From Deltaproteobacteria bacterium (GTDB taxonomy: Bacteria; UBA10199; JACPAL01): DNA of 64,000 nucleotides. This document shows, one piece after another, positions 1 to 64,000 of this stretch. The notes beneath the pieces are model-generated. The model searched no databases. It worked only from the letters and a program-made list of their open reading frames with translations, and was not told where the DNA came from. Where the stretch lies: the NCBI GenBank assembly GCA_016180845.1, contig JACPAK010000005.1:1-64000 (forward strand), in the 5' to 3' direction. The translations under genes were made by a program, and so were the position numbers. The stretch's first letter is position 1, and the number at the start of each line of letters is the position of its first letter.

Positions 1-92
1 TCGAAAAAAATATTTTCCAATCATCCAAAAAATCCCGTCCAATTTTTCTATAGATTTTCCTCGTAAAAGGTTCGAACTTGGGCCACTAATTC

Positions 93-183
93 ACGCAAAT
101 TGCAAAACGGGGCCGCCGCCGCCAAATGCGACCACGGCAAGTTATAGGAAAAAAAGAGGGTTTTGGCCGCCAGCCGGAAGTTC
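93..183. repeat. Left arm of 91-bp inverted repeat
   Basis: This 91-bp segment matches the reverse complement of 1725-1815 at 89 of 91 positions without gaps. In the shared recombinase frame both differences are synonymous (TAT/TAC for Tyr and TTG/CTG for Leu). The outer boundary is the sequence ACGCAAATTGC. Beyond it the left side runs into unrelated DNA, while the right side runs into tRNA-Glu. Confidence 0.9.
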
Positions 184-189
184 CAAATC

Positions 190-246
190 TCCCTGCGGGA
201 TTTATCCGGTCCCTTCGGGACCTTTGGCGTCTCCGCCGGTGGCGGA
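190..246. repeat. Three tandem short hairpins inside recombinase remnant
   Basis: Three consecutive perfect hairpins, each with a 3-nt loop: TCCC-TGC-GGGA (190-200), GGTCCC-TTC-GGGACC (208-222) and TCCGCC-GGT-GGCGGA (232-246). The block interrupts the colinear match between the left recombinase remnant and the right copy, so it appears to be an insertion of about 67 bp. It resembles short multi-hairpin extragenic repeats. No second copy occurs in the window. Confidence 0.7.
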
Positions 247-370
247 TCCGCGAGCCGATTCCTCTTGTTGAAAAAAAGGATTCTAAATCTCCAGAAAATC
301 AGATAGAGATCGGGGGCCTTTCACCAACTGCCCAAAGGCGACGAGATTTCAAATTGAAAGGGGGGCCGTC

Positions 371-1866
371 ATGGCGACAGAGTTCTTTCTTTACGCAAGA
401 AAATCGACCGATACCGAGGAAAAACAGGTCCTCTCCATTGAGGCCCAACTTGTAGAACTCCGCCAATTCGCCTCAAAGGAGAGATTAAAGATCAAGCAGG
501 AGTTCGTCGAGGCCATGACGGCCAAGACTCCCGGCCGCCCCATCTTCAATGAGATGATCTCAAGGATTGAGAAAGGCGAGGCGGAGGGGATTATCGCCTG
601 GCATCCGGATCGCCTCGCCCGAAATTCTATTGATGGCGGCCGGATCATTTACCTTTTGGATACCGGGCACATATCAAATTCCTCAAATTTCCCACCTTTT
701 GGTTCGAGGCGACCCCCCAAGGTAAATTCATGATGAATATCGCCTTTGGGCAGTCCAAATATTTTGTCGACAATCTTTCGGAGAACGTGAAACGAGGCCA
801 GCGTCAGAAATTACGCCGTGGTGAGTGGCCCTCATTTCCCCCGATCGGTTACGTCAAGGATCCCAATTTCCGAAAGCTTGTCGTCGATCCGGTGAAAGGC
901 CCCCTTGTTAAAGAAATCTTTGAATCGTACGCGACCGGCCAATACACCTTGAAAGACTTAAGGAAGGCCTCTTTCCAGTGGGGCCTGGTGAGCCGGACGG
1001 GGAGGCCACTTTTCCAATCCCAAATCCAGCGGATGCTGGGCAGCACCTTCTACTATGGCCTCATGAATTTTAACGGCGAGATCCATCAAGGGAACCACGC
1101 ACCGCTGATCTCCAAGGAGCTATTCGACGACGTTCAGAAGGCCCTCGTCCGAAACGGGAAGCCCCATAAATATAAAAAGAACAAATTTCCCCTCCTTGGC
1201 CTTGCAACTTGCGATCGGTGTGGTTGCTCCATCACGGCAGAGCGACAAAAGGGTCACCACTATTATCGGTGCACCAAGAAAAAGGGGGAGTGCACCGAAC
1301 CGTATGTCCGAGAGGAAAAATTAGCCGGGCAACTAAAGGACGCGATCGCCAAGGTCGCTCTGCCAGCAGACACCTATCAAAAGGTTTTGGTCGAACTGGC
1401 CAAGGAGGCGGCCGAGGCAAGCCAACCCGTTGCCGCCATGAAGGCCAATATCCAGGAGAAACGCTCCGAGGTTCAAGGCAAGCTCGATCTTTTGCTCGAT
1501 GCCCATCTCAATCGGTTGGTCACCCAGGGAGAATATCAAGCGAAACGGGAGGCGTTACTCAACGAGAAGATCGAGGCAGAGACTAAAATGGCCCAATTAG
1601 AGGCGGGGGCAACGGGTTGGCTCGAACCGACTCAAAGGTTCTTCCAAGCGGCTCACCAGGCCGATCAGGTGGCGGCGAGTGGAGATTTAGAATCCTTCAA
1701 AGAAATGGCGGGAAAAATCGGCTCGAACTTCCGGCTGGCGGCCAAAACCCTCTTTTTTTCCTACAACTTGCCGTGGTCGCATCTGGCGGCGGCGGCCCCG
1801 TTTTGCAATTTGCGTCCCCTACGGGATTCGAACCCGTGTTACCGGCTTGAAAAGCCGATGTCCTAG
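371..1866 (+). pseudogene. Large serine recombinase, frameshifted
   Basis: A site-specific DNA recombinase of the resolvase/invertase large-serine class that would cut and rejoin att sites. Frame 1 starts at ATG 371 behind a purine-rich AAAGGGGGG and carries the catalytic serine in YARKS, then the conserved HPDRLAR. Near 668-670 the frame breaks. The missing residues (IKFLKFPTFWFEATPQGKF) can be read in the downstream frame, so a 2-nt gain or 1-nt loss explains it. The second frame holds the recombinase domain, a zinc ribbon with CDRCGC and YRCTKKKGEC (about 1210-1300), and a coiled coil (about 1420-1600). The intact protein would be about 497 aa. The last 17 codons (LRDSNPCYR onward) are antisense tRNA-Glu, so the original C-terminus was replaced at 1815. 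It is probably inactive unless a recoding event or sequencing error is involved. Confidence 0.88.
1725..1815. repeat. Right arm of 91-bp inverted repeat
   Basis: Partner of 93-183 in inverted orientation (89 of 91 identical). It lies within the last in-frame codons of the recombinase. Its outer edge, CGT at 1813-1815, is also the 3' terminus of tRNA-Glu, so the repeat boundary and the tRNA end coincide. Confidence 0.9.
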
Positions 1867-1885
1867 GCCTCTAGACGAAGGGGAC
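1813..1885 (-). tRNA. tRNA-Glu (UUC)
   Basis: A full cloverleaf can be folded on the minus strand. The acceptor stem is GTCCCCT/AGGGGAC, the anticodon loop TTTTCAA has anticodon TTC, and the T-loop is GGTTCGAATCC. The discriminator base is G. The bases after it are CAA, whereas the neighbouring tRNA-Lys encodes CCA. This suggests the 3' end was rewritten by the recombinase-associated inverted repeat that begins here. Confidence 0.95.
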
Positions 1886-1890
1886 CTTTA

Positions 1891-1966
1891 TGGTGGGTCG
1901 GCCGGGGCTCGAACCCGGGACACCTGCCTTAAAAGGGCAGTGCTCTACCGACTGAGCTACCGACCC
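1891..1966 (-). tRNA. tRNA-Lys (UUU), CCA encoded
   Basis: A 76-nt cloverleaf on the minus strand. The acceptor stem is GGGTCGG/CCGACCC, the D-arm is GCTCAGTCGGTAGAGC, the anticodon loop CTTTTAA reads TTT, and the T-arm is CGGGTTCGAGCCCCG. The 3' CCA is encoded. Only 5 nt separate it from tRNA-Glu, so the two are very likely one transcript, Lys first. A palindromic repeat starts 2 nt upstream of its 5' end. Confidence 0.96.
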
Positions 1967-1967
1967 G

Positions 1968-2089
1968 GGGTTGACGAGAAAAGTCCATCTACTTCGTCGC
2001 CTATCCTCGGCACTCCTTGCGACGTACATTACAGTACGCCTCAGTCGGCCTCGTCAGGCTCCTTGTATCTGGACTTTTCTCGTCAACCC
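1968..2089. repeat. Palindromic extragenic repeat with 20-bp arms
   Basis: Perfect inverted arms at 1968-1987 and 2070-2089 (core GGTTGACGAGAAAAGTCCA) enclose 82 bp. The centre carries GACGTAC-ATTACA-GTACGC. The same kind of core (ACGTAC-CACAAA-GTACGC) and a similar flank (TTCGTCGCC versus TTCGTTGCCC) occur in the repeat at 10573-10732, so both seem to belong to one repeat family. It directly abuts the 5' end of tRNA-Lys and contains no credible gene. The rest of the gap (2090-2135) shows nothing recognisable. Confidence 0.8.
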
Positions 2090-2135
2090 TCCCTTTAGTT
2101 TGAGGTCGACTAGCATATCCAACCAATTCGTCAAC

Positions 2136-2951
2136 TCATCGGATTGATTCTGCGATCGCCTCTCCAAAATAGCCGGCAGCGACGACGGCAAGAGCCGGAG
2201 TTAAATAAGAGGCGAGCGAAACGAGACATGTTAGAGCGCCCAAAATAGGCTCTTTACCTGTTCCGAGTCTTGCCAGATGAAGCAGGGCAAAAGAACTAGC
2301 CCGTATCTCCTCGTACAAAACGGGGCCGCTATAAACAAGCGCCAGGAGGGACCCGAGTAACCAGGGAGAGGAGTTGTCAGCTGTTGGATCGGTTCGACAG
2401 TAAAAGAAATTAGCTAACGAAAAGACTCCTATCGCCCCTAACAATCTTATTTTCCCTTGGCGATGAAAGAAACCTCGGATCTCATCTGTAATTTTAAGAT
2501 ATCCCTTTGGGACACAATGACCCAACTCATGCAGCTGTGAGAAGGCATGCGAGCTGCCGTGAGGAATGACGACAATGTTGCCGGTTCTAAGCCGGATAAT
2601 CTGTTCTGCCTCCCCTCCATAGAGGATTCTCACTGACTCCTTGAGTTGATATCTTGTGAGGAAATCCTCCCTATGCCGAACAAACCGTCTCCCTTCCTTA
2701 GATGTCATAAATTGGGTAAATCGAGCATCAGGAGAAACAAACGGATCCCGTGTAAAATTCAGCGTCCCTCCCTGCCGATGAAAACGGAATATTTCCCCTG
2801 CGGGAGAGATGTAGCGATCAGCCTCTTCGGTCAGTACCGTTTCAAAACGGTTTGAAATCGCATTTACCGCCTGATTGAGTCCACTGTAGATCTTCAGGGA
2901 TCCAAGAGCAGTAAACACAGTAAGAAGACCTTCGATGGCAAAGAAATTCAT
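2136..2951 (-). CDS. Membrane protein with HELGH zinc-metallopeptidase motif
   Basis: A 271-aa protein. A hydrophobic N-terminus (about 5-22) is followed by a soluble stretch ending in HELGH at 141-145. Membrane segments follow at about 170-185, 197-213 and 233-262. The pair E214/E215 in YEEIRASS, after the second membrane segment, sits where gluzincins such as M48 have their third zinc ligand. The plausible role is a membrane-embedded protease, but I cannot assign a family. The gene starts 41 bp downstream of the giant kinase on the same strand and probably shares its transcript. ATG 2951 is kept as the start, although its Shine-Dalgarno is weak. Confidence 0.7.
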   Translation of the reverse strand: MNFFAIEGLLTVFTALGSLKIYSGLNQAVNAISNRFETVLTEEADRYISPAGEIFRFHRQGGTLNFTRDPFVSPDARFTQFMTSKEGRRFVRHREDFLTRYQLKESVRILYGGEAEQIIRLRTGNIVVIPHGSSHAFSQLHELGHCVPKGYLKITDEIRGFFHRQGKIRLLGAIGVFSLANFFYCRTDPTADNSSPWLLGSLLALVYSGPVLYEEIRASSFALLHLARLGTGKEPILGALTCLVSLASYLTPALAVVAAGYFGEAIAESIR

Positions 2952-2992
2952 CTTGTCTTCTTGATCGATCCTGTCGTGGAATTAGTTGCTTG

Positions 2993-5900
2993 CTACCTCT
3001 TCTGCTCGGGAGGAAACGGGAGGGTCGCGATAAATCGGCTTCCCCCTCCGGGTCGGTCTTCCGTCCGGATCTGCCCCGCATGGAGGTCCATGATCTTCTT
3101 GCAGATCGCCAGTCCCACTCCAAATCCACCGGTTTTCCAGATCCCCTGATGATAAGCCTGACTGAAAATCTGGAAAATCTTCCCTCGATCTTGCGGCTTG
3201 ATACCGATTCCAGTGTCCTCGACGATCACCTCATACCCCTCGGGCAACTTCCTGGACTCGATCCGGACCTCTCCTCCAGCAGGGGTAAACCGGATCGCAT
3301 TTTCAATCAGATTCAAAAAAACTTGCAGGATACGCTCCGGATCGCACCAGACGATCAGCGGATCGGGAAGGTCGATTTCAAAATGGATCTCCCCCTTCTC
3401 GATTTCAGGCAGGAGAATCGAATGTGCCTCACGGACGATCTCTGCCAGATCTTTCAAGCGGAAATGCAGAGGCCCGAGACTCGAGCCGAGTTTCTGAAAA
3501 TCGAGGACATTATTGATCATCCTCCCCAGTCTTTTGATGTTTTTCTTGACCCTCGTCAGAATCTCCGCCTGTTCCTGATTCAACAAATCGCTGATTTTTT
3601 CCAACGTCAGATCCAGTCCTTCCGTAACGACGGCAAGGGGGGTGCGAAGTTCGTGAGTCACCATCGTGATGAACTCATCTTTGATCCGCGAGAGACCTTC
3701 TAACGCCTCATTTTTTTCCTTGAGGATCCCTTCGATCGACTTTCTTTCCTCATTTTCCTCCCGGAGACTTGAATAGAGGCTCGCATTTTCGAGTGAGATC
3801 GCCGCTTGGGGAATGAGCAAATTGAGGATCGCATTTTTCTCCGGCGTGAAGGCCCCGGAAACAAGGTTATTCTCCAGATAAACAAGGGCGGTCACCGCCA
3901 TCCGCCGGATAATCGGAAGACACAAGACAGATTTCGGCCTCACCTTCCGGATATAGGGATCGGCAGAAAAAATCCCATCATCAGGGGAACCGGTCAAAAG
4001 GACTGATCCCTGCGTCTGGACCGCATGTTGGAGAATAGAAATGGGCAAAGAGGCGGATGATACCGGGACGCTTCGAAACGTCCTGGTCCGGATAGAGGCC
4101 CCCTCCACCTCCGCCGCGGCCTGCAAAAGAAAACCGTTGTTCTGAACGAAAACAAAATACCCCCTCTCAGCACCGGCCTGTTCCAGAATAATCTGCAGAA
4201 GTTTTTCCCAGAGTCTCGAAAGAACGATTTCGCTAGAAATCGCCTGCTGCGCCTTGGCCACCGAAAGCAAGTCGATCGCCCCGGCCTCTGTCACGAAAGT
4301 GGGACTTGGAACCGGCCCCTTTTGGGGAACCAAATGAGGGAACAGCCTGTCCAATTGCCTGACCTTCCCAACCGCACCCCAGAGGAGATAGCAACCCCTG
4401 GATCTTCGCAAATAAGCCTCCGCTGTCGTCGAGAGGCCAGATTCGTGATGGAAGCGGGCCGCCATCTCGCACACAATCGCCTCGATCTGAATCAGACCGT
4501 AACTTCGGGCCACCGCAGCCGCTTCTTCATAAAGACGGATCGCCTCGATCTCTTTTTTCTGGAGTCGGGCGATCTCGGCAGAAAGGTGCACTTTTTTGCA
4601 GAGAAAATTTTCCGGGCAGATTTTTGACCATTGTTCGAATTTTCGGTGACATTCCATCAAGGTCTCAAGGACCTTTTGTTGTTCATCCGGCGAGAGCGAG
4701 GAGAAAGAAGAGGCGAGAATCAGGCCCATATAATAATAGGCCTCTGGGAGGAGGATATTGGCCTGCGTCGGTATCAGCGCCGTCTGCATCTTCCGGGAAG
4801 TCTGGTAAGCCTGAGGGAAATCTCCGAAGATTAATTCCGCTTCCATCTTATGGACGTAGTGAACCCAGAGCATGAGGGGAAAATGAGTCTTCAGGTGAGC
4901 CTCATAATCCTTCAGCTCATCATCATTTAGATCGGAGAATTGGGTCGTTCGTCCCATCAAGAGATCGATCTGCCGATGCAACGAGACCAGCGCCTGATTA
5001 TAGTCCTCAAATTTTGCATTTTGAACAAAATCGAACCTTTTTTCGAGTTCCTCGTTAACCTCATTTAAAGGTTCCCCACGATTGAACCGGAACAAAACCC
5101 GGTTTACCGAGGAATAACAGGCGTAGTTGAGATCTCCAGCAAGCGAAGAGATCTCAATCCCGGTGAGAAGGTAATCCGCTCCTGTGGAGTAAGGCTGAGT
5201 CCAGAAGGAGACCATCGCCCCAAAAATGAAACAAACTTTTCCCTGCAAATCCGGAATCCCACGCTTCTCTGCCATATGACAACCAAGCCTAGCAAAACGA
5301 TACCCCTCCTCATACCTTCCAAAGACAGGCCCCAGGATCACTCCCAGGGAGGCATAGATCGGGGCAGCGGCTGGAGACTGCCCATATTGGAGAAAAAGAT
5401 TGGCGGCACGAAAATGAATCCAGGAAAAAAGGTTCATGTTCCCGAAGTAGGCAGGAGGGATCAGGGCAAACAGGATCTCGGTAATAGCAATCATCTCAGG
5501 ATCGGTCATTGCAGGCAGATCAATCAAATTCTCAATCTGCCAATCCCCGAGACGATGCCATAATGTTTCATATTCGTTCCGGATTTCAATTTCCGACGGT
5601 CGGGGTGAGACCTGAATTCCAAAAACCCGGATCGCCTCAATCCCTGCCTCAAAACAGCGGCTCGGCTCCCCCCTCGTCATACCCATTTCGATCTTTAGAC
5701 GATACACCTTCGCCTTGGCTATCTTGGACCCGCTCTCTTCCAGAAGTTCCGGAAAAAGACTCTCCGCCTTCTCAAAATCACCCGTGAGGTAGGAACATTC
5801 GGCACACCCAAAAATAAGATCGAAGGCAAGCTGATGATCTCTTGACCACGCCTCTTTCCCCAACAAACTGATTCCAGTTTCCAAATAACCGAGGGCCGTC

Positions 5901-8122
5901 GCCCAGGCTGTTGATTCTTTCGCCTTTCGCCCTGCTATGCAAAAGAGGTTCGCGAGGTGGTGTTTTTCATCGGGATCGGTCAGGAGTGAAAGTGCTGCAT
6001 GGTATTGATTGATGACCTCGAAAACCAGGGATTCATTTTCTTCCGGCTTGAGAACCGCATAAAGGAGCCGTCCCATCTGCAGGTGCGTCTCTCCCCTCTT
6101 CTCTTCAGGGATCAAGGAGTAGGCGGCCTGCTGAACCCGATCATGAAAAAACTGGTAAGAATCCTCTGTAGAGAGAAGAAGCCCTTCTTTAAGCGCAGGG
6201 GCTAGTCTTTTCCGAACTTCCCCCGCTAACTGAGATTCGATGAAGGACAACGTCTCCAAAGAAACCGAACCTCCCAGGCAAGCGACCTTTTTGACAATTT
6301 CCAGCGTTTTGGGTGGAAGCCGGCTTAATTTTTTGACCATCAGGTCGATCACATTTTCGGCAAACCCTACTTTCTTCAGTTGCTCCGCCTCCCACACCCA
6401 GCCCCCTTGATCCTGCCGGATCAACTCTTCCTCACAAAGAAGTGACAGAAACTGGATGGTAAAAAAGGGATTCCCGAGTGTCTTTTGCTCGGTCACGAGG
6501 GCGAGTGATCCTGCCCTCTTGCGGGAGACATGAAAGGTATCGGCAATGAAATCGGTCAGGGCCTCTCGAGACAACGAGTTCAGGTGAATGGATGTGATCA
6601 TCTTTTTCTTTGTTTTGATTCTCTCCAGCATCTGAAAAAGCAATTGAGAGGAATGGGGATCATCATCCCGGTAGGCACCGATAAGGAGCAAATGGGGAAT
6701 CGGGATCAGAAGGTATTCTATCAATTGGAGGCTGGCGGGGTCTGCCCACTGCAGGTCATCTAAAAAAAGGATCAAGGGATGTTCGGGTTCCGCAAACGTC
6801 CCAAGAAACTCTGAAAAGACACTGCGGAAACGCGCTTCGGTTTCGGCCGGGGAGACCTCTGGCAAGGGGGGAGGTCTGCCGATCGTCAACTCCAACTCCG
6901 GCATCAGTTGAACGATAATCTGCCCGCTGACCCCCCATCTCTTCGCAAGCCTCTTTTTCCAGCCATCTATTTTTTTCTCTCCGCTACTTTTTATATCCTG
7001 AACCAGATCCCTCAACGCCTGGATCATCGGGGCATAGGGCCTGTCATGTTTGAATTGGTCAAACTTTCCGGAGGCAAAAAAACCTGATTTTTCGGCAATC
7101 CGTGTTTTCAGTTCCTGAATCAGGGCCGACTTGCCGATACCGGCGGCCCCGGAAACGAGGACAGGTGCCACCTTCCCTTTTTCGATTAACTCGAAAAACT
7201 TTTTTTGCAACTGTTCGATCTCTTTCTCCCGACCATAGAGTTTCTCCGGCCAGGAAAACTTTTGATCTTTCTTTCCCAAATCAAAAACTGGAATCCGCTG
7301 ACCTTCCTTCCAGAAATGAAGGCAAGCCTCGAGATCTTCCTTGAGACCGGATGCCGTTTGATAGCGATCCTGAGGCGCCTTGGACAAAAGCTTCATGACA
7401 ATATTCGAAAGAGTGACCGGAATAGAGACTCTCCTTTCGTAAGGGGAAGGCGGGACACGCGCAATATGGCAATGAATCCACTCCACAGGATCATTCGCCT
7501 CGAAAGGAAGAGATCCCGTTAGCATCTGATAAAACGTAACCCCCAACGAGTAGAGATCGGAACGAAAATCGACCGCCTGGCTCGTTCGACCGGTCTGTTC
7601 GGGGGACATATAGGCAAGCGCCCCTTCTACCAAACGGTAATTCCTGATCCCGGCAAATTCACGCCCCTCCCTGGAGGCGATCCCAAAATCGATGATTTTG
7701 ATCCCATGGACAGGGGTCACAATAATGTTTTGCGGCTTGATATCATGGTGAATGACCCCTCTTCGGTGAAGATCCGCTACCGCTGCAGAGAGTTTGATCG
7801 CGAGGTCCAGAAACATCCCGATATCCATCGGAGACTCCACGAAATTTTCCAATGACTTGCCACTGCAGTCCTCCATGACAAGCGCCTGCTGACCGTCATA
7901 AAGGCCCAGTTCATACGGTTTTACCACGTAAGCACTCTTCAACTCCTGTTCAATTTCATATTCGTGCTGCAGACGCGCCACCATTTCCGGTGGAGAATTC
8001 TCCCGCAGAAGCTTGATAATGAAGGGACGTCTGTTTTTTTGATGAATTCCCCGAAAGAGGCTAATCCACCCCTCTGTTTTCAGGGTTTCCGTAATGAGGT
8101 AGGGACCAATTGTGGAAAACAT
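2993..8122 (-). CDS. Ser/Thr kinase - ATPase - GAF - histidine kinase hybrid
   Basis: A very large signalling protein, about 1709 aa from ATG 8122. In order it has: a Ser/Thr protein kinase domain (about 5-270) with Lys37, catalytic HHDIKPQN (D127) and DFG (D145); a predicted AAA/STAND-type ATPase with Walker A GAAGIGKS (about 325-332) and Walker B LILFLDDLQWAD; a long helical TPR-like region (about 600-1250); a GAF domain (about 1300-1440); and a HisKA domain with phospho-acceptor H1490 in VTHELRTP. The C-terminus is a HATPase_c with NLIENAIRF, VEDTGIGI and GGFGVGLA. The architecture is known as a trifunctional kinase/ATPase/histidine kinase in several bacterial groups, and its ligand is unknown. 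An ATG at 8185 would add 21 residues. I prefer 8122 because the kinase fold begins right after it and AGGGGGG precedes it. The divergent REC protein at 8241 is a plausible partner. Confidence 0.93.
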   Translation of the reverse strand: MFSTIGPYLITETLKTEGWISLFRGIHQKNRRPFIIKLLRENSPPEMVARLQHEYEIEQELKSAYVVKPYELGLYDGQQALVMEDCSGKSLENFVESPMDIGMFLDLAIKLSAAVADLHRRGVIHHDIKPQNIIVTPVHGIKIIDFGIASREGREFAGIRNYRLVEGALAYMSPEQTGRTSQAVDFRSDLYSLGVTFYQMLTGSLPFEANDPVEWIHCHIARVPPSPYERRVSIPVTLSNIVMKLLSKAPQDRYQTASGLKEDLEACLHFWKEGQRIPVFDLGKKDQKFSWPEKLYGREKEIEQLQKKFFELIEKGKVAPVLVSGAAGIGKSALIQELKTRIAEKSGFFASGKFDQFKHDRPYAPMIQALRDLVQDIKSSGEKKIDGWKKRLAKRWGVSGQIIVQLMPELELTIGRPPPLPEVSPAETEARFRSVFSEFLGTFAEPEHPLILFLDDLQWADPASLQLIEYLLIPIPHLLLIGAYRDDDPHSSQLLFQMLERIKTKKKMITSIHLNSLSREALTDFIADTFHVSRKRAGSLALVTEQKTLGNPFFTIQFLSLLCEEELIRQDQGGWVWEAEQLKKVGFAENVIDLMVKKLSRLPPKTLEIVKKVACLGGSVSLETLSFIESQLAGEVRKRLAPALKEGLLLSTEDSYQFFHDRVQQAAYSLIPEEKRGETHLQMGRLLYAVLKPEENESLVFEVINQYHAALSLLTDPDEKHHLANLFCIAGRKAKESTAWATALGYLETGISLLGKEAWSRDHQLAFDLIFGCAECSYLTGDFEKAESLFPELLEESGSKIAKAKVYRLKIEMGMTRGEPSRCFEAGIEAIRVFGIQVSPRPSEIEIRNEYETLWHRLGDWQIENLIDLPAMTDPEMIAITEILFALIPPAYFGNMNLFSWIHFRAANLFLQYGQSPAAAPIYASLGVILGPVFGRYEEGYRFARLGCHMAEKRGIPDLQGKVCFIFGAMVSFWTQPYSTGADYLLTGIEISSLAGDLNYACYSSVNRVLFRFNRGEPLNEVNEELEKRFDFVQNAKFEDYNQALVSLHRQIDLLMGRTTQFSDLNDDELKDYEAHLKTHFPLMLWVHYVHKMEAELIFGDFPQAYQTSRKMQTALIPTQANILLPEAYYYMGLILASSFSSLSPDEQQKVLETLMECHRKFEQWSKICPENFLCKKVHLSAEIARLQKKEIEAIRLYEEAAAVARSYGLIQIEAIVCEMAARFHHESGLSTTAEAYLRRSRGCYLLWGAVGKVRQLDRLFPHLVPQKGPVPSPTFVTEAGAIDLLSVAKAQQAISSEIVLSRLWEKLLQIILEQAGAERGYFVFVQNNGFLLQAAAEVEGASIRTRTFRSVPVSSASLPISILQHAVQTQGSVLLTGSPDDGIFSADPYIRKVRPKSVLCLPIIRRMAVTALVYLENNLVSGAFTPEKNAILNLLIPQAAISLENASLYSSLREENEERKSIEGILKEKNEALEGLSRIKDEFITMVTHELRTPLAVVTEGLDLTLEKISDLLNQEQAEILTRVKKNIKRLGRMINNVLDFQKLGSSLGPLHFRLKDLAEIVREAHSILLPEIEKGEIHFEIDLPDPLIVWCDPERILQVFLNLIENAIRFTPAGGEVRIESRKLPEGYEVIVEDTGIGIKPQDRGKIFQIFSQAYHQGIWKTGGFGVGLAICKKIMDLHAGQIRTEDRPGGGSRFIATLPFPPEQKR

Positions 8123-8240
8123 AACCCCCCTAGGCTTGATTAAGTTACTCCCCGAGCCCGGGACTGTCAAACTGACAAAGATCATTTAAAACCTTGAGAG
8201 GTTATCCTATCTGGCATAGAATTCCTCGCTGGAGAAATTG

Positions 8241-8621
8241 ATGTCCCAGAAGAAGATTCTGCTTGTTGATGACGAACCTGATTTTCTGTATTTGACAGGA
8301 ATCTGTCTGAAGGATTTTGGATTCCTTGTCGAATTGGCCGAAAATGGAAAGAGCTGCCTTGAAAAGGCGGCGGCCTTCCAGCCGGATGTGATCCTCCTGG
8401 ATATTCGAATGCCGGAAATGGATGGATGGAAGGTCTGCGAAGAACTCTTGAAATTTCCAAACACCCAAAAGATCCCTGTCTATTTCCTCACAGCGCTCGT
8501 CGGAAGGGATCTGGAGGAACGGGCCGTGAAGACAGGCGCCAGAGGAATTCTCCGGAAGCCTCTGGGGTCCAATGAACTTTTACAGTCAGTCAGACAAATT
8601 CTCGGCGAAATATCGCCTTGA
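8241..8621 (+). CDS. REC-only response regulator
   Basis: A single receiver domain of 126 aa with no output domain. The acidic pocket is in LLVDDEPDF, the phospho-acceptor is D54 in VILLDIRMPEMDGW, the switch Thr is in FLTALVG and the conserved Lys is in LRKPLG. ATG 8241 has GGAG six bases upstream, which decides against the in-frame TTG at 8238. It is transcribed divergently from the giant hybrid kinase (start 8122 or 8185), so it may be its phosphorylation target. Stand-alone receivers often act by protein-protein interaction, and the partner is not visible here. Confidence 0.93.
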   Translation: MSQKKILLVDDEPDFLYLTGICLKDFGFLVELAENGKSCLEKAAAFQPDVILLDIRMPEMDGWKVCEELLKFPNTQKIPVYFLTALVGRDLEERAVKTGARGILRKPLGSNELLQSVRQILGEISP

Positions 8622-8650
8622 ATTTTTCATGGCAGACGCGTTAGGTGCAG

Positions 8651-9604
8651 ATGATGTCTTACCCCTTAACAGAGGCGCTGGTTTTTCGAGAGGCAAGCCT
8701 CTCGCTCGGTAACCTCCTCGCAGAACTCCAAAGAGAATTCGCCGAAAAACCCTGGCAAGAGGCGGTCGAGCGCTACAAAAGTTCTATTCAAAGAATGCCG
8801 AAGGCATTTCGCTGTCATCCGTTGGTCAAGAGATGCCTCGAAGCGATCGAATCATTTGAAAGAGATCGTTCCTCACGCGATCTTCATGAAAAACTTCGCC
8901 ATGTCGCCTCGCTGATTGCCGAACTCGAGACGAGCCCCCTGATGCAGAAAATTCTGCGAGGAGAACCACTCCTCCCCAATAAAAAGGTGATCCAGTGGAG
9001 GAGAAAATTAACCCATATCTCGATGGGACTCTCGTTTCTTTATCTCTTTGTCTATTCGGGATGGTCAGAGACGATTATCTGGGGAGTCACAGGACCGTTT
9101 ATTCTCTGGGCCTTTGCGCTCGAAACGATCCGCCACTTGAATCCGAAGGTCAATCGATGGGTCTTACGATTCTTTGGCTCGATCATGAGGGAGGGAGAAA
9201 ACGAAAAGATCACCGCAGCGACCTTCTATATCCTCTCGATGGCGATTGTTTATTTCATCTTCCCGATTGAGGTCGCGACGTTGACACTTCTCTTTATCGC
9301 CGTCGGTGATCCGCTAGCGGGTATTGTCGGAACACTCTATGGGAAACACCGGATTTCACCCCATGTCAGTTGGGAAGGATCCCTCATCTGCTTTCTCGTC
9401 TGCCTCGGGTTGGCGGCACTTTCCGCCGGAAGACTCTTTCCTGATCCGATTGGTGGGTGGTCACTGATAGCGTTTTCAATCTTGAGCGGGCTTGTCGGTA
9501 CCCTGGCCGAGGCTTCTTTCAAGAGACTCGATGACAATCTCGTGATGCCTCTCCTCTCGGCCCCTGCTCTGTGGGTATTGATGAAGCTCTTTTCGATCCT
9601 GTAA
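8651..9604 (+). CDS. Polyprenol/diacylglycerol kinase-like (SEC59/DGK1 type) membrane protein
   Basis: About 317 aa. The first 115 residues are soluble and helical, with no recognisable domain. The rest is a multi-pass membrane domain of the CTP-dependent lipid kinase / phosphatidate cytidylyltransferase-like family. Signatures are RRKLTHIS at its entry, a GENEKITAATFY loop, VGDPLAGIVGTLYGKH, WEGSLICF and a terminal DDNLVMPL. Family members phosphorylate dolichol, diacylglycerol or phytol; the substrate here cannot be told. It follows the REC gene by about 30 bp and may be co-transcribed. The start is ATG 8651 or 8654, with a weak AGG ahead. The N-terminal extension is longer than in the typical family member. 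Confidence 0.8.
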   Translation: MMSYPLTEALVFREASLSLGNLLAELQREFAEKPWQEAVERYKSSIQRMPKAFRCHPLVKRCLEAIESFERDRSSRDLHEKLRHVASLIAELETSPLMQKILRGEPLLPNKKVIQWRRKLTHISMGLSFLYLFVYSGWSETIIWGVTGPFILWAFALETIRHLNPKVNRWVLRFFGSIMREGENEKITAATFYILSMAIVYFIFPIEVATLTLLFIAVGDPLAGIVGTLYGKHRISPHVSWEGSLICFLVCLGLAALSAGRLFPDPIGGWSLIAFSILSGLVGTLAEASFKRLDDNLVMPLLSAPALWVLMKLFSIL

Positions 9605-9755
9605 AAAGGATCCTGTGAAAAGGAACTTGCTATTTTCTCTGGATGCCTGTACGGTGCGTCACAAGTTGTACTCAGGAATTCGAAGTTTTCGGTAATCCTA
9701 CCTTAAATCAGATCGCAATCCCAGAGCAGTACAGCAAGAAATAAGGAGGACATTT

Positions 9756-9965
9756 ATGTCCAAAAAACAAGGAACCGTCAAATGGTTCAGTGATAGCAAG
9801 GGGTATGGTTTTATTACCCCTGAGGATGGTGGCAAGGATCTCTTCGTCCATCACTCCAACATCCAAGGTGAGGGTTTCAAGACACTCGCCGAGGGTCAGA
9901 AGGTCGCTTTCGACGTCGGCGTTGGGCCGAAGGGTGAACACGCGACTGAAGTCAGCGCCGCTTAA
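9756..9965 (+). CDS. Cold shock protein, CspA family
   Basis: A 69-aa single cold-shock domain that binds single-stranded nucleic acid and acts as an RNA chaperone. The RNP1-like KGYGFITPE and RNP2-like DLFVHHSNI are intact, and the start [11 protein letters not shown] is typical. A strong AAGGAGG at 9743-9749 sits six bases before ATG 9756. The 150-bp leader after the previous gene (9605-9755) holds no gene. A long untranslated leader is usual for cold-shock genes, but I see no certain structure in it. A factor-independent terminator follows. Confidence 0.97.
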
Positions 9966-9988
9966 GTTTAAAAGAAGCGCATGATACA

Positions 9989-10028
9989 AAAAATGGCGCC
10001 CCGCCACTGGTGGGACGCCATTTTTATT
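9989..10028 (+). terminator. Terminator of cold shock gene
   Basis: An imperfect hairpin pairs AAAAATGGCGCCCC with GGGACGCCATTTTT (one mismatch) and ends in the T-rich run TTTTTATTTT. It lies 25 bp after the csp stop codon and ahead of the Shine-Dalgarno of the cupin gene. Confidence 0.85.
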
Positions 10029-10070
10029 TTCTGGCTTCTTGTTCCCAGTTTTCCTAATGAACGAGGTGAG

Positions 10071-10577
10071 ATGAACCGCTCAAGCCTCACCGCTGCTAAA
10101 ATCATCCAGTTGTTCGATCTCAAACCCCACCCGGAAGGAGGCCACTATCGCGAGACCTACAGGGCTGTTGAGAAAATTTCGAAATCGGCCCTCCCTTCTC
10201 GATTCGTCGGAGATTGCGCTTTTTCAACTGCGATCTATTATCTCCTGGCCGAGGGAGAAAAATCAAAACTCCATCGTCTCAAGACCGACGAGCTCTTTCA
10301 TTTCTATCTGGGAGATCCACTCATTGTTGTTCAGATTTTTCCGGATCGTGTTGAGAAGGTGACGCTGGGTCAGGATATCCTGACAGACGAGAAGGTCCAA
10401 CATCTGATTCCCGCCGGCTGTTGGTTCGGTGGTTATCCCGCGAAGGGAAGCCGGTTTAGTTTTATCGGATGTACCGTCGCCCCCGGCTTTGATTTTGCCG
10501 ATTTTGAAACGGCCAACACCAAAAGGCTTTTGAATGACTTCCCCCACGCCAAAGAAGAAATCCTCAAGATGCGCTAG
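10071..10577 (+). CDS. Cupin_5 (DUF985) family protein
   Basis: A 168-aa protein starting at ATG 10071 behind GAGGTGAG. The family start signature is present (LFDLKPHPEGGHYRETYR), followed by the beta-barrel with STAIYYLL, HRLKTDELFHFYLGDP and VAPGFDFADFE. The His and Glu residues of HRLKTDE and the downstream barrel strands could bind a metal. The function of DUF985 proteins is not settled; they are single-domain cupins. A longer in-frame reading upstream runs through the csp terminator and is not real. The stop codon TAG lies inside the terminal repeat of the palindromic element that follows. Confidence 0.9.
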   Translation: MNRSSLTAAKIIQLFDLKPHPEGGHYRETYRAVEKISKSALPSRFVGDCAFSTAIYYLLAEGEKSKLHRLKTDELFHFYLGDPLIVVQIFPDRVEKVTLGQDILTDEKVQHLIPAGCWFGGYPAKGSRFSFIGCTVAPGFDFADFETANTKRLLNDFPHAKEEILKMR

Positions 10578-10732
10578 TGTAGTGTCCCATAAATTCCTTT
10601 ACGCTTCGTTGCCCACTCCCTCGCGATCCTCACGTACCACAAAGTACGCTCTGGTCGCTCGCTCGCGGGCGCCTCGCTTAAAGAAATTTCTGGAACACTA
10701 CTGTAAAGAAGTGTTAGGGACAGTACACTAGC
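10573..10732. repeat. Palindromic extragenic repeat whose ends carry stop codons
   Basis: Outer arms at 10573-10588 and 10717-10732 match at 15 of 16 positions (GCTAGTGTAGTGTCCC against the reverse complement of GGGACAGTACACTAGC). A weaker match extends them inward to about 26 bp. An inner arm (10690-10702 region, TTTCTGGAACACTACT) can also pair with the left end. The core ACGTACCACAAAGTACGC resembles that of the repeat at 1968-2089. The TAG in the left arm is the cupin stop, and the CTA in the right arm is the stop of the convergent lipoprotein gene. It has no coding content. Confidence 0.78.
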
Positions 10733-12944
10733 TTCCAGTCAGCTCCCCTTTAATCACAGCAGGATCAGCAGTAACATCCGGCATCGCACCAACATCTGGA
10801 TCAGTATAATCTTGAGCAGGTGTCGTGAGTGTCTCAAATGTCAAATCAGAACATTCGCTGGAATCATCCTCAGACATCCTCTGTTCCATTTCGAGGGCCC
10901 GAACATAATAAGGGGTTCCGTTTTCACCGGTTACCTCTGTTCCATCTGCAATGGTCAGTTGAGGATACCAGCGATCGGTCCCTTCGACCTGTGTCCATGG
11001 AATCCCCTGCAATTCGCCGAAGCCGGCATATTCCAGGCCATACAGGACCCCATCCGTATGTTTGTAATTGAGTCGCAGAGGAGGATCAAAAGCGACCGCC
11101 TTGTTGTCTTTATCGAGAAGTCCCATGAACCGGTTCCAATCGTTCGGACCTGTCTCCCAGGTGTAGTAGACAGACTGTCCCCAGACCTCCCAGGTATTCC
11201 TCAGATCTGATGTCGATGTGAGCATCGGTCCAGATTGAATCCCCCACTGATTGGGTCCGGAGGCGGTAACCCCCTCTTTCACTCGAACCACTTCCCCTCC
11301 ATAAGTCAGCGTCATCGTCGATGGATCAAAAGAGTATTGATACGCTTCGGTCACACTCATGGAATCATCAAAATAAGGTCTCGCTCCTTGCCAATTGATT
11401 TGTGCCTCGGTGATCTCGGAACGTAGACAATCCTGATAGCAGAAGAGTTTTACAGAACCATTCGTAAAGTCACTCTCTTGACCGGTCATGATCTGCGTCT
11501 TGTCAAAGGTAATCTTCGTGGAGTTGCTCAAGGCGACGGCCGGATATTCAAAAAAGACCCCTCCCAAACCATCGCGCCAGAAATTTAACCATTCACCCAC
11601 ATTCGCCGTGAGATTCTGCGCAGTCACCTCCTGCCAGCTACAAGGGGCGTTCGGCTGACAGACCTGCACGGCATCTTTGACGAGACTGGTCCCGTTCCAG
11701 GTCACACGATAGGTTTGCCCCGCCGTGTTATCCCAATAATTCATCGGGGCCCCCTTGATATCTCCAAGTGTAATCTCCGTCTTCGTATGCTTGACCAGTT
11801 TTCCAGGACCAACCCTGACGGTGTACGTTTCCCCTGAAGATTCGTCATTATTCGAACGCTCGACGGCGAGCCCATTCACAAGCTCTACCTCCTCCGGAAA
11901 CCAGATCCCCCAGTAACCGGCCCAACCATAGAAATCGTTGTACTTGATCCCAAAACCGGGGTTCGTCACCGCCACGCGACTTCCATCGGCATTGTAAACA
12001 CCGTAACGAAAGACGTAGTTGTCAAAATTCTGCCTATCGAGGCATTTCCTTTCTGCCAAAACTGAATCGCTCGAAAAATAGTGGGCCTCATCAAAAGCAA
12101 CCTGAAAGGCCCCTTGCTCCGTATGCCCGCCAAAACTAAACTCAAACGAGGTCAAGGCATGACCTGCCGTCCCATCAACAGTTGTCACGACATGGGCATT
12201 CTCACTCACAGGGAACTGATCCCCACCTTTCATCGAAAATTGGAATTCGATCAGGTCGTCATCCCGATCGACCGTCTCCAGATAACCCTGTGCGATCGGC
12301 GGATCGGGAAATAACGGATCAACCATTTCGAAATCCATGTGGAATGATCCATAAGGCCGTGTATCACTCTTTCCCTCGGTAATAGTCATTTTTGCCTGAA
12401 TAATCATCGCCGGCTCAAATTCAGTCGCCTCTTGTTGGATCCAGGCCTTCACAATCTGTGGTGAATCATTGTCAACTCGACTGGAATTCAGAACCCACGT
12501 CTCGAAACTTTCAGCGGCACTGGCGGATTGATCGTTTTGGTCAGAGCTATGATCAGTATCCTTTGAACACCCCTCAATATCAATCAGGGCGATATAATCC
12601 CCCTTGTTCACCATGTCTGCATATCGGGTCTGATCAAAGGAGCAGAGGATTTCGTTGATGATGCTTAGAGATTCCATCGATTCATCGAAGACCCAGACAT
12701 CGAGAGGATCTGTATAATAAGGAGTCAGCTGATCTGCGGTGATCCCTCTTTTGATCAGTGAAGCAAGGACTGAAAGTGAACCGCTGGTTGTCCCTTCTTG
12801 CGCCTCAACAAGAGACATCTGGCTCGCAATTTCCAACCCCTCCACAGCCGTGCCGGTGGCAGCCCTCGTGGCAGCGGTATTCCCGCAAGCGGACAAGAGA
12901 AAACCGCTCAGAATAACAATCAACAAACCGTTTCTTTTTTTCAT
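10728..12944 (-). CDS. Large lipoprotein of unknown function
   Basis: A 738-aa exported lipoprotein. The signal peptide MKKRNGLLIVILSGFLLSAC ends at Cys20 (lipobox LSAC). The mature part is acidic and rich in Asp, Ser, Thr and aromatic residues, with many short WYF-containing segments (for example DFYGWAGYWGIWFPEEV and VWGQSVYYTWETG). This is compatible with an all-beta surface protein. I recognise no domain. It lies 20 bp downstream of a second lipoprotein gene on the same strand and probably forms an operon with it. Its stop codon is inside the palindromic repeat at 10573-10732. Confidence 0.85.
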   Translation of the reverse strand: MKKRNGLLIVILSGFLLSACGNTAATRAATGTAVEGLEIASQMSLVEAQEGTTSGSLSVLASLIKRGITADQLTPYYTDPLDVWVFDESMESLSIINEILCSFDQTRYADMVNKGDYIALIDIEGCSKDTDHSSDQNDQSASAAESFETWVLNSSRVDNDSPQIVKAWIQQEATEFEPAMIIQAKMTITEGKSDTRPYGSFHMDFEMVDPLFPDPPIAQGYLETVDRDDDLIEFQFSMKGGDQFPVSENAHVVTTVDGTAGHALTSFEFSFGGHTEQGAFQVAFDEAHYFSSDSVLAERKCLDRQNFDNYVFRYGVYNADGSRVAVTNPGFGIKYNDFYGWAGYWGIWFPEEVELVNGLAVERSNNDESSGETYTVRVGPGKLVKHTKTEITLGDIKGAPMNYWDNTAGQTYRVTWNGTSLVKDAVQVCQPNAPCSWQEVTAQNLTANVGEWLNFWRDGLGGVFFEYPAVALSNSTKITFDKTQIMTGQESDFTNGSVKLFCYQDCLRSEITEAQINWQGARPYFDDSMSVTEAYQYSFDPSTMTLTYGGEVVRVKEGVTASGPNQWGIQSGPMLTSTSDLRNTWEVWGQSVYYTWETGPNDWNRFMGLLDKDNKAVAFDPPLRLNYKHTDGVLYGLEYAGFGELQGIPWTQVEGTDRWYPQLTIADGTEVTGENGTPYYVRALEMEQRMSEDDSSECSDLTFETLTTPAQDYTDPDVGAMPDVTADPAVIKGELTGS

Positions 12945-12964
12945 AGATCCCCCTCTTCGTTAGT

Positions 12965-14056
12965 TTATTCCAGACTTTCAGGCAGCGTCGTCGTCTCCAG
13001 ATAAAACTCGCTTGGCACAATCCAATCTGTCGCCGGACCATAATCCGCACTCCCTACCGCGGCATCCAGAGAAGAGCAGTCATTGTCCCAAACCGCATCG
13101 AGAGTCGAGGTCGGGTTGCAAAATGAATTTTTATAGTTCGAGGTCTTATCCTTTGTCGAAAAATTAATCGGGAATCGATCCATCCCGAAATCCTCTATAT
13201 CAGACAAATCACTCTTGGTACGCGGCAAGAGATAGACACTCGCCTTCGCTGCCACATCATTGGCAACAAAATCGGTGTAGAAATTAATCGCCAATGCATC
13301 TGATTCTGAAGTAGAGCAAGAAACGTTATCGGCCTTCCATCGTCCATTGTAAAACATCGCCTTTCCCTTCCAAAAATCTTCAGTCCTGGCGACACGGATA
13401 TGAATCCTTTCAGGGGCACGAGGATCCGAGGAGTCACAATCCATTCCGGAAATGAAAATCACGATCGACCAGGATTTTTCACCTTCATAGGTCACCACGA
13501 TCTCGAGCTTGCCGGAGGCATCCCCCGCCTCTTCGAGTTTATCCAGATCCATCTTCAGTGTGTAGACAGTCTCGTTCACATCAAAGTAAGCAGCGGATCC
13601 TCCCGTCCCCTCAAGAAGGAGTGAAAAATGAGATGCCGATTCCTTGGAATAATGAACCGTCTGCCCCTCAAGTGTCTCGGTTCCGCTGCTTCCATCGGAG
13701 AGACTTCCGAGCCCTGAACCGATCTCTGAAACAATCGTTTTCGTCATATCAAGAAATTGCTGGGCCATGTCGATATACATGCGAAGAAGAATCGGCTGAC
13801 AGTCATAAAGATCAGCCGCATCGGCACAGGGATCATCACCAACATTTTTGGTCAATGCGCTCAGAGCAGCCGATGCCTTTGTCTCGAGGGAATCCGGCGT
13901 AAAACCGTTGCTGATCGTTTCGAGATTCGTTGCGACATCTGAGGTTGCACTGTCACCACTGCCAGAGGCCCCTCGCGTTGTCCCCTCCGGGAGGAGACAC
14001 CCATAAAAACTGAGCATCATAAGAAGGGCCCCTGTTTTATAGATAAGATGATTCAT
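12965..14056 (-). CDS. Lipoprotein of unknown function
   Basis: A 363-aa protein with a lipoprotein signal ending in MLSFYGC (Cys20 from ATG 14056). A Ser/Gly/Thr-rich linker is followed by a domain with six or more cysteines (DPCADAADLYDC, GMDCDSS, NVSCSTS, SFCNPTS, DNDCSS), which suggests disulfide bonds in the periplasm or at the surface. No known family is apparent. AAAGGAGA upstream fits ATG 14056 (five bases) better than ATG 14059. It is the first gene of a two-lipoprotein operon with the 738-aa protein. The 14060-14210 gap upstream is AT-rich and presumably holds the promoter; I see no clear boxes. Confidence 0.85.
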   Translation of the reverse strand: MNHLIYKTGALLMMLSFYGCLLPEGTTRGASGSGDSATSDVATNLETISNGFTPDSLETKASAALSALTKNVGDDPCADAADLYDCQPILLRMYIDMAQQFLDMTKTIVSEIGSGLGSLSDGSSGTETLEGQTVHYSKESASHFSLLLEGTGGSAAYFDVNETVYTLKMDLDKLEEAGDASGKLEIVVTYEGEKSWSIVIFISGMDCDSSDPRAPERIHIRVARTEDFWKGKAMFYNGRWKADNVSCSTSESDALAINFYTDFVANDVAAKASVYLLPRTKSDLSDIEDFGMDRFPINFSTKDKTSNYKNSFCNPTSTLDAVWDNDCSSLDAAVGSADYGPATDWIVPSEFYLETTTLPESLE

Positions 14057-14210
14057 CATGTCTCCTTTACCCCGAGGTTAACAATGCAAGAGAGATTCCA
14101 GAAACACTAAATACGTTAACCTTTTGAAATGTAAATACTTTATCAGTTGATTTATCTGCCTTTATGGGTTCAATACTACCCCAATATCCGTCATATTTTT
14201 GACAGCCACG

Positions 14211-15614
14211 TTAGACCAGGTAACGTGTCGCCCACTGAATGAATTTCCGAACCCGCCTTGTATAGGGGGGATAAAACAATCTCAGCGTATCAATAACCCC
14301 ATGACGGAGGACAGCGCGCTCATGCGAAAAGGTGCGAAATCCAAAAAACCCGTGGTAGTTCCCCATTCCACTCTGTCCGACACCACCAAACGGGAGATCG
14401 GGATTGGCCAGATGAATGACAAGGCTATTCACACAGGTCCCGCCGGCTGATGTGGATCTCAAGATCTCTTCGATCGCCCGATCGTTCCTTGAAAAAACAT
14501 ACAGGGCCAGCGGCTTTTCCCTCTTCCGGATGATCTCAATCGCCTCATCCAATGTCTGATAGGTCAGGATAGGAAGGATCGGACCAAAGATTTCTTCTCT
14601 CATAACCGGAGAACTCTGCGTCACTTGCGTCAAAAGGGTCGGCGAGAGATAACGATCCTGCTGATTGATCTCTCCCCCGATCTCGACCTTCGCCCCTTGA
14701 CGAACCGACTCGTCCAAAACCTTTTTCAACCCTTCAAGATGCCCATCACTGACAATCCGGCAAAAATCGGGACTCTGCTGACGTCCTTCTTCTGTCTTCC
14801 CGTAGCGATGGGCGATGACCTTCTTCGCCTCCAGCAGAAATTCTGGCAGGCGCTTTTCGTGGATCAGAAGATAATCAGGGGCGACACAGGTCTGACCGGC
14901 ATTAATAAATTTCCCCCAGACGATTCTTGCGGCAGCCTTTTTGATATCGGCAGATTCCTCGACGACAACAGGAGACTTCCCCCCCAATTCCAATGTCACC
15001 GAAGCAAGGTGCTTTGCCGCAAAACCCATCACCTTCTTTCCAACCCCAGGACTCCCCGTGAAAAAGATATGGTCGAAGGGAAGCTCCAGGAGTTGATCGG
15101 CTACCTCGTGATCCCCCTCAAACAACGCGATCTCCTCTTCCGGAAAGAGATCGGAAATAAATTTTTTCATAAAATGAGCGGTATGCAGCGTCTTGGCTGA
15201 CGGCTTCAGCACAATACAATTCCCGGCAGCGATCGCCGTAATCAGCGGCGTCATGAGGAGCTGAAACGGGTAATTCCAGGGGGAGAGGATCAGGACAATC
15301 CCTTTTGGCTCGTAACGAATCTCGCTCCGGGTCCCGAAAAGGACAAGCGGGGTCTTGACCGGATGCGGCTTCATCCATTTTGGGAGATGACGAATCGTAT
15401 GATTGATCTCCGAGATGGTTGGATAAACCTCGGTCAGATCAACCTCTCCCGGATTTTTTTTAAAATCGTCAAAAATCGCCTTCTGGAGCTCACCCTGCCG
15501 CTCCAAAAGAGACTCTCGGAGCTTCCGAAGCTTCGCAACCCGTTCCTCAGCCAACGTCCGTGCCACACGCCATCGATTTTCTCGTTGTTTTTCAAAAACC
15601 TCGTGGGCAGTCAT
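14211..15614 (-). CDS. Aldehyde dehydrogenase, ALDH3-like
   Basis: A 467-aa NAD(P)-dependent aldehyde dehydrogenase. Catalytic Cys243 lies in NAGQTCVAPDY and general-base Glu209 in TLELGGKSP. The cofactor loop is FTGSPGVGKKVM, and SPWNYPF plus the C-terminal PFGGVGQSGMGNYHG are the usual signatures. The length and the NYHG segment point to the class-3 group, which oxidises medium or long-chain or aromatic aldehydes. Its ATG directly follows the stop codon of the upstream small exported protein (TAA then ATG, no spacer), so the two are translationally coupled. Confidence 0.93.
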   Translation of the reverse strand: MTAHEVFEKQRENRWRVARTLAEERVAKLRKLRESLLERQGELQKAIFDDFKKNPGEVDLTEVYPTISEINHTIRHLPKWMKPHPVKTPLVLFGTRSEIRYEPKGIVLILSPWNYPFQLLMTPLITAIAAGNCIVLKPSAKTLHTAHFMKKFISDLFPEEEIALFEGDHEVADQLLELPFDHIFFTGSPGVGKKVMGFAAKHLASVTLELGGKSPVVVEESADIKKAAARIVWGKFINAGQTCVAPDYLLIHEKRLPEFLLEAKKVIAHRYGKTEEGRQQSPDFCRIVSDGHLEGLKKVLDESVRQGAKVEIGGEINQQDRYLSPTLLTQVTQSSPVMREEIFGPILPILTYQTLDEAIEIIRKREKPLALYVFSRNDRAIEEILRSTSAGGTCVNSLVIHLANPDLPFGGVGQSGMGNYHGFFGFRTFSHERAVLRHGVIDTLRLFYPPYTRRVRKFIQWATRYLV

Positions 15615-16118
15615 TTAGAAATAGAATCTCCCCCCCAAGCCACCTGTCAAATCAAATTCTGTCGCCGGTGTCACCTCAACACCGGGTGCCAGTTCGAGAA
15701 AAACCTCGATCGGGTAACGGGCCCACTGCCCACTCAATCCGACAGGGATCCGAATCGCCCCAGAGGTTTCATCCCCACCCCTTCTTTGCTTATTGATAGC
15801 GACCTTTCCCCCGACTCCTGCATAAAAAGGGATCGTCACGACATTCGTATCGACAGGCAATTCGACGAAATCATGCGTGACATCTCCGATGATCGTAAAG
15901 GCCTCTTCGATAAACGACCAAGAGAGATGGGTGTCGATAGCGAGACGAGGAGCCAGGTAACCTTTCCCTGTCAATCCCGTAGGATCCCCGAGGATAATAC
16001 CGAGTCCAAACCGCTTCTGCTCGGGACCATAGGGAGCGACCGCTCCCGAGAATCCAGTTGAAGAAACGGACAGTTGGAGAAAGAAGACGACGAATATAAA
16101 AAGAGTTATTTTTTTCAT
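15615..16118 (-). CDS. Small exported beta-barrel-like protein
   Basis: A 167-aa protein. The signal peptide is about residues 1-25 (MKKITLFIFVVFFLQLSVSS). The mature part has alternating glycine/aromatic strands (FGLGIILGDPTGLTGKGYL) and ends in GGRFYF. A terminal Phe is typical of outer-membrane barrels. The size would suit an eight-stranded barrel. No ligand is evident. It leads the operon with the aldehyde dehydrogenase and is divergent from the REC gene at 16203. Confidence 0.75.
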   Translation of the reverse strand: MKKITLFIFVVFFLQLSVSSTGFSGAVAPYGPEQKRFGLGIILGDPTGLTGKGYLAPRLAIDTHLSWSFIEEAFTIIGDVTHDFVELPVDTNVVTIPFYAGVGGKVAINKQRRGGDETSGAIRIPVGLSGQWARYPIEVFLELAPGVEVTPATEFDLTGGLGGRFYF

Positions 16119-16202
16119 ATCCTCCCCCCTTTCGTTTCGGGTACTTTACTCCGAAATTCCTCTCTTGTCACTCGACTTAAAAAAGAATATTATGACACCG
16201 CT

Positions 16203-16586
16203 ATGGAGACAAAGGAGACAAAAAAAAAGAAGGTCCTCCTGATCGATGACAGCCCTGAAACACTTCAATTGGTAAAAGAAATTCTTGAAGATCATTCTTT
16301 CATCTGTCTCACGGCACCCACCGCCATGAAAGGTTTGGAAGTCGCCAAAAAGACGAGACCCGACTTGATTCTTCTGGATCTCATGCTGCCCCAGATGAGC
16401 GGTTTTGGTTTTGTTCGTCAGTTAAGAGGCAATACGGAACTTTCAAAAATCCCTATTGTTGTCTTAACGGCGGTCGGTGACGAAGAGGTCGCCAGGGAAG
16501 TGATCGACATGGGGGCCAATAGCTATCTCCGAAAGACCTGTGGAACGCGAGAACTTGTTTCCACTATCAGTAATTACATTGCCTGA
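16203..16586 (+). CDS. REC-only response regulator
   Basis: A 127-aa receiver domain without an output domain. The acidic pair is in VLLIDDSPET, the phospho-acceptor is D59 in LILLDLMLPQMSGF, the switch residue is in VVLTAVG and the Lys is in YLRKTCG. ATG 16203 begins the conserved fold. The longer in-frame extension to 16074 crosses the promoter region of the divergent gene and lacks family similarity. It is tail-to-tail with a MASE1 histidine kinase, with one base between the stop codons, so the two are likely a signalling pair despite opposite orientation. Confidence 0.92.
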   Translation: METKETKKKKVLLIDDSPETLQLVKEILEDHSFICLTAPTAMKGLEVAKKTRPDLILLDLMLPQMSGFGFVRQLRGNTELSKIPIVVLTAVGDEEVAREVIDMGANSYLRKTCGTRELVSTISNYIA

Positions 16587-16587
16587 T

Positions 16588-18258
16588 TCAGGCGTTCGCC
16601 CTTTTCAGTCTGGTCGGAACTGTCGGGAGAATCACGGTAAAAACAGTTCCCTTTCCCAGTTCGCTGCGAAACTGAATCTGCCCCTTGTGGTGTTCAACAA
16701 TCTTTTGACAAATCGCAAGACCGAGTCCGCTTCCTTCAAATTCCTGTCTTGGATTCAACCGCTCAAAAGGTTTGAAGATGAGATTTGAAAATTTTTTGTC
16801 TATTCCGATCCCGTTATCCTCCACATGAATAGCGATCGATTCAGAATCAAGCGGTCCACTCGAAATCTTCACGCGAGGTGACGTATCTTGCTTGCGAAAC
16901 TTGAGCGCATTTGAAATCAGATTCTGAAAAAGCTGGTGTAATTGCAACCGATCTCCATAGACATCCGGAATTTCTCCGATTTCAACTCGGGCCCCCGTCT
17001 CTAAAAGACGAACCTGAAGATCGGCGACAAGCTCCTGAATGACTTTTTTAAGTGAAATCACCTCAAAAACAGCCGGCTTTCGGGTCACGCGTGAGTAGGT
17101 GAGCAGTCCATCAATCAATTGACTCATACGCCAGGCAGCGGTCCCGATCCGATCAATGTAATCTCTTCCCTTCGACTCAAGAGAATCCTCGAGCTTGAGT
17201 TTGAATCGCTCAACAAATCCGATGATGGTATGGAGAGGCTCTTGAAGATCATGGGAGACCATATGGGTGAACTGTTCCATTTGAAGGTTGGAGAGACGGA
17301 TCTCCTCTACTTTCTCTTGAAGATCCTCGTGGGCCTTCTTCAGATGGATCTGACCTTGTCTTGATTCATACAAACTTGAAGAAAGCAGCAGACCGGTAAC
17401 CACACTGACCCCGATAAAAGCCTGTAAAATAAGAAGTGCGGGGTTCAGAAATTCAATCATTAAAGACCCGGCCATTTGAATAGTCGTGAGAATCGCCAGG
17501 AGTGAAATGATCATCGTCACAAACACCATCGTAAACTGGCGAAATCGAAGGGCGGCCCAGGCAACAAAGGGAATATAGGGGAAATAAAGCGGGATCGGAA
17601 CAGTGAACACCCCTGATCCCATATGAATCAGCGAGGATGTCCCAAAAAGAAGGGCAAGAAAAAGAGAAAATTCCCAACTCTTTTTCCATCGAATGGAAAA
17701 TTTTCCTTTTATCTCCTGCTTCCAAGTCAGGACAAGGGGGGTAAAAAGGAGAACGCCCGCAGCATCACCGAGCCACCACGTCAGCCAGTTCATCCCATAA
17801 ACGGCAGAAGAAATATAACCTCCCACCAGTAATGAGGTCGTTCCAATAGTCGCAGCAATCAGGCAGCAAGAAAACCCAATCAAGACAAAACGAAGGACAT
17901 CCGCTATTTTTTCAAAAATAGAACCGACAAACTGACGTATCAGATAGGCGCCTGCCATCGCCTGAAGCGTCGACCCAGCGGCAATACTAGAAGCGATGAC
18001 GAAAGATCTGGCAACATCAGAGAGGGTTGATGGTTCGTAGAGCGTCCCGATATTCACAAGAACCGATCCCAAAAAAACACCAGGCCAGATACGATTCCCC
18101 CAAAAAAATAACGCGGCCACCGCCATACCTGAAGGGGGCCAGACCGCAGTGGCAACCCCGGGAGGGATCGCGAACATCGTCCCAAGTTTTCCTGTCACAA
18201 AATAGGCAAGGGCGACGATAAAAATCCGAACAAACCGGTTTTGTAATAATTGATTCAT
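16588..18258 (-). CDS. MASE1-domain sensor histidine kinase
   Basis: A 556-aa membrane kinase. The N-terminal MASE1 sensor (about 1-290, eight or so membrane helices) shows the typical FVTGKLGTMFAIPPG and VWPPSGMAVAALF. A coiled coil follows (about 300-330), then HisKA with phospho-acceptor H336 in HMVSHDLQEPLH, of the phytochrome-type HisKA. HATPase_c has NLISNALKF, VEDNGIGID and GSGLGLAICQK. The MASE1 ligand is unknown; the domain also occurs in diguanylate cyclases. The likely partner is the convergent REC protein. Confidence 0.93.
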   Translation of the reverse strand: MNQLLQNRFVRIFIVALAYFVTGKLGTMFAIPPGVATAVWPPSGMAVAALFFWGNRIWPGVFLGSVLVNIGTLYEPSTLSDVARSFVIASSIAAGSTLQAMAGAYLIRQFVGSIFEKIADVLRFVLIGFSCCLIAATIGTTSLLVGGYISSAVYGMNWLTWWLGDAAGVLLFTPLVLTWKQEIKGKFSIRWKKSWEFSLFLALLFGTSSLIHMGSGVFTVPIPLYFPYIPFVAWAALRFRQFTMVFVTMIISLLAILTTIQMAGSLMIEFLNPALLILQAFIGVSVVTGLLLSSSLYESRQGQIHLKKAHEDLQEKVEEIRLSNLQMEQFTHMVSHDLQEPLHTIIGFVERFKLKLEDSLESKGRDYIDRIGTAAWRMSQLIDGLLTYSRVTRKPAVFEVISLKKVIQELVADLQVRLLETGARVEIGEIPDVYGDRLQLHQLFQNLISNALKFRKQDTSPRVKISSGPLDSESIAIHVEDNGIGIDKKFSNLIFKPFERLNPRQEFEGSGLGLAICQKIVEHHKGQIQFRSELGKGTVFTVILPTVPTRLKRANA

Positions 18259-18318
18259 GGAATTCGGATGATTGTACTTCTTCGAGGGAGGGCTTTCAAT
18301 GACGAAGTCAAAAAGGGT

Positions 18319-18352
18319 CGGTGCCAGGCTTTTGCTTTCAAGCCTGGCACCG
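18319..18352. repeat. REP-like hairpin
   Basis: A perfect 13-bp inverted repeat, CGGTGCCAGGCTT with AAGCCTGGCACCG, around an 8-nt loop. It lies between the histidine kinase start and the stop of the lipoprotein at 18368. The GGTGCCAGGCTT arm is typical of REP-type elements spread by IS200-like transposases. It lies just past the lipoprotein stop and could act as a terminator, but there is no T-run. The other bases of 18259-18367 show nothing clear. Confidence 0.75.
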
Positions 18353-18367
18353 AATAAGGGGGGTTAT

Positions 18368-19837
18368 TTACTTACCGCAAGTTCCACTCGCCTCATCAAT
18401 ACCGGGAAAATACCGCATCCCTAACTTGTCATCATAAGAAACAGCGAAATGACAAATCTGGGTTGTTTTCACCTGATCGAGCTCTGATTGACTCAACGAC
18501 CCGGTCGCTTGGGAGACCTTCCACTCAATATCTCCGGATAGTGCTGAACTGGGAATGGTAAACCCTACGGCACGACTTGAATCGTTGTTAATATAAAAGG
18601 AGATAAATCCACCATCATCATCCACGAGAAGCTTCAATTCTGTCTCTGAAGCAGCGGTCCAGCCCTCTGCAGTCTTTTTCATCCATTTATAAGAGATGGA
18701 GGAAAGGGTGCAGTCCGTTTGGCAACTCGAGTCTTTCTTGTTGAACCGGATGAGTGGAAAAATTCTCCCGATCGGGGCCTTCAACTCAGCCAGTGTTGGT
18801 GTCTTGACGTTGGTGAAGGTCAATTCCTTCCCACCAAACGAGAAGACGATCTCTCCCGAAGGCAACTCAGAGGTATTGACGATGTTCGGACCATACTGAT
18901 TGTAATTGGCATAAGGGCTCGAGGTCACCGCACTCGTTTGTTTGCCAGCAGGAATAGAACCCCCCTCTGACGTTGTCACACTGGAATTCACAAAGGTTAC
19001 CGATCCTTTCGACGCCGATGAAAAACTCTTCTGATAGCCGACATAAACACCGGTCATATCGTACTCTGTCGTTAGTTTCGTTTCGTCAACAAACCGGTCG
19101 ATCAGATCAGCCACAGTGACTCTTTTACTATTTTCATAGGTATTGAAACGAACATGAAAATCGAGCCGAAAATCATGATCGGTTTGACCACAATCCAGCT
19201 CTCCATCACCATCGACATCAGGATTGGAATACCGGGAGGCGAGATCATCGAGATCTCCCAAATCCTCTGCGGTATCTGATTCCAACCCGAGTCCTTGAAG
19301 AATCTCCTCGTGATCCTGATCCGAGGCTGCCTCACCGGCATCGGTGTCGATCGTCACGGTCCCAAGATCAAGCTCTCCCTCATCTTTATTGGCAACAATA
19401 GCATCGGTCGTCGAGGAGCGGAATCGCCCCAGGAACATTTCGCGACCGATTCGATACCGATTGATAAAGAAAACAGACCAGAAGTTCTGCGCCGTGATTT
19501 TGGCATCGAAAGTCCCATCCTTTTCTACCTCAACCGTTTTGCAAGAGACATTTCCGGTCTCAGGATTGGCCAGGTAAACATCTGTCACCTCTTCGGAAAC
19601 AGCAAGCGCCTGGGAATCACCGGATTCCAGTGCAAGTCCTTGGGCAGAAATCTGCCCCTTCACATGAAACCCGTTAGCGGTTGTTCCGTCTGAATCACCA
19701 TCACTGGTATCCTCTTCATTACCGGGGTTGGTCGAACCGGTTTCAGTTCCCCCTCCCCGTTGTGTCTGTTCCAGACATCCGACCGAAAGACCGAGCACGA
19801 GCATCACAACAAGTAACCGACTGATAACCGACCTCAT
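18368..19837 (-). CDS. Lipoprotein of unknown function, linked to TIGR02147 gene
   Basis: A 489-aa protein. The lipoprotein signal ends in LGLSVGC (Cys21). A low-complexity Gly/Asp/Thr/Ser linker (about 28-55) is followed by a domain with GFHVKGQISAQGLAL and TGNVSCKTVEVEKDGTF. The latter resembles a carboxypeptidase-regulatory-like beta sandwich that ends in a cysteine-containing region. There is a short Asp-rich stretch, NPDVDGDGELDCGQTDHD, which looks like a thrombospondin-type/EF-hand-like calcium site. It starts nine bases after the stop of the TIGR02147 regulator, so the two form an operon. Confidence 0.85.
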   Translation of the reverse strand: MRSVISRLLVVMLVLGLSVGCLEQTQRGGGTETGSTNPGNEEDTSDGDSDGTTANGFHVKGQISAQGLALESGDSQALAVSEEVTDVYLANPETGNVSCKTVEVEKDGTFDAKITAQNFWSVFFINRYRIGREMFLGRFRSSTTDAIVANKDEGELDLGTVTIDTDAGEAASDQDHEEILQGLGLESDTAEDLGDLDDLASRYSNPDVDGDGELDCGQTDHDFRLDFHVRFNTYENSKRVTVADLIDRFVDETKLTTEYDMTGVYVGYQKSFSSASKGSVTFVNSSVTTSEGGSIPAGKQTSAVTSSPYANYNQYGPNIVNTSELPSGEIVFSFGGKELTFTNVKTPTLAELKAPIGRIFPLIRFNKKDSSCQTDCTLSSISYKWMKKTAEGWTAASETELKLLVDDDGGFISFYINNDSSRAVGFTIPSSALSGDIEWKVSQATGSLSQSELDQVKTTQICHFAVSYDDKLGMRYFPGIDEASGTCGK

Positions 19838-19846
19838 AAAGACCTC

Positions 19847-20692
19847 CTATTTGTCTTCAACCCTTGTCACCGGGAAAAGCTGCATATTAAGCAACACAAC
19901 CTCCTCCGGTTCCACGTCCGCTGAAGCAAGTTTTAGTATTTCCTGCCGAAACTCACGAATCTTTGTCCGAAGCTCTCCCAAGCGTTCCCGTTTCACACCA
20001 AGTGTAAGCGAGCTCACATCGCGATATTGCAAAGAAAGCTGATCCATGACCTCTTTTGAAAGATCCAAGAGACTCTTATGATAATTGTGAACAACGACAG
20101 AGGTCAGCTCAGGCCCGGTCGAGACAAGCGTACTCACCTGCTCCCACCGTCCATCGCCATTCTTTCGGATAAACTCCATCTTCTCCAAGAGCTCGATTGA
20201 CTTTAAAACATGGGCTGGAGCAACCGAGGGGAAGATCTTTTTTGCAATCCATTCAGGTGTGCCGTCGAAATCTTTTGAAATAACCAACTCACGGATGACC
20301 GGGTGATACCAGGTCGAATAGTATTCGTATTCTTCCTTCTCGATCGGCTTGAGCTGGTTTAATTTTTTCGATTGCAGGAGCTTTTGATAATAGAAATTCT
20401 TGTCGTGGTGTGTTTTTGCCTGATTGAAGAAGACAAGATTCCTGAAAAATTCTTGCTCCTGTTTATTAAGACCGAGCCCCACAATGAACTTCTTGAGGCT
20501 CTCCTCTGTCAGGTTCCTTTTTCCCTGAATCACAAGCATCAGGAAGTTACTGGTCTGAAACCCCGCCTTCTTAGCAAAGGCCCGAAATGAAAAAGAGCCC
20601 CTCGCCTCTTTGGCCGCCTTGTACCAATCACGAAGGAAGACCCGATAATCCCGATACTCAAAAACGCTTACTGGGTTTTGGTTCCGATTCAT
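19847..20692 (-). CDS. TIGR02147 family regulator-like protein
   Basis: A 281-aa protein. The N-terminal signature NPVSVFEYRDYRVFLRDWY and the helix-turn-helix-like SFRAFAKKAGFQTSNFLMLV match the TIGR02147 family. That family is known from Fibrobacter, Bdellovibrio and related groups and is thought to act in transcription. ATG 20692 is preferred, with AGGGG directly ahead; the in-frame TTG at 20728 adds 12 residues without support. It heads an operon with a lipoprotein, the usual kind of neighbour as I recall for this family. An inverted repeat (20747-20762) lies 55 bp upstream of the start in an AT-rich region. Confidence 0.85.
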   Translation of the reverse strand: MNRNQNPVSVFEYRDYRVFLRDWYKAAKEARGSFSFRAFAKKAGFQTSNFLMLVIQGKRNLTEESLKKFIVGLGLNKQEQEFFRNLVFFNQAKTHHDKNFYYQKLLQSKKLNQLKPIEKEEYEYYSTWYHPVIRELVISKDFDGTPEWIAKKIFPSVAPAHVLKSIELLEKMEFIRKNGDGRWEQVSTLVSTGPELTSVVVHNYHKSLLDLSKEVMDQLSLQYRDVSSLTLGVKRERLGELRTKIREFRQEILKLASADVEPEEVVLLNMQLFPVTRVEDK

Positions 20693-20746
20693 GCCCCTGA
20701 TTGTAGAGGGATCGAAAAAGGAAAACAACCGATAAAAACAAAAAAT

Positions 20747-20762
20747 GTGTTCATTTGAACAC
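20747..20762. promoter_or_regulatory. Possible operator: inverted repeat GTGTTCA-TT-TGAACAC
   Basis: A perfect 7-2-7 inverted repeat in a very AT-rich stretch (20740-20845) upstream of the TIGR02147 gene. AGAACACA recurs at about 20829-20836 and could be a half-site. This looks like a dimeric regulator site, perhaps for autoregulation. No binding protein can be named from sequence. Confidence 0.45.
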
Positions 20763-20853
20763 GTTAATAATTATAAATATTTGAATTATAAAAGTTTTTA
20801 TTAACTAAGTTTAATGATAAACAAATAAAGAACACATTATTGGCGTCCAAACA

Positions 20854-20881
20854 CAAAGGGCCCCGTTTACGGGGCCCTTTG
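20854..20881 (-). terminator. Terminator of small exported-protein gene
   Basis: A perfect 12-bp stem, CAAAGGGCCCCG / CGGGGCCCTTTG, with a 4-nt loop. On the minus strand it is followed by TGTTTGG. It lies 31 bp downstream of the stop of the 20913-21122 gene. Confidence 0.85.
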
Positions 20882-20912
20882 AATCTCTTTAAAGAGAAAA
20901 CCGGAAAAGCAA

Positions 20913-21122
20913 TTACTGAGCCTTCTGCTCGGTTGGCTTCTTCTCGGCAACCTTGAGCTCTGAATCAACGCAGGCCTCGAGGTCCTTGCCAGTCTTGCCC
21001 TCCTTCGTGCATTTCTCAACAGCCGCCTTTCGGGCTGGATTCTCAGCCTTCTCTTCGGCAATCACGCTGGCGCTCATCGCGAAAACGACTGCGAGAGTCA
21101 CAGCAATTAAAATCTTCTTCAT
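20913..21122 (-). CDS. Small exported protein of unknown function
   Basis: A 69-aa protein. The signal peptide runs to about residue 22 (ILIAVTLAVVFAMSASVIA). The mature part is about 47 residues, highly charged, with two cysteines (VEKCTKEGK and LEACVDSEL) spaced to form one disulfide or bind a metal, and a Lys/Glu-rich tail. The strong terminator and a purine-rich leader (GGAAAGGAAGGGGGTG upstream of ATG) suggest real and perhaps high expression. It is divergent from the OmpR-type regulator at 21263. No family is recognised. Confidence 0.75.
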   Translation of the reverse strand: MKKILIAVTLAVVFAMSASVIAEEKAENPARKAAVEKCTKEGKTGKDLEACVDSELKVAEKKPTEQKAQ

Positions 21123-21262
21123 GGTGTATTCACCCCCTTCCTTTCCTTTTTAGGTTTGAGCCTTATAAAGGAGGCGTATGATTCTAATATGATTAGGGGA
21201 TTAATTTTTTTTAATGCACACCCCTTGCATTCTTTCCCTCAATATTAGATAGATGCGCCGTT

Positions 21263-21943
21263 ATGAAAATTTTGGTTGCCGAGGACGAACCCAAGGTCCG
21301 CAATTTCATCAAAAAAGCGCTCGATGATGCCGGATTTGTTACCGATACCGTCGCAGAGATCCTCGAGCTCCTGACGAGCCTTAAATCAACCCCCTACGAC
21401 ATATTGGTACTGGATCGCCTCCTGAAAGGACGGGATTCACTCGATTTCCTTTCCGACATTCGAAGGTCCGCTAGCGGGACGAAGGTTTTGATCTTAAGCG
21501 CCCTTTCCGATGTGGAAGATAAGGTGAAGGGTCTCACGGAAGGAGCCGATGACTACCTCTCCAAACCGTTTCATGTGGCCGAATTGATCGCCCGGATCCG
21601 GGCGATGCTCCGACGTGACGAACAGAGAAAAAAGGCGATCAAGGATACGATCCTTGTCTTCGAAGACCTGAAAATCGATCTCGAAACTCAAAGGGTCTAT
21701 CGAGGCAATAAAAAGGTCGACCTCACCGGAAAGGAATTTCGGATCCTCTACCTACTCGCCAGAAACCCGGGCCAGATCTTTTCAAAAACAAGCCTCCTCG
21801 ATCAGGTCTGGGATATGAATCACTATCCGGAGAGCAATCTTGTCGAGGTCACGATCGCCAATCTTAGGTCCAAGATCGATCGAGGGTTCAAGGCGATGAT
21901 TCAGAGCCGGCGTGGGTTAGGTTATTGGCTCGGCGAACCGTGA
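21263..21943 (+). CDS. OmpR-family response regulator
   Basis: A 226-aa DNA-binding regulator. The receiver domain (1-115) has the acidic site in AEDEP, phospho-acceptor D51 in ILVLDRLLKGRD and Lys in YLSKPFH. A winged-helix Trans_reg_C domain (about 130-224) has LTGKEFRILYLLARN, DQVWDMNHYPESNLVEV and RRGLGYWL. It is coupled to the downstream histidine kinase by a GTGA overlap, so the two form a classical two-component pair. The pyrophosphatase gene 60 bp after the kinase is a candidate target, by position only. Confidence 0.95.
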   Translation: MKILVAEDEPKVRNFIKKALDDAGFVTDTVAEILELLTSLKSTPYDILVLDRLLKGRDSLDFLSDIRRSASGTKVLILSALSDVEDKVKGLTEGADDYLSKPFHVAELIARIRAMLRRDEQRKKAIKDTILVFEDLKIDLETQRVYRGNKKVDLTGKEFRILYLLARNPGQIFSKTSLLDQVWDMNHYPESNLVEVTIANLRSKIDRGFKAMIQSRRGLGYWLGEP

Positions 21944-23337
21944 AATTTTTCCCTAAAATACGATCCGATTCCTCTTTGGCTTCCAGAATTACGTTGACCA
22001 TGTGGGTCATGACGACAGTCAGCACCTTGACCGCTGCCCTCTTGATCGGGAACCTCCTTGTTCGGAGTCATCGCGAATCGATCCAGGCGCAGCTTCAGGC
22101 GACCGCCACGAGTCTTATTACATTAGGCATTTCTGATTTTTCCGAATTGAATGATTTTGAACAACTGGATCGCTTCATCGAAGATGCGCTTCAGATGGAC
22201 AAGGTCGACAAGATTGTTCGTATCTTCAACCGATCAGGCAAACTCATTTTTACGACGGTCAAGCTCGGTTATGACCATCTCTCCATCAAACTGGGGGACA
22301 AAAGCAAAAAACCATATTTCATCCCGCTCGAAGGAAGCACACGAAAATATGAAAGCCTCGTTGTCCCTTATGAAGAAGGGGGCCGACTCAAATTTTATCT
22401 CCAGATCGCCATTCCACTCCCGAAATATCATGAAATGCTCGCCTCCCTCTGGTGGCAGGCATTCCTGATCCTGGGACTGTTGGTCGGTGTCTCTCTCTTC
22501 CTCGCCAGACAGCTGTCGGCACGTCTCTTGAAACCGGTCACAACGATCGCCACCCATCTGCAAAAGATTGATCCGGAAAAAATGGACGAGTGGAAACCGC
22601 TCCCGATGGATGAAAAGGGGTATTATTTGAAAGCGATCATCGATGGGATCAATCTGCTCGTCGCCAAAACAACCGCAGCGGTCAGGCAACTCCGCAAGAT
22701 GAGCCGGTATGTGGCCCACGAAATGAGGACTCCGCTGACCGTCCTGCAGGGCGAGGCCGAAACGGTCCTTCAAAACCAGGCCGCTTCCAGAGACGACTAT
22801 GCAAAGGTCCTGAAGAGTTCATTAGAAGAGGTCCAGAGGATGTCCGAGATTGTCACGACGGTCCTGACTTTGGGCGAATCAAAAATCCGACAGAGCCTCC
22901 CGATACTTCAGCCCGTGAGTCTGATCGCCTGGACAAAAGACAACCGACCGTTGTGGGAAAAAACCCTCGGTCGACCCCTGCAACTCTCTCTTCCAACTTC
23001 TCAAGCAGGGGTGGTTGTTCCGATGGAACCTCATCTTCTTTTTCAACTCGTCGATAATCTGATGCGCAATATTGAAGAACATACCCCGTCACAGACATCG
23101 TGTACCGTTGCTATCGAGTCGTCTGAAAAAGAGATTTCCCTGATTATCGGTGACGATGGTCCCGGACTCCCGGCTCCCCTTCTTCAGGCATTAAATGCAA
23201 ACGACATCACCGATGAAAAGATCGGTATCGGTCTCCACCTCTGCCAGAAGATTGCCGAGACCTGCGGACTTAAGCTTCATTACAGTTCTGGCGCCGATGG
23301 AAAGGGACTCCGTATTAAAGTTATTTTCCCATTTTAA
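21940..23337 (+). CDS. Sensor histidine kinase
   Basis: A 465-aa membrane kinase. TM1 is at about 20-43 (TLTMWVMTTVSTLTAALLI), a periplasmic domain of about 130 residues follows, and TM2 is at about 170-190. Then come a HAMP-like linker and HisKA with phospho-acceptor H260 in SRYVAHEMRTPLTV. HATPase_c has DNLMRNIEEHT, IGDDGPGLP and GIGLHLCQK. GTG 21940 is chosen because its GTGA overlaps the TGA of the regulator gene; the in-frame TTG at 21925 is unlikely. The signal is unknown. Confidence 0.94.
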   Translation: MKFFPKIRSDSSLASRITLTMWVMTTVSTLTAALLIGNLLVRSHRESIQAQLQATATSLITLGISDFSELNDFEQLDRFIEDALQMDKVDKIVRIFNRSGKLIFTTVKLGYDHLSIKLGDKSKKPYFIPLEGSTRKYESLVVPYEEGGRLKFYLQIAIPLPKYHEMLASLWWQAFLILGLLVGVSLFLARQLSARLLKPVTTIATHLQKIDPEKMDEWKPLPMDEKGYYLKAIIDGINLLVAKTTAAVRQLRKMSRYVAHEMRTPLTVLQGEAETVLQNQAASRDDYAKVLKSSLEEVQRMSEIVTTVLTLGESKIRQSLPILQPVSLIAWTKDNRPLWEKTLGRPLQLSLPTSQAGVVVPMEPHLLFQLVDNLMRNIEEHTPSQTSCTVAIESSEKEISLIIGDDGPGLPAPLLQALNANDITDEKIGIGLHLCQKIAETCGLKLHYSSGADGKGLRIKVIFPF

Positions 23338-23340
23338 CTT

Positions 23341-23393
23341 TTGACAACTTCAACAAGACTGATAAAAAGTCCCAGCTTTTAAAACTGAGGAGG
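23341..23393 (+). promoter_or_regulatory. Possible promoter and Shine-Dalgarno of pyrophosphatase gene
   Basis: A consensus -35 TTGACA (23341-23346) is followed after 14-16 bases by an AT-rich -10-like GATAAAAA (23361-23368). A strong GAGGAGG lies at 23387-23393, five bases before ATG 23399. The -10 match is imperfect. The gene could also be read through from the two-component operon. Confidence 0.4.
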
Positions 23394-23398
23394 ATTTC

Positions 23399-25807
23399 AT
23401 GAAAATGAACCGATTCTTCACCTTCATCCTGTTCGTGGCGGTTTGTTCCCTCTCAAGTGCCGCTTCTGCAAGTGAGGTGGAACTCAAAATCCCGGAGCTC
23501 CTGACAACCTATTCTCTTTTCGGACACCTGATCGCCGGAACCACCTTGCTCAAATGGGGTATCGGTATCTGCCTCCTCGGGATGCTTTTTGGTCTTTGGG
23601 AATATTCAAAGATCAAACGACTCCCGGCCCATCAGGCGATGCTGGATATCTCGAGCCTCATTTATGAAACCTGCAAGACGTATCTTCTGCAGCAGGGAAA
23701 GTTTCTCGTTCTGCTTGAGATTTTTATCGGCGCCGCCATTTTTTATTATTTCCTTATTCTACAACACCTCGCTTTCCCCCGTGTCCTCATGATTTTTCTG
23801 TTCTCGATTTTGGGGATTCTCGGCTCGTATGGAGTCGCCTGGTTTGGGGTCCGGATCAACACCTATGCCAACAGCCGGACCGCCTTCGCCTCCCTCTCTG
23901 GCAAGCCTTACCCCGTCATGGATATCCCGCTTAGGTCCGGCATGTCGATCGGTGTCATGCTGATTTGCGTTGAATTATTCATGATGATCTCGATCCTGCT
24001 CTATGTACCGAAAGAGAGTGCGGGAGTCTGCTTCGTCGGGTTTGCGATCGGTGAATCGCTCGGCGCCTCGGCCCTCCGGATCTGCGGTGGTATTTTTACG
24101 AAGATCGCCGATATCGGATCGGACCTCATGAAGATCGTCTTTAATATTAAGGAAGACGATGCCCGAAATCCTGGTGTCATTGCCGACTGCACCGGAGACA
24201 ACGCCGGTGATTCGGTCGGACCGACCGCCGACGGTTTCGAGACCTACGGTGTGACCGGCGTCGCCCTGATCAGTTTCATCGTGCTCGCCGCCGGGATGGT
24301 TTTCGGAACCGATGGTAAACTGGCGGCAACCGCCGAGGCGAACGCGATTCAGTCCAACCTGATCATCTGGATTTTTTCGATGAGGGTCTTGATGATCGTC
24401 ACCTCGATCGGCTCCTACGCGCTGAACAAGGTCGTCTCTCACACCCTTTACGCCGGAAAATCAAAGTTCAACTTTGAGGCCCCACTCACGACACTGGTTT
24501 GGATGACCTCTATCCTTTCAATCATCGTCACATATACGGTCAGCTACCTTTTGATCTCCGATATGGGAGATCTCTGGTGGAAACTCTCGACGATCATCAG
24601 CTGTGGGACACTGGCCGCTGCGATCATTCCTGAATTCACGAAGATCTTTACCTCCGCAAAATCCAAACATGTTGCTGAGATCGTCAGCGCCGCTCGAGAA
24701 GGAGGGGCGTCACTCGCCATCCTTTCGGGTCTTGTCGCCGGAAATTTCAGTGCCTTCTGGAAGGGGATGGTAATGGCGGGATTGATGCTCGTTGCCTTCA
24801 TGACCAGTCTCACTGGGCTCGATGCCTATATGGTCTATCCAACTGTCTTCGCCTTTGGCTTGGTCGCCTTCGGATTTCTTGGGATGGGGCCTGTTACAAT
24901 CGCAGTTGATAGTTATGGACCGGTTACCGACAATGCCCAATCGGTTTTTGAGCTTTCCCAAATTGAAACCTCACCAAACGCCTCTCAAGAGATTGAGCGA
25001 CAATTCGGATTCAAACCGAACTTTGCGCAAGGAAAGCATCTTCTCGAGGAGAATGATTCTGCAGGAAATACCTTCAAGGCGACCGCCAAGCCGGTCTTGA
25101 TCGGCACCGCGGTGATCGGGGCAACAACGATGATCTTCTCGATTATCCTGCTCCTGAATCTCCGACTCGATCTGTTGGATCCACGTGTCTTGTTGGGACT
25201 GATCTGTGGGGGAGCGGTTATCTATTGGTTTACCGGCGCGTCGATGCAGGCGGTCACGACCGGGGCCCATCGAGCGGTCGAGTTCATCAAGAAAAATATC
25301 CGGCTCGAATCAAGCGAAAGCGCATCCGTCAAAGACTCAAAGGAAGTCGTGAAGATCTGCACACAGTACGCCCAGTCCGGGATGTTGAATATCTTCGGCG
25401 TGATCTTCTCGTTCACATTGGCCTTCGCCTGTTTTGATCCGACCTTTTTTGCGAGCTACCTGATCTCAATCGCCGTCTTCGGTCTCTTCCAGGCGATCTT
25501 TATGGCGAATACCGGTGGCGCCTGGGATAATGCGAAAAAGGTGGTCGAGGTCGATCTGAAGGAAAAGGGAACCCCGCTTCATGCCGCAACGGTTGTCTGC
25601 GACACGGTCGGAGATCCTTACAAAGACACCTCATCCGTTGCACTGAATCCGATCATCAAGTTCACGACCCTCTTCGGTCTCCTCGCGGTCGAGATCGCGG
25701 TCTCGGCACACGATATCGCCCTGAGAATTGGGGTTGTGCTCTTCATCGTCGGTCTCTTTTTCGTCTGGAGATCATTCTACGGGATGAGAATTGGAGCGAA
25801 GGGGTAA
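23399..25807 (+). CDS. hppA: Membrane-bound cation-translocating pyrophosphatase
   Basis: An 802-aa multi-pass enzyme that hydrolyses cytoplasmic pyrophosphate and pumps H+ or Na+. Active-site loops are present: GGIFTKIADIGSDLMK, EDDARNP, DCTGDNAGDS, DSYGPVTDNAQS, NTGGAWDNAKK and DTVGDPYKDTSS. It differs from the standard family. The first loop normally reads DVGADLVGKVE; here the corresponding stretch is one residue shorter and has KIVF in place of GKVE. The K+-dependence position carries Lys (K560 in GNTFKA), which in the known family marks K+-independent enzymes. The N-terminus has a signal-peptide-like segment (FILFVAVCSLSSAASA). The ion it moves cannot be read from the sequence. Confidence 0.95.
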   Translation: MKMNRFFTFILFVAVCSLSSAASASEVELKIPELLTTYSLFGHLIAGTTLLKWGIGICLLGMLFGLWEYSKIKRLPAHQAMLDISSLIYETCKTYLLQQGKFLVLLEIFIGAAIFYYFLILQHLAFPRVLMIFLFSILGILGSYGVAWFGVRINTYANSRTAFASLSGKPYPVMDIPLRSGMSIGVMLICVELFMMISILLYVPKESAGVCFVGFAIGESLGASALRICGGIFTKIADIGSDLMKIVFNIKEDDARNPGVIADCTGDNAGDSVGPTADGFETYGVTGVALISFIVLAAGMVFGTDGKLAATAEANAIQSNLIIWIFSMRVLMIVTSIGSYALNKVVSHTLYAGKSKFNFEAPLTTLVWMTSILSIIVTYTVSYLLISDMGDLWWKLSTIISCGTLAAAIIPEFTKIFTSAKSKHVAEIVSAAREGGASLAILSGLVAGNFSAFWKGMVMAGLMLVAFMTSLTGLDAYMVYPTVFAFGLVAFGFLGMGPVTIAVDSYGPVTDNAQSVFELSQIETSPNASQEIERQFGFKPNFAQGKHLLEENDSAGNTFKATAKPVLIGTAVIGATTMIFSIILLLNLRLDLLDPRVLLGLICGGAVIYWFTGASMQAVTTGAHRAVEFIKKNIRLESSESASVKDSKEVVKICTQYAQSGMLNIFGVIFSFTLAFACFDPTFFASYLISIAVFGLFQAIFMANTGGAWDNAKKVVEVDLKEKGTPLHAATVVCDTVGDPYKDTSSVALNPIIKFTTLFGLLAVEIAVSAHDIALRIGVVLFIVGLFFVWRSFYGMRIGAKG

Positions 25808-25810
25808 TCG

Positions 25811-26020
25811 ATGTCTTCTCGGAATCAGACACAGCTCCTCGAAAAAATCTCCAAGCGGGATCCGTTTGGTCGCACCCTCTTTCGTACCTCACGACCAAAA
25901 AGTACCTTGGCCTCCGCAAGGCAGGCCGGTTACTTTCTGGTCAATAAAAAAGAGCCCCCTGCAAGCAACGTCGCCCCTAAGATCCAGTTCCAAGGGCAGA
26001 TGATCCTGCTTAAAAAATAG
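25811..26020 (+). CDS. Small basic protein of unknown function
   Basis: A 69-aa protein, rich in Arg/Lys and Ser, without signal peptide or membrane segment. Its ATG follows the pyrophosphatase stop by three bases, so it would be co-translated with it. The spacing and full-length reading support a real gene, but no family, motif or strong Shine-Dalgarno can be shown. Confidence 0.45.
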   Translation: MSSRNQTQLLEKISKRDPFGRTLFRTSRPKSTLASARQAGYFLVNKKEPPASNVAPKIQFQGQMILLKK

Positions 26021-26064
26021 AAAAACACAACTTTCCGTATTGATTGCCGACAATGAGGCCATCT

Positions 26065-28470
26065 ATGAGTCTGGAAATCGGCCCTTTTTATCGACACTCC
26101 TCTATTGCCTCTTTACCCGCTATCCCTTTTGACAAGGTAATGGGTACTGATGATCTTATCGATCTGGGAAAACAATTTCTCGATTGGCTACAACCTCCCT
26201 GTTCGTCGGTACAAATCTCTCTTTATTCCTCTGCCTCTCTGATCGGTCTCCTGACGGGATTGGTGACCGGCAAGATCACCCACTATTTTACCCGCTCCTC
26301 GGCAGGATCTTTAGGGGTAGGGATCACTGTGGGACTGCACCTTGCCTTTCTGATTCCGATCCTCTGGAATCATGATCTCTCACCCCTTAATCCTCCTATC
26401 TTTTCAGAATTCCCCTGGAATCATTCCGAAGGAGAGCCTGTTGAGGGTCAACAAGAGCTGCCGATTGAACCAAAGAAGAAAATTAATCTTAGGACTCACC
26501 TCTCATTCAGCAAAAAACCAAGAACCCAAAAAGAATTAATCAAGGTAGCCCAAAAAGCGCTAGAGGAGTGGAAACAGGATCGCTCCAAACAACATGACAT
26601 TGGTCGTTTTCTGATCGAGGCCGAAATGGCTGCTGAAAAGAGCCGTTCGAGAAGGGCCCTGTATGGGGCCTATCTGGAGCGTTGGGAAGAAGGGATAGAG
26701 ACGATACGGACCGACCTGCAGCATCTTCGAGATCAGGACACAAAACGAAGTTGGGAAGATGATCTGGAATTCATGATTGGAGCTCTATTCGACGAATTTC
26801 CCGCCCTTCATTCCTACCAAATTGGAAAGGCAAGAATCACCGGTATTCTCGGCGGGGGGGGAGGAAAATGTAACGCCCACTGCCGAACAGAAGTTTCTGC
26901 AGGCTTGGCCCTCCCGTTGACACTCCCTCCCGGATACCTTTTGGCATTGCAACGATCAGAAAATCCCCACTGCCAGGCGATTGTTTATGACCAAAAGGAA
27001 AAGAGACTTCGAGACCCGAATATTCCAGAGAGAAACTGGAGCACAAAGATTGAGGCAACCATCTTTGATCCACATGTCATCTATCATGGCTACCTGAAGG
27101 CACTCTATGCCCAAGGGATTAGAGAGGCGATCTCCCCACTCCAGGATGAGGATTTTATTCTGGCGGAACCAAACATGGAGACAGAAGGCCAACCGGTCCT
27201 CTCTCGTTCCGATGATGACATCCTGATGCTTCCTTCCTCAAAGGGATTTTTGTCTAACCTTCCGAACTCAAATCCTGAGGAAGGGTATACTCCTAACCCC
27301 TATAGGTCAATCGTCCCCAGTGCGAACCGCTCTTCAGGAACTGCCCTTGTCGCCAGATCGCTCAGCTCACTCCCGCCTGACTCAAGTTTCTTAAGTGAGA
27401 TGGAAAGGAGCAAGGCCCCATTTATCATTATTAGCAATCGGGATGGTAATCGATCGGAAGTACTTTTCCGCACCGATGAGGAGGTCAGACACTACAATGA
27501 AGAAGGAAAAGATTTTTACTTCCCGCTCCTTTTGAGATCCCTCGACGAGAGATTCTCATCTTCTTCCACAAACGACCTCTTAAGATTTCTTGAAGATCCA
27601 ACAATCGCAATGAACTACCCTCTTCAAAGACTGTGGGAGATTTTTGGTCTCTTAAATCAGATCAGCTATCTTGTGACGACCCTCTATCCATACGCCGCTC
27701 AAGGCAGTAACTATTTGACACTGGATCGAAAAGAGGCCATCGCCTTCTTCCGCCATCATCACCCATTGTTTCGAACCGTTTCGGAAAAGGCAGAGGCGCT
27801 CCATTCAAAAATGACCCGAAATCCAGAAGATCTGATCCTGCTCCTGGATCAACTCTCCCAGGAACAACGTGACGTAGCGCTCACAATCTTCTCACAGGGC
27901 TTTTCGTCAGTCGTTCCCCCCAAGGACCCACGGATCGATGCACTGCAGAGGTCATTGCGAAGGACGATCGAGGACCCAACCCTCTTCGGTATTGGGGATA
28001 AGGTGGCCACAAGAATAGAGGAAACTGACAAAACGCCGGAGGTTATCGGCAATAGACCTCAAGGATTTCGTTTTATTCGAGCCCGATTGGAAATCGATCC
28101 GAAGAGAAAAATTCAGGAATGGGCTGATCAGGGGACCACCCGCCATCGTATCTCCGCGGCAACCCTGCTTGATCTGATCTTCTATACCGATGCACGCCGA
28201 TGGAATGAAAGACTGACCGATGAGATCATTCGAAGTGATCGGAAAGGACGTTATGATGACTCTTTCATAAGACATTGTTTTGCTTTAAACCGGCTCGTCC
28301 CGTTGGAGGCGAGAACCCACTTTATCACCACTGAGGAGAGACAGTTTTTACTGGAATTTGGTTTTGATCGTGAAGATCTGAGGGTCTTGAGAGACCATCG
28401 CGGACGTCTGCGTCTCTCCCCTGATTTGGCACGAGCCCTCCAGACGATTCTCAAACGCCAAAAGGCTTAA
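26065..28470 (+). CDS. Large protein with possible transglutaminase-like Cys-His-Asp triad
   Basis: About 801 aa. There are two membrane segments near the N-terminus (about 50-70 and 80-100, LIGLLTGLVTG and GVGITVGLHLAFLIPIL), then a proline-rich linker and a helical charged region (about 150-240). A core follows with GKCNAHCRTEVSAGLAL (C269), PPGYLLAL, HCQAIVYD (H302) and RDPN (D317). The order and spacing of Cys-helix, strand, His-strand and Asp-Pro are those of transglutaminase-like peptidases, but this is my reading by eye. The C-terminal 400 residues are unassigned. Starts at ATG 26053 or TTG 26044 are also possible. It is tail-to-tail with kamA, with a 20-bp overlap. Confidence 0.75.
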   Translation: MSLEIGPFYRHSSIASLPAIPFDKVMGTDDLIDLGKQFLDWLQPPCSSVQISLYSSASLIGLLTGLVTGKITHYFTRSSAGSLGVGITVGLHLAFLIPILWNHDLSPLNPPIFSEFPWNHSEGEPVEGQQELPIEPKKKINLRTHLSFSKKPRTQKELIKVAQKALEEWKQDRSKQHDIGRFLIEAEMAAEKSRSRRALYGAYLERWEEGIETIRTDLQHLRDQDTKRSWEDDLEFMIGALFDEFPALHSYQIGKARITGILGGGGGKCNAHCRTEVSAGLALPLTLPPGYLLALQRSENPHCQAIVYDQKEKRLRDPNIPERNWSTKIEATIFDPHVIYHGYLKALYAQGIREAISPLQDEDFILAEPNMETEGQPVLSRSDDDILMLPSSKGFLSNLPNSNPEEGYTPNPYRSIVPSANRSSGTALVARSLSSLPPDSSFLSEMERSKAPFIIISNRDGNRSEVLFRTDEEVRHYNEEGKDFYFPLLLRSLDERFSSSSTNDLLRFLEDPTIAMNYPLQRLWEIFGLLNQISYLVTTLYPYAAQGSNYLTLDRKEAIAFFRHHHPLFRTVSEKAEALHSKMTRNPEDLILLLDQLSQEQRDVALTIFSQGFSSVVPPKDPRIDALQRSLRRTIEDPTLFGIGDKVATRIEETDKTPEVIGNRPQGFRFIRARLEIDPKRKIQEWADQGTTRHRISAATLLDLIFYTDARRWNERLTDEIIRSDRKGRYDDSFIRHCFALNRLVPLEARTHFITTEERQFLLEFGFDREDLRVLRDHRGRLRLSPDLARALQTILKRQKA

Positions 28471-29758
28471 TTTGAAGCGCCTCCTCTACCATCTTCTCAT
28501 GCTCAGAAGGATTGGCCCAACGGGCCTGACCCTCCTTCGGAAGCAGGTGGATCGGGTCGAAATAAAGATAGAGCTGGTTTGGATTGATATTCGGTGAGCG
28601 ATAGACACTGATCCCGGTTGTCCGGTTGTAATATTCATAGGAGTGCACTTCCCGTTTCCCACCACCACCCGGCGCATCGACGACAAAGGTCGGCGTGTTG
28701 TAGCCGGCGGTCGCCCCACGCACCTCTTTTTCTAATTCGACCGCCGTCGCAACAGTGGTCCGGAGGTCTTCGACCCCCTTCACCATGTCATGCTGATACA
28801 CGTAGTAAGGGTGGATATTGAGATAACCCAATTTTTTGATCAGGAGTTTCATCGTCTCTACATCGTCATTGATCTGCCGCAGAAGAACCGACTGGTTCCG
28901 AACCACAACACCATCCTCGAAAAGCTGATCCATTGCCCGCTTCGTGATCCCGGTCATCTCGTTTGGATGATTAAAATGGGTATGGAGGACAACATCTTTA
29001 TGCATCTTTTTGCCACGAGTCACGACACCGAGGAAGGCATCATACCACTCACGATCGGTCAGGATCTTCATCGGCATGATCGCGAGCCCCTTCGTCGCAA
29101 ATCGCATCCGCCGGATATGTGGGATATCGAGAAGCGTATTCCCGATCAACGTAACCTGATCCGGCCTGAGATTGTAGGTATCTCCCCCACTCACGACAAC
29201 ATCCTCAATCTTCTCATGCGCACGCAGATAATCAAAAACCACCTTCCATCTCTCAAAGGTGCCACTGACGTGGATCTTCTCGACCTCCTCCGTATCCAGA
29301 CCGACCGCATAACTCCGCGTACAGAAGCGACAATAAACAGGACATTTATCCAATGTCAGAAACAGAACCTTGTCCGGATAGCGATGGGTCAATCCCGGGA
29401 CTGGTGAGTCTTTCACCTCCGACAGTGAATCGAGACGAAGCTTCGGGTGATCCGGCATCAAGACAGAATTGAACGGCAAAAACTGGCGGCAGAGAGGATC
29501 CCCATAGGGATCCTTCCAATCAATGAGCGAAATCAGATAAGGGGTCATCCGGACAGACATCGGGACATGATGCAACCCCTCCGCGATATCGGCATAGACC
29601 GGCTCTCCGATCAACTTGCCAATCGTCTCACGAAGTTTTTCGACATTCGTCACCGCATGACGCGACTGCCAGTGACTATCGAGAAATGTTTTTTCGTCAA
29701 CCTCTGAATAGGCAGGGATCTTCCGCCAAAAACCCCCCTCGAGAAATTGACGATGCAT
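28451..29758 (-). CDS. kamA: Lysine 2,3-aminomutase (radical SAM, KamA family)
   Basis: A 435-aa PLP- and SAM-dependent enzyme that converts L-lysine to beta-lysine. The iron-sulfur motif is C139-x3-C143-x2-C146 in DKCPVYCRFCTR. The PLP lysine is K368 in DAPGGGGK. D324 (YQHDM) and D361 (VVDAPGG) correspond to the two aspartates that hold lysine in the clostridial enzyme. In glutamate 2,3-aminomutase these are replaced by Lys and Asn, so lysine is the better guess. A GGAGGG upstream supports ATG 29758. There is no beta-lysine acetyltransferase or fermentation gene nearby, so the pathway is open. Confidence 0.88.
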   Translation of the reverse strand: MHRQFLEGGFWRKIPAYSEVDEKTFLDSHWQSRHAVTNVEKLRETIGKLIGEPVYADIAEGLHHVPMSVRMTPYLISLIDWKDPYGDPLCRQFLPFNSVLMPDHPKLRLDSLSEVKDSPVPGLTHRYPDKVLFLTLDKCPVYCRFCTRSYAVGLDTEEVEKIHVSGTFERWKVVFDYLRAHEKIEDVVVSGGDTYNLRPDQVTLIGNTLLDIPHIRRMRFATKGLAIMPMKILTDREWYDAFLGVVTRGKKMHKDVVLHTHFNHPNEMTGITKRAMDQLFEDGVVVRNQSVLLRQINDDVETMKLLIKKLGYLNIHPYYVYQHDMVKGVEDLRTTVATAVELEKEVRGATAGYNTPTFVVDAPGGGGKREVHSYEYYNRTTGISVYRSPNINPNQLYLYFDPIHLLPKEGQARWANPSEHEKMVEEALQIKPFGV

Positions 29759-29871
29759 AACTCAAATTTATTCCCTCCTCCAAAAACTGTCCAGCTCAAC
29801 TTTTTATCGTGCAGAATTTAGGCCGAAACTCTTCTGGTCAAAAATCGAATGAGCTGATAGGGGGACAAAAA

Positions 29872-32391
29872 ATGGGTTCGATCTCCGGACTCGGCTTCGA
29901 TCTTCCGATGGGTTTCACCCCACGGTCCGATCTGCCAACTTATCAGCCACAACCAACAAACTATCAGGTCACGACTGGTCTTTTGGCGGCAAACCCTTAT
30001 TTCATACAGAGAAGGGAGGCAGATCACTTCCTCGCCTGGTGGGAAGGTTTCAAGGCACGCCTCACAACAAGAGAAGGGATCTACGAGTCTGCCAAGCTTG
30101 TCATCGGCCTCAATCTCGGGATGAAACTTGCGATGAAGGGGATCCTTTTCGGTCTCACAAAGGCATTTTCGGCCAATGGGAGACAGACCCCTAAGGGTCT
30201 CTATTGGATCTCGAACCTCCTCCTCTGTGGCGTTATCTCCGGAGCGATGACGTTCTATCAAAGAAAAGGAGATAGGTCTCACGAAGAGGGGTTTCTGAGG
30301 CAATGGGCTGTTGCATTCGGCTCATCTCTCCCCTCGATGCTGATCGGCATGAGGGCTTTGCCAAAATTTGGGCTTCGCGCCACGATCCTCCAGGATGCCG
30401 CCCTTGAGATCCCTCAGGCAATTGCCGCGATGGGGGCTGGGTATCTCCTCGAGGGGGTTGGGGCAAAAGAGGAAATGAGGATGGGATTTGGTGAAAGATT
30501 TCTGATGGAAATAACCGAAGGGCTCTTCTTCATGGGGGCGGGACATGCGGTTGGGGCAACGCTTGATCTCACCTCAATCATTCCAATTCCGGACATTCCG
30601 ATCCCGGACAGGATACGACGGGGAGGAAGAGAGTCGGCCGGTGTCGCGCCAGGGGAACCAAAGAGTTTCAAGGCCTGGCTCCCTTTTGGAGGACTCTACC
30701 CTGCCCGTCGGCCCCAACCGGTAAAAAGGGTGCAGAGTCCGGGACCGGAGGCGGTCGTCTTCAGCAAAGAAAATCTCGTCTCAAGCCTTCAAGAGGGTCC
30801 TGACGGAAAACAGCAACTCATCATGCAGAAGGTTTATCTCCCGGACCTTCCTCCAGACGCCACAGAACTCCAGGGGGGATATATCCATCTCGTCGGTCAA
30901 AAGGAATTGAATGGAAAATTCAATCAGGAACCGTTTGAACCGGGAACGACGACGCTACGAGATGAATTCGTCCAGGTACAGGCGTATTACTATCTTTCGA
31001 AGGCGATCCATCGGCTCGAGGAGCTGGGATTCAAGATCAAAGAGATTCATGGGTCGATTCATAACGGTCGACTCCATGAAATCCGAGTCATCATCAACGC
31101 CTTCGATGAGGCAAACGCCTTTTTCAGTCCACCAAAAGACTTTCTCGCCTTCGGCATGCATGTCGGTTCCGATGGAGATGTTGTCGTCCATGAGTTCGGT
31201 CACAGCCTGCTGCATCATGCCGATCCCCGACTCATCTCCGAATTCGGGGGGGAGGCAGGGGCGATCCATGAAGGGACAGGGGATGCTCTGGCGACATTGA
31301 TCCATGACGATCCCCACCTCGGAGAATTTTTTGCTGCCGCATTCCTTGGACAAAAACCGCGACATGACAGCGGACTTCGACGTGTCGATCATCACAAAAA
31401 ACTAAGTGAGGTGGGCACAGAGGTTCATGATCGCGGAGAGGTCTATGGTGGGTTCTGGTGGTCCCTGAAACAGCGCTTCATCGAGAATTTGGGGCTATCC
31501 CGTCAGGAGGCGAATAGTCTCGCATTACGTCTGTTGATTAATCATGCCTTCAGTTATCCGACGGCAAGCCCGGCCCCTCATGATTTTGTCGATGCGATCC
31601 TGCGTGGCGCGCGTGGGGTGGAGAGGGCTGGATTATTACCGAAAGAGTCGTCGATGATGGAGACAATCAATAAAGAGGTCCTCGCCGAGGCGACCGCGCG
31701 TGAATTGTGGCCACCGCCAGAAGTGACCCCTCCTCCACCACCGACAACACCTCAACCCGGCTCAGCGGCCCCCTGGTATCTTCGATGGGCCCATGGGGCG
31801 CGGGACTATTATCATAGCGTTCTGCTCCCTCCAATCTTTGATAAGATCTCATCCGCCCCTCACCTCGGCGGGAGGGCTGATTTTTACCAGCAGAGACACG
31901 CAACGCCGTATGGACAGGTGGAGGTGGTCGGACATGGGACAACCGAGTGGCGTGGGATGCGTGGAGAACCGGTCGAGAGCGCCAATCGGGATGTCCGACC
32001 GATTCAGGATGGGGAGATTTCGCATCAGGTCGATGTCCGGTTCAGTGAGGCACTGGATGTCGTCAGAACACAATTGATCCAGGAACGTGAACAACTGAGA
32101 GGCGCTGTAGAGGAGCTTCGAGCCCAACGTTCCCTGGAAGAATTAACAGAAGACGAGGCTGAGAAGATTCATATAGCGGCGAAACGTTTTCAGATCCTCG
32201 GTTTCGCACTCGAATATCTCGAGAAAAACGCCCATCAGATCCCCCGTGAGCTGGTTGTCTTCAAAAAAGAGACCCACCTCTCTTACTGGATCGATCTTGG
32301 CTACGCGACCTTCCTCGTCCCGGCGACACAAAGGGCGTTTAGGGAGCAACAGCCTCTCTGGGGACTTGGTATTTTTGATTGCGCCCGCTAA
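29872..32391 (+). CDS. Large protein with HEFGH gluzincin-like protease domain
   Basis: 839 aa from ATG 29872, behind AGGGGG. The N-terminal part has hydrophobic helices (about 80-250) but no cleavable signal. The middle holds DVVVHEFGHSLLHH (H440, E441, H444), with GAIHEGTGDALATL downstream (E467, 23 residues after the second His). This matches the two-part zinc site of thermolysin/fungalysin-type gluzincins. A proline-rich linker (about 620-635) precedes a helical C-terminal region. Substrate and location are unknown. It is divergent from kamA. An upstream in-frame start at 29809 is not supported. Confidence 0.78.
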   Translation: MGSISGLGFDLPMGFTPRSDLPTYQPQPTNYQVTTGLLAANPYFIQRREADHFLAWWEGFKARLTTREGIYESAKLVIGLNLGMKLAMKGILFGLTKAFSANGRQTPKGLYWISNLLLCGVISGAMTFYQRKGDRSHEEGFLRQWAVAFGSSLPSMLIGMRALPKFGLRATILQDAALEIPQAIAAMGAGYLLEGVGAKEEMRMGFGERFLMEITEGLFFMGAGHAVGATLDLTSIIPIPDIPIPDRIRRGGRESAGVAPGEPKSFKAWLPFGGLYPARRPQPVKRVQSPGPEAVVFSKENLVSSLQEGPDGKQQLIMQKVYLPDLPPDATELQGGYIHLVGQKELNGKFNQEPFEPGTTTLRDEFVQVQAYYYLSKAIHRLEELGFKIKEIHGSIHNGRLHEIRVIINAFDEANAFFSPPKDFLAFGMHVGSDGDVVVHEFGHSLLHHADPRLISEFGGEAGAIHEGTGDALATLIHDDPHLGEFFAAAFLGQKPRHDSGLRRVDHHKKLSEVGTEVHDRGEVYGGFWWSLKQRFIENLGLSRQEANSLALRLLINHAFSYPTASPAPHDFVDAILRGARGVERAGLLPKESSMMETINKEVLAEATARELWPPPEVTPPPPPTTPQPGSAAPWYLRWAHGARDYYHSVLLPPIFDKISSAPHLGGRADFYQQRHATPYGQVEVVGHGTTEWRGMRGEPVESANRDVRPIQDGEISHQVDVRFSEALDVVRTQLIQEREQLRGAVEELRAQRSLEELTEDEAEKIHIAAKRFQILGFALEYLEKNAHQIPRELVVFKKETHLSYWIDLGYATFLVPATQRAFREQQPLWGLGIFDCAR

Positions 32392-32438
32392 CTTTTTCCC
32401 TTGAATGAGTCCTCGTCGGTATTCTACTTAAAGGAGTA

Positions 32439-33485
32439 ATGCCAGCCATCCACTTTTGGGGTCTCATCCTCTCTCTCCTTCTCGTCTTGTTCCTTCCCTT
32501 CCTAATTCATAAGATCGAACAAAATCTGGAGATCTTTCTTTTTCTGATGGGTTGTTTCACCGTCACACTGACCGGCTCCTGGAATCTCCATCTCGTGAAA
32601 GAAGGGTTTGTCGAACCGATTTCAATTACCGTCACCGTCCTGATCGCAGGACTGGTCTTTCGTTTTTTTCGGCAGCGGATCCGAAAAGAGATCTTCTCAC
32701 TGGAAAAACAGCTCGGTTATCCCCTCTTCGCCTTTCTGCTCGTCACCATCCTGGGGCTTTGCTCGAGTGTCATCACCGCCATCATCGCCGCCCTTGTCCT
32801 GACCGAGGTTATCAGCGGCCTGCGTCTCGATCGACGTTCGGAGATCCTCCTCGTTGTGCTCGCCTGTTTCGCGATCGGACTTGGGGCGGCGCTGACCCCT
32901 GTCGGTGAGCCACTCTCAACAATTGTCGTCGCGAAACTCAGAGGAGAACCGTACCACGCCTCATTCACATTCCTCCTGAAACTCCTCGGGGCCTACGTCG
33001 TCCCCACTATTGTGATTACAGGACTCATCGCCGGTTTCGTTCATACTCGAGCGGTACGAAAGGAAGAGAGTCTTCAGACCGATACGGCAGAAACGATATC
33101 ATCCATTTTTGTTCGGTCGTTGAAGGTCTATCTCTTCGTGATGGGGCTTGTTTTTTTGGGTCAAGGTTTCCGCCCGATGATCGACACCTATGTGAGCCAT
33201 CTCCCATGGCAGGTCCTCTATTGGGTCAACTCTCTTTCGGCCGTTGTCGACAACGCGACACTGACCGCCGCCGAGATCTCACCGGATATGACAGTCTTCC
33301 AGATCCGCTCAGCGTTAATTGCACTCCTTCTCTCCGGTATCGGCCTGATCCCAGGAAACATCCCCAACATCATCTCAGCAAATAAATTGGGAATTAGCGC
33401 CAAGGAATGGGCGAAATGGGGGGTGCCTCTCGCCTTGCTTTCGATGTTGATCTATTTCGTGATCCTGACAGGGCTATCAAATTGA
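32439..33485 (+). CDS. DUF1646 family predicted cation transporter
   Basis: A 348-aa integral membrane protein with about ten helices. It resembles the DUF1646 group of the arsenite/Na+-antiporter (ion transporter) superfamily, with FAIGLGAALTPVGEPLSTIV and VDNATLTAAEISP as the paired discontinuous-helix regions and GNIPNIISANKLG near the end. The substrate is probably a cation, by family. AAGGAG sits just before ATG 32439. The last codons and stop lie inside a 32-bp perfect palindrome. Confidence 0.8.
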   Translation: MPAIHFWGLILSLLLVLFLPFLIHKIEQNLEIFLFLMGCFTVTLTGSWNLHLVKEGFVEPISITVTVLIAGLVFRFFRQRIRKEIFSLEKQLGYPLFAFLLVTILGLCSSVITAIIAALVLTEVISGLRLDRRSEILLVVLACFAIGLGAALTPVGEPLSTIVVAKLRGEPYHASFTFLLKLLGAYVVPTIVITGLIAGFVHTRAVRKEESLQTDTAETISSIFVRSLKVYLFVMGLVFLGQGFRPMIDTYVSHLPWQVLYWVNSLSAVVDNATLTAAEISPDMTVFQIRSALIALLLSGIGLIPGNIPNIISANKLGISAKEWAKWGVPLALLSMLIYFVILTGLSN

Positions 33486-33505
33486 TAATATTATCAATTT
33501 GATAG
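33474..33505. terminator. 32-bp perfect palindrome overlapping a stop codon
   Basis: The half-site CTATCAAATTGATAAT is followed directly by its exact reverse complement. The palindrome contains the last codons and the TGA of the DUF1646 gene. It may fold as a loop-closed hairpin that ends transcription or protects the 3' end, although no T-run follows. A dimeric-regulator site for the next gene is the alternative. Confidence 0.6.
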
Positions 33506-33614
33506 AGGCCTCCTTCTTGCGAAGCTACCATTTATGTCCATGATTTTATGACCATTTTTTAGAAAATCCCTTCTACTATCCGCTTGGCATACATATTGCT
33601 CCTCTAAGGTAATA

Positions 33615-35369
33615 ATGAGGCTTATTACCGCCGTTTTTCTCGGGTGCCTTCTGTTCTCATTTTCAGCCAGCACAGCCCCCCTCTCTCAGGACAAGGCGAT
33701 CAGAAAAGTCCGGCCGCTCAAAAAAGAGATCCGGAAGGGAAAACCTTTCACGAAGAGATGGCGCCCCACCCTCCTCCCCCAGAAAAAACTCTTCATGATC
33801 ACCGACAGGAATTGGCAAGATGTCCTGTCACTTGTCCCGATCGTCACCAAGAAAGGGACATTCGGCGGACGACTCCGCTATGCGATGATCGTCTATCATC
33901 CGGAACGAACCCCTTCCCTCCAGAGACCGATCGCCCGATTTATTGATGATTTCGAACCTTTCAAAATCTACACCTTCGGAGAGATCCCTTCTTCAATCTT
34001 CGAGGAGGCTGATTTCGATCTGGATGACGTGGAGGCGAAGACTGTTTCGGAATACCTCGACAGCTGGAGCGGTTATTCAACCGTTATCTATGTCGAAAAC
34101 AACTATTCCTTGGCACTGCTCGCGAGCTCCTATGCCGCCTTGAGGGAGGCCCCACTTATTGTTGTTGGAAGTGCCCTGGACAGACCGAACCGCATGGAGG
34201 GAAAAAACGTCGTTCGGGTTGGCACTGTTTCGTGTCCCTCAGGTGCCGCTTCCTGCGAAGGACCTTTCTCTGCCAATGAGATCAGCCGTGACTATGTCAC
34301 ACGGTCCGGCACCAACAAAATCATCCTCGTGAATTCAAACGACCTTAATCAAACAACAAAGGTCTCGCTTGTCGCCCCAATCCTCGCAGCAGGCAGAAAA
34401 GAGGTTCTCCTCAGCACAACATCCACGGATCACCTCGTGATCGATTCCTATCTGAACGATATGTTTGGTTACCTTGGTTTCCGATCCGGATATCTCACGA
34501 TCCTGGCCCATCCCTCTTACGTCCCAATGAAAACAAACGTAACGATACGTAGCGAATCTCGAGAGAGGCGTGGCGAATATATCGATCACGACTATCCGGT
34601 TGACGTCGACAACCGGTTTTATGGCACGCCCGGTGAGAATCTGATGGGGCCTGTAGAATTTGCCGTCGGCCGCATCTTCGGAAAAGGATCAAGCCTCTAT
34701 GTCGCACGAAGTCTCTTTTTCGGAGAGCTTCCTCGAGCCCATGAGAGGGCACTATTCGCCACCCTTTCCAGTGAAGAGGAGACCGATGACATTCAGACAG
34801 GGTGCGGTTTTTTTGCATTCTGCCCTTCCCCGAGAATCTGGTCGGAAGAGACCCGTCTCGCCATTGAAACGGCATTCCCGGAGATGAACTTCCTCGAGGG
34901 AACTGACACTGAAATCACTGAAGCTGAAAGCTTGACCCAAGAGGAACGGAATGAACTCTACCGCACGAGCCACTTTATCTACTACCATGGGCATGCCGGT
35001 TCCGATGGGCTTTCCTCCTTCTCAATATTCTCTCCTGATGTGACGGATCTCAGTTATCCCTTCCTTTATCTCGTCGGCTGTTCAACCTGTAATACCGATT
35101 CCAATCCAGAACCTTTCTGCGCAAGGAATCTTCAGGAAGGGGCGATGGGTCTGATCGGAACCTTCGATGATGGTCTCAACATGGGGTACACGAATGGAAT
35201 CCTCCGAGATATGTACCTGAACGGACTCCCGATGGGAGAGGTCATCAAAAACGTGAAGAATAGCCGGGCCTGCACGGAGCGATTTGATACCTGCATCTAT
35301 GAAGGGCGCGCCGGAAACATGCGTCAGATCCTAATTGGCGACCCGCTTTTACAAGCCAAGTGGTGGTAA
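33615..35369 (+). CDS. Secreted caspase/gingipain-like (clan CD, C25-type) protein
   Basis: A 584-aa protein with a signal peptide (about 1-20, LITAVFLGCLLFSFSASTA). The C-terminal third shows the clan CD arrangement: IYYHGHAGSDG (H458/H460), then FLYLVGCSTCNTDS (C489), then ARNLQEGAMGLIGTFDDG. This is the order His, Cys, and the GAxxxIG strand seen in peptidase C25. Upstream is a Rossmann-like region with IYVENNYSLALLASSYAAL. It lacks the Ig-like tail and sorting domain of gingipains. It could be an inactive homolog. Its 3' end overlaps the convergent ABC operon by 21 bp. Confidence 0.75.
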   Translation: MRLITAVFLGCLLFSFSASTAPLSQDKAIRKVRPLKKEIRKGKPFTKRWRPTLLPQKKLFMITDRNWQDVLSLVPIVTKKGTFGGRLRYAMIVYHPERTPSLQRPIARFIDDFEPFKIYTFGEIPSSIFEEADFDLDDVEAKTVSEYLDSWSGYSTVIYVENNYSLALLASSYAALREAPLIVVGSALDRPNRMEGKNVVRVGTVSCPSGAASCEGPFSANEISRDYVTRSGTNKIILVNSNDLNQTTKVSLVAPILAAGRKEVLLSTTSTDHLVIDSYLNDMFGYLGFRSGYLTILAHPSYVPMKTNVTIRSESRERRGEYIDHDYPVDVDNRFYGTPGENLMGPVEFAVGRIFGKGSSLYVARSLFFGELPRAHERALFATLSSEEETDDIQTGCGFFAFCPSPRIWSEETRLAIETAFPEMNFLEGTDTEITEAESLTQEERNELYRTSHFIYYHGHAGSDGLSSFSIFSPDVTDLSYPFLYLVGCSTCNTDSNPEPFCARNLQEGAMGLIGTFDDGLNMGYTNGILRDMYLNGLPMGEVIKNVKNSRACTERFDTCIYEGRAGNMRQILIGDPLLQAKWW

Positions 35370-36032
35370 GATCTCCTCGACCCTCCCCTCGCGCATCAAG
35401 ACTATCCGATCAGCCAGATCGGTCGCCTCATCCTGATGGTGTGTCACATAAAGACAGGTCATCTGGAATTCACGATGGAGTTTCTTGATCTCCGCACGCA
35501 TCTGGACCCGAAGCTTGGAGTCCAGATTCGAGAGCGGCTCATCAAAAAGCAGGATAGACGGTTTCAAAACAAGCGCGCGGGCAAGCGCGACTCGTTGCTG
35601 TTGGCCCCCGGAGAGCTGATCGGGATGACGATCACCCAAATTCGTAAGTTCCAATTCCTTCATGACCTGGGCAACACGCCGGTTCTTTTCATCCTTTTCT
35701 ACATGCCGGAGCTTGAGGCCATAGGCGATATTTTCCACAACCGTCATGTGTGGAAAGAGCGCATAGTTCTGAAAGACAAGCGGAAGCCCCCGTTTGTGGG
35801 CCGGAAGCCGTGTCACCTCCTGGCCATTCACAAAGATCTGACCCGATGTTGGTACCTCAAAACCGGCAAGACACCGAAGGACAGTTGTCTTTCCGCAACC
35901 GGAGGGACCAAGCAAACAGACAAATTCGCCTGAATTGATTGAGAGGGAAAAATGATCCAGGGCAACGATCTCCTGTTTCCCATTCTTGTCAGGGAAATAT
36001 TTGGTGAGTTCTACGAGTTCAATTGCGGACAA
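35349..36032 (-). CDS. ABC transporter ATP-binding protein, Fe(III)-type (operon 1)
   Basis: A 227-aa ATPase of the PotA/FbpC/CysA group. Walker A is GPSGCGKTT, the signature is LSGGQQQRVALARAL, Walker B is LLFDEPLSNLD and the switch is YVTHHQDEA. It is short: it stops right after the nucleotide-binding domain, without the C-terminal TOBE-type regulatory domain usual in this group. The start is TTG 36032 with AGGAGGGAG seven bases upstream, and it overlaps the permease gene by 14 bp. It should energise the permease encoded upstream. Confidence 0.94.
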   Translation of the reverse strand: MSAIELVELTKYFPDKNGKQEIVALDHFSLSINSGEFVCLLGPSGCGKTTVLRCLAGFEVPTSGQIFVNGQEVTRLPAHKRGLPLVFQNYALFPHMTVVENIAYGLKLRHVEKDEKNRRVAQVMKELELTNLGDRHPDQLSGGQQQRVALARALVLKPSILLFDEPLSNLDSKLRVQMRAEIKKLHREFQMTCLYVTHHQDEATDLADRIVLMREGRVEEILPPLGL

Positions 36033-37641
36033 ACTCCCTCCTCCTCCCCCTCGTCGCTATCCGAAGAAAAACGAGAACTGCTGAAACAACCATCATTACA
36101 AAGACACAAAGCGCCGCTGCCTGCGAAAGTTCGCCGGTCTCGACGTAACCCAAGATCGCAATCGTAATCAAGTTCCATCGCCCGGAGACGACAAAAATCA
36201 CAGCGCTGATCGCGACCATGCATTTGATAAACGAGTGAGCAAGACTTGAAAACAACGCCGGCTTCAGAAGCGGAAGCGTGATATCTCGGAAAACCTGAAG
36301 ACTGCTCGCTCCCAGCGAGTGGGCCGCCTCTTCAATCCCCTTATCGATCTGTTTCAAGGTCGCGATACCGGCTCGAACCCCTACCGGCATATTTCGAAAG
36401 ATAAAAAGAAGGACGATAATGAGCCAGGTTCCCTGCAGCAGGAGAGGCTTTGTATTGAAGGCAAGGATATAGCCAATTCCAATGACGGTACCCGGAACCG
36501 CAAATGTCAGCATTGAAATAATCTCCATCGCCCCACGGCCGGCAAATTTTTTGCGAACAAAAAGATAGGCAAGCGTCAATCCTAATAGCGTATCCAGCGG
36601 TGTCGCGATCGCGGCAAGGATGAAGGTATTGCCGACATAATCAGCCCCTTCCCGAAAAGTGGTGAGGAAGTGACCCAGCGTCAGTGCATGGTTCACCCCC
36701 CAGATCTGTGTGAGAGACCCATAAAAAACAGTGCCGTAGAAGAGGATCGTCAGGCTCGAGATCAGGAGGGCGATCGCGGCGAGGATAATTTTCGGGAACC
36801 TCCCGACATCCGCAATCCGGGCGGTTGACGGTTTTCCGGTCACGGTGGCGTAGGGTTTCCTCTCCAGATAGAATTTTTGAATAAAAAATGCGGTCAGCGT
36901 CGGTACGAGCAGGAGAATCGCCAACGCTGCCCCACGGGAGAGATCCTGCTCAGCCCCAACTATTTTGAGATAAGATTCGACAGAGAGGACACGATAATTT
37001 CCTCCCAGGATCAGTGGAGTCCCGAAATCAGCGAGTGATTCGATGAAGGTCAGAAGCATTGAACTCCCCAATCCGGGAAAACTCAGAGGGAGCGTGACAT
37101 ACCAAAATGTCTGCCAGCCTGTCGCCCCCTGATTGATCGAGGCCTCTTCGATCGACGGATCGATCGTCTCCAAGGCACCGAGAACAACGAGATAAGCGAG
37201 CGGGAAGAGATGCAGGGATTGAACAATCAAAAGCCCCCAGAAACCGTAGATTGAAAAATCCCATTCAAAGAGGCGCGTGATAATCCCCTGCCGGCCGAGG
37301 AGGATGATTGCGGAGAGGGCGACAATAAAAGGAGGGGCAATAAGAGGAAAAGTTGCCATCCCGCGGAAGAGAAATTTCCCGGGCAGATTTGTCCTTCCGA
37401 CCAGATAGGCAAAAAAATAACCGATGAGGGTTGAAATACAGGAAACAATAACGCCGAGCAGGAGGCTGTTCAGGACAGGTCTTCTCAAGACCGGATCGGT
37501 AATTAGTTTTTGGTAAACGAAGATTCCATCAGTCGACGCGAAGCTTGTCTCGATCACCTTGAAGAGGGGGTAGACAATGAAAACGGTCATTAAAAGACCA
37601 AGGAGCAAGATCGCTAGCCTAACAGCAGGTTCTTTTGTCAT
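36019..37641 (-). CDS. ABC transporter fused double permease, Fe(III)-type (operon 1)
   Basis: 540 aa with about twelve membrane helices. It is a fusion of two six-helix BPD_transp_1 halves, as in FbpB/AfuB. The EAA-type coupling loops are EEASINQGATGWQTFWYVTLP and EEAAHSLGASSLQVFRDITLP (first about 180-200, second about 430-450). The start ATG 37641 overlaps the stop of the binding-protein gene as TAATG, which is why I reject the longer reading to 37665. It forms a complete importer with its two neighbours. Confidence 0.93.
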   Translation of the reverse strand: MTKEPAVRLAILLLGLLMTVFIVYPLFKVIETSFASTDGIFVYQKLITDPVLRRPVLNSLLLGVIVSCISTLIGYFFAYLVGRTNLPGKFLFRGMATFPLIAPPFIVALSAIILLGRQGIITRLFEWDFSIYGFWGLLIVQSLHLFPLAYLVVLGALETIDPSIEEASINQGATGWQTFWYVTLPLSFPGLGSSMLLTFIESLADFGTPLILGGNYRVLSVESYLKIVGAEQDLSRGAALAILLLVPTLTAFFIQKFYLERKPYATVTGKPSTARIADVGRFPKIILAAIALLISSLTILFYGTVFYGSLTQIWGVNHALTLGHFLTTFREGADYVGNTFILAAIATPLDTLLGLTLAYLFVRKKFAGRGAMEIISMLTFAVPGTVIGIGYILAFNTKPLLLQGTWLIIVLLFIFRNMPVGVRAGIATLKQIDKGIEEAAHSLGASSLQVFRDITLPLLKPALFSSLAHSFIKCMVAISAVIFVVSGRWNLITIAILGYVETGELSQAAALCVFVMMVVSAVLVFLRIATRGRRREFVRN

Positions 37642-38630
37642 TATTTCCCAGTGACTTGTCTCCACCGAGCGAGCAGTTGCTGATGCCTCTCCACCGATTC
37701 ATAAATATCGACATCGATCTTTTTGACCGTCTCACTCCTCACAATAAAGGGATTTTTCTGAACGCCGGGATGAATAGGCGTCTGATTCCACTCTGCCAGG
37801 AGATTCTGGGCCGTCGGGCTGAAAAGCCAATCAACAAAACGTCTCCCCCTCTCGAGATCGGGTCCTCCCTTGATCAGCGACGCCCCCCCCACTTCAAAAC
37901 CGACCCCCTCTTTCGGAAAGGTGAGCTCGAGCGGATACCCCTGCTCGATCCCCTTGTGCCTGATGTCATGCGAGAAGGCGATACAGACAGCGACCTCTCC
38001 AAGGCCTGCCTGCGTGACACAGGCTGAACCCGACTCGCTGTAGTGACCAATCTGACCGTCCAGCGCCTTCACAAATTCAAATCCCTTTTCTTCCCCCATC
38101 AACGAGATAAGACTTGCGAGGATCGTATAAGCAGTCCCCGAGGTATAAGGATAAGCGACCCCGATCTTCCCCTTGAACACCGGCTTCAGGAGATCCTGAT
38201 ATGAGGTCGGTGCCTTCATGTTATGTTTTTTGAGAAATTCTGTATTCGCCCCAAAACCGATCACGCCGATATACCAACCGTTCCAACCATTCATCCGACC
38301 TGTCAGTTGAGGAGAAGGAGGGAAACTACGACGCGGTTGATACGGTTCGAGAAGCCCCGCCCTCTCCAGGATCACATGCTCATTTGATCCGCCACCGATC
38401 CAGACCGCCGCATGCGGATTGGCCGACTCACTCTGGATCCGGGTCAACGCCTCACCGGTGGATAGACGGACAAACTCGACCTTTTCACCGGTCTCCTTCT
38501 CAAACGCCTCGATGAAACCCTTCGTCTCTTTTGCATCCATGGAGCTGTAGATGCGAAGTGGTTCGACCCGTTTTTCACAACCGAAAAAGAGAAGTGAAAA
38601 GAGAAAAAAGGAGACAGAGATCCATCTCAT
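37641..38630 (-). CDS. ABC transporter substrate-binding lipoprotein, Fe(III)-type (operon 1)
   Basis: A 329-aa protein. The lipobox LLFFGC gives acylated Cys18. The mature domain is of the extracellular solute-binding family 1 / ferric-binding (FutA/AfuA) type: LRIYSSMDAKETKGFIEAFE, ESANPHAAVWIGGG, KPVFKGKIGVAYPYTSGTAY and VAVCIAFSHDIRHKG. The tyrosines YPYTSG and the early YSS are consistent with metal or oxyanion ligands. Ferric iron is the family default, but some relatives bind aminoethylphosphonate or other anions, so the substrate is uncertain. It is the first gene of a three-gene operon. Confidence 0.9.
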   Translation of the reverse strand: MRWISVSFFLFSLLFFGCEKRVEPLRIYSSMDAKETKGFIEAFEKETGEKVEFVRLSTGEALTRIQSESANPHAAVWIGGGSNEHVILERAGLLEPYQPRRSFPPSPQLTGRMNGWNGWYIGVIGFGANTEFLKKHNMKAPTSYQDLLKPVFKGKIGVAYPYTSGTAYTILASLISLMGEEKGFEFVKALDGQIGHYSESGSACVTQAGLGEVAVCIAFSHDIRHKGIEQGYPLELTFPKEGVGFEVGGASLIKGGPDLERGRRFVDWLFSPTAQNLLAEWNQTPIHPGVQKNPFIVRSETVKKIDVDIYESVERHQQLLARWRQVTGK

Positions 38631-38719
38631 CGATCTCTGTTAGATCTAATTTTTAGGGGGTCGTCAACTCAATCCCGGAAAGGATCTGCTTGACTCCTAT
38701 CGTGGGAGGGTTACTTCCT

Positions 38720-39205
38720 GTGACACTTACCCAAAAAAATATGATGCTTGGAAAGACAATCTCCTGCTGGCTCTTCGGCCTCCTGAAAATCCCGTTGATC
38801 TTCTATGTCCGCCCGCGCGTGATTTCAGCCAACACCGATCACTGTGAGGTGAAGATTCCGCTGACGCGGAGGACACAGAATCACTGGCGGTCAATGTATC
38901 TCGGCTCCCTCGCGATCGGCGCCGATCTGGCAGGAGGACTGATCCTCATGGAGGTGATTAAGTCCTCACACGAAAAGATCAGTTTCATTTTTAAAGATTT
39001 CACCGCGAATTTCCTGAAGAGACCGGAGGCGGATGTCCATTTTATCTGTAAAGAAGGTCACAAGATCCGTCAGGCGGTCGAAGAGACGATCAAAACCCGC
39101 GATCGGGTCAATACAACCATCAACATCATGGCCAATACCCCAAAATTAAGCGGCGAGGTCCCGGTAGCGACGTTCGCGATTACACTCTCCCTGAAGGCCA
39201 GGTAA
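38720..39205 (+). CDS. DUF4442-like hotdog-fold protein
   Basis: About 161 aa. It appears to be a single hotdog domain resembling DUF4442 thioesterase-like proteins: PLTRRTQNHWRSMYLGSLAIGADLAGGL is the central helix region, with strands FIFKDFTANFLKRPEADVHF and ATFAITLSLK. Hotdog enzymes act on acyl-CoA or acyl-ACP, but no catalytic residue can be assigned with confidence. GTG 38720 is proposed, 11 bases after GGAGGG; ATG 38741 is the alternative. It stands alone between two ABC operons that run in the other direction. Confidence 0.72.
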   Translation: MTLTQKNMMLGKTISCWLFGLLKIPLIFYVRPRVISANTDHCEVKIPLTRRTQNHWRSMYLGSLAIGADLAGGLILMEVIKSSHEKISFIFKDFTANFLKRPEADVHFICKEGHKIRQAVEETIKTRDRVNTTINIMANTPKLSGEVPVATFAITLSLKAR

Positions 39206-39209
39206 TCAA

Positions 39210-39248
39210 GCCGGTAAACTTGTGACCTAATGTCACAAGGCAAACGGC
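39210..39248. promoter_or_regulatory. Symmetric hairpin after the hotdog gene
   Basis: Inner perfect arms CTTGTGAC and GTCACAAG enclose a 5-nt loop. Outside them, GCCG and CGGC pair across two equal 5-nt internal loops. It begins four bases after the stop of the hotdog gene. There is no T-run, so it may be a 3'-end processing structure, an operator or a weak terminator. Confidence 0.5.
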
Positions 39249-39262
39249 GCGATGATCCAATG

Positions 39263-39304
39263 ATTTTCAAAACCTCGCTGGACACGACGCGGGGTTTTGA
39301 AAAT
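39263..39304. repeat. 16-bp-arm inverted repeat upstream of tail-anchored gene
   Basis: Arms ATTTTCAAAACCTCGC and GCGGGGTTTTGAAAAT pair throughout, with one T-G wobble, around a 10-nt loop. It lies between the hairpin at 39210-39248 and the gene at 39359. The AT-rich stretch after it (39304-39358) presumably holds the promoter. The function is open: terminator-like without a T-run, a dispersed repeat, or a regulatory site. Confidence 0.55.
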
Positions 39305-39358
39305 ACCTTATAAAAAAAGCGCAACAAAATTCCTTAATAATCGAGAAGATAAGAGATT

Positions 39359-40165
39359 ATGAATACCGACCTTAATTTAACAGACCTGATCCAGCTTCTG
39401 ACCACTGAGCTCGGGTTTGGATCAGAAAGTCCTACCTTCTCCAGAGACGAATCTGATTGGGTGGCACGAAAATTCCATCATGATGAAAAAGGCTCTGTCT
39501 TCATCCATGCCGGCAAGGATCGCTATTCACAATATGTTGAGTTAATACGTCGAACAGACACCACCTTCCGTATCCGTGCCGAGCTGAGGCCTGACGGGAC
39601 ACTTCGATCTATTGAAAAGGAATTTTGGTGGCCGGAAGGGAGGGATCTCACCATTCGAGAGGTCTTTTCGCCACCGATTCCGGGAAGGACCTCGACAGAG
39701 GGAGACCTCCCCTTCCTGGTCAGTTTCTGGAGAGATTCGAGCCCCCCGCCGCATGGAACCCCCGATCCTTATAGCCCAAGGGTCGATTTCCGTACCCCCA
39801 GTGAGACTTTTTGCACGAATTCGCGTATGAGAGGACCTGTTCAACTGAAACTCCTGCCCGAAGGGAGATTCCTCGAAGTTATGGGGGAAGGAGTTCCAGA
39901 CATCTTTGGTGTTTATCACCGCCGAGAGGCGTTGAGAATCCGGATGGCCTCCAATCCGGGCCCGCAGGAGAATGCTGTGAATACGTTGTTTGTTGCGCTC
40001 AAAAGGGCAGCCAGTATCACCGTCGAGGTTCCCGGTGAAGACTATAGAAACGGCCCGCCGGGTTTCCGAAGGTTTGGCTGGTCCAAATTCCTGATTGGGG
40101 CAGGAATCCTAGGAGGTTTTCTGCTCGCTGCAAATCTCTCTTCTATTTTTTCTCAAGACGCCTAA
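39359..40165 (+). CDS. Tail-anchored protein of unknown function
   Basis: A 268-aa protein with no signal peptide. It is mainly polar and aromatic, with strands such as YVELIRRTDTTFRIRAELR. One membrane helix lies at the extreme C-terminus (about 243-260, FLIGAGILGGFLLAANL) with only eight residues beyond it, so it is probably tail-anchored facing the cytoplasm. No domain is recognised. Its stop TAA overlaps the stop TAG of the convergent ABC operon 2. Confidence 0.7.
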   Translation: MNTDLNLTDLIQLLTTELGFGSESPTFSRDESDWVARKFHHDEKGSVFIHAGKDRYSQYVELIRRTDTTFRIRAELRPDGTLRSIEKEFWWPEGRDLTIREVFSPPIPGRTSTEGDLPFLVSFWRDSSPPPHGTPDPYSPRVDFRTPSETFCTNSRMRGPVQLKLLPEGRFLEVMGEGVPDIFGVYHRREALRIRMASNPGPQENAVNTLFVALKRAASITVEVPGEDYRNGPPGFRRFGWSKFLIGAGILGGFLLAANLSSIFSQDA

Positions 40166-40881
40166 CTCAGGAACTCCCGGACAAACTCAGTCGCCGGTTT
40201 GTGTCTCAGTTCCTCTGGAGTTCCTTGTTGCTCAACCTTCCCCTTGTTCATCACAATCACCCAATTCGACATCTCCATCGCCTCTGCTTGATCGTGGGTC
40301 ACATAGACCACAGTCGTCTTAAAATCCTTCTGGATCTGCTTGATCTCCTGACGCATCCCGATACGAAGCTTCGCATCGAGATTCGAGAGTGGTTCATCCA
40401 AAAGCAGCATCAAGGGTTCCATCACGAGCGCACGACCGAGCGCCACCCGCTGTTGCTGACCTCCAGAAAGCTCATCCGGATGCCGCTTTTCGAGTCCCTC
40501 CAGATGAAGTGCCTTCAGGACACGACCGACACGACTGATCACCTGATCCCGAGACATCTTTCGAACACGTAAAGGATAGGCGATATTATCGAAAACATTC
40601 ATATGGGGCCAGATCGCATAAGACTGAAAGACCATCCCCAGGTTTCTCTTCTCAGGGACAATGAACTGACGACCATCGGCAACGATCTGGCCATTCAGAT
40701 CAATCGTCCCCTCCGTCGGTTCTTCAAGCCCCGCGATCAGACGAAGCGTCGTCGTCTTTCCACACCCTGAAGGTCCCAGCAGGGACAAAAATTCCCCCTT
40801 ATCAACCCTGAAATTGATCTCCGACAAGACAAGGGTCGTCCCATAGATCTTCTGAACATTCTTGAATTCAAGTATCGGCAT
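40162..40881 (-). CDS. ABC transporter ATP-binding protein, Fe(III)-type (operon 2)
   Basis: A 239-aa ATPase. Walker A is GPSGCGKTT, the signature is LSGGQQQRVALGRAL, Walker B is LLLDEPLSNLD and the switch is YVTHDQAEA. As in operon 1 it lacks the extra C-terminal domain of PotA/FbpC relatives and ends soon after the nucleotide-binding fold. It follows the permease gene by five bases. It is the last gene of operon 2. Confidence 0.94.
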   Translation of the reverse strand: MPILEFKNVQKIYGTTLVLSEINFRVDKGEFLSLLGPSGCGKTTTLRLIAGLEEPTEGTIDLNGQIVADGRQFIVPEKRNLGMVFQSYAIWPHMNVFDNIAYPLRVRKMSRDQVISRVGRVLKALHLEGLEKRHPDELSGGQQQRVALGRALVMEPLMLLLDEPLSNLDAKLRIGMRQEIKQIQKDFKTTVVYVTHDQAEAMEMSNWVIVMNKGKVEQQGTPEELRHKPATEFVREFLS

Positions 40882-40886
40882 CTCTT

Positions 40887-42500
40887 TTAAACCCCGAGTC
40901 TTCCTCGACTCAATCTTTTGACCAAAAAATTCAGCCCCAAGACAAGAAACAAAATAACCACCGCCAGCACAGAGGCGAGAAAAGGGCTTTCATACTCCTG
41001 CAGATGAAAAAGCCTCAACCCCACCGTCGGAAAATCAGCCGCGCTCAGGATGACCGACATCGTCAATTCAGAGAAAAGGGGGGCGATCAGCAGAAAGAGC
41101 GCCGTCGAGAAGGTCCCTTTCAGAATCGGGACCCAGATCGAACCCAGCGTTCGAAACCACGAGGCACCACACATCAAAGACGCCTCCTCAAGACTCTTGT
41201 CAACATTACTCATGGCCGGTGAAATCACACGGAGCCCGTAGTTCAGATACTTGGCGACATAGGCAAAGAGCAATAAAAAATAAGCGGGGGAACCTAAAAA
41301 ACTAAAGAGGATCGCAAAGGCCAAAATCGTCCCCGGCGCGGCATACGGCAAAGAGGCAAATGTCACCATGAGGTTTCGGAACCGATAGCGCGTCTTTTCC
41401 CGATAATAGGCGATAAAAAAACTCAAAAAAACGATCAGGATCCCTCCCCCAAAGGCGAGCAGGAGGGAATTAAGGATCGCCTGTTGCATATCTTTTCGCA
41501 TCAGGACCCAACGGTAATTATCCAGAGAAAGATCCCAGTGTCCGTAAACCTTCATGAGACTCGTGACCAGAACTGTTAAGAGAGGCATCCCGATCGCGAG
41601 CACAGAGAACAGGATAAAAACCGAAGTCATCGGAAGACGCCAGTGACGAAGATTAATTTCCAACTTCCGCGTCTGTTTTCCCCCGAGTGTCGCATAACTT
41701 TTTCGATTCAACCATTTTTCAGAAATATAGCCGAGGCCGAAGGCAAGAACCACAATCGGCACAGAAAGCATCATCGCCTGACTCAAGGCGTTCGGACTCC
41801 CGATCTTGATCCATTGATAAATCTTTGTTGTCAGCACAGTAATCCTGCCGGGTCCCCCGATGATCGCCGGCACTGCAAAGCTCGATATCGAACAGAGAAA
41901 AACCAGGATCGACGAGCCGATCAGTGCCGGCCGCAGAAGCGGCAATGTGATCGTGAAAAAAACCCGGAAGATCCCCGCCCCGCACATACGTGCCGACTCC
42001 TCCAGTGAACCGTCGATATTTTCCAGGACGTTGCTGATATTCAGCATCACGAAGGTGTACCAATAGAGCGCCTCGACAAAAACAATCCCGCCTATCGAGT
42101 AGATATTAATCCCCGGCAAAATCTCCTTCAGCAGCCCCACACTTGGATTTGCGAGGATCGCCCATCCGATCGCGATGATGATGGAGGGGATGATATAGGG
42201 ATAGAGGAGGAAGCTCTTGATCCCTTTTTTCAGAAAAAGATTCGTCCGGCAGAGGACAAAGCCGCAGAATGTCCCCAACAGAAGAGAAAAAAAAGTGGTC
42301 AGAGCGGCGATCAGGAAGGTGTTCCAGATGATCCGGACGAGACTTGTATCAAAAAGTGAGAGCTCAATCCTGGAAAGCGCGAGTTGTATCAGATTAAAGA
42401 GGGGAAGACCACTCACCAGGATCGTCACCAAAACGGTCAGCCAGAAGACGGACCTCTTGGTCGTCATCCGGTATCGCTGGTGAACGACAGGTAGCTGCAT
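40887..42500 (-). CDS. ABC transporter fused double permease, Fe(III)-type (operon 2)
   Basis: 537 aa with about twelve helices in two BPD_transp_1 halves. Coupling loops are EESARMCGAGIFRVFFTITLP and EEASLMCGASWFRTLGSIWVP (about 185-205 and 425-445). It has the same layout as the operon 1 permease but a clearly different sequence. ATG 42500 overlaps the stop of the binding-protein gene as TAATG, as in operon 1. Confidence 0.93.
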   Translation of the reverse strand: MQLPVVHQRYRMTTKRSVFWLTVLVTILVSGLPLFNLIQLALSRIELSLFDTSLVRIIWNTFLIAALTTFFSLLLGTFCGFVLCRTNLFLKKGIKSFLLYPYIIPSIIIAIGWAILANPSVGLLKEILPGINIYSIGGIVFVEALYWYTFVMLNISNVLENIDGSLEESARMCGAGIFRVFFTITLPLLRPALIGSSILVFLCSISSFAVPAIIGGPGRITVLTTKIYQWIKIGSPNALSQAMMLSVPIVVLAFGLGYISEKWLNRKSYATLGGKQTRKLEINLRHWRLPMTSVFILFSVLAIGMPLLTVLVTSLMKVYGHWDLSLDNYRWVLMRKDMQQAILNSLLLAFGGGILIVFLSFFIAYYREKTRYRFRNLMVTFASLPYAAPGTILAFAILFSFLGSPAYFLLLFAYVAKYLNYGLRVISPAMSNVDKSLEEASLMCGASWFRTLGSIWVPILKGTFSTALFLLIAPLFSELTMSVILSAADFPTVGLRLFHLQEYESPFLASVLAVVILFLVLGLNFLVKRLSRGRLGV

Positions 42501-43516
42501 TATCGGAGCAGAATCTCGGCAAATGTGTCTTTAAAGGTTTTTTCTTCCTTCTGGGCAAATTCGAAAAATTTTTCTGAAAGTTCAAAAGAATTTGCCTTGA
42601 GTTCGGAAAATGGGCGTGCCCCCGGAGGGATCCCGGCTCGTGGATCCGGGACATGGAGATGACCGGCGATCGTGATCTTCTGCCCCTCCTCCGACATTAG
42701 AAAGTCATAGATCTTTTTTGCAATTTCTTTATGTTTGCTCGCCTTCGGGATCCCCATCGGACCGGGGGTAATCACGACCCCATCCGAAGGATAGATGATC
42801 CCCAGATCGGGATTCTTGTTCTTCCTCATTTCAAACAGCATGCTCTCTTCCAGGATCAGTCCGATCGGCCTCTCCCCCATCACCATCCGCTTCATGACCG
42901 CCGAATTCCCACCGGCAGAGATCAAATCGTTTTCGCGTAATTTCCGCAGAAAATCGTATCCATATCGATAGGCAAAGTTCAGCATGAGGGTATAGTTCGT
43001 TCCTGATTCCAGCGGGCTTCCCGATGAAACCTTCCCCTTCCATTTCGGGTCGATCAGTTCCTGAAACGACTTTGGGGCCTCCGCCTCGCTCAGGAACTTC
43101 TTGTTATAACCGATGACCATCACTGAAATGCGTGGCGTGGTAAAGGTCCCCCCCGGCCCTTCCATCGCATCGGGCACATCGTAATCCAGCTTGGGTTGAT
43201 ACGGCTCCCAGAACCCCTCTTCCGCCTTTTTTCGACACCAGAAAATATCGGCGAGCAAAATGAGATCCGCCTTAATATCACCGGCAAGTTCCTCCAACGC
43301 GAGCTTCGCCGCCAGGTTTTCAGAACCGTTCTGGAACCATTTGATATTCAAACCGGGAAACTTCTGCTTTAGCGCTCGATCGTAAATCTCGACTGTCTCC
43401 GGATAGACCGAGGCGTAGATCCAGACCGGTTCTGCACTTTTCTTGGTACAAGCCACCAGAAAGGATGAGACGACAATGGCACTAAAAATCAAGAGAGTGA
43501 GATACTGTTTACGCAT
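42500..43516 (-). CDS. ABC transporter substrate-binding lipoprotein, Fe(III)-type (operon 2)
   Basis: A 338-aa protein. The lipobox FLVAC gives Cys23. The solute-binding fold shows VWIYASVYPETVEIYDRAL, KADLILLADIFW, DPKWKGKVSSGSPLESGTNY and GERPIGLILEESML. It resembles ferric/putrescine-type family 1 binding proteins. It is clearly diverged from the operon 1 protein and probably has another ligand. A strong AGGAGG precedes ATG 43516. It is first in the operon and divergent from the PutA-like gene. The 43517-43626 gap contains the two promoters, with no clear boxes. Confidence 0.9.
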   Translation of the reverse strand: MRKQYLTLLIFSAIVVSSFLVACTKKSAEPVWIYASVYPETVEIYDRALKQKFPGLNIKWFQNGSENLAAKLALEELAGDIKADLILLADIFWCRKKAEEGFWEPYQPKLDYDVPDAMEGPGGTFTTPRISVMVIGYNKKFLSEAEAPKSFQELIDPKWKGKVSSGSPLESGTNYTLMLNFAYRYGYDFLRKLRENDLISAGGNSAVMKRMVMGERPIGLILEESMLFEMRKNKNPDLGIIYPSDGVVITPGPMGIPKASKHKEIAKKIYDFLMSEEGQKITIAGHLHVPDPRAGIPPGARPFSELKANSFELSEKFFEFAQKEEKTFKDTFAEILLR

Positions 43517-43626
43517 GGAACCTCCTGCTCGTGTGAGTGGTCGTCTTAGCCCTGGAGGTCAGGGACCGTCAATTCAATTCATTCACTTCTGGATCTTTAA
43601 AGAAGATTGCGTATAAAACCGGAACA

Positions 43627-46600
43627 ATGTCCGGGGGGATACAAGAGTCTGTTTTTGAGATTGGCCAGAGGCTTATCGATGAGGCCAAAAAGTTTCAGCC
43701 GACCCTTCATGAGAGAACGGTTCAGTCCCTCATTAATGTCACACTGAAGGACCCGAAAATCCGTTCGAGGTTACTTCGCTTTATCTGCGCCCTCCCCCAA
43801 CTCCAAGATTCACCAACCGATCTCTTGCGATTTAGCCGCGACCTTTTTCTGCCGATCGTCGACTCATTTCCTGCCAGACTTCGTCCGCTCCTCAAATTAG
43901 GCCTGAACCGGTTCACCACCCCCCTTCTCCGACTGGGACCGGTATTTATGAGCCGTCAATTCTTGGGAGGGACCAACGATCAGGAGCTCCAGACGATCGT
44001 CAAAAAACTCAAGAAAGAGAAGATCGATGTCACGGTCGACAATCTTGGTGAGTTTGTCACCTCCGAAGAGGGGGCCGAGCGATACTTCAAGAGGGCCCAA
44101 AGGCTGATCACCCTTTTGGAGAAAGGGAGTTCCGTTTCACTGAAGGTCACTGGCCTGACCCCTCATTTCGATCCCTACGCACCCAACTTTATACTGGACC
44201 CAAACCGACCTCTTTACCGGAGGTTCAAGGAGCTCATGACAATCTGCCACGAGAGAGATCTGATCGCCTTTATCGATGCCGAACATTTTCAAAACAACGC
44301 CTTGATGTATGAGCTCCAGAGAAGGGTGCTCGATGAACTCTCTTCCTATCAAAAGGCCGGATTTGTCGTTCAGGCCTATCTTCGCGAGTCACCACAGTAT
44401 CTGGAAAAAATCGCTCAGTGGGCGCAAAAACAGCGTCGTTGTTATGTCCGACTCGTGAAGGGGGCCTATCATGAGCAAGAGGTTTGCTTTGCCCAGCAGC
44501 GTGGTTCTCTGATCCCTGTCTTCATGCAACAGGAAGAGACCGATACCAACTTTCGGAAACTCACCGATCAACTCCTTTCACTCCATGAATTTATCACCCC
44601 CTGTATCGCTGGTCACAATGTCCGTGAGATTGCCTACGCAATCTCGCGTGCCCAGCAAATGGGAATCCTCCATAAACTCGAAATCCAGTGCCTCTACGGA
44701 ATGGCACAAAATCTCCAGACGGCACTGGTTCGGATGGGAGTTCGGGTCCGCGCGTATGTTCCGCATCTCACCGCACTTGATCCAAGATCCCCTGCCGATC
44801 CTGCAGAAGGAATTCACTACCTGGGCCGACGCCTCATCGAAAATGGATCGATTTCGTTTCAAAAAATCCAGATCACGAAGGAAACGGATCCTAAGAAGCT
44901 GCTTCGGCTGAATGATGTCCCCCTTGAGAACGATAAATTGGCAAGGGTCGATTCCCTCCCGAAGGAATACCAGACCACCCTCCCCTCCTCCGGTTTTCGT
45001 CCTACCGATTATCTCAATCCTGTAGAACCGGGACGGTTGGAAAAATTTTGGGGGGAATATGAAAAAGCAAAGAGGGCGGGTCCTGCCTCGGGTTCCGCGA
45101 GCGAGGATGATCTGAATCGTCTTTTTGAAAATACAGCCCCCGCCCAAAAGGAATGGAGCCAACTTCCTGTCAAGCGCCGCACTGATATCTTGCTCAAAAT
45201 CGCCGATGAGATCGAGAAACGCCGCGACTTTTTGGCCTCGATCATGATCCTCGAATCGGCCAAGCCGATTGTTCAGGCTGATGCCGATATCAAGGAATGC
45301 CTCGACGCGATCCGCTACGCCGCGCTCGATGCCCGGAAAAAAGAGGCCGAAGGTTTCTTTGAAAGATACGAACCACGCGGTATCGCCGGGATCATCTCCC
45401 CCTGGAATTTCCCCTCTGCGATCCCTTTCATCGGCGTCTCGAACGCCCTCGCGAGTGGGAATGCAGCGATCTTGAAACCTTCTGAACTCGCTCCGAGGAT
45501 TGCGATCGAGATCGTGGAGATCTTCCGAACGCATTTGAGAAATGAAAATTTAAATCCCGACACCCTGCAACTGCTCCTCACGGATCAGGTCATACGGAGC
45601 CAACGCTTCGTTTCGGATCGGAGGCTTGAGGCGATCTCCTTCACTGGCTCCAAAAAGGTCGGGCTCGAGATTGCCGCTGCAGCCAAAGGGCGTTCCGTGA
45701 CGACCGAAATGGGGGGAACGAATGCCTTTGTTATCGGAATCGATGCCGAGGTGGATCAAGTGGTCGTGAATATCCGGTATGGCGCCTTCGGCTACCAGGG
45801 ACAAAAATGTTCGCATATTCAAAACATTTTTATCCCCCACCGAAAATTTGACCTTTATGTCGATCGGCTTCGCGAAATGGCCGCTTCGTGCCTCGTCGGA
45901 CCCGCCGATCGGCCAGAGACATTGATCGGACCTTTGATCCATGAGCGAACTCAAAGACATCTCGATCAGATATTAAATGAGATGCCCCCTGAAAATATTA
46001 TTTATGATGGCCAACAAAAAAAGGTTCCGGCCTATCCACGTCTCGTCGGTCCAACGGTCATTTTAAATAATGAAAGGCTCCTGACCGAGGAGTTTTTTGG
46101 TCCCCTGATCAATCTGATCCCCTATGAGACACACGAAGAGGTTTTGGAGAAAATCCGGCGTTCGACCTATGGGCTGACCTTCTCGATCCAGACCGCTTCA
46201 CCCAGAATCAGGGAATTTTATTTAAAGAGGGACCTTGAAAAAAATACCGGGGTCCTCGCTGGAAACCTCTACTGCGAGATGCCACCGGTCGGCGCCGAGA
46301 TCGCACTAAATCCGTTTGGTGGTCCCGGCATCAATCTCTCGGGGACTGGCGGAAAGACCGGTGGACCGGAAAGTATGATGACGTACTTAAAGCCTCGGGC
46401 AGTGGCTCATGAGTTGGAACGTCTCCCAACCGACGAGGAATGGAGATCATTGGCTCGGAAAAAAGGAAATGACTTCCGATTCATCGACCCAACAGAACTT
46501 CAGTACCCCGGCCGCACCGACCTCTTGGAAAGGACGCCGATAGGCGATGGAGTGATTGTCGTTGATCCCGAGATGGATGAGTCAACCCTCCTGCGACTTG

Positions 46601-47106
46601 TTTATAGCTACCTTTCGACAGGAAATACCCTCTCACTCCTTGTCCATCCCTCTAAATTCAAACAGACGGAAAACTTTGTGAAAAAACTGGGGGGGTATGG
46701 TTTTGGATCTGTTCTGATCCGAATGGCCCCGATGTCTTCTCTCGGAAGGTCCGAGAACCTGTCTGAGAGCCACCTTGAATCCGGACGATTTTCCGTAGGG
46801 AAGCCTTGGACCGAAGGAAAATCGTCCGACGGAACCGCTCGAGTTTCGCAGGACCTGGAGAGAGGAGACGAGGGGCCATTCGGATCACCACGATGGATCC
46901 ACCTCCGTCACGGATTCCAACCGGGCGACAACTTCTACGCGATGATCCACGATCCAGCGAGAACCGAACGCCAGGGTTTCGTGACACGAGTCAGCGATGC
47001 CCCTCCCTGGATCGACGACCCTCACTTCCTTGCAAAGACACAGATCCATCGGGTCATCAGTATCAATACACTCCATTCAGGGGATATAGAAAAGGTGGAG
47101 ATTTAA
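43627..47106 (+). CDS. putA: Bifunctional proline dehydrogenase / glutamate semialdehyde dehydrogenase
   Basis: About 1159 aa from ATG 43627. It oxidises proline to P5C (FAD) and then to glutamate (NAD). The PRODH barrel covers about 90-430, with YVRLVKGAYHEQEV, GHNVREIAYAIS and EIQCLYGMAQNLQTALV. The ALDH domain covers about 510-920, with SPWNFPSAIPF, TTEMGGTNAF and catalytic C728 in GYQGQKCSHI. A C-terminal region of about 230 residues follows (LVYSYLSTGNTLSLLV and RWIHLRHGFQPGDNFYA). There is no N-terminal ribbon-helix-helix DNA-binding domain, so it is not a self-regulating PutA of the E. coli kind. An in-frame start at 43537 is less likely. Confidence 0.95.
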   Translation: MSGGIQESVFEIGQRLIDEAKKFQPTLHERTVQSLINVTLKDPKIRSRLLRFICALPQLQDSPTDLLRFSRDLFLPIVDSFPARLRPLLKLGLNRFTTPLLRLGPVFMSRQFLGGTNDQELQTIVKKLKKEKIDVTVDNLGEFVTSEEGAERYFKRAQRLITLLEKGSSVSLKVTGLTPHFDPYAPNFILDPNRPLYRRFKELMTICHERDLIAFIDAEHFQNNALMYELQRRVLDELSSYQKAGFVVQAYLRESPQYLEKIAQWAQKQRRCYVRLVKGAYHEQEVCFAQQRGSLIPVFMQQEETDTNFRKLTDQLLSLHEFITPCIAGHNVREIAYAISRAQQMGILHKLEIQCLYGMAQNLQTALVRMGVRVRAYVPHLTALDPRSPADPAEGIHYLGRRLIENGSISFQKIQITKETDPKKLLRLNDVPLENDKLARVDSLPKEYQTTLPSSGFRPTDYLNPVEPGRLEKFWGEYEKAKRAGPASGSASEDDLNRLFENTAPAQKEWSQLPVKRRTDILLKIADEIEKRRDFLASIMILESAKPIVQADADIKECLDAIRYAALDARKKEAEGFFERYEPRGIAGIISPWNFPSAIPFIGVSNALASGNAAILKPSELAPRIAIEIVEIFRTHLRNENLNPDTLQLLLTDQVIRSQRFVSDRRLEAISFTGSKKVGLEIAAAAKGRSVTTEMGGTNAFVIGIDAEVDQVVVNIRYGAFGYQGQKCSHIQNIFIPHRKFDLYVDRLREMAASCLVGPADRPETLIGPLIHERTQRHLDQILNEMPPENIIYDGQQKKVPAYPRLVGPTVILNNERLLTEEFFGPLINLIPYETHEEVLEKIRRSTYGLTFSIQTASPRIREFYLKRDLEKNTGVLAGNLYCEMPPVGAEIALNPFGGPGINLSGTGGKTGGPESMMTYLKPRAVAHELERLPTDEEWRSLARKKGNDFRFIDPTELQYPGRTDLLERTPIGDGVIVVDPEMDESTLLRLVYSYLSTGNTLSLLVHPSKFKQTENFVKKLGGYGFGSVLIRMAPMSSLGRSENLSESHLESGRFSVGKPWTEGKSSDGTARVSQDLERGDEGPFGSPRWIHLRHGFQPGDNFYAMIHDPARTERQGFVTRVSDAPPWIDDPHFLAKTQIHRVISINTLHSGDIEKVEI

Positions 47107-47177
47107 AGGAGGAAAAAGGGCAACTTATTCGCCTCCAGCACGATCATATTAACATTGAAGGAAGAAGAGGAGGACTT

Positions 47178-50100
47178 ATGGCAGATCCAGCAACTCCACC
47201 AAGCCGTATAAGCGTCGCCTTGGCGCGATTTGATGTCGATCCCGACGAAACCTTACCCTCTGGCGGTCCACCAGAGGAGGTCATCATTATCCCTGACGGT
47301 CCCCTCGAATGCCCTAATTATGTATACTTGAGGGCAGATGAGCAAGAAGACGAGTCTGTCTCCCCAACGGGACTCAGGACATTGACCCTCGCCACGAAGG
47401 CACCAGCGATCCGGCTCATGGGAACGACCACGAATGTCGGACTGGCCAAAGAACACCTGACCCGTGTTGCACGTGACCGAATCCCTCTGCAATGCCGTAC
47501 CGCTGAGTTTGTTAAGGGATCGATTGAACTGGGGGATGCGATTGACACCGGCTCGGTTTCCGAATTGGTCAAAGCACTCGCCCGTGAGCGTCGCTTGGAG
47601 GCGTGGGATCGGCTCATGCGCATGGTTGCGATAGCAACAGGGAATCATGATATGGTGATGCCCAACGGCGTCACAGATAGCGGTGAGTTTTATACTGGAT
47701 TCAATGCAGTCGGGACGCTCATGGGGGCCGATGGACCGGGTGAGAGTTGGCGCAGCGAGATCGTCAGGGAAGAGGTGGGATCTGAAGAGAACATGGGTAA
47801 TAAATTAAAATTCCTTAAAATGATTCAAAAACATCTTGGTCTCCCGTGGCAACCGGTCCTTCTCCAAGATGCCGACGACACCGTCTATCACGTTGCTGGT
47901 GAGCCTCAAACTTATCAATGGTCGGATGAGAAGGCCACTGTAGAGAATTTCTGGAAAAGCTACGATAATGGTGAATTTTGGCAGGCGACAATAAAATTCA
48001 AACCAGACAAAAAGCTTCATCCGGATCAGCAATATTTCGGTATCTCCGCCGTCAAACTGGATGAGAATACCTATTCGATCCTCATGGACACCACAGACCT
48101 CCTGGAGGACTCGAGGAAAAAAGGTCTACTTCATGGGCATCTCTCTTATGTCCAGGTCCGAATGATTCAGGGACTCATGAGACATCTGAAAACTCTGAAT
48201 CCTAAGGCAAAGTTCGTGCTCAATTCCCATTTCCCGCTTGATGATCTTGATGGTACCATCTACCAGGTTTTTAGTTCAAACAATCACCTTGAAGAAATCT
48301 TGAATGACGAATCGGTCGTCGCGGTCATCGTCGCCCACACCCACGAGTGGGATATGAAGGATCTGAATTCCGGCAAACTCCGAGACAAATTGAAGATCAA
48401 CCGACGCACCCCCCTGCTGCAATACAATGTCACCTCGATAATAGATTGGCCGGTCGGTGCAGCCCAGATGACGGTCCAGTCAGATCCAGAATACCTGACC
48501 CTAACCCTGCATCGAATTGATTTTACGGATACGCTTCCGTCGATGGATGCCGATGCCCAGAAAAAATTCGATGACATCGATCCCGAGCTCCTCTCGTTCG
48601 CTACCGCCTGGCACGACATGACTGATGCAAGGTTTAAAGTCCTCGGCCATCCAAGGGCAAAACTGGGTGAACAACTTTTTGTTGCAGGTGACATCCATGT
48701 AGGCTTGGTCCCGGAACCGGGCAAATTTTACTATTCCCTCATGACCCACGATGCGATCCCGGTCGATGTCGTCCGGGGGATGCTCACAATGCGGCATGAA
48801 CAGGATATCTTCGCCCTTGAGCTAAATACCGTTACGGTCCAGGATCCCTCTGGAAATTCTACACCCTTACGTCCCGCGGCAACGGTTGTTGATGAAGAAT
48901 CCAAAAAATACCTCCAGCATCTTCGCGCCTATTATACCAATTCCCTGATCGCCCATCGGAGCAGGGATAAAAAGAAGGCGAGTGAAGCGCGATCCGCGAT
49001 CCGGGCTCACCAGAAGGCTATCGACGAATCAACCAGGACCCTGCTCCACGCCTATCAAGAAGTAATGCAGCAATTAGAAATTGAGATGCTCCCCCTCGAC
49101 GATAAAAAGAAGGCCAAGAAGACTTCGGATGCAGAAAATTCAAGGTTGAACTACCTGAAGAACCTCCATGATATCGCAAGGATCTCTGTGGAGCGGGCTG
49201 TTGCAGCAAAGAACTGGTTCCTGCTCTTTAATATTAAATTGGCCCAGGGACAAAAAGAAGACGATCTCGCCACGATGAATAATTTCAGGTCTCTCGACTA
49301 CTGGCGCGACATGGATAGATTCATCCAGAACCTCCCTTACAACCGATGGGGAACCAATGAGGTTAGTCCGGCAACCGCCTATCGACTCCATATCCATGAG
49401 CGATCGGCTGAGCGGAGGGCGAATTACCTTGGGGACAAACCAAAGCGGAATGTCCCGCCGGTCGTCACGATTAAAGTCAATCTGACAACCAATGAAATCG
49501 TAACACTCACCGATCGCCTCCCTGACTACACCCCGGCAGAACAGCAAGAGATCGTCGCCGGCTGGCGTGGGAAGAGAGATTCAAAGGGTCGAGAGACCGA
49601 TCTGACGGAGGGAGAGCTGGATGAGGCCCGCCAAGCGGTCGATGAGCAAAACCCTGATTTTAGACATCACCCCGCGTTTCAGGCCGGTGGCCGATTTGGA
49701 AATGGGGCAAGTGCGGCACGTTTTGGGGCGGGATGGCAGCTCCATTGGTCACTCCGGAATGGTGAAGGCAATAAGAGCTGGCCACGTGTCACTGTGGTCC
49801 CCGCTGTCGAATATGTCTCGAATGGTGATGAATTTTTACGTGTCGACAATCGGGTTCGCGAGGTCGGTGGATCTGTAGCCGGCTACTACGAGGCACTTGG
49901 CTGGCTGGGAGTCGGCGTCTCAGTCAATGGTGCAGCCCACTGGAACAGTGAGGATCGTACACTCCGTGAGCCAGGGGGGCGAGTCGGTGGTGATGTTCGA
50001 GCCCATATTGCCGATGGGGCATTGATCGGTTACTTCGGTCATGATTGGTACCTCGGTGAAAGGGACGGCTGGGTTGGTGGCTTCATGCTCGATCCGTACG

Positions 50101-50198
50101 CACTCTTCGACACATTCAATGTCAGAATCCCGTGGCTCGGGATCGACTTCGGAAGAAAACCAAAACCACCGCAGTTGGACATTAATCCTACTGAATAA
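47178..50198 (+). CDS. Large metallophosphoesterase-like protein with beta-rich C-terminus
   Basis: 1007 aa from ATG 47178, behind GAGGAGGA. Calcineurin-type motifs occur in order: GDAIDTG (G119-D123), ATGNHD (N156, H157), LNSHFPLD (H351) and AHTHEWD (H387, H389). The first D-x-H motif of the family is not evident, so activity is uncertain. A helical Lys/Glu-rich stretch follows (about 575-660). The last 200 residues are Gly/aromatic strands (GAGWQLHWSLRNGEG, VSVNGAAHWNSED, GYFGHDWYLGERDG) that look like a beta-barrel. There is no signal peptide. It follows putA by 71 bp and could be in the same transcript. Confidence 0.75.
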   Translation: MADPATPPSRISVALARFDVDPDETLPSGGPPEEVIIIPDGPLECPNYVYLRADEQEDESVSPTGLRTLTLATKAPAIRLMGTTTNVGLAKEHLTRVARDRIPLQCRTAEFVKGSIELGDAIDTGSVSELVKALARERRLEAWDRLMRMVAIATGNHDMVMPNGVTDSGEFYTGFNAVGTLMGADGPGESWRSEIVREEVGSEENMGNKLKFLKMIQKHLGLPWQPVLLQDADDTVYHVAGEPQTYQWSDEKATVENFWKSYDNGEFWQATIKFKPDKKLHPDQQYFGISAVKLDENTYSILMDTTDLLEDSRKKGLLHGHLSYVQVRMIQGLMRHLKTLNPKAKFVLNSHFPLDDLDGTIYQVFSSNNHLEEILNDESVVAVIVAHTHEWDMKDLNSGKLRDKLKINRRTPLLQYNVTSIIDWPVGAAQMTVQSDPEYLTLTLHRIDFTDTLPSMDADAQKKFDDIDPELLSFATAWHDMTDARFKVLGHPRAKLGEQLFVAGDIHVGLVPEPGKFYYSLMTHDAIPVDVVRGMLTMRHEQDIFALELNTVTVQDPSGNSTPLRPAATVVDEESKKYLQHLRAYYTNSLIAHRSRDKKKASEARSAIRAHQKAIDESTRTLLHAYQEVMQQLEIEMLPLDDKKKAKKTSDAENSRLNYLKNLHDIARISVERAVAAKNWFLLFNIKLAQGQKEDDLATMNNFRSLDYWRDMDRFIQNLPYNRWGTNEVSPATAYRLHIHERSAERRANYLGDKPKRNVPPVVTIKVNLTTNEIVTLTDRLPDYTPAEQQEIVAGWRGKRDSKGRETDLTEGELDEARQAVDEQNPDFRHHPAFQAGGRFGNGASAARFGAGWQLHWSLRNGEGNKSWPRVTVVPAVEYVSNGDEFLRVDNRVREVGGSVAGYYEALGWLGVGVSVNGAAHWNSEDRTLREPGGRVGGDVRAHIADGALIGYFGHDWYLGERDGWVGGFMLDPYALFDTFNVRIPWLGIDFGRKPKPPQLDINPTE

Positions 50199-50769
50199 AG
50201 CCCATAATCCCTTTTCGGATGATCATGACCGCAATAGAGGCGAGGATCAGGTTCGAGATCTTTGCGATCGTCTGAGTCCCTGACTTTCCCAAGGCGCGTG
50301 TGATCGCACCGGAAAAACTGAACATAAAGACGGCGATCAAGACATTCAGGATCGTCGCGATCATCGTCGGAAAATGACCATGCTGTTCCGCAAGCAGGAG
50401 GACCGTCGTCAAGACAGCCGGCCCCACAATCAGCGGAACCCCGATCGGCACCGCCCCGAAGCTTTCCGGATCGACCGATCGCTCACGGATCGTCCGGCCT
50501 GTGGTCAAATCAGTCATCGCGATAATAAAGAGGAGCACCCCCCCTGCCACCATGAAATCAGCAACGGTAATCCCTAAGAGGCGAAAGGTTGCCTGCCCCA
50601 CAAAGATAAAGATCGAGGCAACGATCGAGGCGGTCAGAAACGACTGAAACAGGATCCTTCGAATCCAGGGCTTCCGGACAGACGAGGTCAGGCTCACATA
50701 GAGCGGCAACATACCGATCGCATTGACCGCCACGAAGAGCGGGACAAAACAGAGCCAAAAATTTTTCAT
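50188..50769 (-). CDS. MarC family integral membrane protein
   Basis: A 193-aa protein with six helices of the UPF0056/MarC family: CFVPLFVAVNAIGMLPLY at the start, then FMVAGGVLLFIIAMTDLTTG and VPLIVGPAVLTTVLLLAEQHG. The physiological role of MarC proteins is not established, and a link to the mar regulon was withdrawn as I recall. ATG 50769 has AGGGAAG upstream; the longer reading to 50805 is not needed. Its end overlaps the convergent phosphoesterase-like gene by 11 bp. Confidence 0.9.
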   Translation of the reverse strand: MKNFWLCFVPLFVAVNAIGMLPLYVSLTSSVRKPWIRRILFQSFLTASIVASIFIFVGQATFRLLGITVADFMVAGGVLLFIIAMTDLTTGRTIRERSVDPESFGAVPIGVPLIVGPAVLTTVLLLAEQHGHFPTMIATILNVLIAVFMFSFSGAITRALGKSGTQTIAKISNLILASIAVMIIRKGIMGFIQ

Positions 50770-50818
50770 ATTTCTTCCCTTGTCATTTTTTTGGGAGTGG
50801 GTCAATAAGGCCTTCTGA

Positions 50819-52051
50819 ATGTCGATTCAGCGACTCATTAGTTTTTCGGGAATTTTCACAATCCTTTTGGTCGCCTGGCTCTTCTCAAGTCACCGAAAGA
50901 AGGTCTCACTCAAAACGATTTTTGCAGGAATTTTGATCCAGCTCCTGATGGGTATTTTTGTTTTTATCACACCGATCGGTGTCAAGGTTTTCTCCTTCTT
51001 GAATGATGCCGTGGTCCATATCCTGAACGCCTCTTATGAGGGGGCTCGGTTTCTCTTCGGCCCCCTTGCGATTCCACCCGGAGAAAATGGATCGTTCGGC
51101 TTTATCCTGATCTTTCAGGCGCTCCCAACGATCATCTTTTTCTCCGCCCTCATGGGAGCGCTTTATTATCTCCGGGTCATGCCGTTCATCATCAGACAGT
51201 TCTCCCGTCTTTTCACCAAACTGATGGGAACAAGCGGTGCGGAATCACTCTGTGCAGCAAGCAATATTTTCGTCGGCATCGAGGCCTCGACAGCGATCCT
51301 CCCCTATCTCAAGAAAATGACCCGTTCCGAACTGATGGCGGTCTTGACGACCGGTATCGGCACGATCGCCTCGAGCATGCTTGGTTTTTACACGATTATT
51401 CTTCACGAACAGTTTCCCCAAATCGCGGGGCATCTCGTCTCGGCCTCACTGATTTCAGCCCCAGCCTCTCTCCTGATGGCCAAGGTTTTGCTTCCAGAGA
51501 CGGAAACCCCTGAAACCCTCGGAACTCATCTGACTGATAAAAGTCAAAGCGCCTCAAACCTGATGCAAGCAATTATTGAAGGAGCGATGGCAGGTGGAAA
51601 ATTGATTTTCGGGATCGCTGTGCTTCTCGTCGCCTTTTTAGGATTGGTCGCACTGATCAACATCGGCCTCTCGGGAACTATTTCCATGAAACTTCAGGAC
51701 CTGCTGGCTTATCCGTTTTACCCCTTCGCCTTGATGATCGGTGTAACGCCGGCTGATGCGATGGAGGTCGCCCGTCTTCTCGGTTCCCGCGTGATCCTGA
51801 CCGAAGTCCCCGCCTATCAGGAGCTGGCCCGGTTGATCGCGGAGGGGGTGGTACAGCCTCGTAGTGGCCTGCTTGCGACCTACGCCCTCTGCGGATTTGC
51901 GCATGTCTCGAGTGTCGCAATTTTTGTTGGCGGTACCGCTGCGCTGATCCCCGAGCGAACCAAGGAACTCGCTTCCTTGGCCTTCCGCTCCCTCTTCGCC
52001 GCAACTCTCGGCTGCCTCATGACCGCCGCCGTCGCTGGGACGTTTTTATAA
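50819..52051 (+). CDS. Concentrative nucleoside transporter (NupC/CNT family)
   Basis: A 410-aa protein with about ten helices. It imports nucleosides by cation symport. The family signatures are GFILIFQALPTIIFFSALMG, ESLCAASNIFVGIEASTAIL and GFAHVSSVAIFVGG near the C-terminus. The start is ATG 50819. It precedes the CstA gene on the same strand; an AT-rich hairpin between them (52066-52084) could separate the transcripts. Confidence 0.93.
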   Translation: MSIQRLISFSGIFTILLVAWLFSSHRKKVSLKTIFAGILIQLLMGIFVFITPIGVKVFSFLNDAVVHILNASYEGARFLFGPLAIPPGENGSFGFILIFQALPTIIFFSALMGALYYLRVMPFIIRQFSRLFTKLMGTSGAESLCAASNIFVGIEASTAILPYLKKMTRSELMAVLTTGIGTIASSMLGFYTIILHEQFPQIAGHLVSASLISAPASLLMAKVLLPETETPETLGTHLTDKSQSASNLMQAIIEGAMAGGKLIFGIAVLLVAFLGLVALINIGLSGTISMKLQDLLAYPFYPFALMIGVTPADAMEVARLLGSRVILTEVPAYQELARLIAEGVVQPRSGLLATYALCGFAHVSSVAIFVGGTAALIPERTKELASLAFRSLFAATLGCLMTAAVAGTFL

Positions 52052-52065
52052 AAGGGAATTAGAAA

Positions 52066-52084
52066 AATAATTTGCGAAATTATT
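52066..52084. terminator. AT-rich hairpin between nucleoside transporter and CstA genes
   Basis: A perfect 8-3-8 inverted repeat, AATAATTT-GCG-AAATTATT, 15 bp after the stop of the transporter gene. It is weakly stable and has no long T-run after it. It could be a poor terminator or a protein-binding site. Confidence 0.35.
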
Positions 52085-52109
52085 CATATGAAATAGAGCT
52101 ATAGACATC

Positions 52110-53786
52110 ATGTCATTACCGGTACTTGCAGCGATTTTTTTAATCACGATCGGGCTTGGCTATCGATTTTACGGGAGACTCGTCGCGCGTCAGTACGCCT
52201 TAAACAACAACCAACGAACGCCGGCCCATGAACTGAAAGACGGGGTCGACTTCGTCCCGACCAAGCCGTTTTATCTCTTCGGCCAGCATTTCAGCGCGAT
52301 CTCGGCCGCCGGTCCGATCGCGGGACCGATCCTCGCCTGCCAACAGTTCGGCTGGCTTCCTTGCCTGCTCTGGATCGGGCTTGGTGTGGTGCTGATCGGC
52401 GCGGTTCACGATTTCTCAGCCCTGATTGCCAGTGTGCGACACCGCGGCAACTCGATCGCGGAGATTATCAAATTGAATATTGGCCATAAGGCCTGGCTCG
52501 CGATTCTGGGATTCATCTGGTTCGCCCTGCTCTATGTGATCGTTGCCTTCACCGACATCACCGCAGCGACCTTTGTCGGTCGGATCGAGGAGCTCGACGG
52601 AATGCAGGTCGGCTTTGAAAGAGGAGGCGCCGTCGCTGCTGCCAGCACGATGTATTTGACACTCGCGATCCTGATGGGAATTATCCAAAAAAAATGGAAC
52701 CCACCACTCTGGCTCATGACGCTCGTCTTTGTCCCGGCAACACTCGCGGTGGTCTGGTACGGAACAGAGCTCGCCCCCTATTTCTTGCTCAGTAAAAAGG
52801 CCTGGGGAGGGATTATCCTTCTCTACTGCCTCATCGCCTCGCTCTTGCCGGTCTGGTTCCTCTTGCAACCACGAGGTTACCTGGGCGGTTTTGTCCTCTA
52901 TCTAACCCTGGCCGTCGGTCTGATCGGAATCTTTCTCGGCGGTTATCCAATCCAGCAGATCCCTTTCAAGGGTTGGCAGGCGGCCGGTCCGACAGGTTCC
53001 CTCTTCCCGTTTCTTTTTGTCACGATCGCCTGCGGCGCCTGTTCCGGATTTCACGGACTTGTCTGCTCCGGCACCACCTCCAAACAGATCGATAAAGAGA
53101 CCGATTGCCGACCGGTCGGCTATGGGGCGATGCTGCTCGAGGCTTTTGTCGCACTGATCGCGCTCGCCACAATCATTATTCTCTCAGACAACGAAATCAA
53201 AGGGGCACCCGGGGCGATCTTCGGTCAAGGGATCGGCCGGTTTCTGACACTTGTTATCGGAAAAGAAAACCTGGTCTTTGCGATCACGTTCGGGGCGATG
53301 GCTTTTTCAACCTTTGTCTTTGATACGTTGGATGTCACAACCCGATTGGGAAGGTATATTCTTCAGGAACTGACTGGGAAAAAAGGGCCTGTCTCAGCGA
53401 CACTGGCAACTCTCGCGACCGTCGGAGTCCCTGCCCTCTTGATCGGAATCGCACCGGAGGGGGGATGGCTGCACTTCTGGATCCTGTTTGGAACCGCCAA
53501 CCAACTCCTCGCCGCTCTGACACTGCTCGGTATTACGGTCTGGCTCTATCGGAGTGGCAAGCGTTACTGGTTCACTCTCTTGCCGATGCTCTTTGTCGGG
53601 ACGATCACGCTCTGGTCTTTTATCAGTCAACTAACAAACAGCTACCAACTCGGCCTCACCGAAGGTTTTCATCTCGATATCCGTCTGATCAATGGGATCG
53701 TCACACTAACCCTCGTCACACTGGCGATTTTTATTCTTCTGAATGCCGTAAGATCGCTCCGCATCAAGCGCTCGACCTCGTCGTAA
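52110..53786 (+). CDS. cstA: Carbon starvation protein A (CstA) family transporter
   Basis: 558 aa with about 15 helices. CstA-family proteins import pyruvate or peptides. Signatures are FGQHFSAISAAGPIAGPILA, GAVHDFSALIASVRHRG, CSGFHGLVCSGTTSKQ and GYGAMLLEAFVALIAL. It is shorter than E. coli CstA (about 700 aa), as are many homologs. Its 3' end overlaps the convergent histidine kinase gene by 23 bp. Confidence 0.95.
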   Translation: MSLPVLAAIFLITIGLGYRFYGRLVARQYALNNNQRTPAHELKDGVDFVPTKPFYLFGQHFSAISAAGPIAGPILACQQFGWLPCLLWIGLGVVLIGAVHDFSALIASVRHRGNSIAEIIKLNIGHKAWLAILGFIWFALLYVIVAFTDITAATFVGRIEELDGMQVGFERGGAVAAASTMYLTLAILMGIIQKKWNPPLWLMTLVFVPATLAVVWYGTELAPYFLLSKKAWGGIILLYCLIASLLPVWFLLQPRGYLGGFVLYLTLAVGLIGIFLGGYPIQQIPFKGWQAAGPTGSLFPFLFVTIACGACSGFHGLVCSGTTSKQIDKETDCRPVGYGAMLLEAFVALIALATIIILSDNEIKGAPGAIFGQGIGRFLTLVIGKENLVFAITFGAMAFSTFVFDTLDVTTRLGRYILQELTGKKGPVSATLATLATVGVPALLIGIAPEGGWLHFWILFGTANQLLAALTLLGITVWLYRSGKRYWFTLLPMLFVGTITLWSFISQLTNSYQLGLTEGFHLDIRLINGIVTLTLVTLAIFILLNAVRSLRIKRSTSS

Positions 53787-55137
53787 AATAAAAAGTTGAC
53801 CCCCTGCCGGGCTCACTCGTGAGCCAGAGCCGCCCCCCCATCATTTCAACAATCCGTCTCGCGATCGCAAGCCCAAGCCCTGTCCCCCCAAATTTCCGGG
53901 TCATGGAAGAATCAACCTGGATAAAAGGCTCGAAGATCTTTTCATGATGATCTGAGGGGATTCCAATGCCGGTGTCTTCGATCTCAAAGACCGTCTCGAG
54001 CCCCTTATCATTCGGATAGACGCGAAGCGAAATCTGTCCCTTCTCGGTAAATTTCGCGGCATTGATCAGCAGATTCAAGAGAACCTGCCGAATCCGCGCC
54101 CGATCCCCCCGAATCGGGCTTCCTTTAAGGACAGGGACCACCTCGGTTTGGAAGGAAACCGATTTCCCTTGAAGCCTCATCTCGACCAGAGGGGCGATCT
54201 CGGAAACCAGATCATCGATAGAAAAGCTTTCCTCCAGAACAGTCATCTTGGCCGCTTCAAGCTTGGAGTAGTCGAGAATGTCATTGATATTATCCAGGAG
54301 GATCTGGGCGCTTGTCCGAACTGTCTCCAGACTCTGGCGCCTCTCGGGAAAGCTTTCTTCCTCAAGCAAAAGATCGGTGAATCCCAAAATCGCATGAAGT
54401 GGCGTCCGGATCTCATGGGACATATTCGCCAAAAATTCGCTTTTGAGCCGGGAGGATTCGAGGGCTTCAAGGCGAGAGGTCTCCAATTTATCGACCGCTT
54501 CACGCAGGGAATCGGCCATTTGATTCAATGATTCCTGAAGAAGCCCCATCTCATCCTTGGCATGGACCTGAATCCGATGGTGATAGTTTCCCAAGGTCAA
54601 CGCCTCTGAAAAGGAAACCGCTTCTCCGATCGGCTTTAAAACCAGACGCTGGACGAGTCGATAAAGCCCCAATCCCAAAACAAGCCCCGCCGCAGAGATA
54701 AGGATAACGAGCCTCAAGAGTTCCCGAAATCGCAGGGAATGCAAGGCATCTTCCAAGGAGAAATAGATATTGATTTTTCCGACCAATTTCCCTTCAAGAT
54801 AGAGATTTCGATCTACCTTCAGGTCATACGACAGTTGGGAATCTGTCCTCTCATAGACGTAGATTCTTTCTCCCTTCTCATCGAAGATTTCGACAACTTG
54901 CAGTGTCCTCGCAGCGACCTCTTCAATAATCTTACGCATCTTCTTCGCATTGAGATTCAAGAGGGCACCTGGAAGGGCTGATTCAAGGTAGGTTGAGGTG
55001 GCCTGAACCTCCCGATCAAGAATCTTCTGTTGATCCTGAATTCGCTGATAAATGATGATCGATCCAAGCCCCCCCAAGATCAAAACCAGAAGGGAGATGA
55101 TTCCGTAAAAAATCTTATCGGCGATCCGTTGTCTCAT
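53764..55137 (-). CDS. Sensor histidine kinase coupled to PhnD-like protein
   Basis: A 457-aa kinase. TM1 is at about 11-30, a small periplasmic domain at about 31-138 (VVEIFDEKGERIYVYE), and TM2 at about 142-163. HAMP is at about 165-215. The HisKA phospho-acceptor is H241 in FLANMSHEIRTPLHAI, and HATPase_c has NLLINAAKFTEKG, IEDTGIGIP and GGTGLGLAIARR. There is no receiver domain. Its ATG overlaps the stop of the periplasmic binding protein gene by ATGA. The natural reading is a two-protein sensor in which the binding protein presents the ligand. Confidence 0.94.
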   Translation of the reverse strand: MRQRIADKIFYGIISLLVLILGGLGSIIIYQRIQDQQKILDREVQATSTYLESALPGALLNLNAKKMRKIIEEVAARTLQVVEIFDEKGERIYVYERTDSQLSYDLKVDRNLYLEGKLVGKINIYFSLEDALHSLRFRELLRLVILISAAGLVLGLGLYRLVQRLVLKPIGEAVSFSEALTLGNYHHRIQVHAKDEMGLLQESLNQMADSLREAVDKLETSRLEALESSRLKSEFLANMSHEIRTPLHAILGFTDLLLEEESFPERRQSLETVRTSAQILLDNINDILDYSKLEAAKMTVLEESFSIDDLVSEIAPLVEMRLQGKSVSFQTEVVPVLKGSPIRGDRARIRQVLLNLLINAAKFTEKGQISLRVYPNDKGLETVFEIEDTGIGIPSDHHEKIFEPFIQVDSSMTRKFGGTGLGLAIARRIVEMMGGRLWLTSEPGRGSTFYFTTRSSA

Positions 55138-56057
55138 TCAAAGGTCCCCACGAATTTCACAACCTCCCGAACCTGATCATAGTCACTCTCCGGCAAAACC
55201 ATCCACCCCTTGTCCGGCGTTCCTTTCAGAAGTTCTTTTTTCAGAGGTGATTCATTGAGAACCATCTGTACTTCCCGAATCTTCTGGATCAATTCAGAGG
55301 AAACCCCTTTCGCGGCCACCCAGGCAATTCCAGGCATCTTCCCTGTCACCTCAACTATTTCAAAAATATCTCCATGTTTTTCGCGTGCCTGTTCGAGGTT
55401 GTATTCCCATGTCGCCCCCAGATCGATCTCACCCGATGCGATCGCATCCGTCACAAGGGTGTGGTTCTCAAAAAAAATGACCTCTCGAAAAATCTCATGA
55501 GGATCCACCCCTCTCTTCTTCATCATCGCCATCGGATAAGCCCACCCTGAAGAAGATTTCCGGGTCACAAACCCAAGACGAAACTCCTTCACCCTTTTCA
55601 AAAAATCATCGAGATGCCAACCGGCATGCCTTGATTTGAGGGCAACAAGATACCCTTTATAGGTAGCAAAACTCCCTCCTTCGCGTTCCCGAACCTGAGT
55701 AGAAATATACTGGAGGTTCGGTTCACGTTCCCTGGCGACAACATAACTGACCGGTGGAAGGACAAAGATATCAATATCCCCTTCGACAATCGCCTCAATG
55801 GCCGAATCATAATCCTCCATGACAAGAAGCTGAAATTTCTTCCCCACTTTTTGGCCAATAAAATTGAGAAGCGGATCGTAAACTTCTTTCATTTTTTTAG
55901 AATCCCCCCAGGGACTCACCGCAAAAAGAACCGTATTCTTATCCTGTTTGAGATGAAAGGTAGTCTGAAACCCCGAAGGGGTCCCAAAAAAAGTCACGAG
56001 TGAGATTGTTGCAACGACAAGGACAAGAGAAAGGAGAACAAAAATCACCCTGTTCAT
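55134..56057 (-). CDS. PhnD/SsuA-family periplasmic binding protein
   Basis: A 307-aa protein with an N-terminal membrane segment or signal (about 4-24, VIFVLLSLVLVVATISLVTFF) and no lipobox, so it may stay anchored. The fold is that of phosphonate/phosphite-type binding proteins: VLFAVSPWGDSKKMKEVYDPL, GDIDIFVLPPVSYVVA, SSSGWAYPMAMMKKRG and SGEIDLGATWEYNLEQA. No ABC permease or ATPase accompanies it. It is co-transcribed with a histidine kinase and so is likely used for sensing. Confidence 0.9.
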   Translation of the reverse strand: MNRVIFVLLSLVLVVATISLVTFFGTPSGFQTTFHLKQDKNTVLFAVSPWGDSKKMKEVYDPLLNFIGQKVGKKFQLLVMEDYDSAIEAIVEGDIDIFVLPPVSYVVAREREPNLQYISTQVREREGGSFATYKGYLVALKSRHAGWHLDDFLKRVKEFRLGFVTRKSSSGWAYPMAMMKKRGVDPHEIFREVIFFENHTLVTDAIASGEIDLGATWEYNLEQAREKHGDIFEIVEVTGKMPGIAWVAAKGVSSELIQKIREVQMVLNESPLKKELLKGTPDKGWMVLPESDYDQVREVVKFVGTFE

Positions 56058-56086
56058 ATAAACCTCGAATCTGTTATGTTCCCCCC

Positions 56087-56491
56087 ATGGCCAAGAAAAG
56101 AAACTCCGAAAATGAAGTCAACGCGCCCCGTCCCTTTGGCCTCCACTATGTCCCCAAGGAACGGAGGATTCAACCGGATTATTCAAAAGGGGTTTATGTC
56201 GGCAAGGTCTCCGAAATCCCCCCCGGCCGTTCCAAACAGATTTTGCTCGCTCATTTTAACATTGCTGTCTTCAATGTGGATGGAAATTTTCACGCAATTA
56301 AGGACGCCTGTCCTCATGCTGAATACCCACTCTATAAGGGAACTCTGGAGGGATTTGTTGTTCAATGTGCGAATCATAACTGGAAATTTGACCTCCGGAC
56401 AGGGGCCTGTGTCAAAGGTCAACCTGATGTTGCGGTAAAAAAATTTGAGGTTGAGATCCGAAATGAGAATGAGATCTGGTTAAAACTCTAA
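56087..56491 (+). CDS. Rieske [2Fe-2S] ferredoxin-like protein
   Basis: A 134-aa soluble protein. The cluster ligands are C75-x-H77 in DACPHAEYPLYKG and C94-x2-H97 in VQCANHNWKFDL. The size and the lack of a membrane anchor fit the NirD / ring-hydroxylase-type ferredoxin group, which passes electrons to oxygenases or reductases. No such partner is nearby. ATG 56087 is chosen; the upstream in-frame part overlaps the promoter of the divergent binding protein. A helicase gene follows after one base. Confidence 0.92.
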   Translation: MAKKRNSENEVNAPRPFGLHYVPKERRIQPDYSKGVYVGKVSEIPPGRSKQILLAHFNIAVFNVDGNFHAIKDACPHAEYPLYKGTLEGFVVQCANHNWKFDLRTGACVKGQPDVAVKKFEVEIRNENEIWLKL

Positions 56492-56492
56492 C

Positions 56493-58334
56493 ATGCCCTC
56501 CGTAACCCCTCTTCAGAGAGAAGCGATCGAATTTCTGGGTGACTCGGGAATCATCGCAGCCCCGGGCTCCGGCAAAACCTTCGTCCTGGTTCAGAAACTG
56601 GCCTGGCTCGTCTCCACACATAAGGTCCCGTTGAGTCGGATCCTCCTCGTGACCTTTTCAGAAAAGGCCGCCTTGGAGCTTCGAACAAGGATTAACGCCC
56701 CTTCTCTATCTGTCGGAACGATCCATGCGACACTCGCCCTGTTGCTTAGAGACAATGGAAAAGTCTTAGATCTGAACCCTGATTTCAAAATCCTCGAGGA
56801 GACGCTCGCGGGTCTCCAAAAATTAAGGATTGTCGAAGAGTTGCTGACAAGGTCATTAAAAGAAAAAAACGAGGAAACGCTGCGGTTTGTCAATCATTTC
56901 GGTTACCATCGATCGATCCGCCTCGCGACGGAACTTCTTTCAAAACAGGTCGAAGAGGATCACCCTTACAGATGGATTATTGCGAACCTTCGATCGGCTT
57001 ATCAGGAGAAAAAAAGAGCCGGCTCCTATCTTGATTTCGATGATCTGGAGACTTATGGCCTCGCCCTGCTTCGGCAAAAAGAGATCCAAAAAAAAATTCA
57101 AAACGAATTTCAGTGGATCTTTGTTGATGAGTTTCAGGACACAAGCCCGATCCAATGGGAAATTATTAAGTCTCTCCATGAACCCGGGCTGAATCACCTC
57201 GTCATCGTCGGAGACCCTCGTCAATCAATCTATCGGTTCCGCGGTGCGCGCCCTGAACTCTTTTGGAAGGCGATCAAGCGGATCGAGGCCTCCAATGGAA
57301 GAATTTTCCACCTCGACGAAAATTTCCGCTCCACACCAGCAATCATTGATTTCGTCAATCGATTGGCACCGACGCTCTTTCCTGATTTTCCACGCCCGAT
57401 GTTTGCCAAACGCCCTTCTCAAAACTCTCAGGTAATTCATCGAATCCCCTTGAAACAGGAGTCACTGGAACAACAAAGAATCGAGGAGGCAGGTCAAATA
57501 GCAACGACCCTCAAGCTTTTTCACAATCAGGGGATCGACTGGAACCAGATCGCGCTCCTTTTTCGGACACGTCGCGCGATGCCCCAGTTTGAAAAAGTCT
57601 TCCGTGTCGAGGGAATCCCATTCCAATCCGCCAGTGGAGAACCGCTTCTCGAAAACGCTGAGGTGATTTTAGTCAGCCTTTTCCTGAAAAGGCTTCTCGA
57701 ACCGAAGGATAAACTCGCCAATCTGGCGTTGTCTTACTCTCCACTGAAAGATCTCACCATTTCAGCACCAAAAGAAGAACGATTGGAAGATTGGATTCAA
57801 AAATTTTTTGAGAAAATCCCTGCTTCGAAAAATATCGAGACCTTTTGTGAACTGATTCTCAAACTCCTGAAGGCAGAGCCCTCGACCCATTTGGGAGAAC
57901 TTCTGAAGACGCTACAGACCTTAAGAAACGAGGAGGCGCGGATCCCTTGCCCAGCGCCAGATACAAACGAACCGGGGGTCCGGCTCTTGACTGTCCATGG
58001 GGCAAAGGGTCTCGAGTTTCCGGTGGTTGTCCTGTGTGATCTCGCCGGACGTCCCTCGACCGCTCGTCCCCCTTATCTCGAACATCCCGAGCTGGGAATT
58101 ATTTTTAAGGAGAAAGAAACGGAGGCGGCAGGACTCAAAAATAAACTTAAAAAAACAGAACTTTTTGAGGAGCTTGAGGAAAAAGAACGCCGCGCGGAGG
58201 AAGAGGAATCAAAAAGGCTTCTTTATGTCGCTATGACACGGGCAAAAGATAAGTTGATTCTTCCACTTGTTGATTCAAATAAAACTAAAGGGAACTTAAA
58301 GACTTGGAGTGGCCTATTAAAATCGTTAGGTTAA
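56493..58334 (+). CDS. UvrD/Rep-type superfamily 1 helicase
   Basis: A 613-aa ATP-dependent 3'-5' DNA helicase. Walker A is IIAAPGSGKT (K28), motif II is FVDEFQDTSPIQWE (D212, E213), motif III is VGDPRQSIYRFRGA, motif IV is YRFRGARPELFWK, motif V is LTVHGAKGLEFPVVVL and motif VI is LLYVAMTRAKDKL. It is shorter than UvrD or PcrA (about 720 aa) and lacks a nuclease domain. It follows the Rieske gene by one base, a link without obvious functional sense. It is tail-to-tail with dksA. Confidence 0.93.
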   Translation: MPSVTPLQREAIEFLGDSGIIAAPGSGKTFVLVQKLAWLVSTHKVPLSRILLVTFSEKAALELRTRINAPSLSVGTIHATLALLLRDNGKVLDLNPDFKILEETLAGLQKLRIVEELLTRSLKEKNEETLRFVNHFGYHRSIRLATELLSKQVEEDHPYRWIIANLRSAYQEKKRAGSYLDFDDLETYGLALLRQKEIQKKIQNEFQWIFVDEFQDTSPIQWEIIKSLHEPGLNHLVIVGDPRQSIYRFRGARPELFWKAIKRIEASNGRIFHLDENFRSTPAIIDFVNRLAPTLFPDFPRPMFAKRPSQNSQVIHRIPLKQESLEQQRIEEAGQIATTLKLFHNQGIDWNQIALLFRTRRAMPQFEKVFRVEGIPFQSASGEPLLENAEVILVSLFLKRLLEPKDKLANLALSYSPLKDLTISAPKEERLEDWIQKFFEKIPASKNIETFCELILKLLKAEPSTHLGELLKTLQTLRNEEARIPCPAPDTNEPGVRLLTVHGAKGLEFPVVVLCDLAGRPSTARPPYLEHPELGIIFKEKETEAAGLKNKLKKTELFEELEEKERRAEEEESKRLLYVAMTRAKDKLILPLVDSNKTKGNLKTWSGLLKSLG

Positions 58335-58341
58335 AAAGGAA

Positions 58342-58707
58342 CTACTCAGCCATCGTTCGCTCAAAGCGCTCCTCTTCTTCTTTGCACCGAATACAAAGAT
58401 CTGTGACTGGACGTGCTTCAAGTCGGCGAAGATCGATATCCTCTCCACACCGCTCACAAACCCCGTACTCCCCCGCCTCAATCTTCTGAAGCGCTTTTTC
58501 GATTTTTTGGTAAAGAACGCGCTCACGATCCCGAAGTCTCAAATTCATCGACTGATCCGATTCGGAGCTTGCCAGATCGACCTCATCAGGGAGATCATCC
58601 GTGGAGAAACCGATCCCTTTTTCTTTCGTCGCTTCGGCCGCCTGCAAAATCTCCTTTTGACGTCCTAACAGAATTTCCTTAAAACGCTTGAGTTCTTTTT
58701 TGTTCAT
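58342..58707 (-). CDS. dksA: DksA/TraR-type zinc-finger protein
   Basis: A 121-aa protein. An N-terminal coiled coil (about 1-75) is followed by the C4 zinc finger C84-x2-C87 ... C105-x2-C108 in YGVCERCGEDI and TDLCIRCKEEE. DksA proteins enter the RNA polymerase secondary channel and work with ppGpp. The coiled-coil tip has DLPDEVDLAS, with an acidic DxxDxA pattern as in true DksA. It is divergent from dciA. Confidence 0.93.
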   Translation of the reverse strand: MNKKELKRFKEILLGRQKEILQAAEATKEKGIGFSTDDLPDEVDLASSESDQSMNLRLRDRERVLYQKIEKALQKIEAGEYGVCERCGEDIDLRRLEARPVTDLCIRCKEEEERFERTMAE

Positions 58708-58744
58708 AAGTGGGGCATATTGAATTCTTCATGGTTTTTTGTCA

Positions 58745-59065
58745 ATGCGAAAAAAGAGTAATAAATTAGAGCAGTTAGGCTCGATCCTCCCCTCCGCTAT
58801 GAAGCAGTGGAGGGTTGATAACAAGATGACTGTCTGGTCACTGCAGGAGAAGTGGCCAAAGATCGTCGGCGAACCCCTCGCGCGTAAAACACACCCCTTG
58901 AGAATCCAGTCTTCGACACTTTGGATCGGTGTTTCGAGCCCGGCATGGGCCAATGAGCTCCAGCTGCTTCAATGTGAACTGCTGGAGAAAATTCAGTCAG
59001 AATTTCCATTGATTCGTGAAATCCGTTTTCAGATCGAAACCGTTTCTTCCGGACGAATCCGGTGA
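58745..59065 (+). CDS. DUF721/DciA-like protein
   Basis: A 106-aa protein. The family pattern LQEKWPKIVGEPLARKTHP, then LWIGVSSPAWANELQLLQ and a terminal IREIRFQIE strand, is complete. DciA is proposed to load or assist the replicative helicase in bacteria that lack DnaC. ATG 58745 is preferred over the in-frame TTG at 58739. Its 3' end overlaps the convergent DUF1015 gene by 37 bp. Confidence 0.88.
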   Translation: MRKKSNKLEQLGSILPSAMKQWRVDNKMTVWSLQEKWPKIVGEPLARKTHPLRIQSSTLWIGVSSPAWANELQLLQCELLEKIQSEFPLIREIRFQIETVSSGRIR

Positions 59066-60333
59066 AAGACAAGGCCCGTAACAAGTTTTGGGTAAAAATA
59101 AGTCGACTTCGGAGGAAGGATGACACCTCTTTCAGCCGCCTCAATCACCTCCTGCGTTCTCGGCGCATTGAGGAGAATGCCGACGCTCTCTGATGATTCT
59201 TCCACCATCTTGAACAGAGCCGCCTCTTCTTTCACATAAGAAACCCTTTCTGGATTCCTCTCCTCTTGCTCGCTAATACCGAGGATTTTTCGGAAAAGAG
59301 TTTCGTGAACCTGAATCACATCCAGGACCCCTTTCGATTTTTGAGAAGTAACGAGGTGGTATTTTTGGTCCCGTGACATCACCAATCCAAAACCGCTCCC
59401 ATGGCCTTTCAGTTCTTCCAAGGCTTGAAGAAACTCGGTCCGGTTTTTTGATTGAAATGATTCGATCTCAAATTCTCCCCGAAGTTGCGTCAAAATCCTG
59501 GAGGAATCGAGGGCCGCTTGCTTCAATACAACCCGATGAGTCGGGAAAATAATCAAGCCCGGATCATCCATTTCATTAAAATAGGTCAGGATATAATGAA
59601 ACGGGGCCTGGGAATCGGCCTTCGGGTATTTTTGAAGCATCTCCCTCCGGTAGGCCAAACCCACCTCGTAACGATGATGACCATCTGCAATCAGCAAGGT
59701 CTTCTGTTCCATCTTCTCAGAAACTGCCCTTAAGATTTCCGGATCCTTCACCTGCCAGAGCTGATGACAGACCGAATCACGATCGACAATATCAATAATC
59801 GGCTCTGTATTATAAAAAGGCTCTAGAGAGGAAACAATCTCTCGCTTGGGATCGGGATAAATCATAAAAATCGGACTGAAATTCGCATGACAGGCCTGCA
59901 TGAGCTGAAGACGATCTTTTTTGGGCCCCTCCATTGTCGTCTCATGGGGACGAACGGCACCGCCAAATTCTTCCAGTCTTCTCAAGGCAAAAAACCCACG
60001 TCGTCTCCACCTCTTCTCCCCCTCAGTCGTGAACTCCTGCTGATAGAGATAAAAAGAGGGGTCCGAATCACGAGCGAGGATGCCATTCTGGATCCATTCT
60101 CCAAAATCATGTGCCGATCTTGTGTAGCGATTGTCTTTTGAAGAATCGGTCTCGCTTCTCTCCCCTAATTCCAATCGGATCACATTGTAGGGATTCTGCT
60201 CATAAAGGTGTCTTTGTAACTCACCGGAAATCACATCGTAAGGGGGGGCAATCACCTGAGACAGATCACGAACCTTCTCGCGCGAGTAGCGAAGGGCACG
60301 AAAGGGGGCGATTTTTTGGGTTTGGTTTTTCAA
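59029..60333 (-). CDS. DUF1015 family protein
   Basis: A 434-aa protein matching DUF1015 across its length: FRALRYSREKVRDLSQVIAPPYDVIS at the start (about 10-35), NPYNVIRLELG, RPHETTMEGPKKDRL and LLIADGHHRYEVGLAYRREM. The function is unsettled. It has been described as a predicted HTH/ParB-like or phosphatase-like protein in annotations, which I do not rely on. The start is TTG 60333, whose TTGA overlaps the stop of tsaC, so translation is coupled. Confidence 0.9.
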   Translation of the reverse strand: MKNQTQKIAPFRALRYSREKVRDLSQVIAPPYDVISGELQRHLYEQNPYNVIRLELGERSETDSSKDNRYTRSAHDFGEWIQNGILARDSDPSFYLYQQEFTTEGEKRWRRRGFFALRRLEEFGGAVRPHETTMEGPKKDRLQLMQACHANFSPIFMIYPDPKREIVSSLEPFYNTEPIIDIVDRDSVCHQLWQVKDPEILRAVSEKMEQKTLLIADGHHRYEVGLAYRREMLQKYPKADSQAPFHYILTYFNEMDDPGLIIFPTHRVVLKQAALDSSRILTQLRGEFEIESFQSKNRTEFLQALEELKGHGSGFGLVMSRDQKYHLVTSQKSKGVLDVIQVHETLFRKILGISEQEERNPERVSYVKEEAALFKMVEESSESVGILLNAPRTQEVIEAAERGVILPPKSTYFYPKLVTGLVFHRIRPEETVSI

Positions 60334-60977
60334 ATCGCCTCTTCTTTCTCAAAATGTTTAAAAATCATGTCGGCGGGAATGACCCCTTCCCGGATGATCG
60401 CAATCTTCTCCTCGGTCACATCGACAACTGTCGAACCGAGAGAGGGAGAAAGCTCCCCCCCATCGACAACCAAATCAACCTTGTCTCCAAAATAGCTTCG
60501 GACATGTTTTGGGTCTGTCGACGGAGGAAAACCTGAGAGATTCGCCGACGTGGTGCTTAAAGGCCTCCCAAGCCCTTTCACAAGGGCGGTCGCAACAGGA
60601 TGAGAAGAAATTCGAATCCCGATTTTGCCGGTGTTGGTTGTTAATTGTCGTGATACCTGTTTGTTCGTTCGAAACAGAATCGTGAGCGGGCCCGGCCAAA
60701 AGAGATCCATAAGAACCAGGGCATGATCGGGAACCTCCTGAACAATAGAGACGAGCATATCCCTATCAGCGACAATCACGGCAATCGGATTCCCATAATC
60801 ACGCCTCTTCAGGTCAAACAGCCGCTTGATCGCCATTTCATTTCCGATATCAACCCCCAGGCCATAAAAAGTCTCCGTCGGGTAGGCACAAATAGCCCCC
60901 TCTCGAATCATTCCAACCGCCTGTCGGATGAGATCAGTTTCAGGAGACTCCTGATTTATTTTTAAAAGACGACTCAT
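60330..60977 (-). CDS. tsaC: L-threonylcarbamoyladenylate synthase (TsaC/Sua5/YrdC)
   Basis: A 215-aa enzyme. It makes threonylcarbamoyl-AMP from Thr, bicarbonate and ATP for the t6A modification of ANN-decoding tRNAs. Signatures are AYPTETFYGLGVD, LKRRDYGNPIAVIV, FWPGPLTILF, KIGIRISSHPVA and PLSTTSANLSGFP. It lacks the Sua5 C-terminal domain, so it is the short TsaC form. Its ATG overlaps the purE stop as ATGA, and its own stop overlaps the start of the DUF1015 gene. Confidence 0.94.
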   Translation of the reverse strand: MSRLLKINQESPETDLIRQAVGMIREGAICAYPTETFYGLGVDIGNEMAIKRLFDLKRRDYGNPIAVIVADRDMLVSIVQEVPDHALVLMDLFWPGPLTILFRTNKQVSRQLTTNTGKIGIRISSHPVATALVKGLGRPLSTTSANLSGFPPSTDPKHVRSYFGDKVDLVVDGGELSPSLGSTVVDVTEEKIAIIREGVIPADMIFKHFEKEEAI

Positions 60978-61483
60978 CTCGCAGCCTGCCGGAGTTGATG
61001 ATCCTTCTCCTCCAGCTTCTTCTCCATCCGTTTGCGATACTGGATCAATTTTTTCTTAAGTGACCGATCGGTCAAGGCGAGGATTTCGATCGCCATCAGA
61101 GCGGCATTTTTCGCCCCTGCCTTCCCGATCGCCATCGTCGCTACAGGAATCCCTCCCGGCATCTGAACTGTCGATAAAATGGAATCCAGTCCCTTCAGTG
61201 CCGAGGAATCAATCGGCACTCCGATCACCGGAAGTGTCGTCAAGGCAGCAACCATGCCGGCCAGATGCGCGGCATGACCGGCACCTGCAATCAGGATCCG
61301 AATCCCCCGCTTCTCTGCCGAACCGGCATAAACAGCGGTCCTTCGTGGACTCCGATGCGCCGAGGCGATCACCATTTCATTCGGCACCCCAAACTCCTCG
61401 AGCACACTGGACGTCTCTTGCATCACCTCGAGATCTGAATCACTCCCCATCAAGATCCCTACAATCGGTTTTCTATGAGTCAT
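60974..61483 (-). CDS. purE: N5-carboxyaminoimidazole ribonucleotide mutase
   Basis: A 169-aa enzyme of de novo purine synthesis that moves the carboxyl group of N5-CAIR to CAIR. Family motifs are complete: ILMGSDSDLEVM, SAHRSPRRTAVYA, IAGAGHAAHLAGMVAALT, PVIGVPIDSSALKGLDSILSTVQMP (read in two blocks) and VPVATMAIG-like PVATMAIGKAGAKNAAL. There is no purK in view. Its ATG overlaps, as ATGA, the stop codon of a leftover purD tail rather than that of the present purD gene, which ends 154 bp upstream. Confidence 0.96.
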   Translation of the reverse strand: MTHRKPIVGILMGSDSDLEVMQETSSVLEEFGVPNEMVIASAHRSPRRTAVYAGSAEKRGIRILIAGAGHAAHLAGMVAALTTLPVIGVPIDSSALKGLDSILSTVQMPGGIPVATMAIGKAGAKNAALMAIEILALTDRSLKKKLIQYRKRMEKKLEEKDHQLRQAAR

Positions 61484-61563
61484 ATTTCTATCCCTTTTAG
61501 CCCAATATCCTTCCTATAGTGCATCCCTCGCCAATATATTTTTTCACACGCGTCGATTCGCTC
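61480..61563 (-). pseudogene. 3' remnant of a second purD allele
   Basis: In one frame the minus strand reads ERIDACEKIYWRGMHYRKDI and then GLKGIEI and a stop, with the TGA overlapping the ATG of purE. The present purD ends in YDACEKIYWRGVHYRKDIGW. Within this block nearly every base difference is a synonymous third-position or Arg-codon change, with one Val/Met difference. So this is the tail of a distinct, protein-conserved purD and not a recent duplication. Upstream of it the frame runs into a hairpin repeat. Confidence 0.75.
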
Positions 61564-61566
61564 GCA

Positions 61567-61620
61567 CTGGCAAAGCCAGATGCTCGCTTTAGTCATGGGG
61601 AGATCCCACTCTCCCCCTGA
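61567..61620. repeat. Two-hairpin repeat between purD and purD remnant
   Basis: CTGGC-AAA-GCCAG (61567-61579) and GGGGAGA-TCCCAC-TCTCCCC (61597-61616, extendable by TCA/TGA to 61593-61620) lie side by side between the present purD stop and the old purD tail. No coding potential is seen. It could be a mobile palindromic repeat or a transcript-processing site inside the pur operon. Confidence 0.65.
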
Positions 61621-61636
61621 CAACCCCCATCGAACC

Positions 61637-62908
61637 TTATTCCATTGATTCTTTCCATCCTATGTCTTTCCGGTAATGCACCCCTCTCCAATAAATCTTC
61701 TCACACGCATCATATGCACGCTCACGCGCCTCTCTCAAGTCCTTCCCCCAACTTGTCAGACCGAGGACCCTGCCCCCGCATGTCAGATATTTTCCCCCTT
61801 CTAGCCGAGTCCCTGCGTGAAAGACAACCGTCTTCGGCATCTTTTCTGCCCGCTCGAGACCCGTGATTTCATCGCCGATCTGCACCTTCCCCGGATAACC
61901 ATGAGCCGTCATCACGACACAAATCGAACTCTCAGGTCTCCAGTGTAACGTCACCCCTTTTAAGCGACCGATAATTGTCTTCTCCATGAGATCGATCAGG
62001 TCGTCTTCGAACCGAACCAGCAGTGGTTGTGTCTCAGGGTCGCCGAGTCGTACATTATACTCCAGGATTTTTGGTCCCGAAGAGGTTAACATAAGACCGG
62101 CATACAGGACCCCACGATAATCAATCCCCCGTTTCTGAAGGGTCTGAAGCGTTGGGACAAGAATTTTCTCGAGAATCTCCTTCTCCATCGCAACAGAAAC
62201 AAGGGGGGTTGGACTGAAGGCCCCCATGCCACCGGTGTTTGGCCCTTCATCACGATCCCCCACCCTCTTGTGATCCTGAGAGCTTGCCAGAGGCAAGACA
62301 GAAGTCCCATCGACCAAGACATGAAAAGAGACCTCCTGTCCCTCCAGATATTCTTCGATGACGACAGAGCTTCCTGCCTCCCCAAATATCTTCCCCTTCA
62401 TCAGCAGGCTCAGCGCCTCAACCGCCTCCTTTCGATCCTTGCAGATCATGACCCCCTTTCCTGCGGCAAGTCCATCTGCCTTGATCACAACTGGATAAGA
62501 TTGGGTCTGCAGGAAGTCGACCGCCTGATCAAAATCGGTAAAGCTTTCAAATTGAGCGGTTGGTACTTTTGCATCACGCAGAAGTTGTTTCGTAAACGCC
62601 TTTGACCCCTCCAGAACCGCAGCCGCCTTGGAGGGACCGAAGAGGGGAATTTTTTCCTTTGCGAAAAAATCCTGAATCCCCAACGTCAGTGGAAGTTCAG
62701 GCCCGACAACTACCAGATCGATCCTCTTCTCCTTCGAGACGGTAAGAAGCCCCTTCAGGTCATCTGCCGCAATCGGAACGCACTCGGCCAAAGAGGCGAT
62801 CCCAGCATTCCCCGGCGCCGCATAAATCTTTTTGACCCGTTTGCTTTGAGAGAGCTTCCAGATGATTGCATGCTCACGACCACCGGAGCCGATGACGAGG
62901 ATTTTCAT
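61637..62908 (-). CDS. purD: Phosphoribosylamine-glycine ligase
   Basis: A 423-aa ATP-grasp enzyme. It joins glycine to phosphoribosylamine in the second step of purine synthesis. Motifs: ILVIGSGGREHAIIWKLS, VGPELPLTLGIQDF, YPVVIKADGLAAGKGVMIC, EEYLEGQEVSFHVLVDG, DRDEGPNTGGMGAFSPTP and EYNVRLGDPETQPLL. The length is normal and the C-terminus is intact (IGWKESME). It heads purD-purE-tsaC-DUF1015 on the minus strand, but 154 bp with a hairpin repeat and an old purD tail separate it from purE. Confidence 0.97.
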   Translation of the reverse strand: MKILVIGSGGREHAIIWKLSQSKRVKKIYAAPGNAGIASLAECVPIAADDLKGLLTVSKEKRIDLVVVGPELPLTLGIQDFFAKEKIPLFGPSKAAAVLEGSKAFTKQLLRDAKVPTAQFESFTDFDQAVDFLQTQSYPVVIKADGLAAGKGVMICKDRKEAVEALSLLMKGKIFGEAGSSVVIEEYLEGQEVSFHVLVDGTSVLPLASSQDHKRVGDRDEGPNTGGMGAFSPTPLVSVAMEKEILEKILVPTLQTLQKRGIDYRGVLYAGLMLTSSGPKILEYNVRLGDPETQPLLVRFEDDLIDLMEKTIIGRLKGVTLHWRPESSICVVMTAHGYPGKVQIGDEITGLERAEKMPKTVVFHAGTRLEGGKYLTCGGRVLGLTSWGKDLREARERAYDACEKIYWRGVHYRKDIGWKESME

Positions 62909-62929
62909 AGACTGGCTATAACGTAGGAA

Positions 62930-64000
62930 TTAATTCCGATCCAAGAAAAAATTCATCCCGACCAGGACGGTCCACCCCTCACCGAACAGTTCCGCTGGGA
63001 TGAACCCCTCTTCCTTGTAGCTCGCATTGACGAAGAACTCCCCTTCCTCGGCCTGAAAATGAACCCCACCTCCACCGGCAATCATGACGGTATTCCACTC
63101 TGGGACATCTTCACTAACCTTCCAATCATTCGCATCCTGTTCTGCGAAAACAAAGCGCCCGCTGACCGCAACATCATAGGCCCCAAATTTCAGAGGCAAC
63201 GGGAGCCGTGTTCCAGCCACCTCCAATCCAAAAGGAAAGATCGATTTTTCTCCTCCTTGGCGAGTCGGCGACGACCAGAATTCGGCAGAGACAGCGGAGG
63301 GCATCGGGTTATGCCCCTCCAGAAAATAATACCCCCTTAGCCCTAATCGAACCCCGATCGGTGACAGAGCACCGGTCGTCCTGAGCGTCCAGTTCCCGGG
63401 CCCGTAGGGATTTTCGGCAGACTCCCCAGTGCGTGCATAGCGAACGGTCCGGTAGACCGCCGGCCCGGTATCGGCAAGGGACCAAACAGCCAAGGCGGTC
63501 AAGGATCCGGAGTCATACCTTCCGCTTCGCTGCTGACGGAACTTTCGGTAACTCGTCAGGTCTCCTTCCCCATCAGAATATCTCGTTCCATCAAACAAAA
63601 AAAACTCCTGACCAACCTCGTAAAAAAGCGGGTCCATTTCGTGCACAATATGGGCGATATCACTCATCACCCCCTCATGCGGACGAAGCAGGAGTGCCTC
63701 AGAGGCCCGGAGGTTCGCATTAATCCCTCCCATCGTTGAGAGTGCATTGTAGAAACCAATATTTCCATCCGAGGTCGGACCTTCGTCCTCAAAGTCATGA
63801 TGAAAATGGCCTGCCTCATGGGTCAGATAGGCCCCAGCAATCGCCAAGGGGATGTAGGTACCCACCTGAGCCCACCGCCAAGGTTCTGAATTCCCCGGGA
63901 TGGTTCTCTCCACCGCATAACGACCGGCACTGTAACCGGAGGAGATAAGGGCAAGGTTTGACTCCGGATGCAGGAAAGGAGTGACAAATGTGGAGACATC
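62930..64000 (-). CDS. Partial gene: membrane protein with HEAGH motif and barrel-like C-terminus
   Basis: The frame is open to the end of the window, so the 5' end is missing; 357 codons are visible. AGAYLTHEAGHFHHDF carries HEAGH, a zinc-protease-type HExxH at the end of a hydrophobic segment. About 40 residues further a region with LLLRPHEGVMSDIAHIVHEM follows. The C-terminal half has amphipathic strands (GVRLGLRGYYFLEGHN, VSGRFVFAEQDAN, GGGGVHFQAEEGEFFVNA) and ends in VGMNFFLDRN, like an outer-membrane barrel. No family is recognised and catalytic activity is unproven. Confidence 0.72.
   Translation of the reverse strand, partial: DVSTFVTPFLHPESNLALISSGYSAGRYAVERTIPGNSEPWRWAQVGTYIPLAIAGAYLTHEAGHFHHDFEDEGPTSDGNIGFYNALSTMGGINANLRASEALLLRPHEGVMSDIAHIVHEMDPLFYEVGQEFFLFDGTRYSDGEGDLTSYRKFRQQRSGRYDSGSLTALAVWSLADTGPAVYRTVRYARTGESAENPYGPGNWTLRTTGALSPIGVRLGLRGYYFLEGHNPMPSAVSAEFWSSPTRQGGEKSIFPFGLEVAGTRLPLPLKFGAYDVAVSGRFVFAEQDANDWKVSEDVPEWNTVMIAGGGGVHFQAEEGEFFVNASYKEEGFIPAELFGEGWTVLVGMNFFLDRN

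Follow-up and report, generated by a model that had tools for sequence, protein, structure and literature searches.

A palindromic repeat between two convergent genes is probably a mini-transposon inserted into their CTAG stop

Between two convergent genes in a 64,000-nucleotide stretch of deltaproteobacterial DNA (contig JACPAK010000005.1; hereafter the window) lies a palindrome, at 10573-10732, that carries the stop codons of both neighbors. An earlier note, made from the sequence alone, had pointed out this arrangement, and both stops proved to be real. We are confident, though short of certain, that the palindrome is a miniature inverted-repeat transposable element (MITE) which, moved by a transposase acting in trans, entered a YTAR-like target with a 4-bp duplication, and that the target was the stop CTAG of the two genes. 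The earlier note had called the repeat mobile, which its terminal inverted repeats and flanking direct repeats bear out. It had also held that the repeat supplies the stops; both TAG codons belong instead to the target site that was duplicated, and homologues in which no copy stands at the stop end at or near the same residues. The features are as follows.

9981..10577, plus strand: cupin gene, Cupin_5 (PF06172), 198 aa, with stop TAG at 10575-10577
10574..10577, no strand: left CTAG copy of the target-site duplication; its TAG at 10575-10577 is the cupin stop codon
10578..10727, plus strand: probable non-autonomous MITE with type-a ends, 150 bp, with both ends, a flanking direct repeat and near full-length relatives
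10578..10601, plus strand: left terminal repeat TGTAGTGTCCCATAAATTCCTTTA, which doubles as the 5' hairpin arm and agrees with the right end at 18 of 24 positions
10603..10677, plus strand: core palindrome GTAC...GTAC (CTTCGTTG...GCGCCTCG), common to the dispersed family; extent approximate, from recurrent matches to query positions 30-104
10678..10701, plus strand: 3' hairpin arm, repeating the left end in inverted orientation; the family model matches 10579-10701 with E 3.3e-15
10702..10727, plus strand: right terminal repeat (tail), ending in GGGACAGTACA, placed by comparison of ends with relatives
10728..10731, no strand: right CTAG copy of the target-site duplication; on the minus strand its TAG at 10728-10730 is the stop of the 738-aa gene
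10728..12944, minus strand: 738-aa gene with stop TAG at 10728-10730, a lipoprotein by the earlier note's call only; no Pfam match at E 0.001
1967..2090, plus strand: the window's other copy of the core family, with different arms and no stop overlap, abutting a minus-strand tRNA gene (1894-1966) at its 5' end

The inverted 16-bp ends of the palindrome lie where they had been reported, GCTAGTGTAGTGTCCC at 10573-10588 and its inversion at 10717-10732, with one mismatch. Near full-length relatives found by DNA search of 46 genomes of the class (81, 82 and 88% identity in genome G025, 85% in G001) fix the boundaries of the element itself at 10578-10727, where it begins with TGTAGTGTCCC and ends with GGGACAGTACA; a more distant relative in G006 has 74% identity. 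The CTAG direct repeat at 10574-10577 and 10728-10731 thus falls outside the 150-bp element. We found no protein-coding gene within it: the sole listed open reading frame of 60 aa or more across it (10534-10731, plus strand, 65 aa) starts within the cupin gene and is taken as a chance frame. The core has 17 copies in the same genome, and elements with type-a ends occur in G001, G006 and G025; in its own genome the focal element is the only type-a element that DNA and pattern searches found. With matching inverted ends, a flanking duplication, small size, no gene and multiple copies, the palindrome probably belongs to a common class of bacterial mini-transposons; what is unusual is how neatly it landed.

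The core belongs to a dispersed family. Its motif ACGTAC-N6-GTACGC occurs exactly twice in the window, in the focal element and at 2022-2039, as the earlier note had said of this palindrome and the repeat at 1968-2089, and is absent from 100 shuffles even when one mismatch is tolerated. A covariance model built on 16 own-genome copies recovered 17 copies in the 2.13-Mb genome, one of them a 64-bp remnant. Counting that genome, members were found in 32 of 46 sampled genomes of the phylum at E 1e-5 and in 30 of 40 genomes at E 0.001. We fetched and examined a subset of 118 copies, taking the best-scoring of a few genomes first; they share a common core and differ in their outer arms, which are complementary within each copy. 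With genes called by our own codon-usage script rather than a standard gene finder, 24 copies lie between convergent genes, 74 between co-directional and 9 between divergent ones, 7 were called in-gene and 4 have no class. The convergent junction, at which the earlier note expected such a repeat to be tolerated, is one setting among several.

The flanks of type-a elements argue for a target-site duplication. Among the fetched loci (L numbers), 14 candidate elements have both type-a ends, counting one end pairing per element, picked by eye from output in which true ends were also joined to inner arms or to chance hits; L288 and L307 are represented by whichever pairing gave the closer flank agreement, and L270, whose right end is missing, was left out. 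Eight of the 14, including the focal element, are flanked by an exact 4-bp direct repeat, which is CTAG for the focal copy, L257, L258, L269, L282 and L297, TTAG for L305 and CTAT for L298. Four more match at three of four bases (L256, L271, L288 and L307), and two do not match (L277 and L284). CTAG reads the same on both strands, and a CTAG flank could therefore have belonged to an inverted end; TTAG and CTAT recur as direct rather than inverted repeats, so the flank is a duplicated target and not merely part of the terminal inverted repeat. The share of CTAG is biased, since the DNA-search query held both CTAGs and the end pattern held the left TAG, a selection from which the agreement of right and left flanks in L298 and L305 is free. 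A preference for CTAG as target makes matching flanks less striking: supposing that any two targets agree with a chance of 1/4, eight matches in 14 have P 0.01.

A control on all 118 copies points the same way. Beside matching ends there were 23 perfect 4-bp repeats, compared with a mean of 6.4 (maximum 13) in 20 flank shuffles, and 11 perfect 5-bp repeats, compared with 2.35 (maximum 6). The excess was weaker at 3 bp (35 versus a mean of 21.5, maximum 30), and counts were small at 6 bp (2 versus 0.45, maximum 3) and 7 bp (2 versus 0.05, maximum 1). Seven of the 11 5-base cases are GGGACTGTTGAA-ended copies in G001 (TTAAG, GTCAT, AAAAT, TTAAT, CATAA, ATTAT and ATCAG), and one comes from G006 (ATCAA). 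Most of the 118 copies, including nearly all others in the focal genome, lack a clear duplication, perhaps owing to age or to other types of end, and such copies lend the duplication no support. Sequence searches of the sampled genomes found no empty site for the focal element or for a related one.

If the palindrome had brought the stops with it, its ends carrying TAG and its insertion trimming or extending the neighboring gene, the gene ends should owe their position to the repeat. Both stops do adjoin the element, and the arm of some copies contains the neighboring stop (at -14 to -11 in 7 of the 76 5' flanks that face a stop). We nevertheless consider this account improbable: the flanking repeats of relatives are direct rather than inverted, abutting copies show TAA, TAG and TGA alike, and homologous proteins end at or near the same residue with no copy at the stop. 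Comparison of C-termini with such homologues, which the earlier note had proposed as a check, gave this last result. Fourteen cupin homologues from other genomes, taken from 18 other matches, end within a few residues of the window protein's end. Among nine homologues of the 738-aa protein, examined out of 11 other matches, the one in G030 ends in KGELAGS* compared with KGELTGS* in the window, that in G009 ends level (QGVVIGN*), five stop about two residues earlier, and those at L309 and L315 differ. The family model places no copy at any of these 23 homologue stops (14 cupin and nine 738-aa), so the stops are older than the insertion and neither gene appears to have been cut or extended by the element.

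When the sequences flanking the MITE are joined (...ATGCGCTAGCTTCC...), both reading frames stop in a single CTAG, and before the insertion the cupin and 738-aa genes probably overlapped by these four bases. Overlaps of CTAA, TTAA, CTAG or TTAG between convergent genes form a class already described (PMC2174442). A putative transposase supplied in trans would recognize the TGTAGTGTCCC terminal inverted repeats, favor YTAR-like targets, of which CTAG is most often seen, and duplicate 4 bp. Here the target would have been the common last four bases of the two genes, in which TAG can be read on each strand. Its duplication would leave one CTAG on each side; because CTAG was copied on insertion, each gene would retain its own stop and its full length, and the event would presumably have been harmless to both proteins, whatever effect the element may have on transcription.

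Homologues of the 738-aa gene have family copies upstream at L311 (1181-1269, G001) and L317 (1198-1258, G009), and the gene thus meets the palindrome family at both ends, in different genomes. In the window, 9645-10023 gives a sub-threshold match to the cspA thermoregulator (43.5 bits, gathering threshold 78) around a cold-shock protein gene at 9756-9965.

Across the family, many copies begin at stop codons. With the 7 in-gene copies of 118 excluded from distance counts, 39 of the 76 flanks of fetched copies in which a gene points at the hairpin's 5' edge have its stop within -4 to +3 nt of that edge, and in 7 more the stop is 11-14 nt inside the arm. The 3' edge is as close to a stop in 5 of 48 stop-facing flanks, a figure that is too low, since the right side of many copies ends in a tail of about 25 nt. 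The counts at start-facing edges are 0 of 33 on the 5' side and 1 of 60 on the 3' side. We considered a true orientation preference at stops (39/76 versus 5/48) and dropped it, as the tail could place stops that reflect the same effect 20-32 nt from the right edge. In the focal genome, a stop lies within 4 nt of a hairpin edge in 6 of 17 copies and inside the arm in one more.

For type-a elements the stop ends exactly at the element edge in 7 of 13 stop-facing flanks, corresponding to 6 of 13 elements, a count in which the duplication is imperfect or not visible in L256, L270 and L271. Copies without stop overlap, which the earlier note had said would count against its reading, do occur: 7 of 13 type-a elements, and the copy at 1967-2090, are not at a stop. 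As a yardstick we used non-coding YTAR sites, stop overlaps included, in the window and in stretches fetched from three relatives; 116 of 595 are stop codons, where the stretches were chosen around copies and the copies' own sites are part of the count. Against this, 6 of 13 is mildly high (P 0.027), and most of the stop effect can be put down to the choice of target together with tolerance. The type-a elements L270 and L271 (in G001 and G006) sit at the stops of genes with very similar C-termini (YRK..YGIK), presumably regulator genes, either as a shared old insertion or through repeated targeting.

The earlier note had further suggested a bidirectional terminator, and selection of the palindrome for that role at convergent gene ends deserves some weight, although we think it unlikely. 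The strand folds far better than its shuffles (DNA z -4.6; RNA z -6.1 and -6.7), the hairpin is strong on both strands, the setting here is convergent and many copies lie at gene 3' ends. However, a simple consensus scan of 10400-10900 returned no terminator-like site and no GC-rich stem with a U-tract, and copies also occupy co-directional and divergent sites. The arms themselves speak against such selection. On the model strand of the 118 copies, outer-arm mismatches comprise 70 A.C and 12 G.T cells (38-68 versus 10-12 when near-identical arms are counted once); these A.C cells would be G.U pairs on the opposite strand, as between the arms at 10578-10601 and 10678-10701. The model strand is the one that an abutting upstream gene would transcribe, and the mismatches there do not preserve pairing, an excess that terminator selection for that gene would not yield. 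It suggests instead that pairing is kept on one strand or that mutation is strand-biased. A terminator role and a MITE origin are not exclusive.

Movement as a REP/REPIN-type element by a RAYT (Y1) transposase seems to us very improbable, less likely than either repeat-borne stops or a terminator. It would fit a palindrome with many copies and conserved internal mismatches, and Y1_Tnp genes are present in 35 of 40 searched genomes. Yet the focal genome has no Y1_Tnp and hence no linked transposase of this type, a family match (a partial one) lies within about 1.5 kb at only 1 of 30 fetched Y1 loci of relatives, and target duplications are present, which Y1 transposition is not expected to produce. 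An attC-like site, which we considered because copies follow stop codons, was set aside because its core-site pattern does not appear to fit the ends.

No transposase bearing the ends of the MITE was found. Among 17 pattern matches in 46 genomes (at most one mismatch, so that divergent ends are missed), no ends paired at 1-3 kb as an autonomous partner would have them, nor did any in 69 viral-contig stretches; plasmid records gave no match at E 0.01, and PF01609 and PF01797 have no match in the focal genome. IS5 is an insertion sequence with YTAR targets, and an IS5-type DDE transposase, the kind sought with PF01609, could act from elsewhere or could have been lost.

The core occurs between several kinds of ends: 4-bp YTAR duplications accompany TGTAGTGTCCC or CAGnnTGTTGACAAAG ends, and 5-bp duplications accompany GGGACTGTTGAAAAATG ends. 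Many copies also carry the local left end a second time, in inverted orientation. Mean agreement between end types is 66% for the core and 53% for the 5' arm in G001, 60 and 42% in G006, 57 and 49% in G009, and 64 and 47% in G000, with end types assigned by simple patterns within one genome and no unrelated-sequence baseline for the percentages. Tentatively, these patterns raise the possibility that the GTAC-centered core travels between different transposon end types across one phylum as a passenger module of several transposases, its helix pairing perhaps maintained on one strand by selection at the RNA level; descent from a common ancestor whose ends diverged could also account for them. 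Type-a ends also enclose different interiors, at L305 (1504-1673), L297 (1504-1637), L298 (928-1073) and L307 (1504-1664), in G007 and G018, and part of the L305 interior is itself dispersed in these two genomes.

An abstract-level literature search, which cannot prove absence, met nothing recognizable as this palindrome family, and in the literature searched, with the same limit, we did not meet the explanation of a stop within the duplication. Precedents in BOX, QMITE and REP elements show that the palindrome is of a kind already known. Bacterial MITEs are reviewed in PMC10969869 and PMC2229807. The Chunjie MITE of Geobacter uraniireducens (PMC10969869) is likewise short (178-235 bp), without a gene, bounded by terminal inverted repeats and direct repeats, and present in many copies, mostly intergenic; the focal family, likened to it by description and not by sequence, differs in setting one core palindrome between several kinds of ends. 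In Streptococcus pneumoniae, BOX provides the stop codon at the very 3' end of a gene in 36 cases, with no strong evidence that these genes were truncated, and is over-represented between convergent genes (PMC3049150); the host is different, and we assign the focal stop to the target duplication. QMITE1 and QMITE2 of Coxiella burnetii overlap gene 3' ends, once with the stop directly preceding the element, whereas QMITE2 has direct repeats of 7-11 nt and variable sequence (PMC5896051). IS711 shares the target consensus YTAR but appears to duplicate TA alone, compared with 4 bp for the focal element, for which no transposase was found (PMC2266754). GTAG and CGTC REPs are likewise palindromes found close to the 3' ends of genes, most of those in convergent settings lying within 20 bp in the species shown, but are 20-40 bp long with other end motifs (PMC3733652).

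If the core truly moves between end types, the family would be a case of modular mini-transposons. Beyond that possibility, the MITE reading offers a simple and testable reason for small repeats that begin exactly at stop codons. Since a transposase that targets and duplicates YTAR would regenerate TAA or TAG on both strands, insertion at a stop, even one shared by convergent genes, would cost neither protein. Such repeats should accordingly not be taken for terminators or for new sources of gene ends.
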